Shown: positions 1 through 39,725, counted from the first letter of the stretch. The stretch is 39,725 nucleotides of DNA from a virus (IMGVR_UViG_3300044984_001452:1-39725); one strand, 5' to 3'. A program made the numbers and translations. Notes: generated from the letters alone by a model not told the origin.

Positions 1-127
1 AAGCAGGTGATGAGCCTGGTATGTATGGCGAATGGGAATCCATTACGGATAACGAAGTTCGCATTAGGGTTTGGGATACGCTCAAGCCTGATAGTAAGGT
101 AAGGTCTGCCATCAAGGCATACAAAGA
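1..127. repeat. Terminal direct repeat, left copy
   Basis: Bases 1-127 are identical to 39599-39725. The repeat lies inside one open reading frame that stays in frame across the junction. This fits a circular molecule (or circularly permuted genome) written with a 127-base assembly overlap better than a biological terminal repeat. The unique genome length is then 39,598 bp. Confidence 0.95.
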
Positions 128-149
128 GAAAATGAAGGAAAGTACATGA
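1..149 (+). CDS. Single-strand annealing protein (Sak3/DUF1071-like), C-terminal part
   Basis: This is the 3' end of the gene that starts at 39178; the reading frame enters at base 3 (Ala-Gly-Asp-Glu...) and ends at the TGA at 147-149. The joined protein has 189 residues. The tail is helical and lysine-rich (ends KEKMKEST). The stop overlaps the next start as ATGA, so the annealing protein and the SSB-like protein are translationally coupled. See the entry at 39178 for function. Confidence 0.85.
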   Translation, partial: AGDEPGMYGEWESITDNEVRIRVWDTLKPDSKVRSAIKAYKEKMKEST

Positions 150-412
150 AACGCTTAGATGCAATTGCAACAGTGGGTGAATACAAAGACCCCAAAACTG
201 GTGACATGAAGAAACGCTATTCAAAATGCGGTTCAGTGTTCATTAATGACGATGGCAACATCTCATTCAAGATGGACACAATGCCCGTAGGTGCATGGGA
301 TGGATGGATTAATGCTCGTGAGCCATTTGATGGTGACAAGCCTGTACGTCAAAGCTCTGCCCCCACCCGAAAATCTCGGGGCATGGACTTTGAGGATGAC
401 GCACCATTCTGA
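146..412 (+). CDS. Small ssDNA-binding-like protein with SSB-type acidic tail
   Basis: This 88-residue protein ends in MDFEDDAPF (residues 80-88), nearly the same as the C-terminal tip of bacterial SSB (MDFDDDIPF), which recruits replication and repair proteins. The body (residues 1-60) has alternating polar and hydrophobic stretches that could form a small OB-like barrel, followed by a short disordered linker (about 62-79). It is clearly shorter than normal SSB (about 110 residues before the linker). It overlaps the upstream annealing-protein gene by ATGA, which supports a recombination role. Tail recognition is from the sequence; DNA binding is inferred. It could instead be an SSB mimic that recruits or titrates host SSB partners. 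Confidence 0.6.
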   Translation: MKRLDAIATVGEYKDPKTGDMKKRYSKCGSVFINDDGNISFKMDTMPVGAWDGWINAREPFDGDKPVRQSSAPTRKSRGMDFEDDAPF

Positions 413-503
413 TATCGGGGGGAAAGCGGATGCTATGCGGTAATTCTGCCGGACGAACATAGACGTAGCGAGTACCCCCACCCAATTTTTTAAGGAGAAA
501 GTA
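413..503 (+). other. Structured intergenic leader with nested stems
   Basis: Three nested complementary pairs lie between the SSB-like and winged-helix genes: GGGGG (within 417-422) with CCCCC (475-479), CTATG (433-437) with CATAG (458-462), and CGG (438-440) with CCG (449-451). A TTTTTT run follows at 485-490, then the AAGGAG ribosome site of the next gene. This may be a terminator or attenuator, or a structured leader that limits translation of the next gene. No reading frame of note is present. Confidence 0.4.
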
Positions 504-794
504 ATGATTAATTTATTTAAACTGTTTCGTAGAGATGCCAAAGACACTTCAGTAGAAGCCGCCAAAAGTATCATGCTTGCCCTGCCAAATATTGAGGGGG
601 CAGTCTATGAATATGCAGCCATGCGAGGCAGTAAAGGATTCACAGACGATCAAATGAATGAGTATTTTGAAACCCATAAATCAACCTATAGAGCTAGACG
701 TTCTTCTTTGGTAGAAAAAGGGTTGATTGAGGACTCAGGAATTCGCACACAAGGTCCCAACGGACGCAACATGACTGTATGGAGGATAGTATGA
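504..794 (+). CDS. Winged-helix DNA-binding protein
   Basis: This 96-residue protein has a C-terminal winged-helix pattern at about residues 30-96: a helix after KGFTDDQMNEYF, a recognition helix in TYRARRSSLVEKGLIEDSG, and a wing around RTQGPNGRNMTVWRI. This arrangement is common in small phage proteins of unknown function. It starts behind a strong AAGGAGAAAGTA ribosome site and its stop overlaps the next start (ATGA at 791). It is the only clear winged-helix regulator candidate in the plus-strand early operon and so could act on the phage's palindromic operators; that is inference. Confidence 0.65.
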   Translation: MINLFKLFRRDAKDTSVEAAKSIMLALPNIEGAVYEYAAMRGSKGFTDDQMNEYFETHKSTYRARRSSLVEKGLIEDSGIRTQGPNGRNMTVWRIV

Positions 795-1003
795 GATTTC
801 TAATAGATCTATTCTCTGGCGACAGTTATACAAAAACTGACACCATGTTAATCAACCAAAATGGTGATGTGTTTAACAAAGTTGGTGGTGGCTATATCAA
901 CAACAATGGTGAGTTTATGACAAAGGTTGGTAATAACTTTTTTAATACCAGTACTGGAATAAATTCCAATTTTGGTGATGCGTTTTTAGAAGACGAAGAA
1001 TAG
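791..1003 (+). CDS. Hypothetical protein with Asn/Gly-rich repeats
   Basis: I chose the ATG at 791 because GGAGGA (781-786) sits just upstream and the start overlaps the previous stop (ATGA); an ATG at 779 lacks such a site. The 70-residue product has two similar repeats, NQNGDVFNKVGGGY and NNNGEFMTKVGNNF, followed by a degenerate third, suggesting short beta repeats. Function is unknown. It is the last gene of the early plus-strand operon and converges on the endolysin gene with one base between the stops. Confidence 0.7.
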   Translation: MRFLIDLFSGDSYTKTDTMLINQNGDVFNKVGGGYINNNGEFMTKVGNNFFNTSTGINSNFGDAFLEDEE

Positions 1004-1004
1004 G

Positions 1005-1526
1005 TTATTCGTTAAGGAATAAAGCTTTCTCGGCTTTTCTGCGTTTGACAAGGCCAGGTAACTCCCTGCCACCACCCTTGGTCCACATCATAAAAGCTTC
1101 AGCAGCACCCTCCCAATCCCCACGATTAACCTTCATGCGGATTGTGGAGCGTTGATAGTTACCTAGACCTGCGTTGTATGCAAAAGAGACAGCAGCGTCA
1201 AATTTGCTTTGATGGTTAGCCAGACAAGGAGACAGTCGAATAACACCCAGTTCAAACGATCTAATGTCTTGCTCAAATAACCCATTAATCTCTTCCTTTG
1301 ACCAAACACGATTGTCCTCCGGTTTTAAGGCATAGTTTTTTCTTAACAATGGTCTGGATGGCATGGCTAAATGTTCAACAGAATAGAACACGGGCAATCT
1401 AATTTGATTCTGATACAAAACGTGCCCAAAACCAATTGACCATATGTGGGCAGGGCAAAGGTAAGGCTTGTTCCTATAACCCTCGTACAGGTGCATTAAA
1501 TCAACACCAGCCTTACTTATCTTCAC
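1005..1526 (-). CDS. Endolysin, GH24 lysozyme (T4/R21 type)
   Basis: The product is a muramidase cleaving the MurNAc-GlcNAc bond of peptidoglycan at lysis. With the GTG start at 1526 it has 173 residues. The GTG overlaps the holin stop (GTGA) and has GGAG six bases upstream, so it is preferred over the in-frame TTG at 1556. The catalytic signature is Glu15, Cys24 and Ser30 (LYEGY...PYLC...WSIGFGH), spaced exactly like Glu11, Asp20 and Thr26 of T4 lysozyme. Cys at the second position is known in the R21 and P22 branch; Ser at the third is unusual. The C-terminal LPGLVKRRKAEKALF fits the family. There is no N-terminal signal-anchor, so release needs a pore-forming holin. Confidence 0.9.
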   Translation of the reverse strand: MKISKAGVDLMHLYEGYRNKPYLCPAHIWSIGFGHVLYQNQIRLPVFYSVEHLAMPSRPLLRKNYALKPEDNRVWSKEEINGLFEQDIRSFELGVIRLSPCLANHQSKFDAAVSFAYNAGLGNYQRSTIRMKVNRGDWEGAAEAFMMWTKGGGRELPGLVKRRKAEKALFLNE

Positions 1527-2026
1527 TTCTTGCTCCAACCTCTTGAGCCAAACCAAAAACCAATGATTCCACCCAACATGGCCATTTCATCGGTAGAGAA
1601 AATAATGTCTGATAAGCGGATCAAATCATCCATGCTAGTTACCAAACTAGGGCGAGAGTAAATGTAGTAAGCAATCCATGCGTTGATGGCAACCAACTCA
1701 AACACAAAAATGTAAGTTACTGTAGGACGCACAGTCCCCACATAATTGACCACCCACCTGCTTGCTTTTTCCAAGACCTTTTCATCATGCTTCAAAGCAG
1801 CCTCAGTCATTTGAGCTTCTGCTTGCATGGCAACTTGATCTGTACGAATCTCTTCTATCTTTTGTTGGGCAACTAAACCTTGGGCGGCAAGTTGTAGCTC
1901 ACGTTCAGTTTGCATTTGAGCTAAACGCAATTCATGCGCTTGATCTGCTTTGTTTTGGAAATAATCCAATAACTTGGGTAGACCTGAAATAAGCAAACCG
2001 CCTAGTGTTGAAAATAGAGAAAGCAT
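1523..2026 (-). CDS. Holin-like membrane protein (3TM, GTA-holin type)
   Basis: This 167-residue protein has a hydrophobic N-terminus (MLSLFSTLGGLLISGLPKLL), a long charged coiled-coil (about 22-90), a membrane segment around 100-126 (VRPTVTYIFVFELVAINAW) and a C-terminal segment ending GGIIGFWFGSRGWSKK. The last motif and the layout resemble the Holin_3TM family described from gene-transfer-agent lysis. It directly precedes the endolysin and is translationally coupled to it. The pore-forming role is inferred from family resemblance and position. Confidence 0.65.
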   Translation of the reverse strand: MLSLFSTLGGLLISGLPKLLDYFQNKADQAHELRLAQMQTERELQLAAQGLVAQQKIEEIRTDQVAMQAEAQMTEAALKHDEKVLEKASRWVVNYVGTVRPTVTYIFVFELVAINAWIAYYIYSRPSLVTSMDDLIRLSDIIFSTDEMAMLGGIIGFWFGSRGWSKK

Positions 2027-2028
2027 AA

Positions 2029-2310
2029 TTAGTCCTTACAGTTTTTGGGTTTGTCTTCATTCTGCATGAGTTTGATACCACTCAGGAACCCAATCATGCC
2101 TCCGATAAGAGTAGAAAAAGCGGGTGAAATCATTTTGAAAATCTCTGCGTTGTCTACTTCTTTTGCCCATAAGCCCAACATAAAACTAATCACCATGGCC
2201 AATACAGAGAGACATAGGGTCGTGCTTACCATTAAAGTTACCCACAATGTCAACTTTTCTTTGGTGTCTGGTATTGGTTGTTTGGGTTTGCGTATTGGTT
2301 TGCTTGTCAT
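2029..2310 (-). CDS. Small two-TM membrane protein, possible second holin
   Basis: The 93-residue protein has a charged, proline-rich N-terminus, then two hydrophobic segments at about 21-47 and 60-80 separated by a short acidic loop (KEVDNAEIF), and a charged tail. Size and topology are holin-like. It lies immediately upstream of the 3TM holin-like gene with two bases between. It could be a holin, an antiholin or another lysis accessory. Confidence 0.6.
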   Translation of the reverse strand: MTSKPIRKPKQPIPDTKEKLTLWVTLMVSTTLCLSVLAMVISFMLGLWAKEVDNAEIFKMISPAFSTLIGGMIGFLSGIKLMQNEDKPKNCKD

Positions 2311-2316
2311 ATGCCC

Positions 2317-2556
2317 TCATACAAAAATCTGAAATCTTCTACGATTTTCAAACATACCCAACTCAATGGTGTTTTGTCTAGCTTTTTTATCGTAAAGCTC
2401 AACTTCTAATTCAAGAGTTTGTTTCTCAATTTTATTGGCTTTCAAAGCTTGTTTGTACTCTTCTTGAACACGCTCTACAGCCTTTTCAAAAGAAACAGAT
2501 TTAACATCATATTGAGCTGGGTAAACCATGGGATACCACTTGTCCAAGGTAATCAT
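2317..2556 (-). CDS. Hypothetical coiled-coil protein
   Basis: The 79-residue product has a central helical, strongly charged stretch (about residues 20-65, FEKAVERVQEEYKQALKANK...) likely to form a coiled coil. There is no signal peptide or membrane segment. It overlaps the upstream gene by four bases (ATGA) and sits in the lysis segment, but its function is not recognisable. Confidence 0.6.
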   Translation of the reverse strand: MITLDKWYPMVYPAQYDVKSVSFEKAVERVQEEYKQALKANKIEKQTLELEVELYDKKARQNTIELGMFENRRRFQIFV

Positions 2557-2831
2557 TTCTTTTCCCTCTCCACCGCACGGGCGTAGTAATAAAGAACTTT
2601 ACCTCGCAATTCTGCACTATCTGCAACACCTGCCCACATAGCCAAGTTGTTCCATATTGCAACTAACTGTTCAGATGAACAATTATCTCCATTTGTCGTT
2701 AACCATCTAGATAATTGTGAATGCCTAAGACCAGGATCACCAAGCCAACTAATTCCATAAAAGTCTGAAATGGTACATGGAGGTTTTGCATTTACTAGAA
2801 GGACAAATGGAATTAGTAATAGCCATCTCAC
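2553..2831 (-). CDS. Small exported protein in the lysis segment
   Basis: The GTG start at 2831 overlaps the stop of the preceding 30-residue peptide gene (GTGA); a TTG at 2843 is a weaker alternative. The 92-residue product starts with a typical signal peptide (MRWLLLIPFVLLVNA, likely cut before KPPC) and then has a cysteine pair in a soluble part rich in Trp. It is predicted to be periplasmic. No lipobox is visible, so it is not an obvious outer-membrane spanin. Function is unknown. Confidence 0.6.
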   Translation of the reverse strand: MRWLLLIPFVLLVNAKPPCTISDFYGISWLGDPGLRHSQLSRWLTTNGDNCSSEQLVAIWNNLAMWAGVADSAELRGKVLYYYARAVEREKK

Positions 2832-2920
2832 GGATACGCCCAAAGAATTATGTAACTACAAAAGATGACAAAACAACTGATACAGACTGCGGCAATAAAT
2901 GCTACAGCCCAATCTTTCAT
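2828..2920 (-). CDS. 30-residue single-TM micropeptide
   Basis: A short reading frame starts MKDWAVAFIAAV and is hydrophobic almost throughout (residues 4-28), with three cysteines, ending WAYP. Its ATG overlaps the stop of the gene at 2917-3207 (ATGA) and its stop overlaps the GTG start of the exported-protein gene (GTGA). AGGA lies seven bases before the start. Overlap at both ends argues that it is translated. It is likely an inner-membrane peptide, perhaps part of lysis. Confidence 0.6.
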   Translation of the reverse strand: MKDWAVAFIAAVCISCFVIFCSYIILWAYP

Positions 2921-3207
2921 TTTTTATTCCTAGCAGAAATATTCTTTGCTTTTGATTTTGCATCGGCCTTAGAAGATGCACCCCAAGCTTTTAATGACAA
3001 CAACAATCTTGTGGGCTTGCCATCTTTGTATTCAGGTCCTGCCATGTTTCCCATACGAGCCAAGAAACTAGCCCTTCTAGGATTGTCACCAGATTTAACC
3101 GGAGCTTTAAGATTCATGCCTTCAGCTTTAGCACTAGCTCTACCTTTGGCATTTAATCCACCTTTAGGATTCTTACCCTCAGATCTTTGCCATGCGGGGG
3201 ACTTCAT
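2917..3207 (-). CDS. Conserved basic phage protein (DUF6321-like)
   Basis: The 96-residue, very basic product begins MKSPAWQRSEGKNPKGGLNA, a signature I recognise from small conserved phage proteins grouped as DUF6321. It is rich in Lys, Ala and Gly with no membrane segment. Function is unknown; the charge suggests nucleic acid contact or a virion location. The start overlaps the upstream stop (TGATG). Confidence 0.65.
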   Translation of the reverse strand: MKSPAWQRSEGKNPKGGLNAKGRASAKAEGMNLKAPVKSGDNPRRASFLARMGNMAGPEYKDGKPTRLLLSLKAWGASSKADAKSKAKNISARNKK

Positions 3208-3362
3208 CAGTATCCCTTTTTTGCAGTCTTTGCAGACTTAGTAAAGTCTTTTTTGGTAGGCGCACCCTTAGTGCCAGGCTTTCTCATCTTCTCGCCTGAA
3301 CCTTCAGCGATACGTTTTTTCTTTGCATGGATGTTGGCATACAAGCCAGCTTTAGTAGCCAT
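3207..3362 (-). CDS. 51-residue basic conserved protein
   Basis: The short frame starts MATKAGLYANIHAKKKRIAE and continues GSGEKMRKPGTKGAP. This pattern is familiar from small phage proteins usually found beside the DUF6321-type gene, as here. The stop overlaps the start of the next gene (TGATG). The product is about one quarter lysine, so nucleic acid binding or packaging is possible, but no function is known to me. Confidence 0.65.
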   Translation of the reverse strand: MATKAGLYANIHAKKKRIAEGSGEKMRKPGTKGAPTKKDFTKSAKTAKKGY

Positions 3363-3371
3363 AATAAATCC

Positions 3372-3599
3372 TTAAAAATGAGATTTAAAGTTCTGCCATG
3401 CAATTACTGCAGCAGTAAACAATCCACCAATCCAAAGTAATGGCCTTGCAAGCTTCCCAAGCATTTCTAAAACAGTAAATGCACCCTGTGCCGCATTAAA
3501 AGCGTTCACGACATTTTCTGTATTCTTTTCAATACGATCTACTTTTTCTTCCACCTTAATAAGGCGTTCAAATATTTGAGCGTGTGATACTTCAGACAT
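3372..3599 (-). CDS. Coiled-coil plus C-terminal TM protein (XhlA-like)
   Basis: The 75-residue protein has a heptad-like N-terminus (IFERLIKVEEKVDRIEKNTENV) and one C-terminal membrane segment (about residues 50-69, ARPLLWIGGLFTAAVIAW). The topology matches the XhlA family of small lysis-associated membrane proteins, though similarity beyond topology is uncertain. Its place upstream of the lysis genes is consistent with a lysis accessory role. Confidence 0.55.
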   Translation of the reverse strand: MSEVSHAQIFERLIKVEEKVDRIEKNTENVVNAFNAAQGAFTVLEMLGKLARPLLWIGGLFTAAVIAWQNFKSHF

Positions 3600-3601
3600 A
3601 T

Positions 3602-5170
3602 TTACCTCATGTAAGCAGATGGAGGAGCTATGCCACGACCAGCACCAGCTTTCTCTTTTAATCTTTGTTTCTTAGCCCATTCAGTTTGGGCATAAGGGCT
3701 ACCAAGCAATGCAGAGCTTTCAATTGTTTGTTGCGACACGCCAGGTGCGCCAGCTTCTCTAGGAGACAAACCTTGTTTCAATTGTGAAATCATAGGCATA
3801 TAGTCTGTGGCCACATCAGCACTACGAATTGCAGCTTCACCATATCTGCCTTGTTGAGCAGCATTGGCGGCATCAGCAATACTCATCAAAAGCATAGCAG
3901 GACCACCCGCTTTAATTGCTTTAGTTACTGTATTTGCACCAGTAAGCAATCCACCTTTTTTGCCACCAATACTTGCAGGTGTTCCAAGCTGACCATAATT
4001 GCCACCAGTTTGTGATGCTCTTAAATCAGCAAGCTCTTTGCCCAAAGCAGTCTCAGGAGAAATAGCTTTGATGGCCGGATTTACTTTGCCTTCATAATTT
4101 CCATATGGTCCAACCATTTGACCTTGATTTACTTCATCACGGATTCTCTTCATCATGTCAGAGCCGTAAGAGTTAAACAAGTTGTTGTCACCAGAGCCAG
4201 CACCCAAAATACCAAAGCGACCTTCAGCGGCCAAAGCTTTAGCATTGTCAGGATACTGTTGAGCAAATGCTTCAGCACCTTGTCTAGCAGCAGGACTCAT
4301 ACCTTTTGGATATTCAATGTTGCCATTAGCATCACGATTAAATGTTGCTAGAGTAGGCGCAACACCTGTAGCTTTATCAAGTTCTTTGGCAACAACAGTT
4401 TGAACCGCTTGGGCAGTATTGCCAGTTGCTACACCTTCTTGAACGCTAGGTGTCATGTATGGATTAGGTCTAGGGGCAAATGGATCAGCAGGTGCAACAG
4501 GTGCATTTGCTTGTGGCATAGCAGGTGCAGTAGGTGCAACAGGTGCAGGTGCTTGTGTATACGAACTTGTTTGATAAGGATTATTTACAGAAATCCCGCC
4601 TTGATTCTTTAATGCACCGCCAACAATAGCCGCATCTTTAGGATTGGTAATTGGCCCACCTGTTAATCTTTCGGCATCAGCCAAAGGAACACCATAAGTT
4701 GTTTCAAACTGTTGAGCAAACGGGCTCATGTTTCTTTTTTCAACTGTATCCATAGGGATATCAATTGTTCTGTCTATTGGTTGTTGACCAATCTTGCGTT
4801 GGTTAATACCGCTAAGTCCTGATCTAGCTTTACCAAAAGCATATCCAGTACCAGCAGTAAGAGCGGCAATAGCAGCAGCCCCTGTTACATATCCAACAGG
4901 TGAATTAATAGCTTTAACAAAATCAAATGGTGGTTCTGTTAAAGTTTTTTCTTTTTCTTCTTTTGCAGACGTTATAAGTTCTGCGCCCTTTGCTTGTGCT
5001 TCTTTTTCAAAAGCGGCAGTTGTGTCTCTACCATCAGCAATAGGAACAATATTAGGCACAGCAGCACCAGCGGGTGCTTTCTCTAATTTTATTTCTGCTT
5101 CAATTTCAGCATCACCATAGCCAGCAGCTTTTGCTAAAGCTCGAAATTTTTCTTCATCAAATTTAGCCAT
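3602..5170 (-). CDS. Probable internal virion/ejection protein
   Basis: The 522-residue, Ala/Gly/Pro-rich protein has a glycine-zipper hydrophobic segment (about 90-112, VGYVTGAAAIAALTAGTGYAFG) typical of proteins that enter membranes during DNA delivery. A low-complexity Pro/Ala region follows at about 205-240. It is the last of four consecutive genes with this style, reminiscent of the P22 ejection set (gp7, gp20, gp16) in size and order. The function is inferred from position and composition. Its start overlaps the upstream stop (TAATG). Confidence 0.5.
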   Translation of the reverse strand: MAKFDEEKFRALAKAAGYGDAEIEAEIKLEKAPAGAAVPNIVPIADGRDTTAAFEKEAQAKGAELITSAKEEKEKTLTEPPFDFVKAINSPVGYVTGAAAIAALTAGTGYAFGKARSGLSGINQRKIGQQPIDRTIDIPMDTVEKRNMSPFAQQFETTYGVPLADAERLTGGPITNPKDAAIVGGALKNQGGISVNNPYQTSSYTQAPAPVAPTAPAMPQANAPVAPADPFAPRPNPYMTPSVQEGVATGNTAQAVQTVVAKELDKATGVAPTLATFNRDANGNIEYPKGMSPAARQGAEAFAQQYPDNAKALAAEGRFGILGAGSGDNNLFNSYGSDMMKRIRDEVNQGQMVGPYGNYEGKVNPAIKAISPETALGKELADLRASQTGGNYGQLGTPASIGGKKGGLLTGANTVTKAIKAGGPAMLLMSIADAANAAQQGRYGEAAIRSADVATDYMPMISQLKQGLSPREAGAPGVSQQTIESSALLGSPYAQTEWAKKQRLKEKAGAGRGIAPPSAYMR

Positions 5171-6756
5171 TATTGACCTCTTGCTTGTCTTCTAAGTTCT
5201 GACAGGGAAGGTGGTTTGTTGCTTGCGGGTGGTGCTACAGGAGCCGTAGATTGACCTTGAGGTTTTGGTTTGGCAGCATTCTGCTTTGCACCACGAGCAA
5301 CATATTCACTTTCAAAAATTCTAGCAATATCATTAGACCAACGATCACGAATCTCATTAAAGATAGGTTTAGAAGTGTAGGCCGCACCAATGGAGCCAGG
5401 CACTGGCAAAGTCTTTGTCTCATCGTAATGCTTGGCATTTTTATCAAAGTGATCTCTATAAGCCGCAATCTGTTCTGCGTTTTGCTTATGTTGAGCAAGT
5501 TGAACCATTGCTTGTGCTTGCGTATCAGTAAATGATGCAGCAGTTGGCAAAGAAATAAATGTTGGCTTGCCGTATTGATCAACAGCTTTATTTAACTCAG
5601 ACCCTACCTCGTTGCCAAATTGAATGGCAGTTTTCATTTCCTGAACTAACCTAGCTTTTTCTTGAGGAGATTTACCTGCAATAGAATCTTGAAACTTTTT
5701 AGAAGTAACAATGCTATCTAATGTTGATTGACTATTTTGTGTGGCTTCAGAAGAAAGATTAGCAGAATCAGTTTGTTGTTTTAACAAACCATAATCATAT
5801 GAACTTCCATTGCTTTTAGAAACAAGGTAATTTCCATCAACAGTAAATTCAGTGCCAATTAATTGAGCAGGAATCCGCAATTTAGCAGCAAGACCTGCAT
5901 CAACTTTAATTGATTCTTTCTTGTTTTTGCTATCGTTGATCTGATTGAAGTAAGTTGAGCTATTAGCTTTAGTGCTTGATTGACCAACACTTTGATTAAT
6001 AGCACCAACTAATTTTGCATATTCATCAGGAGCAAGATCGGTTTTTGCTGTTCTGTAAAATTTATCTAAGAACTCTAATTTTGGTGCAAGACCAGCATAA
6101 GCCTCTGTCCATTTGTTTACCGCTATTCTTTCGTTTTTGAACGCAGAGTTATAACTTGAACGATTTTCTTCTGCACTTCTAATAGCAAAAGTTTTGTCGA
6201 TGTCAGAAACGCTACCGCCACGTTTTGAATATTCTTCAGGAGTAAGGACACGTTTTTGTTCAACATCAAAATATCCTTGTGGTTGACCTAGAGCATTAAC
6301 AGTTACTTGAATAATGTTGCCATTGTCTTTGGCATATTCAGTAGTGGTTTTTAAAGCACCACCTGTGGCCAAATTAAAAGCAGCTTCTTTTTGGCCCATC
6401 ATAAAAGCAATAAGTGCCTGACCATACAAAGGTTCTTGGCTAACATTACGCAAAGCTTTGGCTGCAGCAAGATTTCTTTCACCATCAGTTTTTGCATTAT
6501 TAATAGGCGCAACAATTTGTGAAAAGTTGTTAGATCGCTCTTGCATTTCTTGAGCAGTTTTAAGCGCAGCGTTGCCTTGAGGCGTATCAACACCCATTTG
6601 TTGGGCAGCATTGATCAAACCTTTAGTATCACGAGTTGCCAAAGCAGCATTAGCCGAATCTTTAATAGCGGCAGCATCTTGCAAAGCACTTGGATAAATC
6701 GTAACTGAAGAGCTTTCAGTTGTTACAGGAGCTTTTTGTTCAATAGTTTCTGCCAT
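5170..6756 (-). CDS. Probable internal virion/ejection protein, helical
   Basis: The 528-residue protein is mostly helical and Gln/Ala/Asn-rich, with long heptad-like stretches (for example about residues 320-420) and a proline-rich C-terminus (KPKPQGQSTAPVAPPASNKP). There are no enzymatic motifs or signal peptide. Size and neighbours suggest a structural protein stored in the capsid and released with DNA, like P22 gp20 or T7 gp15; that is analogy. The start follows AAGGAAAAATC. Confidence 0.45.
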   Translation of the reverse strand: MAETIEQKAPVTTESSSVTIYPSALQDAAAIKDSANAALATRDTKGLINAAQQMGVDTPQGNAALKTAQEMQERSNNFSQIVAPINNAKTDGERNLAAAKALRNVSQEPLYGQALIAFMMGQKEAAFNLATGGALKTTTEYAKDNGNIIQVTVNALGQPQGYFDVEQKRVLTPEEYSKRGGSVSDIDKTFAIRSAEENRSSYNSAFKNERIAVNKWTEAYAGLAPKLEFLDKFYRTAKTDLAPDEYAKLVGAINQSVGQSSTKANSSTYFNQINDSKNKKESIKVDAGLAAKLRIPAQLIGTEFTVDGNYLVSKSNGSSYDYGLLKQQTDSANLSSEATQNSQSTLDSIVTSKKFQDSIAGKSPQEKARLVQEMKTAIQFGNEVGSELNKAVDQYGKPTFISLPTAASFTDTQAQAMVQLAQHKQNAEQIAAYRDHFDKNAKHYDETKTLPVPGSIGAAYTSKPIFNEIRDRWSNDIARIFESEYVARGAKQNAAKPKPQGQSTAPVAPPASNKPPSLSELRRQARGQ

Positions 6757-6765
6757 GATTTTTCC

Positions 6766-7308
6766 TTATCCCATCATTCCACCAGCCATACCTTGCATGG
6801 CTTTGGCTAGTTTGCCATAACCTGGCATTTGCTGATACTCATTACCAGTTGCTAACATTGTGTTGTATCCGGTTTGTTGGGGCAAAACCAATGAATCTCG
6901 TTGTGCTTGTGGGTTTACAAATGAAGTTTCAATACCATTAAATTTCCCATCAAGAACATCAAACCCAATGTTGGCAGGAGGTGTTGTTGATACAGGTGGA
7001 GCTGCACTGTCATAAACAGGGGTAGCTATGGCAGGAGTAAAAGCATTAGTATTAGGCATTACAGGTTGTGTAGCAACACCAGAAGGAGGAACAGCACCAG
7101 TAGGTGCAGCAGGATTGTTATAAGAAAATGTACCTGCTGCATTTGGCTTAACACCAAGTTTATCTAATGCCTCAATAGCACCTGACTGTTGCAAGCCATA
7201 TAAAATTAAACCAGTTTTTGCTGCCTTGCCAATTTCAGCCAAAGGGCTTTGCCCCATGTATTTAGCAGGGTTGCCAAAACTAAGTCCAAAAGGTACTTCT
7301 GCTGCCAT
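6766..7308 (-). CDS. Probable virion protein, Pro/Ala-rich
   Basis: The 180-residue product begins with a short amphipathic or hydrophobic region (residues 20-45, SPLAEIGKAAKTGLILYGL) and continues as low-complexity Pro/Thr/Asn-rich sequence with a Gly/Met-rich end (AMQGMAGGMMG). No catalytic motif is present. Its place between two ejection-like proteins suggests it is a minor virion component. The start ATG follows AAGGAAATATC. Confidence 0.45.
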   Translation of the reverse strand: MAAEVPFGLSFGNPAKYMGQSPLAEIGKAAKTGLILYGLQQSGAIEALDKLGVKPNAAGTFSYNNPAAPTGAVPPSGVATQPVMPNTNAFTPAIATPVYDSAAPPVSTTPPANIGFDVLDGKFNGIETSFVNPQAQRDSLVLPQQTGYNTMLATGNEYQQMPGYGKLAKAMQGMAGGMMG

Positions 7309-7317
7309 GATATTTCC

Positions 7318-8022
7318 TTAGAATCCAAAACCTTTGCTGGAGGTCCTTTGACCTTGTGTGCCAGCAAAATTAGGTGTTGTAGAAGCTTGTGGGGTTCCGT
7401 AAACAATACTTGCATACTTAGAGTACAAGTCCATAGGTGCAGTGGAATAGCCAACTTGCTGACCAGCGGCAGTTAAACCAAGGTTAGCCAAGTTTTGGCC
7501 TTGACCCATAACAGCTTGAGCGGCAGCAGAACGATTAGCTTGTACTTGAGCTTGTGCGCCAGCAGCAGCAGTAGCCTGACGTTGAGCATTTAAAGAAGAC
7601 AAGTTTTTGTCAGCCAAAGCCATGCGTGATGAACCTAGGCCACCTGCCGCTCCATACATGGCATTTTGACCTGCTTGAGATTCACGGGCAGCTTCACGAC
7701 CTGTTTGCAAGGCGGCTTGGATTTGACCTTGTTCATAATTGGGATCAAACAAAGCTTGAAGAGTTTTGTTGCCAGAACTAATCATGGCATTTGCACCCTC
7801 TATCGAGCTTTTAGATACGTCTCCTGCTTGGTTGTAAGCATTCAAGGCGGCTTTATTTTGATAGCCTTGAACATCACGCAAGACAGTTCCTGCATCACCA
7901 ATTGTCTTTTGGTAAGCTGGCAGAAAGGTTTCTTTTAGCGCACCTGTTTGCGCTCTTAATAATTCTGTTTGCTCTGGAGTCATTTGTACCGATGAGGTAC
8001 TTCCACCTTTTCCGAATCCCAT
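7318..8022 (-). CDS. Probable DNA ejection protein (gp7/gp14-like)
   Basis: The 234-residue protein is rich in Ala and Gln and almost wholly helical (residues 15-200), with segments such as LNAQRQATAAAGAQAQVQAN, and has a Gly-rich amphipathic tract (YGAAGGLGSS). It ends GFGF. Size and composition match the smallest ejection protein of short-tailed phages (P22 gp7, T7 gp14), which inserts in the outer membrane. No direct homology can be shown from sequence alone. Confidence 0.5.
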   Translation of the reverse strand: MGFGKGGSTSSVQMTPEQTELLRAQTGALKETFLPAYQKTIGDAGTVLRDVQGYQNKAALNAYNQAGDVSKSSIEGANAMISSGNKTLQALFDPNYEQGQIQAALQTGREAARESQAGQNAMYGAAGGLGSSRMALADKNLSSLNAQRQATAAAGAQAQVQANRSAAAQAVMGQGQNLANLGLTAAGQQVGYSTAPMDLYSKYASIVYGTPQASTTPNFAGTQGQRTSSKGFGF

Positions 8023-8024
8023 GA

Positions 8025-8396
8025 TTAAGCTCCTTTACCAAACATTTTAAATGGCTGAAACCCTGTGCCATTAGGTTGATTAGATTGATTATCCCATGGT
8101 TGCATGGTGTTTGAATAGGCATTAGGCATACCTAATTGAGGCTGACCACCTTGGCCTGGCATAGTTATTTTGCCACCCATTAACCCGCCCAAAGGCGGCC
8201 CCATATTGTCTTGGGGCATTTGATTGCCTTGAGGAAAACTAGGTTGCTCCATCTGAAGTTGTTGCATTTTCATCATTTGCTCTTCAGGAGGAGTCTGAAT
8301 AGGGTTTTGCCCCATTTGCATGGCAGACATTCCCGCACCCTTACCAGCAGGGTTAGAGGACTGAGGAGACTGCAATTGTGCTGAAAAACCGCCCAT
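8025..8396 (-). CDS. Low-complexity Gln/Met/Pro/Gly-rich protein
   Basis: The 123-residue product is dominated by Gln, Met, Pro, Gly and Asn (for example MSAMQMGQNPIQTPPEEQMM), so it is probably disordered. It lies between a fibre-side gene and the ejection-like genes and starts at an ATG one base from the upstream stop (TAATG). It may be a flexible virion linker or an assembly factor. Function is unknown. Confidence 0.5.
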   Translation of the reverse strand: MGGFSAQLQSPQSSNPAGKGAGMSAMQMGQNPIQTPPEEQMMKMQQLQMEQPSFPQGNQMPQDNMGPPLGGLMGGKITMPGQGGQPQLGMPNAYSNTMQPWDNQSNQPNGTGFQPFKMFGKGA

Positions 8397-8668
8397 TATT
8401 GGCTCCTTAAAATATCAATAAAATGCCACAAGTCTTGATTTCTATAAGTACCTGTTGGCTTATCGGGAGCCCATGAAGTAGGTGGTCCATTTAATTCGAT
8501 GTAATTTGCACCATCAATCATGTACAAACTGAACTGTTGAGGAACAATAAATTGACCTGTTGAGTCAGTTTTACCAACCATTACATTGACAGAAATATTA
8601 GGAACTTCTTCAATGGTGCGAATATCTTCATAAACAACTTGAGCGGGAATATCTATTTGTCTTGGCAT
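8396..8668 (-). CDS. Hypothetical tail-region protein
   Basis: The ATG at 8668 (MPRQIDIPAQVVYEDIRTIEEV) is preferred over an in-frame TTG at 8680, which overlaps the upstream gene. The 90-residue product is mainly beta, with a C-terminal PDKPTGTYRNQDLWHFIDILRS motif of a kind seen in small proteins beside tail fibre genes. It sits directly after the fibre gene. It may be a small tail or fibre accessory protein. Confidence 0.5.
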   Translation of the reverse strand: MPRQIDIPAQVVYEDIRTIEEVPNISVNVMVGKTDSTGQFIVPQQFSLYMIDGANYIELNGPPTSWAPDKPTGTYRNQDLWHFIDILRSQ

Positions 8669-8670
8669 AA

Positions 8671-10413
8671 TTATGTCCAAACTGGAATGTAAAGGGTTGT
8701 GCCATCAATAGTAATTTGCATCCACTCATTGGTTGAATTACTAGCTGGTTTGTTTGTTGCATTAAATGTGGCTATACCAGTACCTGTTACAGTGCCTTGA
8801 ACAAATCTTAATGTATTTGTCCCCGCAGAACCTATTATTTTGTTAGAAAACTCAGAATTTAAATTGGTGACAAGAGTGCTACTGCTTATTCCAAATTGAC
8901 CAAAGCAATACATTCCAAAATTTGCACCGCCCAAGCTAGTGCCATATACTCCTGCCGCTTGTGAACCTGTTCCATTAGTAATACCTAAAACACCATTTCG
9001 AGTAGTTCCAGTGTCATTAGCTATACCAAGTACACCATGACCTGTACCTAGATTATTTCCCGTAATCGCTGTTCCGTTAAATCCAGAGGCATTAGTGGCG
9101 GTAAATGCGGCAATGGCAGATGCGCCATTCATGGATGAATTAGCATATAAACCTGATACACCAATCAGACTATAAATACTATTACCACTAGAGTCATAAA
9201 CTTTTAAATATGAAGATGAAGACTCATTTAAAACTACTCGATTTCCAGTAGATCCTGATTGAACAGTACCTGTAAAAGTACCTGAAGCACCAGTAATGTC
9301 ACCTCTAAAAATACCATTATTGAAATACACATCGCCTGTTGTTCGGCTTATGTAATAACCAGTACTTCCGTAACTAGCTGGCATTCCAAATGTAGGTGGT
9401 GTTGTACCATTCCAGTTATCAGAACGTATGTCTTGGAATACTGAAGCGGCAACAGGTGTGCCCCATGCAGTTTGGCCAGAAGGAACACCATCTAATGTGG
9501 CAGCACTAGAGTTATACCGACCAAAGCTATACCAAACAACATCACCAACAGTTACAGAAGTTGGTGCAACCAATGACCAACCAACTGGTGCAGTAGGACC
9601 TGTAGTATTAGCAGGTGTTGCAGGAGGCGCAGAAGATTGGTTTTGTTGGCGGTAAGCGGTTAACGCACTAATACCATTTCCACCAGTTGATCCCGTTGCT
9701 CCATTAGATGAAAACGCATAAATTGGATAAGACACATTTGTCCAATCCAAAGTAGAAGTTACTGTATTGGCATTAACAACCAAAGGAATGGTAATAGCCC
9801 ACAAAAAACTACCTGGCGTTGTGTTTGTTATTGGCTCTGTTGTCCACCCGCTAGGGGCCGTATAAGCCCCTGTAGCCCATGTGTATGTAGATGTGGTGCT
9901 AGGACGGGTTGGTGGTGTAGAAGAAGCCGTCCAAATGTAAATAGATGGTGCAGCAGTGTTATATGCCGTAGTTGTGGTCACCACATCTAAATCAATTGAA
10001 GCACCTGTTTCTTGCAAATAAGTGGAATTAGGTGCGGTAGTGCCAACAAAGAAGTTAATCTGCCGACCACCATTTGTTTGATAAAACAAAAACTTAGTAG
10101 TGCCAAATCCACCTGCAGCTAAAAACCAAATGTAGTCAGCAGGGTTTGTTGACTCTACAGAACTATTTGTGTTTCTCAATCCATAGTACAAACGGCCTGT
10201 TGGACTGTTACTAAAATTCAAAGTACCATCAAAACTATCAGCATATTTGACAGCAATATACTGATACAAATAAGCAATGACCACACCCGATGGGCCACTG
10301 ATCTGACCATTATTAGGATCGGCAGATAAGTTAGGTCCAAAGTTAGCCAATAAATAATTAATGGCCTCGGAAATCTCCGATTGGGATGGGTCACTAGTTA
10401 GTGCGAATGGCAT
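8671..10413 (-). CDS. Tail fibre/receptor-binding protein
   Basis: The 580-residue Thr/Ser/Asn/Gly-rich protein has no enzymatic motif. It contains two fibre modules of the form W..P.GW..P/W.S/T (about 155-225 and 250-330), a J-protein-like segment YYISRTTGDVYFNNG with GDITGASGTFTGTV (about 355-385), and C-terminal GVLGI/GVLGI/GVYG repeats (about 455-495) typical of trimeric beta-helical shafts. The N-terminal 150 residues probably attach to the tail. Its start overlaps the tail hub stop (TAATG). It most likely recognises the host surface. Confidence 0.7.
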   Translation of the reverse strand: MPFALTSDPSQSEISEAINYLLANFGPNLSADPNNGQISGPSGVVIAYLYQYIAVKYADSFDGTLNFSNSPTGRLYYGLRNTNSSVESTNPADYIWFLAAGGFGTTKFLFYQTNGGRQINFFVGTTAPNSTYLQETGASIDLDVVTTTTAYNTAAPSIYIWTASSTPPTRPSTTSTYTWATGAYTAPSGWTTEPITNTTPGSFLWAITIPLVVNANTVTSTLDWTNVSYPIYAFSSNGATGSTGGNGISALTAYRQQNQSSAPPATPANTTGPTAPVGWSLVAPTSVTVGDVVWYSFGRYNSSAATLDGVPSGQTAWGTPVAASVFQDIRSDNWNGTTPPTFGMPASYGSTGYYISRTTGDVYFNNGIFRGDITGASGTFTGTVQSGSTGNRVVLNESSSSYLKVYDSSGNSIYSLIGVSGLYANSSMNGASAIAAFTATNASGFNGTAITGNNLGTGHGVLGIANDTGTTRNGVLGITNGTGSQAAGVYGTSLGGANFGMYCFGQFGISSSTLVTNLNSEFSNKIIGSAGTNTLRFVQGTVTGTGIATFNATNKPASNSTNEWMQITIDGTTLYIPVWT

Positions 10414-12032
10414 TAGAAAGCATCCTCAGTCACAGTTGCTTGCATATTTAATGCGCTCATTTTCCATGTGTTAGTGGCATCGTTTGAGCCAAATTTAACT
10501 GCCACAGTACGAAATGTATTTTGCTGAGTAGGAACCCAAGGTGTATCAGTATCAATTGTGGTTACACCTGTCTCACCATAAACAGAAGTTTGAGCGGTCG
10601 AATTAGCACCGCCCACAGTAATATTGATTGCACCCGTACCTGCTATTTCAGGCAAAACTCGGTGAATATAGACTTTGGAAGAATAAGGAACAGGACCATT
10701 GGCAGTCTGCAAAGCAATGTTAGTACGCTCAAACTCAGAATCAATGGCAGAACCCACAAATGAGTTGCCAATAGCTGTCTCTACCAACCTAGAGTTATCA
10801 ATACCTCCACGGGCATATACAACGGCTCTAGAAGACAAATTGTAGTAATCAGGTGATGAGTCTACCCAACGAGGTCCTTCAGTGCCCATACAAGCGTTTT
10901 GGACATCTTTAGGAGCATTCCAAACCTGTAAGTCATATCTCCAAGACAACATTTTGTTACACCATCCTGTGGAGGTCAAATCAGGATAGTAAATTTCAAT
11001 CTGAGACTTTTGGGTGTTGTTAACCATAAAAATCCGATTTCCATAAACAGGACTTAGGTTAGCAAAGAAGTAATTCTTAACTTTTTGGTTTCCCAAAGAA
11101 GTAAATTCAGATCCATTAAACACCCAAATATCACGAGCATCTACTCCATAAACATTGGCATCAGTATTTGACCAACAATTATTGTTAATTAATCCTCGAC
11201 CTTGGTTTAATAATCGAACACCAAATATTGGAGCGGTGGTGTTTTGATAGGAAATAGGTGAAAAAACTACTGTATCCCAATAAGAACACACATAGAAATT
11301 GCTTCCAAGGAAAAATCCATCAATTAATGGACCACGAACAGGCACTTCTTGCTCGTTAGCCACGTTAGAAAGAGTAGGTTCCCATGTAACAGGATAGCCT
11401 TGACTAGCAAAAGCTTGCGACCACCTGACAGTTGTTGGGTAGTTATAAGACGTACCGCCAATAACTTTGGTCAAATTGCCTGAAATAAGGATGTTTCCCA
11501 CATTGGGAGAACAAAAATTACGAACAAATGCCGCCCTAGTTGACGTTACACCAACATCATAATTCCATGAAGCATCGGAAGTTACTGTAATTTCATTGCT
11601 TGTTGGCAAGAAATACATGGGGTTTTGGACAGTGTCATTGATAAAAAAGACATTTCCAACCCAAGAAGTGGTGATATTTATATCTTCTGTATATCCGGCA
11701 ATGAAAGCAGAAGGATTAGCTCCAACGCCAGGTGTAATGTTGGATATACCCGTAGCAGTAATCATAAACCACTTGCCTTGGCTAGATGAATTACGGGTTG
11801 CTACGATATATACCCAAGAAGTCTCTGATCTAAACCCACCTTCCATAAAGATGGGCATATCAGTAATGGTAGAAGCAATCTGAATCTCACCAAAAATCTT
11901 TTTAATGCAACGCACATCAGCTTCAATATTCTTCCCGCTGTTGTACTCATTTGGGCCTAAAGCGTTACTAGGCACATCAGGAGTAAAACTCATTGATGTA
12001 AATGGAGTACGGAGGCGGGAATAATCGCTCAT
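10413..12032 (-). CDS. Tail hub/nozzle beta-propeller protein
   Basis: The 539-residue beta-rich protein has repeated Trp/Tyr-containing strands (SETSWVYIVATRN, TSWVGNVFFIND, GSNFYVCSYWDTVVF, DARDIWVFNGSEFTSLG, NNTQKSQIEIYYPD), the pattern of the propeller nozzle proteins of short-tailed phages (T7 gp12 or P22 gp10 class). It starts with an ATGA overlap on the glycosyltransferase stop, so a sugar-transfer enzyme is expressed with a tail core protein. The assignment is by fold-like pattern and position. Confidence 0.6.
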   Translation of the reverse strand: MSDYSRLRTPFTSMSFTPDVPSNALGPNEYNSGKNIEADVRCIKKIFGEIQIASTITDMPIFMEGGFRSETSWVYIVATRNSSSQGKWFMITATGISNITPGVGANPSAFIAGYTEDINITTSWVGNVFFINDTVQNPMYFLPTSNEITVTSDASWNYDVGVTSTRAAFVRNFCSPNVGNILISGNLTKVIGGTSYNYPTTVRWSQAFASQGYPVTWEPTLSNVANEQEVPVRGPLIDGFFLGSNFYVCSYWDTVVFSPISYQNTTAPIFGVRLLNQGRGLINNNCWSNTDANVYGVDARDIWVFNGSEFTSLGNQKVKNYFFANLSPVYGNRIFMVNNTQKSQIEIYYPDLTSTGWCNKMLSWRYDLQVWNAPKDVQNACMGTEGPRWVDSSPDYYNLSSRAVVYARGGIDNSRLVETAIGNSFVGSAIDSEFERTNIALQTANGPVPYSSKVYIHRVLPEIAGTGAINITVGGANSTAQTSVYGETGVTTIDTDTPWVPTQQNTFRTVAVKFGSNDATNTWKMSALNMQATVTEDAF

Positions 12033-13084
12033 GTCACTTCTTCCATCTGCGAAAGATTGGTCAATAGACGGGTGTCTGTAGGGTTGAATTCTAAAGCTTT
12101 CTTACAGAATTCGATAGCCTGTTCTTTCAATCCAAGCCTCCAAGCTGCAATACTTGCATAATCGTATGGTTTTTCAGTCCAAACGCTTGGGTCCATTGTG
12201 TAAACAGCCTGTTTATCTTTAATATTTAGGGCTGAAAGGGCAGCACCATAGCTTTCAGGCCACATACTTAACCTGTAAGTTACAGTCGCCAATTCACACC
12301 ATGGCTCACGGGTATCAGGGGCTTCAGCACAAGCCAATCTGTACCATTTCAAGCCCTCGTGAACCATGCCCAATTCTTCATGGCATTTACCCAATAACCG
12401 CATGGCATAACACCGCTCATTAGGCCAAGTAGCTTCAGGCATGGCTAGATATCGATTTAAAGCCGTTATAGCGTCTTGCCAACGGGAATAGAAGGTTAGC
12501 TCCCGTGCATGGTAAAAAGCGTTTCTAGGGCAGTGTGGGTCTTCTTTTATAGCCAATTCAAGTAATGGCATATATTGGCCACGAGACTTGGTTGGGTCAG
12601 GATGATGGCTGACCAAAAGCATATCTGTATGAGCATAGATCTCATTAGTCCTGCCATCAGGACGGGGATATTCATGGACAGGGTGATGCCAGTGATATCC
12701 ATGGCGGTGGTGGATTTTTTCGTAAAAGAACGATATTCCAGAACCCCAATCAAACTTGTATCTCAAACGAGTTGTTTCAGCAGTCCAAACCCGCTCAATT
12801 TCTTCCCGCCAACCATCTTCCATAATTTCATCAAGGTCTAATGAAATACAGACATCAAAATCACGGGGAATTATGGCAAGGGCAGCATCCCTAGCTTTAT
12901 CAAACCGCCAAGGGCTAATGCAAATATCATGGACTTTTGCACCACATTCCAATGCTAGTTTTACAGTGTCATCAGTAGAGCCTGTATCTGCAATCAGAAT
13001 CAGGTCTGCATCTTTAGCTGAATCACAAAAACGCTGAACAAATTGCTCTTCGTTTTTGGATATGGCGTATACGGCTATTTTCAT
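12029..13084 (-). CDS. Glycosyltransferase family 2 with C-terminal TPRs
   Basis: The 351-residue enzyme has a GT-A domain (1-180): N-terminal strand KIAVYAISKNEE, nucleotide-sugar motif ADTGSTDDT (32-40) and metal-binding DLDE (83-86, a DXD motif). The C-terminal half (about 185-345) carries tetratricopeptide-like repeats (for example ALNRYLAMPEATWPNERCYAMRL is interrupted helical pairs; AIEFCKKALEFNPTD is a clear repeat), as in GT2 enzymes that modify proteins or lipopolysaccharide. The sugar and acceptor are unknown. Gene order (sulfotransferase, APS kinase, GT, tail hub) suggests a virion or surface glycan that is also sulfated. Confidence 0.85.
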   Translation of the reverse strand: MKIAVYAISKNEEQFVQRFCDSAKDADLILIADTGSTDDTVKLALECGAKVHDICISPWRFDKARDAALAIIPRDFDVCISLDLDEIMEDGWREEIERVWTAETTRLRYKFDWGSGISFFYEKIHHRHGYHWHHPVHEYPRPDGRTNEIYAHTDMLLVSHHPDPTKSRGQYMPLLELAIKEDPHCPRNAFYHARELTFYSRWQDAITALNRYLAMPEATWPNERCYAMRLLGKCHEELGMVHEGLKWYRLACAEAPDTREPWCELATVTYRLSMWPESYGAALSALNIKDKQAVYTMDPSVWTEKPYDYASIAAWRLGLKEQAIEFCKKALEFNPTDTRLLTNLSQMEEVT

Positions 13085-13113
13085 TGCTATTCCTATATTA
13101 TTAAATTGTTATT

Positions 13114-13902
13114 TCAACCCACGCCCATTTGTTTGCGTATTTTGGTTGCTGAAATAGCGTGTGTAGCATCATCAAAAGATTCTTGCTCAATCTTGTAGCC
13201 CACATCCCTGCCATAAGTGATATTCACCACATTAGGCACAAGCTGGATCTCATACTGACCTTGGTATAGTGGATCAAGGTCACGCTTGATAAAGTCTTTG
13301 ACCTGATTGGCAGCAAACGGGTTTGAGCCGTTCCATCCTTGGCAGTCTCTGATCTGAATGACTACCTGACCAGTTTTGGCCAAGGCTCTTTCAAACAACT
13401 TGCGGTGGCCTTCATGCCAAGGTTGCCATCTGCCTAACATTTGGACAGTTTCTTTTTGCCAATCAAAGACAGGGCGTTGGCGGTCATCCAAGATGTGAGC
13501 AGCAATGAACTCACCCCACTTTTCAGCCTTTTGCTCAGTAATCCTAAAGTCGTACTGCTCTGGTTGAACAAACACCTTGTTGGTGTCCTCAAAACGGCCT
13601 TGGTTGATAGTGTCAACCCAGACAATCCAATCTGCTTTAAAGTTGTTACGCATCTCAACTAGTGGGGCAACAAAGTCACAGATCACATAATCCACATCGT
13701 AATTGTCAGCCAAATCACGCATTCTTAGACTTTGGCGAATACGGCCTTCATGGGAAAAGTCCCAATCATTGTATTTCTTACGCACATCATCAGCATTCAG
13801 CCACATAACTGTTTTATGGTTGTTTTGCAGATGCTCAAGAATGTGTTGTGCAAGGTAAGTTTTACCAGCACCAGGCAATCCCATAACTAATATGCGTTTC
13901 AT
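13114..13902 (-). CDS. Fused APS kinase-like and nucleotidyltransferase protein
   Basis: The 262-residue protein has two domains. Residues 1-145 resemble adenylylsulfate kinase (CysC): Walker A GLPGAGKT (8-15), NADDVR (36-41, compare DGDNVR), DFSHEGRIRQS (48-58) and CDFVAP (75-80). Residues 150-262 resemble a cytidylyl/adenylyltransferase: GRWQPWHEGH (157-166, HxGH) and ISATKIR (250-256). It could make PAPS from ATP and sulfate, or phosphorylate and nucleotidylate another small molecule; the second domain is much shorter than a normal ATP sulfurylase. It overlaps the sulfotransferase stop by ATGA, which favours PAPS supply for that enzyme. Confidence 0.8.
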   Translation of the reverse strand: MKRILVMGLPGAGKTYLAQHILEHLQNNHKTVMWLNADDVRKKYNDWDFSHEGRIRQSLRMRDLADNYDVDYVICDFVAPLVEMRNNFKADWIVWVDTINQGRFEDTNKVFVQPEQYDFRITEQKAEKWGEFIAAHILDDRQRPVFDWQKETVQMLGRWQPWHEGHRKLFERALAKTGQVVIQIRDCQGWNGSNPFAANQVKDFIKRDLDPLYQGQYEIQLVPNVVNITYGRDVGYKIEQESFDDATHAISATKIRKQMGVG

Positions 13903-14720
13903 CCTTTAACCTTATAAAGTTGTTTCATTGCAAACTCTGGTGCTGGTGTGCGCCAGAACTCTTTACCACTATACTTTTCCCATACCGATTTAGGCAAAAT
14001 TGATGGACGTTCTTGCCATGTTACTTCTTTTCTGACTGTATGCAGACTCTTCATGTTTAAGGCTTTGTCATACACCTCGTTGTCATACTCAACATTCTTG
14101 TAATCGTGTTCGTAATAAGGCTTGCCAATAAACTCATAAATCTCACGCATTACGCTTTCAGGTTGTTTGCACAAAGATTCGTACTCAACCAACATAATCA
14201 TTTTTGGGTTTAGCAGTAAACCTTCTTCTAAGAAGTAATAAGGCTTGACTACCTGACCTTCCTTCTTTACATCCATCAGGGCATCGCACCTTGTGGTGAC
14301 TGTCTGCCTAGCTTCATCATCTGTCAGGGTTGCACCATACAAAGAGTTCTTGGCAGCAATGCGTTCAAAGCTATCCAGTATCCAAGGCAAGTCCCGCACA
14401 CAGCAGATAATCTTGGTCTGTGGGTAAAGGTCTTTTAGCAAAGATGTTTTGGCAGTCCATCCCCTGCTAGTGTCAAACACTACATTAGGAGTAACTGCTT
14501 TGTAGTAAGCGTTAATTAAGTCTTTGAGTATTTGCTTGCGTCTGTCTTCATCTATCAGGTGATTGCTCTCACTGCCCGTAATGACATTGATGGTTGATGC
14601 CACCAAGCCTTGTACGGGTGAGGATATATCTGCATAGAACTCAGGGTTCTGACGCAAGATAGCCGAGAGCAGGGTAGAACCTGACCTTGGCAAACCAGAG
14701 ATGAAAAAAAACTCTTTCAT
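13899..14720 (-). CDS. Sulfotransferase (PAPS-dependent)
   Basis: The 273-residue protein carries the PAPS 5'-phosphosulfate loop GLPRSGSTLL (9-18) right at the N-terminus and a 3'-phosphate site with Arg109 and Ser117 (CVRDLPWILDSFERI), the eight-residue spacing found in sulfotransferases. The C-terminal ESLCKQPESVMREIYEFIG segment is also typical of the family. The acceptor is unknown; candidates are sugars added by the nearby glycosyltransferase, tyrosines of fibre proteins or host lipopolysaccharide. It overlaps both neighbours by ATGA, so it belongs to the late tail operon. Confidence 0.85.
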   Translation of the reverse strand: MKEFFFISGLPRSGSTLLSAILRQNPEFYADISSPVQGLVASTINVITGSESNHLIDEDRRKQILKDLINAYYKAVTPNVVFDTSRGWTAKTSLLKDLYPQTKIICCVRDLPWILDSFERIAAKNSLYGATLTDDEARQTVTTRCDALMDVKKEGQVVKPYYFLEEGLLLNPKMIMLVEYESLCKQPESVMREIYEFIGKPYYEHDYKNVEYDNEVYDKALNMKSLHTVRKEVTWQERPSILPKSVWEKYSGKEFWRTPAPEFAMKQLYKVKG

Positions 14721-15145
14721 GCCTGTGGAATCCAGTTAACTGTGGCTTCATCCCATTGATAACGCACGTTACCGCCATTCATAATGGCATCAGCAGGTCT
14801 TGGTACTGGCGCACCCCAAGTCATTGTGTCCAAGTAACCAATCCAAGATGGGTAAGGTCTACGGGCTTCATGCTCGGCAACTTTAGCTGCATTAAATTCT
14901 TCTTCGGTCAAGACTTGCAAAACACCCGCAATCGTAGTGTCTGCATCGTCATCGCAAGTGCCATAATACTTGGGCGCACGAAGATATGTGCCATCAGGAG
15001 CCGTGCTGACAGGCCATGTAGAACTGTCATGCCATAAGTGAACCCAGCCTTTGACTGCTGGCATTGACGGGCCTGTGCGTTGTGGTTCAACAGTACAAGG
15101 TATTTTTGTAACTGCGTCTACTTCGGTTATACAAATGTGCTTCAT
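14717..15145 (-). CDS. Tail fibre assembly-like protein
   Basis: The 142-residue protein has a C-terminal motif RRPYPSWIGYLDTMTWGAPVPRPAD...YQWDEATVNWIPQ, a pattern I know from phage proteins beside fibre genes (APVPRP followed by WDE.T..W). The N-terminal part holds several Trp and Asp residues (GWVHLWHDSSTWPVS). It lies between the lectin-like proteins and the sulfotransferase and may be a chaperone or a small fibre subunit. Function is inferred from position and motif. Confidence 0.55.
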   Translation of the reverse strand: MKHICITEVDAVTKIPCTVEPQRTGPSMPAVKGWVHLWHDSSTWPVSTAPDGTYLRAPKYYGTCDDDADTTIAGVLQVLTEEEFNAAKVAEHEARRPYPSWIGYLDTMTWGAPVPRPADAIMNGGNVRYQWDEATVNWIPQA

Positions 15146-15157
15146 AATTTCTCCTAA

Positions 15158-15898
15158 TTAAACTGCGACTCTGCGAACTGCTCTAACATGAAGTGAACTG
15201 GCTTTAGTAAAATACCCAGAGTTTTGACTACCATTACTAAAGCCCTGACTCCATGCCGCTGTGTCAGAAGATTGGGTACTTGACCAATAATTAACCTGTT
15301 CATAAGACTCTGCATTTCCCGTTTGGAAAACTGTTGCAGATGTTTGCGCTGGTGTACCCGATGTGTAATTAGTGCTTACAGGCTCTGGAGATACGGCATT
15401 TGCATTTGAACCCGAACCTGTATTATTAGTTGTAGGGTCTGCTTTTAAAAAGAAATAACACACTTCAAGTTCGTTCTTGGCTGGCATATACCAATCTGTA
15501 AACCCGCCAGCACTAACAGCTTTACAGAACTGTGCCGCTGGATATGTAGCACTGTTCATAGTTGTGCTATTTGCGGGGCCGTCAATGACGGATGTTGGGT
15601 CATTACTAGGCGTAGATGTTCTAAACTGTTTACTATTGCTATATGCAGTAGATTTAGGGCCTACAACTAAATTATAAATAACACCACTTACATTTATTTG
15701 TCCTGCAAAAAATCCACCGCCATAAACTTGACCAGGCACTAATGGAGCAGTATTTCCCGCAGTAGGCCACAACCCTTGCTTCTTTAGCTGCATGGCTTGG
15801 TCAAGAGTCCAAACACCTTGTGCCGTGCTTGTGTCATACGGCCCAGATGGCAGTGGTGGGCTTTTAGTAATAAACCCGCCTGGATATTTTTGGCTCAT
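15158..15898 (-). CDS. Lectin-like fibre protein 1 (Lcl/DUF1566-type domain)
   Basis: The 246-residue protein is the first of three tandem paralogues when read from the left. Core motifs are YGGGFFAGQI, LVVGPKS, DWYMPAKNELEVCYFFLK, a YWSSTQSSDTAAW strand and the end VRAVRRVAV. The WSST...F.NG...VRAVR layout is that of C-type-lectin-fold domains such as Legionella Lcl C-terminal and diversified phage receptor-binding proteins. It probably forms an exposed ligand-binding head. No reverse transcriptase or template repeat is present, so active diversification is unlikely. The start follows AAGGAATAACC. Confidence 0.7.
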   Translation of the reverse strand: MSQKYPGGFITKSPPLPSGPYDTSTAQGVWTLDQAMQLKKQGLWPTAGNTAPLVPGQVYGGGFFAGQINVSGVIYNLVVGPKSTAYSNSKQFRTSTPSNDPTSVIDGPANSTTMNSATYPAAQFCKAVSAGGFTDWYMPAKNELEVCYFFLKADPTTNNTGSGSNANAVSPEPVSTNYTSGTPAQTSATVFQTGNAESYEQVNYWSSTQSSDTAAWSQGFSNGSQNSGYFTKASSLHVRAVRRVAV

Positions 15899-15907
15899 GG
15901 TTATTCC

Positions 15908-16579
15908 TTAGACAGCAATTCTGCGAATGGCACGAACTCGAGCCGAATAATTTTTATAGTCTCCAGTTTGATTGCCGCTGGTAAAAACATTAACACCTCC
16001 AGAAGCTGTAGAAAATTCGGTACTAACCCAATAAATAGCAGAAGCAAACGCTTCTGTGTTGCCTGTTTGAAAATCAGTAGCTGAAGTTTGTGTAGGAACG
16101 CTTGTGCTGTAATTGCTTGCTCTTGCGGGGACAGCGTTAGCGTTTATTCCAGAAGATGTATTGTTAGAGTCTGTTGTAGGCTTCAAGTTGTAATAGCAAA
16201 TCTCCATTTCGTTTTTGGAGGGCATATACCAATCTGTTTGACCACCCGTAGATAAATCATTACAAAAGTGAGCCGCAGGGTAAACAGTAGAACTACCATC
16301 AGCAACCATATCAGCAGTATTTTGTATCCCGTTAATAACACTATCTGCGCCAGTAGTTGTTGTTCTTGCATTTTTCCACTGCAACGTACTTTGTGCAGAT
16401 GCAATAGGGCCAACAACTAAATTGTAGTCAGCTATGCCATTACCAGCAGTTGAAATTTGTCCCGCAAAAAAACCGCCACCATAAGCCGAACCAATAGCTG
16501 GTATTTGCAGAGGCCAAGTGCCAGCCGCTATAGCTTGCATCTGAGTCTGTAAAGTAAAAATACCTGAAAAACTTGGCAT
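15908..16579 (-). CDS. Lectin-like fibre protein 2 (Lcl/DUF1566-type domain)
   Basis: The 223-residue second paralogue has YGGGFFAGQI, LVVGPIAS, DWYMPSKNEMEICYYNLKP, the YWVSTEFS strand and the end VRAIRRIAV. The region facing the ligand site (after YWVSTEFS) differs strongly from its two neighbours while the framework is kept, as expected for receptor-binding loops under diversifying selection. It is nine bases from the first paralogue. Confidence 0.7.
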   Translation of the reverse strand: MPSFSGIFTLQTQMQAIAAGTWPLQIPAIGSAYGGGFFAGQISTAGNGIADYNLVVGPIASAQSTLQWKNARTTTTGADSVINGIQNTADMVADGSSTVYPAAHFCNDLSTGGQTDWYMPSKNEMEICYYNLKPTTDSNNTSSGINANAVPARASNYSTSVPTQTSATDFQTGNTEAFASAIYWVSTEFSTASGGVNVFTSGNQTGDYKNYSARVRAIRRIAV

Positions 16580-16587
16580 ATATTTCC

Positions 16588-17511
16588 TTAGACTGCTACT
16601 CTGCGAACTGCACGAACACGCAATCCATAGGATTTAGTAATTCTTGCATACGTTCCACTACTTCTTCCATTGTTGAAATCTGTGGTGTAGGCTTTGGTAG
16701 CAGAGAATTCTGTACTGTTCCAATAAACAGTGCCTGGATTAAACGCTTGTGCGCCAGTTGGGTCTATAAACAAAGTTGCTGATGTTTGTGCAGGATCACC
16801 GCCTGTATAGTTACTTGCCCTAGCAGGAACTGCATTAGCGTTTATGCCTGAACCTGAATCATTGCCTGTTGCTGTTGGTTTTAAGTTGTAGTAACAGACT
16901 TCTATTTCATTCTTGGCTGGCATATACCAATCAGAATACCCACCAATAGTAAGACCTTCACAGAAAAATGCCGCTGGATGTAACGCATCATTCATGGATG
17001 CGCTATTTGCAGGGCCGTTAATTACAGAGGTTGCACCAGAATCACTTGTGTTTAAGGTATTAAATGCTTTACCAGAAGAATCAGCAGTTGATTTAGGCCC
17101 AATAACTAAGTTGTAATCTGCAACGCTATTACCCGCAGTCGAAATTTGCCCTGCGTAATAACCGCCTTGATAAGCATCACCTATTTGCATAGCGGGAGTT
17201 ACACTGTTACTTGCCGCACTTAAAGAACTAGGCCCGTAACTGTTATTTGCCCAAACTTTAAATGTGTAAGCAGTCCCGTTGGTTAATCCAGTTACAGTAA
17301 CAGGTGAAGATGCCGCAGTACCCGTAAACCCGCCAGGGGTTGAAATTGCTATGTATGAAGTAATTGCAGAACCACCAATGTCAGATGGCGCAGTAAAAGC
17401 AACAGATGCAGAACTACCCCCAGCCGTGGCCGTACCAATGGTAGGCGCATTAGGGTTTTTTAGCGGGTTAAAAAATGCGGAGATAAACCCAGCAGCGTAA
17501 CGCATGGACAT
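16588..17511 (-). CDS. Lectin-like fibre protein 3 with fibronectin III domain
   Basis: The 307-residue third paralogue has an added N-terminal fibronectin type III domain (about 22-108: PTIGTATAGGSSASVAFTAP, GGSAITSYIA, VTGLTNGTAYTFKVWANNSYG). The lectin-like domain follows (YQGGYYAGQI, DWYMPAKNEIEVCYYNLKP, YWNSTEFSATKAY, end VRAVRRVAV). The Fn3 part is a common phage surface add-on that binds carbohydrates weakly or acts as a spacer. It is probably a virion surface or fibre-tip protein. Confidence 0.75.
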   Translation of the reverse strand: MSMRYAAGFISAFFNPLKNPNAPTIGTATAGGSSASVAFTAPSDIGGSAITSYIAISTPGGFTGTAASSPVTVTGLTNGTAYTFKVWANNSYGPSSLSAASNSVTPAMQIGDAYQGGYYAGQISTAGNSVADYNLVIGPKSTADSSGKAFNTLNTSDSGATSVINGPANSASMNDALHPAAFFCEGLTIGGYSDWYMPAKNEIEVCYYNLKPTATGNDSGSGINANAVPARASNYTGGDPAQTSATLFIDPTGAQAFNPGTVYWNSTEFSATKAYTTDFNNGRSSGTYARITKSYGLRVRAVRRVAV

Positions 17512-17520
17512 TGTGAGTCC

Positions 17521-17892
17521 TTATGTTATTTCTTCAAAACTAATTGTAGCAACCAAGTCACCAGCCGTGCCAGCAATTGCACCAATTGATTGATTTTCTA
17601 GTAAGTAAAACATTGTAGTTTTATCAGTCACAATCAAAGATGCATCCGCAGGAACAGAGATAGTTGAGGCAATTGCTGTTGCCGTTCCACCCAAAGATGC
17701 CGCAGAATAAATATTGACTGTTACATCAGCCGCTGCCGTGCCATCAATGTTTGCAATTAAGATTGAGTTAATCTTAAATACTTTATTGCTTGATGCAGCA
17801 TTTGAAGCTAATTGCGTTGCACTTGTACCAACAGCAACCGATAAAGAATTACCGATAATACTTGTGACGTTTACGATATTAGGATTTGCCAT
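17521..17892 (-). CDS. Small beta virion protein next to the fibre stalk
   Basis: The 123-residue product is beta-rich (VFKINSILIANIDGTAAADV, then ISVPADASLIVTDKTTMFYL). The phrase INSILIANIDGT...ADVTV with ISVPADASLIV is familiar from small structural proteins of many environmental phages. There is no enzymatic motif. It may be a decoration or fibre-junction protein. The start follows AAGGAAATATT. Confidence 0.55.
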   Translation of the reverse strand: MANPNIVNVTSIIGNSLSVAVGTSATQLASNAASSNKVFKINSILIANIDGTAAADVTVNIYSAASLGGTATAIASTISVPADASLIVTDKTTMFYLLENQSIGAIAGTAGDLVATISFEEIT

Positions 17893-17901
17893 AATATTTC
17901 C

Positions 17902-19371
17902 TTAGAAACCAAAGATCATTGCCAACGCAATGGATTTACCAGTTGTAACGCCAGGTCCCGTGGGTCCCGTAGGACCAAGAGATCCTGTGGGTCCCGTGGG
18001 TCCCGCTACAGAAGAAGCCGCACCTGTAGGTCCTGTGGGGCCAAGATCGCCCGTGGGTCCTGTAGGTCCAACTGCCCCGTTAGTTCCTGCCGCACCCGTG
18101 GGTCCAGTGGGACCTGCAACAGTAGATGCCGCACCAGTTGAACCTGTCGGACCTGTGGGGCCCGTAATGGATGTTCCTGTGCTACCTGTAGGACCTGTTG
18201 GACCAACAGATCCTGTTGGACCAAGGTTGGTGTACATCACTTGAGCAGCAGTAAGAATTATTGATGGCGTTCTAGGATAAGTTCCACTTGCCGCTAATGC
18301 TTCTAATGAAACGCTTGTAGTTGCTGTTTGCCAATAAACTTGAATGTAATCAGATGCCGCAAGATTTAAAACATAATTAACTGTCAAAATCTCAGATGAG
18401 AATGAACTTCCTTGTTTATCAGGAACATCATAGTGAGAATTTGTATCTGCTATATCTGTACCATTTTTACGCAACCAAACTTGCGTTGAACCATTTGATG
18501 TACTTGTATTAGTAAATTGAATTGAAAAAGTGATGCTATAAACACCCGCATTTGCAAAAGTTACACGACTAGTTAATCCAATAGAAACACCATTGTTTGC
18601 CGTATCAGCACTATTTATTGTGATTGCTTGCGGAGTATTTACTGCAGCAGCAGTTTGAGTTGTTGTATCCCAAAAAGAACCCCAATAAGCCAAAGCACCA
18701 CCTGGCCCTGTGGGTCCAAGTGCGCCTGTGGGTCCCGTGGGTCCTGCAATTCCTGTACTGCCTGTGGGTCCAACATTTCCCGTATTTCCCGTAGGACCTG
18801 TAGGTCCAGCAACTGTTGAGGCAGCTCCTGTAGATCCAGTAGGTCCTGTTGCGCCTGTAGGTCCAACAACACTTGAAGCAGCACCTGTTGGGCCTGTTGG
18901 ACCAGTAGATCCTATGCCTGTAGGTCCTGTTGCGCCCGTGGGTCCTAAAGCCGTACTAGCTGCGCCTGTGGGACCTGTTGGGCCTGTTGCTCCTACTGAT
19001 CCCGTAGGTCCTGCAACTGTAGATGCGGCTCCCGTAGGGCCTGTGGGTCCTGCGCTACCTGTGGGGCCTGTGGGTCCAATAGTACCTGCAAATGGGGCAG
19101 GAACTGTCCAAACTAAAGCGGCATTACTGCGAGAATTGACAAGAGAAATAGAAAACCAAATAGTATTTGTAGGACTAGAAGGAGGAGCAGTTGTCCATCC
19201 TGCGGGAGCAGTTCCTACATTAGTAGCAAAATTCCAAGAACCGCCAGTTGGAGTTGCAGGTTGTGTTGCTGAATCTTTAAAAATAAACCACTCAAAATAC
19301 GTTCCACCAAAATTAACAGTGTTGCCGTATAAACCAACTGATTCAGAACTTCCGTAAATGCTTGTAGCCAT
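17902..19371 (-). CDS. Collagen-like stalk fibre with jelly-roll insert
   Basis: The 489-residue protein has an N-terminal fibre module (about 20-95, [17 protein letters not shown]), a collagen-like region of Gly-Pro-Thr repeats (98-225), a C1q/TNF-like jelly-roll-like domain (about 228-382, with [20 protein letters not shown] and [11 protein letters not shown]), a second collagen-like region (383-474) and a conserved end [14 protein letters not shown]. It should trimerise into a long stalk, with the jelly roll as a knob or joint. It may carry or align the three lectin-like proteins encoded just downstream, echoing Legionella Lcl, where stalk and head are fused. Confidence 0.8.
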
Positions 19372-19380
19372 AATTTTTCC

Positions 19381-20367
19381 TTACTTGAACGAATAGCGGT
19401 AATTACGAGGTTGGAATTCAGATGTCAAATGTTGATCACCACCAAGCCATTTACCCTTAAAGTTCTGATCTTGAATTAAACCATACGCATCTTCGTATCT
19501 AGCATTCCATTTTTGAGCTTCTTCATTGTTTTTGTTCTTGTCGTAGTAAGCCCACAAAGTTGCATACATATAACCTTCAGGAAAAGAAGCCAAAGCAGCA
19601 TTATTTTGAACAATGGGTTCTAAAGTATCGCCTGTAGGTCCAAACAAAAATGGAAACGTGCGCTGATAATACGCTTTAATTTCTACGTTTTCACCAGGGT
19701 TTGGAGTGAACACATAACGCTGACCAACTTCAGAAAATGAAGCTCGAATCACACGGGGTACACCAAATGGACGAACATAAAGTTGGTCAATCATGCGTCT
19801 GCGAATGATTTCTCGGTCACCAACTCGGTCATAAATAATCCAAGGACCCATGGAGGCAGCAGGAGTGCCTGGCGGGACTTGGCTATTAGGTGTTTCTTGG
19901 AAAAACAGAATAGGCTTGTTCATGTCGGCAGGAATATCTGCCATGCCTTGAGAATCAGTCAGCAAAGTTGCAGGTGTTCCACCATAAGGATCTGAACGCA
20001 AAGCAGGTAATTCAATCGTTCTCATCTTCAGCTCACATAACTGAATGCAAGACATAATTTCTGATGTAGATTGAGTTGGCAATTTAAGAATAGCTACAGG
20101 ATATGTACTATTTGCCCAAATACCTTCAATATCGCTTACTGTGATGGTAGAAGAATCAACCGCCAAAACTGTGGTGTAAGACTTTAAAACGCTTGTACCA
20201 ATAAAGTCGCCAACCATAACAATACCAACAGCAGATGCAGATGTTGTAATAACATTTGTCGTTGTATTAAATGCAGTGGCATTAATGCCTGTTGTGGTTG
20301 GAATGGCTCCCACCCATTGCGCTACTCGGCTAACTAGAGCGTTACCGGATTGGATGAAAAGAGCCAT
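19381..20367 (-). CDS. Head-tail adaptor/tail tubular A-like protein
   Basis: The 328-residue protein lies downstream of the capsid gene. The C-terminal half carries IKAYYQRTFPFLFGPTGDT and FPEGYMYATLWAYYDKNKNNEEAQKWNARYEDAYG, a helical pattern typical of the dodecameric adaptor proteins under the portal in short-tailed phages. The N-terminal half (MALFIQSGNALVSRVAQWVG, then a beta domain) may be an added surface domain. It is assigned by pattern and order. Confidence 0.6.
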   Translation of the reverse strand: MALFIQSGNALVSRVAQWVGAIPTTTGINATAFNTTTNVITTSASAVGIVMVGDFIGTSVLKSYTTVLAVDSSTITVSDIEGIWANSTYPVAILKLPTQSTSEIMSCIQLCELKMRTIELPALRSDPYGGTPATLLTDSQGMADIPADMNKPILFFQETPNSQVPPGTPAASMGPWIIYDRVGDREIIRRRMIDQLYVRPFGVPRVIRASFSEVGQRYVFTPNPGENVEIKAYYQRTFPFLFGPTGDTLEPIVQNNAALASFPEGYMYATLWAYYDKNKNNEEAQKWNARYEDAYGLIQDQNFKGKWLGGDQHLTSEFQPRNYRYSFK

Positions 20368-20376
20368 AAGACATCC

Positions 20377-20898
20377 TTATTTGGTCGGGACTATTGGATT
20401 ATAAGGCAGTGGAATTTTTCCGCTAGGGTGGCAAACAAAATCACTGTAAAACTGGTTCACAATGGCGTAAAAAAGGATCTTGTCTTTTTTGTCCATTTTG
20501 ATCAATTCCCAAGGTCTGTTGTTAAACCATTTTCCGCTTATTTCATGGGCAAAACACTTTGGCAAGTTCATAGCTTCAAAAGTGCCAGCAAACATCGGAT
20601 TATCCGTTGTGCCAATCATCTTATAAAACTCTCTACGTTCTTTGCAATATAGCTTGATGTTTTCTACGTTTTTTTGTTCATATTGAACATAACGCTCACC
20701 ATCAATAGCTCCAACCTTGTAATTCATGTTGGATGTGTTAAATGTCTGCGACCATGTCCCCGATTTAACTTCGTTGAACATTTTGTCGTTTTTAATTAAC
20801 GCACCTTCCATGCCAGCTTCGAGAATACCCTTTGTATAGTAATCCTCGCTTACTTTGGCTTCTTCATTATTTAGGTTTAATTCCATGCTTTGCTCCAT
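20377..20898 (-). CDS. Hypothetical head-region protein
   Basis: I prefer the ATG at 20898 (GGAG five bases upstream), giving 173 residues; a GTG at 20940 would add 14 residues. The protein begins MEQSMELNLNNEEAKVSEDYYT and is mixed alpha/beta with many Lys, Tyr and Phe and no recognised motif. Its position between capsid and adaptor suggests a head-completion or virion protein, but no function can be read from the sequence. Confidence 0.5.
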   Translation of the reverse strand: MEQSMELNLNNEEAKVSEDYYTKGILEAGMEGALIKNDKMFNEVKSGTWSQTFNTSNMNYKVGAIDGERYVQYEQKNVENIKLYCKERREFYKMIGTTDNPMFAGTFEAMNLPKCFAHEISGKWFNNRPWELIKMDKKDKILFYAIVNQFYSDFVCHPSGKIPLPYNPIVPTK

Positions 20899-20945
20899 GA
20901 TTCTCCAAAGGGAACCCTTTTGGATTCCCTTCAGAGACACTAGGA

Positions 20946-22109
20946 TTAAGACAAGTAACGCTTGACTTGAGCCGTAGGACGGGGAGTTGTTACAACAGCA
21001 CCAGTTGTCATGGCAGCCAAAACAGCCACGCCAGCAGGGTTGCGAACAATCAATGTACCTTCCATGATGTACTGATCCAAAGAAGCGTCAGCATTTGAGA
21101 ACACTTCGTTGTTAGGACCAAGTTCACGCAAGGAACCCCACTGAACAACATCAGGATTCAAGAACAGAATCGATGTGTTGTCAGAACCTGTTTGATCCAT
21201 AACCCATGAGTCATCGATCTGGTAGGTGTAGTTGAAGTCACCTTCGTATGTACCAATTGTGTCACCCTTGTCAGCAGGGTTAAATCGGTTGATAGAACGG
21301 CTCTGAGGAATGTTGTCAGAGATCGTAGTACGCAAAGATGTTGGAACCACCATGTTGGTGATCTTGGCATTGAAGCGTTGTTCAGCAGTAGTAACTAACT
21401 GCTTGTACAGCACAGGGCTGAAAGCTTGCAGTGTCACGCCACTTGAGAAGGTGAAGTAACCCAAACCTGCGTTAGACAAAACACCATTGAAAGGTGTGTT
21501 TGTGTTAACAGCAGAAGTTACGTCATTGCTATCAGAAGTAGCCAAGTTCAACACTGAAGTGCCGTCTGTGTCGTTACCAGAACGTGTTCCGGCAAAAGAG
21601 AACAAAGAACCGAATCTGCGACCAGAGTTAACAGTTGTAGAGCCTGATGGCTGTGTACCAGCTTGACCAGAGTACTTAATGGAAGCACCATCAGCACGGA
21701 GCATCTGCAACTCAACGTCAAACATAATCTCAGTCAATTGCTTGACTTCTTGATATGCTTGTGGGTCACCACCAGCTTGTTCAACGGCACGAGCTGTACC
21801 TGTAGCACCAATCACAGTCGTAAAGATCTGTGTGTAGTTGCCCAAGTTAGAACGTGTGTTGTCAGCGGCAGCAGACGAATCAACGGCAGCACCTTCCAAC
21901 TTAGCATTCAGTGCGGGTACACGGAAGAAGTCGTTAGGCCAAATGTGCAGAGTTGAATTAACTTTGCGTTTTTTGCTCATAGCCATGTTAGTAACCGGAG
22001 TGCGGTCTTTAACATAGTTAGAAACAGTCATGTCAAGGTCTTTGACAACGATATCGGTGGCATATGCGCCATTGCCGTTACCGAGGGATGTCGAGGTAAT
22101 AGTAGACAT
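20946..22109 (-). CDS. Major capsid protein (HK97 fold, SU10-like/DUF5309)
   Basis: The ATG at 22109 follows AGGAGATATT and gives 387 residues (MSTITSTSLGNGNGAYATDI). The upstream in-frame region lies in the scaffold gene end. Motifs include DRTPVTNMAMSKKRKVNSTLHIW near the N-terminus and SLRELGPNNEVFSNADASLDQYIMEGTLIVRNPAG near the end, split across the P-domain and A-domain; these resemble the SU10 major head protein group. It follows the scaffold and precedes the adaptor. No decoration domain is obvious. Confidence 0.8.
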   Translation of the reverse strand: MSTITSTSLGNGNGAYATDIVVKDLDMTVSNYVKDRTPVTNMAMSKKRKVNSTLHIWPNDFFRVPALNAKLEGAAVDSSAAADNTRSNLGNYTQIFTTVIGATGTARAVEQAGGDPQAYQEVKQLTEIMFDVELQMLRADGASIKYSGQAGTQPSGSTTVNSGRRFGSLFSFAGTRSGNDTDGTSVLNLATSDSNDVTSAVNTNTPFNGVLSNAGLGYFTFSSGVTLQAFSPVLYKQLVTTAEQRFNAKITNMVVPTSLRTTISDNIPQSRSINRFNPADKGDTIGTYEGDFNYTYQIDDSWVMDQTGSDNTSILFLNPDVVQWGSLRELGPNNEVFSNADASLDQYIMEGTLIVRNPAGVAVLAAMTTGAVVTTPRPTAQVKRYLS

Positions 22110-22122
22110 AATATCTCCTGAA

Positions 22123-23232
22123 TTAACGCCTCCGCTTATTAGCGGCAAGCATAGTTGCTAAAAGGTCACGAGCCGCACCCTTATCACCGCTTTGCGCTTT
22201 CCTTTGAAGTTCCACCGACTTATCTTCAGGTGCTGTTTTGCCTCTTGCCATTGGTTTACTAGCGGCAGCTAATGAACCTCCTGCATTTTTCACTTTAGGA
22301 CCTTCTCGGAACTTCATTCCGTCCCGAATCAATCCTAAAAGAAACTCATCACTGGATACCAAATCAATGTTTTGGACACCAGGCACAAACGTGTTACTTG
22401 CACCACTCCAATCCTTAGACAACTTTTCCCGTAATTCGGTAAAGGTTGCCTTGTTCGCTAATTCTTTGTCTTTAAAACCTTGCCGAGATTTTTCAAGCTG
22501 TTGCTTTACAACCTCACTTCGGTGATCAAAAAACTGTTGAACTTTAGGTCTATTTGCCTGAATGAACTGTGACTTTTCCTGAATCAACTCGTTGTTCTGA
22601 CGCATTGCTGCTTCAGCTTCACTTCGTCTAATTTCATCAGTAGCGTTGTCGTAGATTTGCTTCCATTGCTGGTTAAATTGTTGAATTTTTACTAATTCAT
22701 CAGCCGCTTGTTGCAACTGAGGAACCATTGTCAATTCCAACCCTATCTGCAAACCATCTAGTTCAGCCCTGCGTTTACTTTCGTATTCTTCAAAATCTGC
22801 TTTTTCGGCTTTAAGCTTACGAGCATTCTCATGGATAGCACTTCCTTGACCAAGAATAGCAGCCGCCCTTGATACAGGAATCTCAACAAAACCGCCTTCG
22901 GCTTCCTTGTTGGGAATTCTCCACATCATGTCAGGATTCTGCTCTGCAAACTCTAAGAAGTTAATTGGTTCGGTTACACCATCGGTGGCCTCATCCGTAT
23001 CCTCAGAATCTACAGTTTCTGTAGTCCCATCAATACCATCTTCAGGTTCGAGCCCCTCTTCAGGAGTCGCCTCGGGGGATTTAGCTTGCGCCTCTTCTTG
23101 TCCCGCTGGTGGTGTAACTGCTTCGGGTTGGGGATTGTTACGCCTGTTGGCGGCAATCATCCCTGCGATAGCATCTACAGGATTCACACCAGTTTGCTCA
23201 GTGGCGGTCGCATTTGCGATTACGTCTGACAT
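22123..23232 (-). CDS. Capsid scaffolding protein
   Basis: The 369-residue protein has an acidic, disordered N-terminus (about 30-90, rich in Pro, Glu and Thr), a long charged coiled coil (about 130-260: KLKAEKADFEEYESKRRAEL then repeated Gln/Glu/Lys heptads) and a basic C-terminus ending LATMLAANKRRR. This is the classic layout of scaffolding proteins, in which the basic tail binds capsid subunits. It lies directly upstream of the capsid gene in transcription. Confidence 0.75.
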   Translation of the reverse strand: MSDVIANATATEQTGVNPVDAIAGMIAANRRNNPQPEAVTPPAGQEEAQAKSPEATPEEGLEPEDGIDGTTETVDSEDTDEATDGVTEPINFLEFAEQNPDMMWRIPNKEAEGGFVEIPVSRAAAILGQGSAIHENARKLKAEKADFEEYESKRRAELDGLQIGLELTMVPQLQQAADELVKIQQFNQQWKQIYDNATDEIRRSEAEAAMRQNNELIQEKSQFIQANRPKVQQFFDHRSEVVKQQLEKSRQGFKDKELANKATFTELREKLSKDWSGASNTFVPGVQNIDLVSSDEFLLGLIRDGMKFREGPKVKNAGGSLAAASKPMARGKTAPEDKSVELQRKAQSGDKGAARDLLATMLAANKRRR

Positions 23233-23240
23233 ATATTACC

Positions 23241-23570
23241 TTATTTCGTTAAAGTTTCAACATTTTTGTTAGCTACCTTACCGAGATATTCAGTTCGTTC
23301 AATAAACTCAATGAAGTCTCGGACTCCGGCAACACGCTGTGCATTATCAATTCGATTAACATCGTCCTTGCTTTCTTCTAGCATTTCAAGCAAGTAAAAC
23401 CTATACAGGTTAAATAACAATGCAAAATCATCATTGCGTAAGAGCTTTTGTGCGCTCTCTCCATTTTCTATAACCAGAGTCTTCCGATTTACATGAGCCT
23501 CCTTATGACTATCTATAACTTTTGTCCTGCGATTAAAATAATCACGGATATTCGATACCAAGCTTTTCAT
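23241..23570 (-). CDS. Hypothetical protein between portal and scaffold
   Basis: The 109-residue product is basic at the N-terminus (MKSLVSNIRDYFNRRTKVID) and helical in the second half (DDFALLFNLYRFYLLEMLEE). No motif is recognised. Position suggests a small head assembly protein. Confidence 0.55.
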   Translation of the reverse strand: MKSLVSNIRDYFNRRTKVIDSHKEAHVNRKTLVIENGESAQKLLRNDDFALLFNLYRFYLLEMLEESKDDVNRIDNAQRVAGVRDFIEFIERTEYLGKVANKNVETLTK

Positions 23571-23578
23571 TGCAATCC

Positions 23579-25744
23579 TTAATCTACTTGTACAGAGCTT
23601 AACTTGCCTCTCTTAGCTGCCAAAGCCTCAAACATATCATCTGTATCAATATCTTGAGCTTTTCTAATATTCAAAGCAGTAACTGATCCACTTTCCTCAA
23701 CCTTGGCATTATTTAAAGCCACTTTAGATTGAGTTTCTTGTTGTTCAGCAGAAGGGCCTTTTGCAGCTTGTGCTTGCATAATCTTAACTGCTTCATCCAT
23801 TGTAGGCAAATAAGCATCTACATCTTTAACACCCAAAACCCGCAAAGTATCCTCAAAAGGTCTGCGAACCTTGATAAACATTTCAGGTACTTCAGGTGGA
23901 ATCATCATCATTGCTTGGGCAAACTGTTGTTGCGCCTGAAGAATCATTTGTTGACGTGTCAGGCGGTTTTCTTCTGAAAGGAAGCCCAAAGCCAAATCAA
24001 TGTTAATCATTTTGCGATCAATAAACTCAAAGTTTTCAATTGATATGGCATCCATAAATGGCGCACCTTTTAGGCAAGTGCCAGCCAATTGCTGAATGTT
24101 GAAATCATCAGAATACTGGATCAATGTCTTCCAAGTAATGTAAATAACATCTCGTAAGCCAATTGCACAGTTTTTGACCATTTCATCTTGGATCAACTGA
24201 TTAGGACCCATAGCCAATTGAAGCTTAAATCCTGAGTTTCCGTCTTTCATAACTTCAGGGTTAAGCGTATCGCCAGGGCTTGTCATGCCGATCATGGCCA
24301 TCTTGTCCGACTCAAAGCGGTTCATGGCCGATTCCACATATGCCAAGTTACCCTGCATAGGCTGGAATTCAAAGATGTGCTTAGTAGGATCAAACTTACG
24401 ATCCAAAATAAACATGGCACTTACACCACGCTGAATCTCTTCGGCATCCAAGAATTCAGGATTAACACCAATTCTAGGGGTGGAAGACTGCATGGCAAAA
24501 GACATTTCTGCCCTGCGGATTGCCGTTGCATATTCTTGAAGCGGAACCAAACGCTCACCCAATGAGTAACCAAAGAAGTTACCTGTAATGGGTTTTGGAC
24601 ACATATTGGCCAAAGGAATAAAGTCTACTTCTTTGGCATACAGAATATATGAACCTGAGAAACAACATTCTACAATTTCCTCTTCCCCGTCATTGTCAAT
24701 GTCCCTGCGAATCCATGCTGTGGTCAACATAATGACTCGGCTATAGCGGTCTGCGCCTTGGGAGGCAATAACACCTTGACCTGGCACAGGAGTGGAGTCA
24801 CGGGCGTGAAGGGCTAAGTCATTCTCCAAAGCACCCGCTTGGTAAGCACCTGCAGGACCATAAGCAGCATGGTCAGCCAACAACTCTAAGTCTACAAATG
24901 GAAATTGCGCCTTACATTCATGGATAGTCATTGGGTCATAAAAGCCCACAAAGTCTTGATCCTGAATGGTTGGAATAGTTGGATTGCAAACAAAATAATG
25001 TTGTGCAACGTGCTTTACTCGAATGCTTGTTTCATATCCGGTAAGCTTGTACTTGGCACGATAAATAGTGTTATTGCGTAAAGCATCCTGAAGCTCATCA
25101 CCCGTAGGTTCTTGCATTGACTCATCAGGAGCCATAGCTTCTTGCATAGCACCTTGAAGGTCTACGTCAATTTTCCGCATATTTTGACGTTTGGCAGTTA
25201 GCCCTTTATCACCTGCCAAAGTCTCAAACACTCGCAGTTGGTCACGAGTACCTTCTACTTCTTTGTATTGCGTCACAGGACTACGCACGGGTGAAACCAT
25301 TACAATGCCGTTTTTATGCAGCAAAGAATCCTGCGCCCAATCCCGAATGACTTGATAAGAATCATTCTTACTGTTGAGCATATATTTGACCATTTCAGTG
25401 GCTTGACGGGCTTGGTCGCCATCCATTTCACTGAATCGTTCAAACTCAAAATTGATTTTGCCATTGGGCATTAGGCACTTGGTGATAACCGCAGTAGCGT
25501 AGTCAATACCTGGCGCAACAATAGGCTGAATGTAGTCAATACCACGGATAGGTTCCGTAGAATTTGATACCGGAATATTAAGATAGTGGTAATCTGTAAA
25601 ACGATTGTATGTATTCTTGGACTGAGTCAGTCGCAAGTAATCAACCATTTTTACATACACTTCATGGCAAACTTGTTCGGTAAGACCACGATTGCCAGAT
25701 GAACTCGCAAGATTTTCTACAATTACGTTTTGTTTATCTAGCAT
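23579..25744 (-). CDS. Portal protein (P22-class size)
   Basis: The 721-residue protein has the order expected for a portal: after terminase and before scaffold. The N-terminal part (YLRLTQSKNTYNRFTDYHYL, then IVAPGIDYATAVITKCLMP) and a central clip and stem region with SLGERLVPLQEYATAIRRAE are typical of portals of short-tailed phages. The C-terminal 100 residues are helical and Gln/Met/Ala-rich (QQMILQAQQQFAQAMMMIPP), comparable to a barrel extension. It forms the dodecameric DNA channel at one capsid vertex. Confidence 0.8.
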   Translation of the reverse strand: MLDKQNVIVENLASSSGNRGLTEQVCHEVYVKMVDYLRLTQSKNTYNRFTDYHYLNIPVSNSTEPIRGIDYIQPIVAPGIDYATAVITKCLMPNGKINFEFERFSEMDGDQARQATEMVKYMLNSKNDSYQVIRDWAQDSLLHKNGIVMVSPVRSPVTQYKEVEGTRDQLRVFETLAGDKGLTAKRQNMRKIDVDLQGAMQEAMAPDESMQEPTGDELQDALRNNTIYRAKYKLTGYETSIRVKHVAQHYFVCNPTIPTIQDQDFVGFYDPMTIHECKAQFPFVDLELLADHAAYGPAGAYQAGALENDLALHARDSTPVPGQGVIASQGADRYSRVIMLTTAWIRRDIDNDGEEEIVECCFSGSYILYAKEVDFIPLANMCPKPITGNFFGYSLGERLVPLQEYATAIRRAEMSFAMQSSTPRIGVNPEFLDAEEIQRGVSAMFILDRKFDPTKHIFEFQPMQGNLAYVESAMNRFESDKMAMIGMTSPGDTLNPEVMKDGNSGFKLQLAMGPNQLIQDEMVKNCAIGLRDVIYITWKTLIQYSDDFNIQQLAGTCLKGAPFMDAISIENFEFIDRKMINIDLALGFLSEENRLTRQQMILQAQQQFAQAMMMIPPEVPEMFIKVRRPFEDTLRVLGVKDVDAYLPTMDEAVKIMQAQAAKGPSAEQQETQSKVALNNAKVEESGSVTALNIRKAQDIDTDDMFEALAAKRGKLSSVQVD

Positions 25745-25746
25745 CT

Positions 25747-27339
25747 TTATATCCTTTGGACTTTACCTTCGGGTACATCAATACGCCTAAAGCTAAAGTT
25801 ATTTGCCCTACTCACTACGGATTCACCATGGCCTTGAATCAAAGCTAATATGCCAATACGGGCAGAGTCAATGTGATCGTCAGGATCAGAAAACTTACCC
25901 GCATCGTCAATAGCGTAATTCCGAGCCTCATCAAGAAATGCCTTGCATGACTCATTAATCATAAAAGATTTACGTTCCATGCCCATCCGCATTATATTGA
26001 TTCCATAGGCTTTGTGGTTAGTTACTTTGCCTTGATCGTTAGGTGGGTTTAATATAGCACCTGAAATACAGTTTAGTCCATAGGAATCTTCAAAAACTTC
26101 TCGAACAGATTGTTCTGTCAATGTGTACCTACCCGCCAAACCAGCATCATGGGGCAGGGCAATAGGCACATCCCTTGTTTCTCTGTCTAGCAAATAATGC
26201 ACATATTCATCCGGTGTTTCACCGCTAGGGATTGTAATTTGCTTATGGAGATAAATTATTTCTTCTACAGGATTCCTGAAAAAGAAAGAAATAACAGTAG
26301 GGTCATTCTTAATCCCCAAGTCAAAGCTAATTAAACGCTCTAGCTTTTCATTGTGTCTTAACTCAATGTCTTCAGACTTATAAGTAGGCCATTCGAGTAA
26401 TGGGAAGACCACGCCTTTGCCAACCAAAGGAATGCCATTCATACGGCAGTCTCGTTCCCAAGGCATAAAGTCTCGGGCTAATTGTTCTCGTTCTTTTTTG
26501 GGGAAAAAGGATTCACCCCATTCGTTTTCGTATGGGATATCGTCCCAAGTAACCCTGATGTGGGAGTAGCCATCAATGTTGTCCCAAAACTTCCGGACAA
26601 GTCCCGATAGACCTTTAAGTGGAGTGAAAGAACAGATAACTTGCCCGTTGCGGGACGCTGTACGAACAACGAGTTCTGAGAAAGTCTCATCTGGTGGCTG
26701 CTCATCAAGAACCACGAGGTCCAACTCAAAACCCTGCAAATGCCTGACTTGTTGGGTGTAGTTGGAGAAGTAAAGTTTAGACTTTCCTCCAGACTCATGC
26801 CAAATCTCGATGGCCAAGACGTTAGCTCCATCTGTTCGGATTGACTTGTCATCAATGCACTCCCTTGGAATAGAACCCGTGCCTAACTTGTAACTTTGCT
26901 TAATGTCATCACAACCTAACAACTTAGACTGTAATGTTTTGGCAACTTGTTCCCAAGATTCACCTGAACACATGGCAATAATGGGTTTGTCCCATCTTAC
27001 GCCTTTCCATCCTTTAGGATACTTACCTGTTAAATGGTAAGCAGTCTCATAAGTGGATGCAATTGTTTTACCTGCACGATTGGCAGCAATCATACCCCTA
27101 CGGGAAAACTTAGCACCCATGTCAAAGAATTTTTGCTGATACTTAAACGGCCTAAACCATTTCAAAGTATTGAATTGCATATCTTGGGCAATCTTGTCTC
27201 TAGCAACTTTCATTGCCCTGAGTTGTTCGGCAGAAAGATTCTTAATTTGATCTTTACCGCCAGCCAACTTAACCAAATGCTTTATCGCCCTGTCTTTGTA
27301 GAGGGGAAGGATATAGTCACTGGCTTCACTTTTTGCCAT
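25747..27339 (-). CDS. Terminase large subunit
   Basis: The 530-residue packaging motor has Walker A AANRAGKT (85-92), Walker B LDLVVLDE (206-213, Asp212 and Glu213) and a C-terminal RNase H-like nuclease with acidic residues Asp340 (LISFDLGI), Asp398 (LPHDAG) and Asp488/Asp491 (DPDDHIDSAR). It packages DNA using ATP and cuts concatemers. The start overlaps the upstream small gene by 14 bases. The packaging strategy (headful or fixed site) cannot be told from the sequence alone. Confidence 0.93.
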   Translation of the reverse strand: MAKSEASDYILPLYKDRAIKHLVKLAGGKDQIKNLSAEQLRAMKVARDKIAQDMQFNTLKWFRPFKYQQKFFDMGAKFSRRGMIAANRAGKTIASTYETAYHLTGKYPKGWKGVRWDKPIIAMCSGESWEQVAKTLQSKLLGCDDIKQSYKLGTGSIPRECIDDKSIRTDGANVLAIEIWHESGGKSKLYFSNYTQQVRHLQGFELDLVVLDEQPPDETFSELVVRTASRNGQVICSFTPLKGLSGLVRKFWDNIDGYSHIRVTWDDIPYENEWGESFFPKKEREQLARDFMPWERDCRMNGIPLVGKGVVFPLLEWPTYKSEDIELRHNEKLERLISFDLGIKNDPTVISFFFRNPVEEIIYLHKQITIPSGETPDEYVHYLLDRETRDVPIALPHDAGLAGRYTLTEQSVREVFEDSYGLNCISGAILNPPNDQGKVTNHKAYGINIMRMGMERKSFMINESCKAFLDEARNYAIDDAGKFSDPDDHIDSARIGILALIQGHGESVVSRANNFSFRRIDVPEGKVQRI

Positions 27340-27514
27340 AGTTATCTCGTATGTTTAACAAGATTTGTGCAGCATATGCAAGATAGTAAACTTCATCCGG
27401 CTCAAGCTTGTGTGTTCCCTGAAGGTCTTTTTGCAACCATTCTAGGGTTTTACGGGCACAAGCTTCAGCTTGGGATGACAGTCTGTTTTGGAAGATTTTG
27501 GATGGATCTTCCAT
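27326..27514 (-). CDS. Small helical protein before terminase
   Basis: The ATG at 27514 overlaps the upstream stop (TAATG) and gives 62 residues (MEDPSKIFQNRLSSQAEACA...); a GTG at 27523 is less likely. The protein is helical throughout (KTLEWLQKDLQ, VYYLAYAAQILLNIRDNYG). It ends inside the terminase start. It may help packaging; no family is recognised. Confidence 0.6.
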   Translation of the reverse strand: MEDPSKIFQNRLSSQAEACARKTLEWLQKDLQGTHKLEPDEVYYLAYAAQILLNIRDNYGKK

Positions 27515-28155
27515 TACGCCCACGGATCAGCAATATTCTTCTGAGAGATACTTGTAATGTTGCGATCAATCAATGACCACACCCCACCACCTTTTTCGCC
27601 AACCAAATATGAGTAAAGACCACGGCCTTTTTCTGTAAAGGTTCCATCAGGTCTACGCATTAACAACTCTTCTGTACGAGGGTCAATCCAACTGTATTTC
27701 TCAGGAATAGTTTGACCATACTTGTTGACTTTTTGGCCAACAGGCACTTGCTCTAATGGACCCATTACCTGATAAGTAATACATCCATTGTCGTACTTCT
27801 TAAAGTTGATGCCAACCTTCTTGTCCGATTGTGGATCAAGAGGGTGCGGCATATTGGTTGCGCCAAAAAAGTGAACCAATGAACCTTCGTCAGGCAAATC
27901 AACACTGCGCTTTGGAAGAGCCCTTACAGGGTCGCAAGGGATTTGATCTTTTTTGTCTACATAAGGATTGTCATCCGTAGCATACTCAGAAGGTATTTTT
28001 TTACCTTCCAAAGCATTCTTAGCGACAATGTACTGCTCTTCTTTTTTCTTGCCAAGCAAGTCTAAAGAAACACCAGTTTTGTCATAGACAAATTGAGCTA
28101 GTTCTTTTGCTGTCGGAAGGTCTTCCTTGAGCGAGTCAATATCATACGTTGCCAT
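27514..28155 (-). CDS. Hypothetical protein in packaging segment
   Basis: The 213-residue protein has a helical N-terminus (SLKEDLPTAKELAQFVYDKT) and a mixed C-terminal part (KYDNGCITYQVMGPLEQVPVG, KYSWIDPRTEELLMRRPDG). It resembles conserved but uncharacterised proteins found near terminases of environmental phages. No catalytic motif is visible. The start follows AGGAATAAC. Confidence 0.55.
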   Translation of the reverse strand: MATYDIDSLKEDLPTAKELAQFVYDKTGVSLDLLGKKKEEQYIVAKNALEGKKIPSEYATDDNPYVDKKDQIPCDPVRALPKRSVDLPDEGSLVHFFGATNMPHPLDPQSDKKVGINFKKYDNGCITYQVMGPLEQVPVGQKVNKYGQTIPEKYSWIDPRTEELLMRRPDGTFTEKGRGLYSYLVGEKGGGVWSLIDRNITSISQKNIADPWA

Positions 28156-28169
28156 GTTATTCCTATAAA

Positions 28170-28403
28170 TTAAAGAGCGTAGTTTTTGCTTGTGTTGCTA
28201 GGCTTAGTGAACTTGCCACTATTCTTAACTCCGTTAGTGTGTTGTGAAGACACTGTATTAACTGTGTAAGCATTGCCAACTGCTTTGGCAACTTGATCAC
28301 GCCTACCATTTTCAGCGGCATGGCCAGTTAATTTATCATTGATGCCTTTAGTGACACCCTTACGCATTTGTGCGCCACCATTAATTACTGTTCCGTAGGA
28401 CAT
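28170..28403 (-). CDS. Hypothetical small Asn/Lys/Gly-rich protein
   Basis: The 77-residue basic product (MSYGTVINGGAQMRKGVTKG...) has no predicted membrane segment and many Asn, Ser and Thr residues, ending SNTSKNYAL. It is probably a small virion or packaging-segment protein; no function is recognised. Confidence 0.5.
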   Translation of the reverse strand: MSYGTVINGGAQMRKGVTKGINDKLTGHAAENGRRDQVAKAVGNAYTVNTVSSQHTNGVKNSGKFTKPSNTSKNYAL

Positions 28404-28415
28404 ATTAATCTCACT

Positions 28416-28700
28416 TTAGTAAGAAGAGTTTTTGAGATAGCCAGTGTTGGTTGAGTGGCAATTGTATGAGTCAGGGTAAGCCACGCTGACTTTTTGACCA
28501 CGACCAGCAGTTGCAGATCCACCAGTTTTAGGCGCACCTTGGTTGGGGCCACTGTACTTAGTGCCACCGCTACCATTGGTAACAGCAGTTGCGCCCAAAG
28601 GACCTGCCATGCCTGGTACGTGTTTAGAGACATTCCCTTTACGATTGGGGGCTTGAGCCATCAATGTAGGAGCATTGTTGCCAGATGTATATCCACTCAT
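28416..28700 (-). CDS. Hypothetical small Gly/Ser/Asn-rich protein
   Basis: The 94-residue product is Gly, Ser, Asn and Ala-rich and basic (MSGYTSGNNAPTLMAQAPNR..., then GQKVSVAYPDSYNCHSTNTG). It looks disordered, and its composition is like that of the next gene, so the two may share an origin or a role. No function is recognised. Confidence 0.5.
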   Translation of the reverse strand: MSGYTSGNNAPTLMAQAPNRKGNVSKHVPGMAGPLGATAVTNGSGGTKYSGPNQGAPKTGGSATAGRGQKVSVAYPDSYNCHSTNTGYLKNSSY

Positions 28701-28739
28701 TTTGAGCCTTTCAAAGAAGTACGCATATATTACACGGGT

Positions 28740-29252
28740 TTACACTTTACGCAAAGATTCCATGAAGTCATTCAAGGCATCATCTGCATCTCCTTCATCT
28801 TCCCTAGTTACATTCTGAATATGCTCTACGGAAATGATAGGGGCACGGCTAGATTCAAACGGGGCCAGTTTATCAGCAATCTTGGCTTTGTCTTTAATAT
28901 CTAGCTCATCTGACTGCATGGCATCAATCAAGACTTCCATGGCAGTTTTAAGGGGTGGCAGTCCACGAGAGGTACGCTCGTCATTAAGCTTGTTGAACAA
29001 AGCACCATATTCGGTAACCTTGTTAACTATAGACTTTGGGCGACCTGCTTTAACTTGTGACCTAGGAGTAAAGCTGCTCATGTCAAACTCATCTACTACA
29101 GCCACAGTTTCAATGGCTTTAGGTTCAATTTGACCAGTAGCTAGTTTCATGGCTTTCTTTTGCGCTCTCTTGGCTTTGGCGTAATCACGGGCTTTCTGTT
29201 TAATTTCTTCAGAAGTAACAGTTGAGCCTTCGGGTCTTATTTCGTTAAACAT
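28740..29252 (-). CDS. Probable terminase small subunit
   Basis: The 170-residue protein has a basic N-terminal helix (KQKARDYAKAKRAQKKAMKL), a central domain with AGRPKSIVNKVTEYGALFNK, and a pattern LKTAMEVLIDAMQSDELDIKDKAKIADKLAPFESSRAP that resembles small-terminase-like proteins (the ADKLAPF segment). The acidic C-terminus (EDEGDADDALNDFMESL) could contact the large subunit. It lies at the head of the late operon, four genes before the large subunit. The assignment is tentative. Confidence 0.5.
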   Translation of the reverse strand: MFNEIRPEGSTVTSEEIKQKARDYAKAKRAQKKAMKLATGQIEPKAIETVAVVDEFDMSSFTPRSQVKAGRPKSIVNKVTEYGALFNKLNDERTSRGLPPLKTAMEVLIDAMQSDELDIKDKAKIADKLAPFESSRAPIISVEHIQNVTREDEGDADDALNDFMESLRKV

Positions 29253-29776
29253 TGGATACCCTTTTCAGTTCTTAGCCAAGCATATGAGCCATGTACAGTA
29301 AACCCACGTTTCTTGTGGATCTTCATAAACCCATCATGTTCAGCACGAATAGAAGTGGAACATACCACGGGTATACCCCATCGGTTTGCCCACAGTATAT
29401 GTTGGTCAATCATCTCATTAATTAACCTGACACGCAAGCGAGGGCTTAATTGTAGGTCAACATGGTGGAATTTGGCATTAGAGATTTCTTCATTGGCATA
29501 GGTGGTATACCCACCCCTATCAAACCAACAGTACCCAAGAAGGGCATCTTCAGCAGCGTCACCTATAAATGTTCTAACAAGCTTGTCCCCACGGCAGACA
29601 GCAATAAACTCTTTGCTCTTGTCAAACACTTGGACTGTCGTTGCAACAGTCACATTCTTGCGGAACACGGCTTTGTCTCTAGTCAGTATGCCATCAGCCT
29701 CATGCCCAAAGATTGAGTCTGCCATATCCACAATATCATCCACATCATGCAGTGGGTGTGCCAATGTCCATTCCAT
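29237..29776 (-). CDS. GNAT-like acetyltransferase protein
   Basis: The 179-residue first gene of the late operon ends with a GNAT-like pattern: LINEMIDQHILWANRWGIPVV, then DGFMKIHKKRGFTVHGSYAWLR, matching the last helix and strand of N-acetyltransferases. The acetyl-CoA loop (R/Q-x-x-G-x-G/A) is not clear, so activity is uncertain. Similar proteins are often encoded next to terminases in environmental phages. The ATG at 29776 has AGGA upstream, and the leader RNA carries the pseudoknot described at 29793. Confidence 0.6.
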   Translation of the reverse strand: MEWTLAHPLHDVDDIVDMADSIFGHEADGILTRDKAVFRKNVTVATTVQVFDKSKEFIAVCRGDKLVRTFIGDAAEDALLGYCWFDRGGYTTYANEEISNAKFHHVDLQLSPRLRVRLINEMIDQHILWANRWGIPVVCSTSIRAEHDGFMKIHKKRGFTVHGSYAWLRTEKGIQCLTK

Positions 29777-29792
29777 GCTATTCCTATAAAAG

Positions 29793-29895
29793 TGTTGGGA
29801 CTCAATTTGGTCTTTGGCAAAGCAAGATGGAAAGCCAGAAAAAATCTTGCATCGACATCCTTGATCGCTGGCTTAACGTCCCAACAAACAAATTG
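29793..29895 (-). ncRNA. Candidate structured RNA with two pseudoknots
   Basis: Four perfect complementary pairs lie within 103 bases: 29793-29801 with 29878-29886 (9 bp, GTTGGGAC core), 29803-29809 with 29889-29895 (7 bp), 29822-29828 with 29844-29850 (GCAAGAT, 7 bp) and 29832-29838 with 29868-29874 (AAGCCAG, 7 bp). Pairs one and two cross each other, and pairs three and four cross each other, so the RNA could fold as two nested H-type pseudoknots or switch between alternatives. On the minus strand it would be the 5' leader of the late operon, ending 17 bases before the first start codon. The strand is inferred; pairing works on either strand. Confidence 0.5.
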
Positions 29896-29900
29896 TAGTC

Positions 29901-29958
29901 CAAAAAAGTTTTAAAGAAAAATTTTTATACAGGAACACTTATACAGAATTATCCACAG
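29901..29958. other. Candidate replication origin: AT-rich tract and DnaA boxes
   Basis: An AT-rich tract (29903-29930) is followed by TTATACAG at 29925-29932 and again at 29939-29946, then a perfect DnaA box TTATCCACA at 29949-29957. The first two resemble relaxed DnaA boxes with a 14-base period. This order (unwinding-prone DNA beside DnaA boxes) suits an origin for a phage that encodes only a replisome organiser. TTATACAG could instead be promoter elements for the late operon. Confidence 0.4.
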
Positions 29959-29972
29959 GATATCCTCTTTAC

Positions 29973-29991
29973 ATAGGGGTAAACCCTAATA
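29973..29991 (-). promoter_or_regulatory. Operator-like palindrome A
   Basis: On the minus strand this reads TATTAGGGTTTACCCCTAT, a near-palindrome. Its first 12 bases are identical to operator B at 38326. It lies in the region upstream of the late operon. See the related sites at 30699, 36319 and 38326. Confidence 0.5.
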
Positions 29992-29999
29992 GAATGATT

Positions 30000-30394
30000 A
30001 CGGGGCCATCATCCAGCCCTTGGGAAGGCAGGTAGCTTACCGACCCAGATAAACGTACTGAATCTATCAGTCTCTCTAGTAAGCAATGAACGGGAACATA
30101 CAGGTAGAGCCCATCAGGGTTAAGTTAGATAAACAAGGTGCTACTGCTTGAAAGCTTTCTTTCTAAGTAAAAACAGTGGATGCCATAGTTCGTCCACAGC
30201 TAACCATCACACAATCCCCTCTCCCTACTAGTCATCAAGGTGTGTTGCGTCTTTGCAACAGAAAAAGTTTTTGAGAAATTTCGGGGATGGGTGAGTGGGC
30301 CCCCCCTTTTTACGGGGCTTCCAGTGCTACCCCCTCCACTCTCTTCCAGCCAAAAAGGTGCAGGGCATACAGTGGCAGGGTAGGCGGTGGGCTA
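30000..30394. other. Noncoding region without recognised gene
   Basis: No convincing reading frame is seen. Features: GGTA/TACC mini-hairpin near 30031-30041, direct repeats of CAGGTAG, the palindrome GAAAGCTTTC near 30151, a 6-bp hairpin TGTTGC/GCAACA (30243-30260), and a run of seven C near 30300. It may hold an unrecognised RNA or replication-region structure; I cannot assign one. Confidence 0.4.
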
Positions 30395-30445
30395 GATGCG
30401 AATCATTCTCAATTAGGGGTGATGGTAATGAGAATCATTCGCATT
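30395..30445. promoter_or_regulatory. Pair of Fur-box-like sites in inverted order
   Basis: TGCGAATCATTCTCA (30397-30411) and TGAGAATCATTCGCA (30429-30443) are 7-1-7 elements that are reverse complements of each other except for the centre base. Each differs from the Fur core TGATAATCATTATCA at three positions; the longer 30424-30442 segment matches 15 of 19 bases of the classical Fur box. Centres are 32 bases apart, about three helical turns. They could bind host Fur or a phage protein of similar specificity. The nearest plus-strand gene starts at 30825. Confidence 0.5.
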
Positions 30446-30698
30446 TAGGACGGGTTCGAAGGGGCTCAGATAACCCCAGCAAGGGCGAGCTATCACTTTC
30501 CCCATTTCCGATTAGGTCAGATATCAGGCAAACCCGCTGCAAACCCGCTTAAATGCTAGCGATATGGGATTAGGGGAAGGTCAATCACTTATGACATTTA
30601 ATGATGTAATGGCCAATTGATTAGGTGGGTTAAAGGTTAAACTGAAAAGCCCTTGAATAATTCAATTCAATCAAGTGTTAACGGCCACTGACATTGTC
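30446..30698. other. Noncoding region with tandem 11-mer
   Basis: CAAACCCGCT occurs twice in tandem (30529-30538 and 30540-30549), and GGGG/CCCC arms flank a nine-base loop near 30464-30480. No reading frame with a ribosome site is seen. Confidence 0.4.
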
Positions 30699-30724
30699 TA
30701 AGGGTAAACCATTAAGGGTTTAAA
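30699..30724 (+). promoter_or_regulatory. Operator-like palindrome D
   Basis: TAAGGGTAAACCATTA (30699-30714) is followed by AAGGGTTTA, so the arms GGTAAACC and GGGTTTA face each other. It resembles sites A, B and C (AGGGT, three bases, then CC or TCC). It lies about 100 bases upstream of the plus-strand accessory block. Confidence 0.4.
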
Positions 30725-30824
30725 GTATCTAAACTTAGGGTTTGTACTGATGTTTTTGTTTGTTTTGTAGCGTTATATTACTTGCAAGGGTGAAGCGGTT
30801 TCACTCTTTTAACTGAAAGTAACT

Positions 30825-31163
30825 ATGTCAAACACTCAAGCAAACCCCGTTTTCTCTTCTATTCTTTCCGCTATCGGTGGGCCTTCCACTGACCTAGTGC
30901 AAGCCGTTGATCAACTTGGAGCCTTAGATTCTCAGATCAAGGCCCTTACAAAGCAAGCCGAAGCATTAAAGGCTCAGATTAAAGCCCAAGGTCCTGAGCG
31001 TTACTTAGGCGCATCATATTCGGCCCTTGTTTTTGAGAGTGAAGGCCGCACAATCACCGATTGGAAGGCTATAGCGGAAAAGTTTAACCCTTCACGCCAA
31101 CTGATCACGGCTCACACTGAAACGGGTTTGCCCGTCCGTTCTATCAAGTTGGCCAAGATCTAA
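30825..31163 (+). CDS. Conserved phage protein with coiled coil
   Basis: The 112-residue product has an N-terminal coiled coil (about 25-52, LGALDSQIKALTKQAEALKA) and a C-terminal globular motif RTITDWKAIAEKFNPSRQLITAHT. The phrase DWKAIAEKF.PSRQLITAHT occurs in uncharacterised small phage proteins. Function is unknown. The start follows CTGAAAGTAACT, an atypical ribosome site. It opens the plus-strand accessory block. Confidence 0.65.
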   Translation: MSNTQANPVFSSILSAIGGPSTDLVQAVDQLGALDSQIKALTKQAEALKAQIKAQGPERYLGASYSALVFESEGRTITDWKAIAEKFNPSRQLITAHTETGLPVRSIKLAKI

Positions 31164-31173
31164 GGGGCTCACA

Positions 31174-31386
31174 ATGAACAACAATAAAAACCTATCGTGG
31201 GCCCTTTTTGATATCGCTTTGGGCCGTGGATATAACGCACAAACCCTTCAAGCCGCATACGCTAGCAAAGCCCTTGATATATACGATAAGCGGGTTTTGC
31301 TTCGTTACCTTGAAGGGGCTCAGTTATCAACTGATCATTTGAACCTACAAACCATTGCAATCAAATTGAATGAGGTCACACAATGA
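31174..31386 (+). CDS. Hypothetical protein, accessory block
   Basis: The 70-residue helical product begins MNNNKNLSWALFDIALGRGY. The AGGGGCTCACA leader precedes the ATG. Its stop overlaps the next start (ATGA). No family is recognised. Confidence 0.6.
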   Translation: MNNNKNLSWALFDIALGRGYNAQTLQAAYASKALDIYDKRVLLRYLEGAQLSTDHLNLQTIAIKLNEVTQ

Positions 31387-31589
31387 ACAACAACAATTTC
31401 ACTGAGGAAACCATATATAAAAAAATGGTTCTAGAGAGTTTGGCTAGCCAGCCCTTCCATGATGGATGCGGCTGGGTTTGGATCAATAGGGGTTTAACCC
31501 TTCACATTTTAGATTTGCTTATCAATGAAAATTTAGTTGAAAAGTCCACAATTGGCACAATGCCCGTTTATAAATTGATCGGAAAGTAA
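31383..31589 (+). CDS. Hypothetical protein, possible winged helix
   Basis: The 68-residue product has MNNNNFTEETIYKKMVLESL, then LTLHILDLLINENLVEKSTIGTMPVYKL, a helix-helix-hairpin pattern that could be a small winged helix. It is translationally coupled to the gene before it. DNA binding is a guess from the pattern. Confidence 0.55.
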   Translation: MNNNNFTEETIYKKMVLESLASQPFHDGCGWVWINRGLTLHILDLLINENLVEKSTIGTMPVYKLIGK

Positions 31590-31593
31590 AACC

Positions 31594-31677
31594 ATGAAAA
31601 AAGACGATATATACGATATTCTGGCAGCCGTGGCCGTGGGCCTAATGCTGGCCTTTTTTCTCACAATTAGGGGTTAA
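31594..31677 (+). CDS. 27-residue single-TM micropeptide
   Basis: The short frame reads MKKDDIYDILAAVAVGLMLA with a further FFLTIRG: a charged start, one membrane segment (about 9-24) and a basic end. GGAAAG lies upstream, inside the previous gene's end. It is probably an inner-membrane peptide; no function is known. Confidence 0.5.
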   Translation: MKKDDIYDILAAVAVGLMLAFFLTIRG

Positions 31678-31752
31678 GGGCTCAAGGTGAAGCGGCTCAC
31701 AATGGGCCGTTTTTCCGTGGGCCTTCCACGTTATCAAGTTGAAAGTAATTAA

Positions 31753-32400
31753 ATGATCAAAATATCTCAAACTTCAAAATTGAATGCCCGTTCATGGTCA
31801 CTTCAAGCATTAGACACTTGTCCTGGTTCTTGGGCTGCGCCTGGTGTTCTGGTGGACGCTTGCAAGGGCTGCTATGCAACAACGGGAAATTACAATTATC
31901 CTAATGTGAAGGCCCCTAGAATCTCGAATCGGGAAGACTGGACTAGATTAGACTGGGTTTCTGATATGGTTCAAGAATTAGATTCTGACCGATATTTTCG
32001 CTGGTTTGATTCTGGGGACGTTTTTACCCTAGGTTTAGCCGAAAAGATTCTTGAAGTAATGATACAAACCCCGTGGGTGAATCATTGGCTGCCCACCAGA
32101 ATGCACAAATTCCCTAAGTTTGCCCACGTTTTCGCACAAATGGAAAGTTTGCCAAACGTGAAGGTTCGTTTTTCTAGTGATTCAATTCAAGGTGAATATA
32201 TTGAAGGGCTTCACGGCTCAGTTATTGGCCCCGATGCGGCCACCTTCAAGGCCCGTGAAGGGGTTCAATTGTGCGAAGCATACAAACATGGTGGAAACTG
32301 TAACGGCTGCCGTGCTTGTTGGTCTAAAGACGTGCCATTGATAGCATATCCGGCCCACGGCCAGAAAATGGCACGGGTTATCAAGCTCAAGCAAATTTAA
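31753..32400 (+). CDS. Gp88-like cysteine-rich phage protein
   Basis: The 215-residue protein resembles the Gp88 family of phage proteins: TCPGSW (Cys23), ACKGCYA (Cys37, Cys40), then RISNRED, a FRWFDSGDVF segment, and WLPTRMHKFPKF. A C-terminal CNGCRAC gives Cys183, Cys186 and Cys189 with Cys174 nearby. The cysteines suggest a metal or iron-sulfur site. The biochemical role of the family is not known to me. It is the last gene before a strong terminator, and it begins the GGCC-dense region. Confidence 0.6.
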   Translation: MIKISQTSKLNARSWSLQALDTCPGSWAAPGVLVDACKGCYATTGNYNYPNVKAPRISNREDWTRLDWVSDMVQELDSDRYFRWFDSGDVFTLGLAEKILEVMIQTPWVNHWLPTRMHKFPKFAHVFAQMESLPNVKVRFSSDSIQGEYIEGLHGSVIGPDAATFKAREGVQLCEAYKHGGNCNGCRACWSKDVPLIAYPAHGQKMARVIKLKQI

Positions 32401-32422
32401 AGGGCCTACGGGCCTTTTTTTT
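32399..32422 (+). terminator. Rho-independent terminator with TACG loop
   Basis: AAAGGGCC (32399-32406) pairs with GGCCTTTT (32411-32418), with one G-T wobble, around the loop TACG closed by C-G, the very stable UNCG class. A run of eight T follows the GGCC. It begins at the stop codon of the Gp88-like gene. Confidence 0.85.
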
Positions 32423-32438
32423 GTTTTTTAAATAGGCT

Positions 32439-32672
32439 GGCCTAGTGCTGGCCTTTTTTGGCCGTATAGGTCAGGGTTTATTGTGGCCGTTTGTTGGCCA
32501 GTGTAAGGCGTGGGCGGTTTACTGTATTGGGCCACCGATAACGGGCCATTGTGGCCAATTGTGGGCCGTGGCCGTTTGCTGGGTGAATGCATAAGGCCGT
32601 TGATATCCGGCCATTGTGGGCCGTTTGTGGCCGCTGGCCGTGCCATTGTGGCCGTGAGCCGTGCCATTGTGA
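32439..32672. repeat. GGCC-dense repeat region
   Basis: About 16 GGCC tetramers occur in roughly 215 bases, where about one is expected. Repeated words include CCATTGTG (from 32546, 32611, 32643 and 32664), GGCCGTTTG and GTGGGCC. It lies in the gap between converging transcription units. The minus-strand frames through it are repeat artefacts. It could be iterons for replication, a protein-binding array or an expanded repeat. Confidence 0.7.
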
Positions 32673-32761
32673 CAAGTGAAAGGGCTTGAGCCTAGGCGGT
32701 AGCGTGAGATTTTTCCTAGAAAATCAACGACTTACAGCGTTTTTTGAATGAAAAGGATTAT

Positions 32762-32923
32762 ATGAGATTCTATTTACCCATTAACTATTCGATTATCTCG
32801 ATTATGTCCCTGCCACTTTTCGATTATATCGATAATATTATGTCGATTATCTCGGTGCTTTTTAAATTCAAAAAGACCCCCCCCTCAAAAAGTTTTGGAT
32901 CTTCTTTTTTTAGTAAGGCTTAG
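32762..32923 (+). CDS. Possible small hydrophobic protein
   Basis: A 53-residue frame begins MRFYLPINYSIISIMSLPLF behind AAGGATTAT and ends in TAG directly against the stop of the converging Dps-like gene. It is rich in Ile and Phe and has a basic end. The CGATTAT repeats fall inside it and encode Ser-Ile-Ile-Ser-like units, so it may be either a real membrane peptide or an artefact of the repeats. Confidence 0.35.
   Translation: MRFYLPINYSIISIMSLPLFDYIDNIMSIISVLFKFKKTPPSKSFGSSFFSKA
32790..32854. repeat. CGATTAT repeat cluster
   Basis: CGATTATCTCG occurs at 32790-32800 and 32844-32854, CGATTATATCG at 32821-32831, and CGATTATG at 32799-32806. The cluster is AT-rich and contains the palindrome ATCGAT. 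It lies between converging operons, next to the GGCC-dense region, and could be binding sites for a phage protein. Confidence 0.6.
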
Positions 32924-33283
32924 TTATGGAAATCTCAGCAGATAAAGGGTCGAGTCAATCAATGCTTGGATTTCATCGGCAATATTCTGTATTTCAGAAT
33001 CTTGTGGCAAAACCTTGCGTTTTTCTTCAAAGTACTCTGACAGATCATGCAGCTCAAGTTTGCCTGTCTTTTCAGGTGGGTAATAGTCCACAGGGAATTC
33101 AATCGTTGAATCGTATCGGCCTTGAATGGCTTCAACAAGCTCGTCCACTTTGCCTGGCAGCTCTTCATAGAATTTACCAAGGGCTTGATGTTCTGCATAA
33201 GACTTGGATTGCCAGTGCAAAATGTGGGTGTTGGTTGCGGAGTGCAACAAGGTCAAAACCAGATCACCAATTTCATTGTCCAT
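32924..33283 (-). CDS. Dps/ferritin-like helical protein
   Basis: The 119-residue helical protein shows a Dps-like ligand pattern: HW at 23-24, His32, Asp47 and Glu51 (VDELVEAIQGR; compare VDEIAER in Dps). The His-to-Asp and Asp-to-Glu spacings match Dps; the first His-to-His spacing is three residues shorter. It resembles the phage DUF5856 group. It might bind iron or protect DNA, or only share the helical bundle. It is the last gene of the minus-strand early operon. Confidence 0.55.
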   Translation of the reverse strand: MDNEIGDLVLTLLHSATNTHILHWQSKSYAEHQALGKFYEELPGKVDELVEAIQGRYDSTIEFPVDYYPPEKTGKLELHDLSEYFEEKRKVLPQDSEIQNIADEIQALIDSTLYLLRFP

Positions 33284-33659
33284 ATGGGACTCCCAAGTGG
33301 GTTAAAACACGCCTGGCGGCTTCTCTGCGCCAAGGTCTAATGGTTATATTATCTGCCAAATCAAGCCATGCGTGAAGCTGCCTTTTGTAAGCTTCCTGAA
33401 ATGCTAGATTTTTGGTGTCGTAATCGGTGTTTGATGCATCTAGCCAAGTGTGGCAATGGTAGCACCCCCACACTGAATGATGGTCCTCTGCCTTAATTGA
33501 GCGGCCTTTGCCATGAATCAGCAGATTGGAATGACACGCTACAGTTGTAGACCCATCCCCCCCCAAACAATTTTTGGCCACTTGCAAAAGACAGGGCTCC
33601 CCTTCTGCAAGTTCCAGCAGCTTTTTGTCTCTGTAATACTCATGCTTTTGATAGCTCAA
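33273..33659 (-). CDS. YbcO-like nuclease (DUF1364)
   Basis: The 128-residue protein has the DUF1364 signature: PCLLQ...NC, ACHSN (Cys42-His43), HGKGRSIKAEDH (49-60) and CYHCHTWLD (Cys66, Cys69, His70). Cysteine pairs bind zinc around a beta-beta-alpha-metal type nuclease site as in DLP12 YbcO. In lambdoid phages such genes sit next to recombination functions, as here (RusA in the same operon). It starts with TTG that overlaps the upstream stop (TTGA), with AAGGA upstream. Confidence 0.8.
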   Translation of the reverse strand: MSYQKHEYYRDKKLLELAEGEPCLLQVAKNCLGGDGSTTVACHSNLLIHGKGRSIKAEDHHSVWGCYHCHTWLDASNTDYDTKNLAFQEAYKRQLHAWLDLADNITIRPWRREAARRVLTHLGVPYGQ

Positions 33660-34288
33660 GTGTTATTTTCCTTGATATCGTAAAACCAATCGTCACCAGC
33701 AGACCATTTGCGAGTGCCATCAACTGTCCAGAGGGTTTTAGCAGCCTGAAAATCAGGAAATTTTGTCTCAGCAGGAATAAGACTCTGGTCGTACCATAAG
33801 CAGCGATTATTTGGCTGGCAAGCAAATTGCCCATTGTCCAAAGCAATCCAATTAAAAGACTTATGCTCTTCGGCTTGCTCTGTAAAACCTGTATCTACTT
33901 CCATGCTATCAGCACAGAAGTCTACTGTAAACAAGTATCGGCCAAAGTGCCACTCTTTTTCTTTGCCCAAAAACTTAACGCCAAGGTTACGCAAACCAAT
34001 CTTTTCTAAAATTGTGAAACGATATCCCATGCAATCCCAAAGCTGCAGCGTATCAACAGGCAAATCACCATGCTCTGAATGCCACACATAAGCTTGAATA
34101 GGCAGCTTGTCGTATAACGCACCATAAGCAGGTAGCAATGACTCAATGCGGAACACCTGGCCACGCAAAGCCTTAAGACTTACCCATACTGCAGGTTCAA
34201 GCTCCCCATGACCTTTTTGAAAGTTGTAAAGGAACTCTTTACGCACAAAGCATTTAATGGGCGGTAATGATGCAATGATGTAACTCAT
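33656..34288 (-). CDS. Conserved beta-rich phage protein
   Basis: The 210-residue protein carries a recognisable set of motifs, IKCFVRKEFLYNFQKGHGEL, then YGALYDKLPIQAYVW, DTLQLWDCMGYRF, GRYLFTVDFC and HKSFNWIALDNGQFACQPNN. I know these from conserved but uncharacterised proteins of marine and freshwater podoviruses and siphoviruses. It is beta-rich, with no catalytic motif known. It is coupled to its neighbours by ATGA and TTGA overlaps. Confidence 0.65.
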   Translation of the reverse strand: MSYIIASLPPIKCFVRKEFLYNFQKGHGELEPAVWVSLKALRGQVFRIESLLPAYGALYDKLPIQAYVWHSEHGDLPVDTLQLWDCMGYRFTILEKIGLRNLGVKFLGKEKEWHFGRYLFTVDFCADSMEVDTGFTEQAEEHKSFNWIALDNGQFACQPNNRCLWYDQSLIPAETKFPDFQAAKTLWTVDGTRKWSAGDDWFYDIKENNT

Positions 34289-34380
34289 CTAGGTGCGTCC
34301 TCAAAATTATCAGGATTAAATTTAGGCACTTTGTTGCCATTGTCCATGGGGTTTGGGAATGGTGGGAATGGCCATGTCAT
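34285..34380 (-). CDS. 31-residue Pro/Asn-rich micropeptide
   Basis: The short frame starts MTWPFPPFPNPMDNGNK and ends DNFEDAPR. It overlaps both neighbours by ATGA, so it fits exactly into the coupled operon. It has no membrane segment. The acidic end is faintly like the SSB-type tail (FEDAP). Function is unknown. Confidence 0.6.
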   Translation of the reverse strand: MTWPFPPFPNPMDNGNKVPKFNPDNFEDAPR

Positions 34381-34565
34381 GCTTGTTCCCGTTCTCTAAT
34401 TGCATCCATATGCACATATCCAGTTGAAGCATCCAATATTTCAATTATTTCATTGCGCTCATGCTGTGCTACTAGCTTGGCAAAGACTTCAAGGGTTTTA
34501 ATCACATTTTGCGGTTGGATAATCCCTGCCTCATTAGCCATCTCAATGATTTCATCTTGTGTCAT
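34377..34565 (-). CDS. Small conserved phage protein
   Basis: The ATG at 34565 overlaps the upstream stop (ATGA) and gives 62 residues (MTQDEIIEMANEAGI...). The pattern EIIEMANEAG...VFAKLVAQHERNEI is common in small, uncharacterised early phage proteins. Helical; function unknown. Confidence 0.7.
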   Translation of the reverse strand: MTQDEIIEMANEAGIIQPQNVIKTLEVFAKLVAQHERNEIIEILDASTGYVHMDAIREREQA

Positions 34566-34879
34566 AGCTTCATTTCCACTCGTTTTGTGTACTCTTCGGT
34601 TTTCCACACCTCGACCCGTAGCTTGGCAGCTTCAAGTTTCCAACGTAATTCTTCTTCTTGGGCTATTGCTTCTTTGATTTCAAACAGTAGCGCAACATAG
34701 TCTGCATGGGCATAGGCGTACATCTCTTTTGCGCCCAATGTGCCCTCCTCGTTTGACATGAGAATGGCCTTTTTTGACTTACGATACTCTTCTAATTGCA
34801 CCCTAGTAGCCTTTGATTGGGCATATTTAGGTGCGTTTGTCAGGATGAAATTAATTGCTAAGTGTGCGGGATTTTCCAT
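34562..34879 (-). CDS. Conserved helical early phage protein
   Basis: The 105-residue helical protein has MENPAHLAINFILTNAPKYA, LEEYRKSKKAILMS, MYAYAHADYVALL and EEELRWKLEAAKLRVEVWKT, a set I recognise from conserved phage proteins of unknown function in proteobacterial phages. It starts with a TAATG overlap. It may be a replication-associated accessory. Confidence 0.7.
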   Translation of the reverse strand: MENPAHLAINFILTNAPKYAQSKATRVQLEEYRKSKKAILMSNEEGTLGAKEMYAYAHADYVALLFEIKEAIAQEEELRWKLEAAKLRVEVWKTEEYTKRVEMKL

Positions 34880-35148
34880 TACATTGCCTCGTTGATTAAC
34901 TTTTCTATACCTTTGTCGATACTGCCATTACCCATTTCAGCCAATACTTTCTTTTGGACTGCATTAAGTTCTATTTTTACTGTCGTGTTGTAAGTTAAAA
35001 ATCTAGGTCTGCCAGCACCTTTGCGCTTTCCACCCCAATCAAGTACAGGTCTGCCAAGCTTCTTGGATAAGGCTTCTTTGCGCCTTTGCTCCATGATTTC
35101 CCATGCTTTTTCAAGCACTTCAGGAGATATGCCGTCAATAAAGCTCAT
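34879..35148 (-). CDS. Possible ribbon-helix-helix DNA-binding protein
   Basis: The 89-residue protein has a basic centre GGKRKGAGRPRFLTYNTTVKIEL and a following strand-helix-helix (residues 55-88) like a ribbon-helix-helix domain. The GKRKGAGRP motif is frequent at the front of such small phage regulators. It may regulate the early operon or bind DNA nonspecifically. Confidence 0.55.
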   Translation of the reverse strand: MSFIDGISPEVLEKAWEIMEQRRKEALSKKLGRPVLDWGGKRKGAGRPRFLTYNTTVKIELNAVQKKVLAEMGNGSIDKGIEKLINEAM

Positions 35149-35603
35149 ACGATTTCTACCACCCTGTCATTATTTGATCTGATGTAGTCCCTAGTTTTCT
35201 TTACATACTTCTCAAATTCACTTCGACAAATACTGCCTTGCTGAAGGTCTGCATATTCGATTAATTCCCTGATAGCTTGAATGCCAAGCCCATCTAAACC
35301 CATTTTCATGGTTGCTTGGTAGCGCATGGCCGCCTTATGCAGGGCATCTTGGGCTTTCTCACATACAGGCAGGACTTCAGGACCCACACCTGCTTTGGCC
35401 ATGACTTCTGACAGGTTCAAAACATCCACCAATGTGCGCCAATCCTGCACTGTACCTGCACCTTTAGTCATTGCGTCCAAAGCGGAATATTCTGTCATTC
35501 TTAGTTTGTCCAAAGTCTGCCTAGGGGTGATGGCTGCCCCCACAATCCCATGCTGAATTGGGTCAATCAGGTTCCACATTTTGCGTTTAGTGCGTTTACG
35601 CAT
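35145..35603 (-). CDS. Conserved protein typical of Burkholderiales phages
   Basis: The 152-residue helical protein has IQHGIVGAAITPRQTLDKLR, DWRTLVDVLNLSEVMAKAGVGPE, ALHKAAMRYQATMKMGLDG and SICRSEFEKYVKKTRDYIRS. I recognise this pattern from uncharacterised proteins in phages and prophages of Burkholderiales and related bacteria. It is the best host hint in the window, though weak. Function is unknown. Confidence 0.6.
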   Translation of the reverse strand: MRKRTKRKMWNLIDPIQHGIVGAAITPRQTLDKLRMTEYSALDAMTKGAGTVQDWRTLVDVLNLSEVMAKAGVGPEVLPVCEKAQDALHKAAMRYQATMKMGLDGLGIQAIRELIEYADLQQGSICRSEFEKYVKKTRDYIRSNNDRVVEIV

Positions 35604-35781
35604 TTTTTACTTGGTTCTGTCTAAGGTATTTGCCTGTGATGCGCTTGTTCCAACACGATTGGCAGATCCACTTGTGTCCCATGTCAATCCCACCTTCAGG
35701 CGGTTTGCTTATGTCGCATTTGGTACAAAGCTTGAATTTATGATTGGCGAATCTTGCACCAATGTCTATTTGTGGCATCAT
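35596..35781 (-). CDS. Small zinc-ribbon-like protein
   Basis: The 61-residue protein has two Cys pairs, CTKC and CQSC, 20 residues apart (LCTKCDISKPPEGG...KWICQSCWNKR), which should bind zinc. It begins MMPQIDIG with an ATGA overlap upstream. DNA or RNA binding is likely, but the role is unknown. Confidence 0.6.
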   Translation of the reverse strand: MMPQIDIGARFANHKFKLCTKCDISKPPEGGIDMGHKWICQSCWNKRITGKYLRQNQVKNA

Positions 35782-35948
35782 TTTTTAGCTGGGCAGTCTC
35801 TGCCTTGGTTACAGTGGTTATTACAGGGTGGGCAGCCTTTAGGCTGATAGATGCCGTGATAAGCTTCCACCCACCGAATGATCTCTTCCAAAGACCGCCA
35901 TGGCCCAAGGTGTCGTTTGATGTAATCGTCAGGCATTGGGGTGTTCAT
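35778..35948 (-). CDS. Small Cys-rich protein
   Basis: The ATG at 35948 overlaps the stop of the 26-residue peptide (ATGA) and gives 56 residues. The end PKGCPPCNNHCNQGRDCPAKK has four cysteines in a metal-binding-like spacing. The front, MPDDYIKRHLGPWRSLEEII, is helical. No function is recognised. Confidence 0.6.
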   Translation of the reverse strand: MNTPMPDDYIKRHLGPWRSLEEIIRWVEAYHGIYQPKGCPPCNNHCNQGRDCPAKK

Positions 35949-36025
35949 AAAAATAATCCAATCATCAAAGTCCAAAAAGCAATTAAGCCAATAACCACTA
36001 AAGTCCAAATGGTTCGGCTGCTCAT
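35945..36025 (-). CDS. 26-residue single-TM micropeptide
   Basis: The frame begins MSSRTIWTLVVIGLIAFW and continues TLMIGLFL: a short basic start and one membrane segment to the end. It overlaps both neighbours by ATGA. It is probably an inner-membrane peptide expressed early, perhaps affecting host membrane or superinfection; that is a guess. Confidence 0.6.
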   Translation of the reverse strand: MSSRTIWTLVVIGLIAFWTLMIGLFL

Positions 36026-36258
36026 GGCTCGTGGTTCACAATTTCCCAATGACGCTGGGTTTCAATGGCTCTGACACCCTTGGCTTCAAGATCAGCAAAC
36101 TGCTCTTCTGTCATCAAGCCCATGATGTCCATGCCGTTATAGGTGACCATCTCGATGTTCTCAGCCCAAGTTGAATACTTGTCTGCTTTGAAAGACATGG
36201 TGACTTTGACCTCTGCGTCACCTGCGCCTGTTGTGGCATCAAAATTGATTGTGTGCAT
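36022..36258 (-). CDS. Hypothetical early protein
   Basis: The 78-residue product (MHTINFDATTGAGDAEVKVT...) starts behind AAGGAGAAAGTA, the same ribosome site as the plus-strand early genes. Its leader carries operator C, so transcription may restart here. It has a beta front and a helical end. No family is recognised. Confidence 0.65.
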   Translation of the reverse strand: MHTINFDATTGAGDAEVKVTMSFKADKYSTWAENIEMVTYNGMDIMGLMTEEQFADLEAKGVRAIETQRHWEIVNHEP

Positions 36259-36318
36259 TACTTTCTCCTTAAAAATGTGTTGATGTAGTTACTGTATCTT
36301 GAAATCTTGATTATTTAT

Positions 36319-36335
36319 ATAGGGACTTACCCTTA
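36319..36335 (-). promoter_or_regulatory. Operator-like palindrome C with promoter-like flank
   Basis: On the minus strand this reads TAAGGGTAAGTCCCTAT followed by ATAAATAAT. Compared with site B (TATTAGGGTTTATCCTAAT then ACAAATAAT), the AGGGT, TCC and AAATAAT parts agree. It overlaps the last codons of rusA and lies about 60 bases before the gene at 36258. An internal promoter or repressor site is likely. Confidence 0.45.
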
Positions 36336-36761
36336 GTCCAATTCCTCTTTGACCATGACCTCAACCATGCCAACAGTTCCGTAAACCTTAGTAGCGTGAA
36401 GCGAAACCACCAAACTATCGTCCACAAACACAATGCCGTTCATGCCATCAAATATTGCTTTGCAGTAATTATCAATGTCACTTTTCTTAGTTGGGCGTTC
36501 TTGGCCTGATAAACAAGCCTGTGTGCGTTTTTTACTGTATGAAGCTGGAACAGGCAGGGTTATGTAGATATAAGCCCCTACAGGCGTTTCTAGGGGCTCT
36601 GAAGCACCCATTGCAAGCTTTGCCGACTCAGAAACCTTGGATTCGTAATCAACTGTAGTTTTTGGACTGTAAGTTGAGACAAATTTACCCCGTCTAGCAA
36701 ATCTTGGTCTGCCTTTTGGCACTGGCGTACCCTCTACCATAAATGTGACCATAAAAGTCAT
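36333..36761 (-). CDS. rusA: RusA-type Holliday junction resolvase
   Basis: The 142-residue protein has the RusA front PVPKGRPRFARRGKF (14-28) and the catalytic acid cluster in KKSDIDNYCKAIFDGMNGIV (Asp95 and Asp97) followed by FVDDSLVV (Asp114, Asp115), equivalent to Asp70, Asp72 and Asp91 of E. coli RusA. It cuts four-way junctions that arise during recombination and concatemer formation. The start overlaps the gene upstream (ATGA). It likely works with the annealing protein and the YbcO-like nuclease. Confidence 0.9.
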   Translation of the reverse strand: MTFMVTFMVEGTPVPKGRPRFARRGKFVSTYSPKTTVDYESKVSESAKLAMGASEPLETPVGAYIYITLPVPASYSKKRTQACLSGQERPTKKSDIDNYCKAIFDGMNGIVFVDDSLVVSLHATKVYGTVGMVEVMVKEELD

Positions 36762-36970
36762 GTAAGTGTCCCATCTTTAATTCGGTTCATGTAGTCTCGG
36801 ATTCTGTCTCTAGCACCGCTGCCATAAATGCGCTCTGCCCGTTCAAGTCGGGCACGAATGAGATCCCTGTTCTTGCCCCATTCCCAGTTTCGGTATAGCT
36901 CTCTGGCCTCTGCTTGCTCTAAGATGACCCTATCGCTAGGACCCTGAATATTACGTCTGCTGTAAGTCAC
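36758..36970 (-). CDS. Hypothetical Arg-rich protein
   Basis: The 70-residue product starts with GTG behind GGAG and overlaps the end of the 37-residue peptide gene. It is rich in Arg and Glu (REL YRNWEWGKNRDLIRARLERAE, split helix), helical, with a basic end. No family is recognised; nucleic acid binding is possible. Confidence 0.6.
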   Translation of the reverse strand: MTYSRRNIQGPSDRVILEQAEARELYRNWEWGKNRDLIRARLERAERIYGSGARDRIRDYMNRIKDGTLT

Positions 36971-37064
36971 CAGTAAGCTCCAAGGCCATGCGGATTATTT
37001 TGATTGGATAAGGCACTCCATCCCTTACCTTATCCAAGATTCTCATTGCTTCAGCGTGGGTCAA
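36951..37064 (-). CDS. 37-residue helical micropeptide
   Basis: The frame starts with TTG at 37064 (THAEAMRILDKVRDGVPYPI follows) that overlaps the organiser stop (TTGA), with AAGGAG ten bases upstream inside the organiser gene. An ATG at residue 7 is a weaker option. It ends DLQQT, overlapping the next gene by 20 bases. It is short and helical; the role is unknown. Confidence 0.5.
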   Translation of the reverse strand: MTHAEAMRILDKVRDGVPYPIKIIRMALELTGDLQQT

Positions 37065-37813
37065 GCTTTTCTCCTTAATGCTTCCATTGCTTGTCGGATA
37101 TGGTCAGGCATGGGGGCGGCTTTTTTTTCATCGGCCTTAATCTTTTCCAAAGCAGGGTCTGGCAGGTTTGATGGCGCAACAGTAACTCTGACAATGTCGG
37201 CAGGATTCATCTTTGGAGCTTTTTGGTTTCTCACCCAATTACGCCAAGTGGCTGCCCAATCCAACTTCACCCCATCTTTGCCAGGTTTAGCACACCAAAA
37301 ATCTTTGAACTGATCTGCTACTTGCATGGCATTTAAATCAGGTCTTTCCTTATTGGCCCAATATTCCCATTCGTTTGGCAAAACCCAATCATTGGCGAGG
37401 CGTGAGCCACGCTTACTATTCTGTTTCTTATCTGTATCTGCTTCTGTATCTATAGCGTTACTTGGACGTTTCTGTAACGTTTCATCATCGTTACTTGGTA
37501 GTTTCTTTTTATCTCGATACTTGCGAACCCGCATGGTGCTTGAGTCTGAGACAAATTGACGCTTGTCCCAATTCAAAATGTTCCAGTGTTTATCAATGAA
37601 GTTTTTGCTAATAAACAGTTGTTTAGTTTCTAGCAATTGCGCCTCATCTAAACGCAATTGAAAAGCAATCTCTGTTTCATGTAACGTTTCAAGTACTTCA
37701 CTACATCTAAGGCATAAAAGCATGACATAACGTCTTTGCATTGCCTCTGAAAGCATTTGAACTTTGGGGTCGTGTGCGAACTCTGAATAGAGTCTGAACC
37801 ATGGGTTAGCCAT
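37061..37813 (-). CDS. Replisome organiser/replication initiator-like protein
   Basis: The 250-residue protein has an N-terminal winged-helix-like domain (about 1-95, WFRLYSEFAHDPKVQMLSEA, then AFQLRLDEAQLLETKQLFIS), a charged linker (about 96-135) and a C-terminal domain with LANDWVLPNEWEYWANKERP and FWCAKPGKDGVKLDWAATWRNW (about 137-195), a signature of phage replication proteins that bind the origin and recruit host helicase. There is no helicase gene beside it. It would need host DnaB and loader. Confidence 0.75.
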   Translation of the reverse strand: MANPWFRLYSEFAHDPKVQMLSEAMQRRYVMLLCLRCSEVLETLHETEIAFQLRLDEAQLLETKQLFISKNFIDKHWNILNWDKRQFVSDSSTMRVRKYRDKKKLPSNDDETLQKRPSNAIDTEADTDKKQNSKRGSRLANDWVLPNEWEYWANKERPDLNAMQVADQFKDFWCAKPGKDGVKLDWAATWRNWVRNQKAPKMNPADIVRVTVAPSNLPDPALEKIKADEKKAAPMPDHIRQAMEALRRKA

Positions 37814-37919
37814 AATGTGTGCCGCTTTTTAAACACCCTTGAAGGAACTGCCAGCAGGAGAAGGGATAACTCTTTTCGGGTGGGTAATTAGTCCAACCTA
37901 GCTGGGTTCCATAATACAT
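37806..37919 (-). CDS. 37-residue micropeptide
   Basis: The frame begins MYYGTQLGWTNYPPEKSYPF and ends KSGTHYG. Its ATG overlaps the upstream stop (TAATG) and its end overlaps the organiser start by eight bases. It is aromatic and Pro-rich with two Cys. Fit to the overlapping operon supports it; no function is known. Confidence 0.5.
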   Translation of the reverse strand: MYYGTQLGWTNYPPEKSYPFSCWQFLQGCLKSGTHYG

Positions 37920-38116
37920 TATTTACCAGAACGTTTCAAGTTCTTGTAATTCGTAGTCGAATGCCCTATGTGGAAAAACGCACAATGAGGGCATTTGTAG
38001 ATTTGAAAAGAATGATCTCTTTTCTTGTTGATTGTAGAGTCAGCAACAGTGAATGTAGGAAAGGGGTGCTTCCCAATGCACTGAATAACAGGATCGTACT
38101 TGTCTGTTGTTTTCAT
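37919..38116 (-). CDS. Small zinc-finger-like protein
   Basis: The 65-residue basic product has IYKCPHCAFFHIGHST, a Cys2/His2-like cluster (CPHC...H..H), and an earlier Cys13. It ends NYKNLKRSGK. A small zinc-binding nucleic-acid protein is likely. The ATG overlaps the upstream stop (ATGA). Confidence 0.6.
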   Translation of the reverse strand: MKTTDKYDPVIQCIGKHPFPTFTVADSTINKKRDHSFQIYKCPHCAFFHIGHSTTNYKNLKRSGK

Positions 38117-38292
38117 TGGTACATTCCAATTATATTTATTGGTCGTTCCACATGAAGCTCCAATGCTCTAGCTATTAAACCAACCATGGCAGCATCTCGG
38201 TCACCAGGGTGATTGTTGTAAGTTATAACTAAATTGTAGGCATAAGCAAGGAGTGCTTCAGCACAGGCTTGTTCGGATTGTTCGATGTTCAT
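38113..38292 (-). CDS. 59-residue helical early protein
   Basis: The frame starts MNIEQSEQACAEALLAYAYN and ends INIIGMYQ, with two helices around a GDRDAAMVG turn. It is the first gene of the minus-strand early operon and its stop overlaps the next start (ATGA). No family is recognised. Confidence 0.6.
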   Translation of the reverse strand: MNIEQSEQACAEALLAYAYNLVITYNNHPGDRDAAMVGLIARALELHVERPINIIGMYQ

Positions 38293-38394
38293 GCTCAGAA
38301 TATTAGTGTTGTTTTTTTGTCTGTCTATTAGGGTTTATCCTAATACAAATAATTTTTTAGCCATGGCACATTAGAGATTCTCAAGGAGAAAGTA
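38293..38394. promoter_or_regulatory. Divergent early promoter region
   Basis: This region separates the two early operons. It holds operator B, a TTGTCT element at 38317-38322 and a TAATAC element at 38341-38346 (spacer 18), which could be a promoter for the plus-strand operon with the operator overlapping it. An AAGGAG ribosome site precedes the ATG at 38395. Confidence 0.5.
38326..38345 (+). promoter_or_regulatory. Operator-like palindrome B
   Basis: TATTAGGGTTTATCCTAATA has perfect 7-bp arms (TATTAGG and CCTAATA) around a 6-base centre. It lies between the two divergent early operons, where a repressor could control both. Its first 12 bases recur at site A, about 8 kb away. Confidence 0.65.
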
Positions 38395-38595
38395 ATGGCA
38401 ACACTAAACGGCAGAAAAGTTATCGACATTGAAGTAGATGGTGTCGATAGTAGGGATTATCCCGATTTCGCAGATGCGTACTTCAGTTACGCTTGCTACG
38501 AAGATGGCACAAAACTAACTGATGAGGAACTAGTCAAACTAGCCGAACAGAATGGTGATGTCCTCTTTGACAAAGCATACGATTCACTTCACTAA
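38395..38595 (+). CDS. Small conserved acidic phage protein
   Basis: The 66-residue acidic product (MATLNGRKVIDIEVDGVDSR..., then YPDFADAYFSYACYEDGTKL) belongs to a widespread group of uncharacterised early phage proteins. It begins behind AAGGAGAAAGTA and opens the plus-strand early operon. Function unknown. Confidence 0.75.
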   Translation: MATLNGRKVIDIEVDGVDSRDYPDFADAYFSYACYEDGTKLTDEELVKLAEQNGDVLFDKAYDSLH

Positions 38596-38607
38596 GGAGA
38601 AAGTAAA

Positions 38608-38781
38608 ATGACAAACTCAATGGAAATTGAAATCACAAAAGTTTTAGATATAGAAATTACTTCTATAGAAGAAAGAACTTTAGGAAGCTACAGAGAAATT
38701 TTTATTGAATCAGCAAATGGTAATTTAAGAATTAAACTGTACGCAAACAATGATCCAGCAGAAATCAAAGTTTTAATTTAA
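38608..38781 (+). CDS. 57-residue hypothetical protein
   Basis: The frame begins MTNSMEIEITKVLDIEITSI and ends AEIKVLI, mostly beta. It starts behind AAGGAGAAAGTAAA and ends in a TAA that overlaps the ribosome site of the next gene. It is more AT-rich than its neighbours. Function unknown. Confidence 0.65.
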   Translation: MTNSMEIEITKVLDIEITSIEERTLGSYREIFIESANGNLRIKLYANNDPAEIKVLI

Positions 38782-38791
38782 GGAGAAAGTA

Positions 38792-38962
38792 ATGAACACA
38801 CACGCCCTCAAATATGTACGTCAATTGTTTCAGACATATGATGCACCCCCCCAAACAATTCGTAGCTACCAACGTCAATGGATTCGTTCTATTCGATATC
38901 TTGGCGACAACTGGTTGTTGGCTAAGAAAGTAGAAAAATTTGAATCTCCAAAATCTAATTGA
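38792..38962 (+). CDS. 56-residue basic protein
   Basis: The frame begins MNTHALKYVRQLFQTYDAPP and contains SYQRQWIRSIRYLGDNWLLA, ending SPKSN. It is basic and aromatic with an AAGGAGAAAGTA ribosome site. A helix-turn-helix-like stretch (residues 21-45) suggests DNA contact; that is tentative. Confidence 0.6.
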   Translation: MNTHALKYVRQLFQTYDAPPQTIRSYQRQWIRSIRYLGDNWLLAKKVEKFESPKSN

Positions 38963-38978
38963 TAGGCAAGGTGATATC

Positions 38979-39176
38979 GTGAACAACTACATCATCGAAT
39001 ACAAAGAAGAGTACGCCTATACAAAGTACTGCCCCTATTGCGTTCAGCCTAAAGGACAAAAGCTTGTCTGTTGTGGCGAGATGGATTGGGTAGATTTCAA
39101 AGACCTTGATGACAACACCCAGTTAGAAATCATCAAAGAAGAATACGACAATGCATTCAAAAACCACAAGGTATAA
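38979..39176 (+). CDS. Small zinc-ribbon-like protein
   Basis: I take the GTG at 38979 (AAGGTGA upstream), giving 65 residues; a TTG at 38940 would overlap the previous gene by 23 bases. The protein has YTKYCPYC and VCCGEMDW, likely a zinc site, followed by an acidic helix. One base separates it from the annealing protein start. It may be an accessory of the recombination module. Confidence 0.55.
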   Translation: MNNYIIEYKEEYAYTKYCPYCVQPKGQKLVCCGEMDWVDFKDLDDNTQLEIIKEEYDNAFKNHKV

Positions 39177-39177
39177 C

Positions 39178-39725
39178 ATGACAGTAAATGACCTGCTCAA
39201 ACTGAACGTAAACGAGCATACAGAGAAAAAAGGCAACCTGACATACCTGTCATGGGCTTGGGCATGGGATCAAGCTCTCAGGGCTGACCCACAAGCTCAT
39301 TTCCAAGTACAGATGTTTGGTGACAAGTGCTATACAGAGATCAATGGCACTTACATGGTCTGGGTAACAGTTACTATGTTTGGCAAACCAATGACCTGCC
39401 AACTGCCTGTCATGGACCACCGCAACAAAGCCATTGTTGGAGCAGATGCATTTCAAGTAAACACTGCCATCATGCGTTGCATGACAAAGGCTTTAAGCCT
39501 CCATGGCCTAGGTCTGTACATCTATGCGGGTGAAGACCTGCCAGAGCAGGATACAAGCATTATTGATGCGGTAGTTGCTGCCATCAAAGAAAGATACGAA
39601 GCAGGTGATGAGCCTGGTATGTATGGCGAATGGGAATCCATTACGGATAACGAAGTTCGCATTAGGGTTTGGGATACGCTCAAGCCTGATAGTAAGGTAA
39701 GGTCTGCCATCAAGGCATACAAAGA
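39178..39725 (+). CDS. Single-strand annealing protein (Sak3/DUF1071-like), N-terminal part
   Basis: This part gives residues 1-182 of a 189-residue protein completed at 1-149. It has the DUF1071 motif LTYLSWAWAWDQAL (21-34), followed by FQVQMFGDKCYTEINGTYMVWVTVTM (a beta hairpin region in two strands) and AIVGADAFQVNTAIMRCMTKALS, typical of Sak3-type annealing proteins that pair complementary single strands. It starts at ATG 39178. It is followed by an SSB-like protein, which supports phage-encoded recombination for concatemer formation. Confidence 0.85.
   Translation, partial: MTVNDLLKLNVNEHTEKKGNLTYLSWAWAWDQALRADPQAHFQVQMFGDKCYTEINGTYMVWVTVTMFGKPMTCQLPVMDHRNKAIVGADAFQVNTAIMRCMTKALSLHGLGLYIYAGEDLPEQDTSIIDAVVAAIKERYEAGDEPGMYGEWESITDNEVRIRVWDTLKPDSKVRSAIKAYK
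39599..39725. repeat. Terminal direct repeat, right copy
   Basis: Exact copy of bases 1-127; see that entry. Joining the copies restores the annealing-protein gene without a frameshift. Confidence 0.95.

Follow-up and report, generated by a model that had tools for sequence, protein, structure and literature searches.

Why does a freshwater phage carry a sulfotransferase and a putative source of the sulfate donor PAPS beside its fibre genes? The genes in question come from a virus record in IMG/VR; its 39,725 bases are analysed here as a whole and called the window, and the minus strand holds a phage structural set (terminase, portal and major head protein). The gene run of interest consists of a 489-aa fibre, a 123-aa gene, three Lcl_C adhesins, a 142-aa gene, the sulfotransferase, a fused kinase-nucleotidyltransferase (kinase-NTase) and a glycosyltransferase (GT). 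The features are as follows; module A is described further below.

17521-17892, minus strand: 123-aa gene ahead of the adhesins; relatives immediately precede the adhesins in many loci of module A
16588-17511, minus strand: Lcl_C-type adhesin 3, a paralogue resembling adhesin 1 in sequence
15908-16579, minus strand: Lcl_C-type adhesin 2, a paralogue resembling adhesin 1 in sequence
15158-15898, minus strand: Lcl_C-type adhesin 1 with a C-terminal DUF1566/Lcl_C domain (PF07603, 3e-11); upstream of the sulfotransferase and kinase pair in module A loci
14717-15145, minus strand: 142-aa gene, possibly fibre-associated (ORF call; weak match to PHROG 7759)
13899-14720, minus strand: sulfotransferase, 273 aa (Sulfotransfer_3, 5e-18; 5' PAPS loop GLPRSGSTLL, 3'-phosphate site R109/S117)
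13114-13902, minus strand: kinase-NTase, 262 aa, putative compact PAPS synthase (APS_kinase PF01583, 5e-9; CTP_transf_like PF01467, 2e-4)
12029-13084, minus strand: GT2-TPR glycosyltransferase, 351 aa (Glycos_transf_2, 5e-5; TPR_14, 4.5e-9)
10413-12032, minus strand: next virion gene after the GT (PHROG 3287, 'virion structural protein')

The first-pass annotation had read the sulfotransferase, the kinase-NTase and the GT as a single sulfation and glycosylation set. Its genes were recovered as minus-strand ORFs with Pfam matches, and the motifs that it had named (GLPRSGSTLL, GLPGAGKT, HEGH, ISATKIR and DLDE) were all found in the encoded proteins. Both Pfam matches of the kinase-NTase lie above the curated cut-off. 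It was also right that most joints are ATGA overlaps, as this holds for three of the four (14717-14720, 13899-13902 and 12029-12032); at the fourth, 29 nt separate the kinase from the GT and include a ribosome-site-like AGGAA. The last overlap does couple the GT to the following gene as claimed, but the name 'tail hub' for that gene is not established by its PHROG match. In addition, the dN/dS of the kinase and the sulfotransferase against their relatives was roughly 0.02-0.09, and thus both genes are under purifying selection. Positions 15158-19371 contain a collagen-repeat fibre followed by the three tandem Lcl_C-type paralogues. Two Pro/Gly-rich ORFs on the plus strand (17930-18244 and 18710-19357) are antisense to the collagen repeats and are most likely a by-product of these repeats, not genes.

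We propose, with confidence a little short of even, that the run contains a mobile adhesin-plus-sulfation module, in which the kinase-NTase makes PAPS, the sulfotransferase uses it, and the adhesin or fibre is sulfated. In the proposed mechanism, the C-terminal NTase would join sulfate to AMP from ATP to give APS, the N-terminal kinase would phosphorylate APS to PAPS, and the sulfotransferase would take PAPS as sulfate donor. With lower confidence, the acceptor would be the adhesin or fibre encoded in the same module, and sulfate would be added to the virion adhesin as the particle is assembled. If true, a phage would here modify its own attachment proteins with sulfate, which would be unusual.

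To see which genes travel together, viral contigs were searched separately from the kinase, the sulfotransferase and the GT, and the best 80 matches of each search, which lean to close relatives, were inspected. Among the best 80 sulfotransferase loci, the kinase was directly downstream in 79 (in 76 of 76 where there was at least 300 bp of room), and the 142-aa gene was upstream in all 80. From the kinase side, 486 viral loci encode a relative, and in the best 80 of these the sulfotransferase was present in 74, within 200 bp in 56. The sulfotransferase and the kinase-NTase are therefore a strict pair, and this reciprocal linkage supports the main explanation. Two loci carry two tandem kinase-NTase genes beside the sulfotransferase (L193:7488-9172 and L239:7037-8834).

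The GT behaved differently. It was found in only 2 of the best 80 sulfotransferase loci, and the best 80 GT loci included the kinase in 2 and the neighbouring structural gene in 43; 66 of the 68 among them with at least 1.5 kb upstream lacked the pair. The GT thus accompanies its structural neighbour rather than the pair, and belongs to the phage backbone, outside the sulfation module. The proposed trio thus does not stand: the search for it in other phages, which had been suggested, almost always returned the pair without the GT. The interpretation is corrected to an adhesin-sulfotransferase-kinase module, while the earlier link of a sulfotransferase and a putative PAPS-making enzyme to fibre and adhesin genes is upheld by the viral loci.

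The mobility of the module was seen by comparison with sister phages. In 29 near-complete sister records (terminase 79-99% identical), neither the kinase-NTase nor a Sulfotransfer_3 gene was found in any. The absence of the kinase is informative, because a very similar kinase profile does match in bacterial genomes. Most backbone genes of the window have counterparts with 74-98% identity in the sister L339 (the GT 93%), where the GT and the structural gene come immediately after a collagen-type fibre of 900 aa. The module of the window sits between fibre and GT when compared with this sister, and its insertion there and its absence from the 29 sisters also support the main explanation.

Two forms of the module were found. 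In module A, between one and three Lcl adhesins precede the 142-aa gene, which is followed by the sulfotransferase and the kinase, and the genes downstream of the module vary widely among loci; the 123-aa gene is probably also part of the module. Module B consists of a sulfotransferase of ~590 aa, two adhesin-like genes (one with RCC1 repeats) and a 136-aa gene, together with a kinase of about 90-93% identity. Thus, the Lcl_C adhesins, the 142-aa gene, the sulfotransferase and the kinase-NTase form a mobile unit on many phage backbones, and the presence of adhesins in both modules is further support for the main explanation. Examples of module B, with RCC1-repeat or Lcl-like genes, are L175:3484-7970, L056, L061, L078 and others; the C-terminal half of its ~590-aa sulfotransferase has no Pfam match.

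Does the kinase-NTase make PAPS? The N-terminal domain is APS-kinase-like by both sequence and predicted fold. In a profile search against solved structures, APS kinases led (2yvu, 6e-14). The AF2 model (mean pLDDT 90.5) had APS kinases or PAPS synthetase as its first 47 Foldseek matches with PAPSS1 on top, and the whole-protein superposition was poor (rmsd about 13). The PF01583 match (36.8 bits against a cut-off of 21.1) covers only profile positions 5-94 of 152, and the NCBIfam apsK profile scored 26.4 against a cut-off of 138.7. In 28 diverse members aligned with 2yvu, G-x-x-G-x-GK, D38, R41, F49, R54, R60 and F77-x-x-P80 were invariant or at least 90% conserved; we take this P-loop and these residues to be the ones that contact APS.

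The sequence of the C-terminal domain marks it as a shortened nucleotidyltransferase of NadM-like type, and not as a recognisable ATP sulfurylase. Its best matches in the solved-structure profile search were NadM-type NMN adenylyltransferases (2e-10). An ordinary ATP sulfurylase (Sat, PF01747) was rejected, as no such match was found in Pfam or in the PDB profile search at E up to 10. The domain shares with NadM the GRxQPxHxGH start and the ISxTxIR end; in the 28 sampled members, GRxQPxHxGH and GRxVG were kept in all, ISATxIR was nearly invariant, and both domains of the protein were conserved together. It was also rejected as an ordinary NadM: its scores are far below curated cut-offs (30.6 against 127 bits and 28.3 against 181 bits), and in comparison with NadM MJ0541 it lacks about 25 residues in the middle of the domain, with a low-scoring second aligned piece. 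The shortened segment is presumably the region where NadM binds NMN. Animal PAPSS1/2 have the same order, an N-terminal APS kinase and then an HxxH-type nucleotidyltransferase, but they are about 600 aa long against 262 aa here, and their fused ATP sulfurylase has no sequence similarity to the C-terminal domain here.

This NadM affinity weakens the main explanation, and it raises another one, that the kinase domain converts host-made APS to PAPS and the NTase domain has some other or regulatory role. We regard it as distinctly unlikely. The nearness of the kinase domain to APS kinases by profile and fold, the resemblance of the NTase to NadM and the production of APS by many hosts all agree with it; the conservation of both domains together and the genomes of SAR11 speak against it.

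The kinase-NTase family is also found in bacteria. In bacterial loci L097, L099, L105, L111 and L154, Sulfotransfer_1 and/or Sulfotransfer_3 genes adjoin the kinase-NTase, and in Rhizobium sp. BK376 a single 555-aa ORF joins Sulfotransfer_2, APS kinase and NTase in frame. Both the recurrent pairing with several sulfotransferase families and this fusion support a role in making PAPS. In SAR11, we examined 147 family genomes, many of them incomplete, with kinase classes assigned by hand from the results table; the kinase domain was present in 59 of the 147, in most fused to or beside the NTase. Sulfotransfer_3 (E at most 0.001) occurred in 42 of the 59 genomes with the kinase and in 22 of the 88 without it (P = 3e-8, phylogeny ignored). 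CysD was found in 8 of the 147 genomes, none with the kinase (P = 0.014, phylogeny ignored), and PF01747 in 5. Of the 42 SAR11 genomes with kinase and sulfotransferase, 40 lacked both CysD and PF01747, a count to be read with the incompleteness of many genomes in mind. This co-occurrence likewise supports the PAPS role, and it counts, within the same limit, against a dependence on host-made APS.

Taken with the pairing, the kinase-NTase likely makes PAPS, as the predicted donor for the sulfotransferase. The earlier idea that a short NTase replaces ATP sulfurylase is favoured indirectly by the genome context, but not by the sequence, which is nearest to NadM. More tentatively, and with rather less confidence than the main explanation, the C-terminal domain may be a third, compact ATP sulfurylase related to the NadM fold, so that a 262-aa minimal PAPS synthase would provide PAPS to SAR11 bacteria without known ATP sulfurylases and the phages would sulfate their own adhesins. 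If so, a source of PAPS would be explained for many SAR11 and marine bacteria that have sulfotransferases and no known ATP sulfurylase, and the enzyme, a family also common in ocean bacteria without a known route to PAPS, would be a compact bifunctional one useful for in vitro sulfation. Of the titles and abstracts returned by searches of the open literature on phages, PAPS and sulfotransferases or on SAR11, none described this family.

Other observations in SAR11 weaken the main explanation. Some genomes have the NTase alone, without the kinase. Furthermore, the kinase and the NTase are often encoded separately, by genes that overlap (L163:937-10052, and similarly L118, L161 and L124), and this split pair frequently shares a run with a Rieske oxygenase, an M24 peptidase, an enoyl-CoA hydratase and a CoA-binding protein, a catabolic-looking operon.

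Larger phages also weaken it, since among 26 larger phage records with a related kinase, Sulfotransfer_1 or Sulfotransfer_3 was above cut-off in only 2. A homologue with 38-40% identity occurs in four Casjensviridae phages and in DLP_6, with no annotated sulfotransferase nearby. In one case, Stenotrophomonas phage Bhz60 (L006:3559-4735), a 38% identical kinase-NTase overlaps a NADAR-domain gene, and no annotated sulfotransferase lies within 4 kb. Some members of the family may have a second function. The larger phages, the NADAR neighbour and the closeness of the NTase to NadM would fit an enzyme of NAD or other nucleotide metabolism with an incidental sulfotransferase neighbourhood. This seems very improbable to us, given the repeated pairing with different sulfotransferase families, the Rhizobium fusion, a kinase nearest to APS kinases and an NTase with a shorter middle segment than that of NadM. 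Two families of ~207 aa near the kinase in larger phages (L187:5316-6517 and 7364-7993; also L188, L189, L190, L220, L224 and L244) may be very divergent sulfotransferases; for one of them, Sulfotransfer_3 was the sole Pfam match (4e-4, below cut-off), and profile comparisons were weak.

The sulfotransferase of the window has the signature of PAPS-dependent enzymes, the 5' loop and the R/S 3'-phosphate site, and R12, G14, T16, R109 and S117 were invariant in 17 sulfotransferases with identity down to 24%. The invariance of the PAPS-site residues, together with a kinase domain nearest to APS kinases by profile and fold, supports the main explanation. The closest solved structures, by profile and by predicted fold, are tyrosylprotein sulfotransferases (TPSTs). 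TPST1/2 share the PAPS loop and the 3'-phosphate site with this protein. The catalytic residue of TPSTs is a glutamate after the PAPS loop; the aligned positions here are not acidic, and relatives keep no acid there either. Thus, the protein was not accepted as a TPST. H227, which is invariant, is a candidate for the catalytic role. A conserved Tyr-Tyr-acidic stretch in the 142-aa protein is a possible sulfation site, but other Tyr residues show the same degree of conservation, and the protein has no relationship to the 136-aa gene of module B.

The linkage of the sulfotransferase gene to adhesin genes suggests a virion protein as acceptor, and it is gene position and linkage solely that point to the fibre or adhesin. 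The same pathway could act on a host surface glycan or lipid, leading to a superinfection block or a receptor change, with the adhesin link reflecting host specificity only. Genes of one adhesin-receptor system could indeed move together, and marine bacteria make sulfated capsules (PMC11641403). Nevertheless, we consider a host acceptor unlikely, since the genes are part of the late run of structural genes and are translationally coupled to the adhesin block. The closest solved sulfotransferases also act on proteins, a weak argument here as the TPST catalytic glutamate is absent.

Sulfation of the virion adhesin, which we prefer, may be compared with Legionella Lcl, the namesake of the Lcl_C domain, which binds sulphated glycosaminoglycans (PMC11162425). 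This binding could be compatible, by analogy, with a virion-protein acceptor as well as with a host-glycan acceptor. Legionella Lcl has a collagen-repeat stalk and an Lcl_C (DUF1566) tip (PMC11162425), the same combination as in the window. Unlike in Lcl, the stalk and the tips here are separate phage genes, and the sulfation genes are in the same run.
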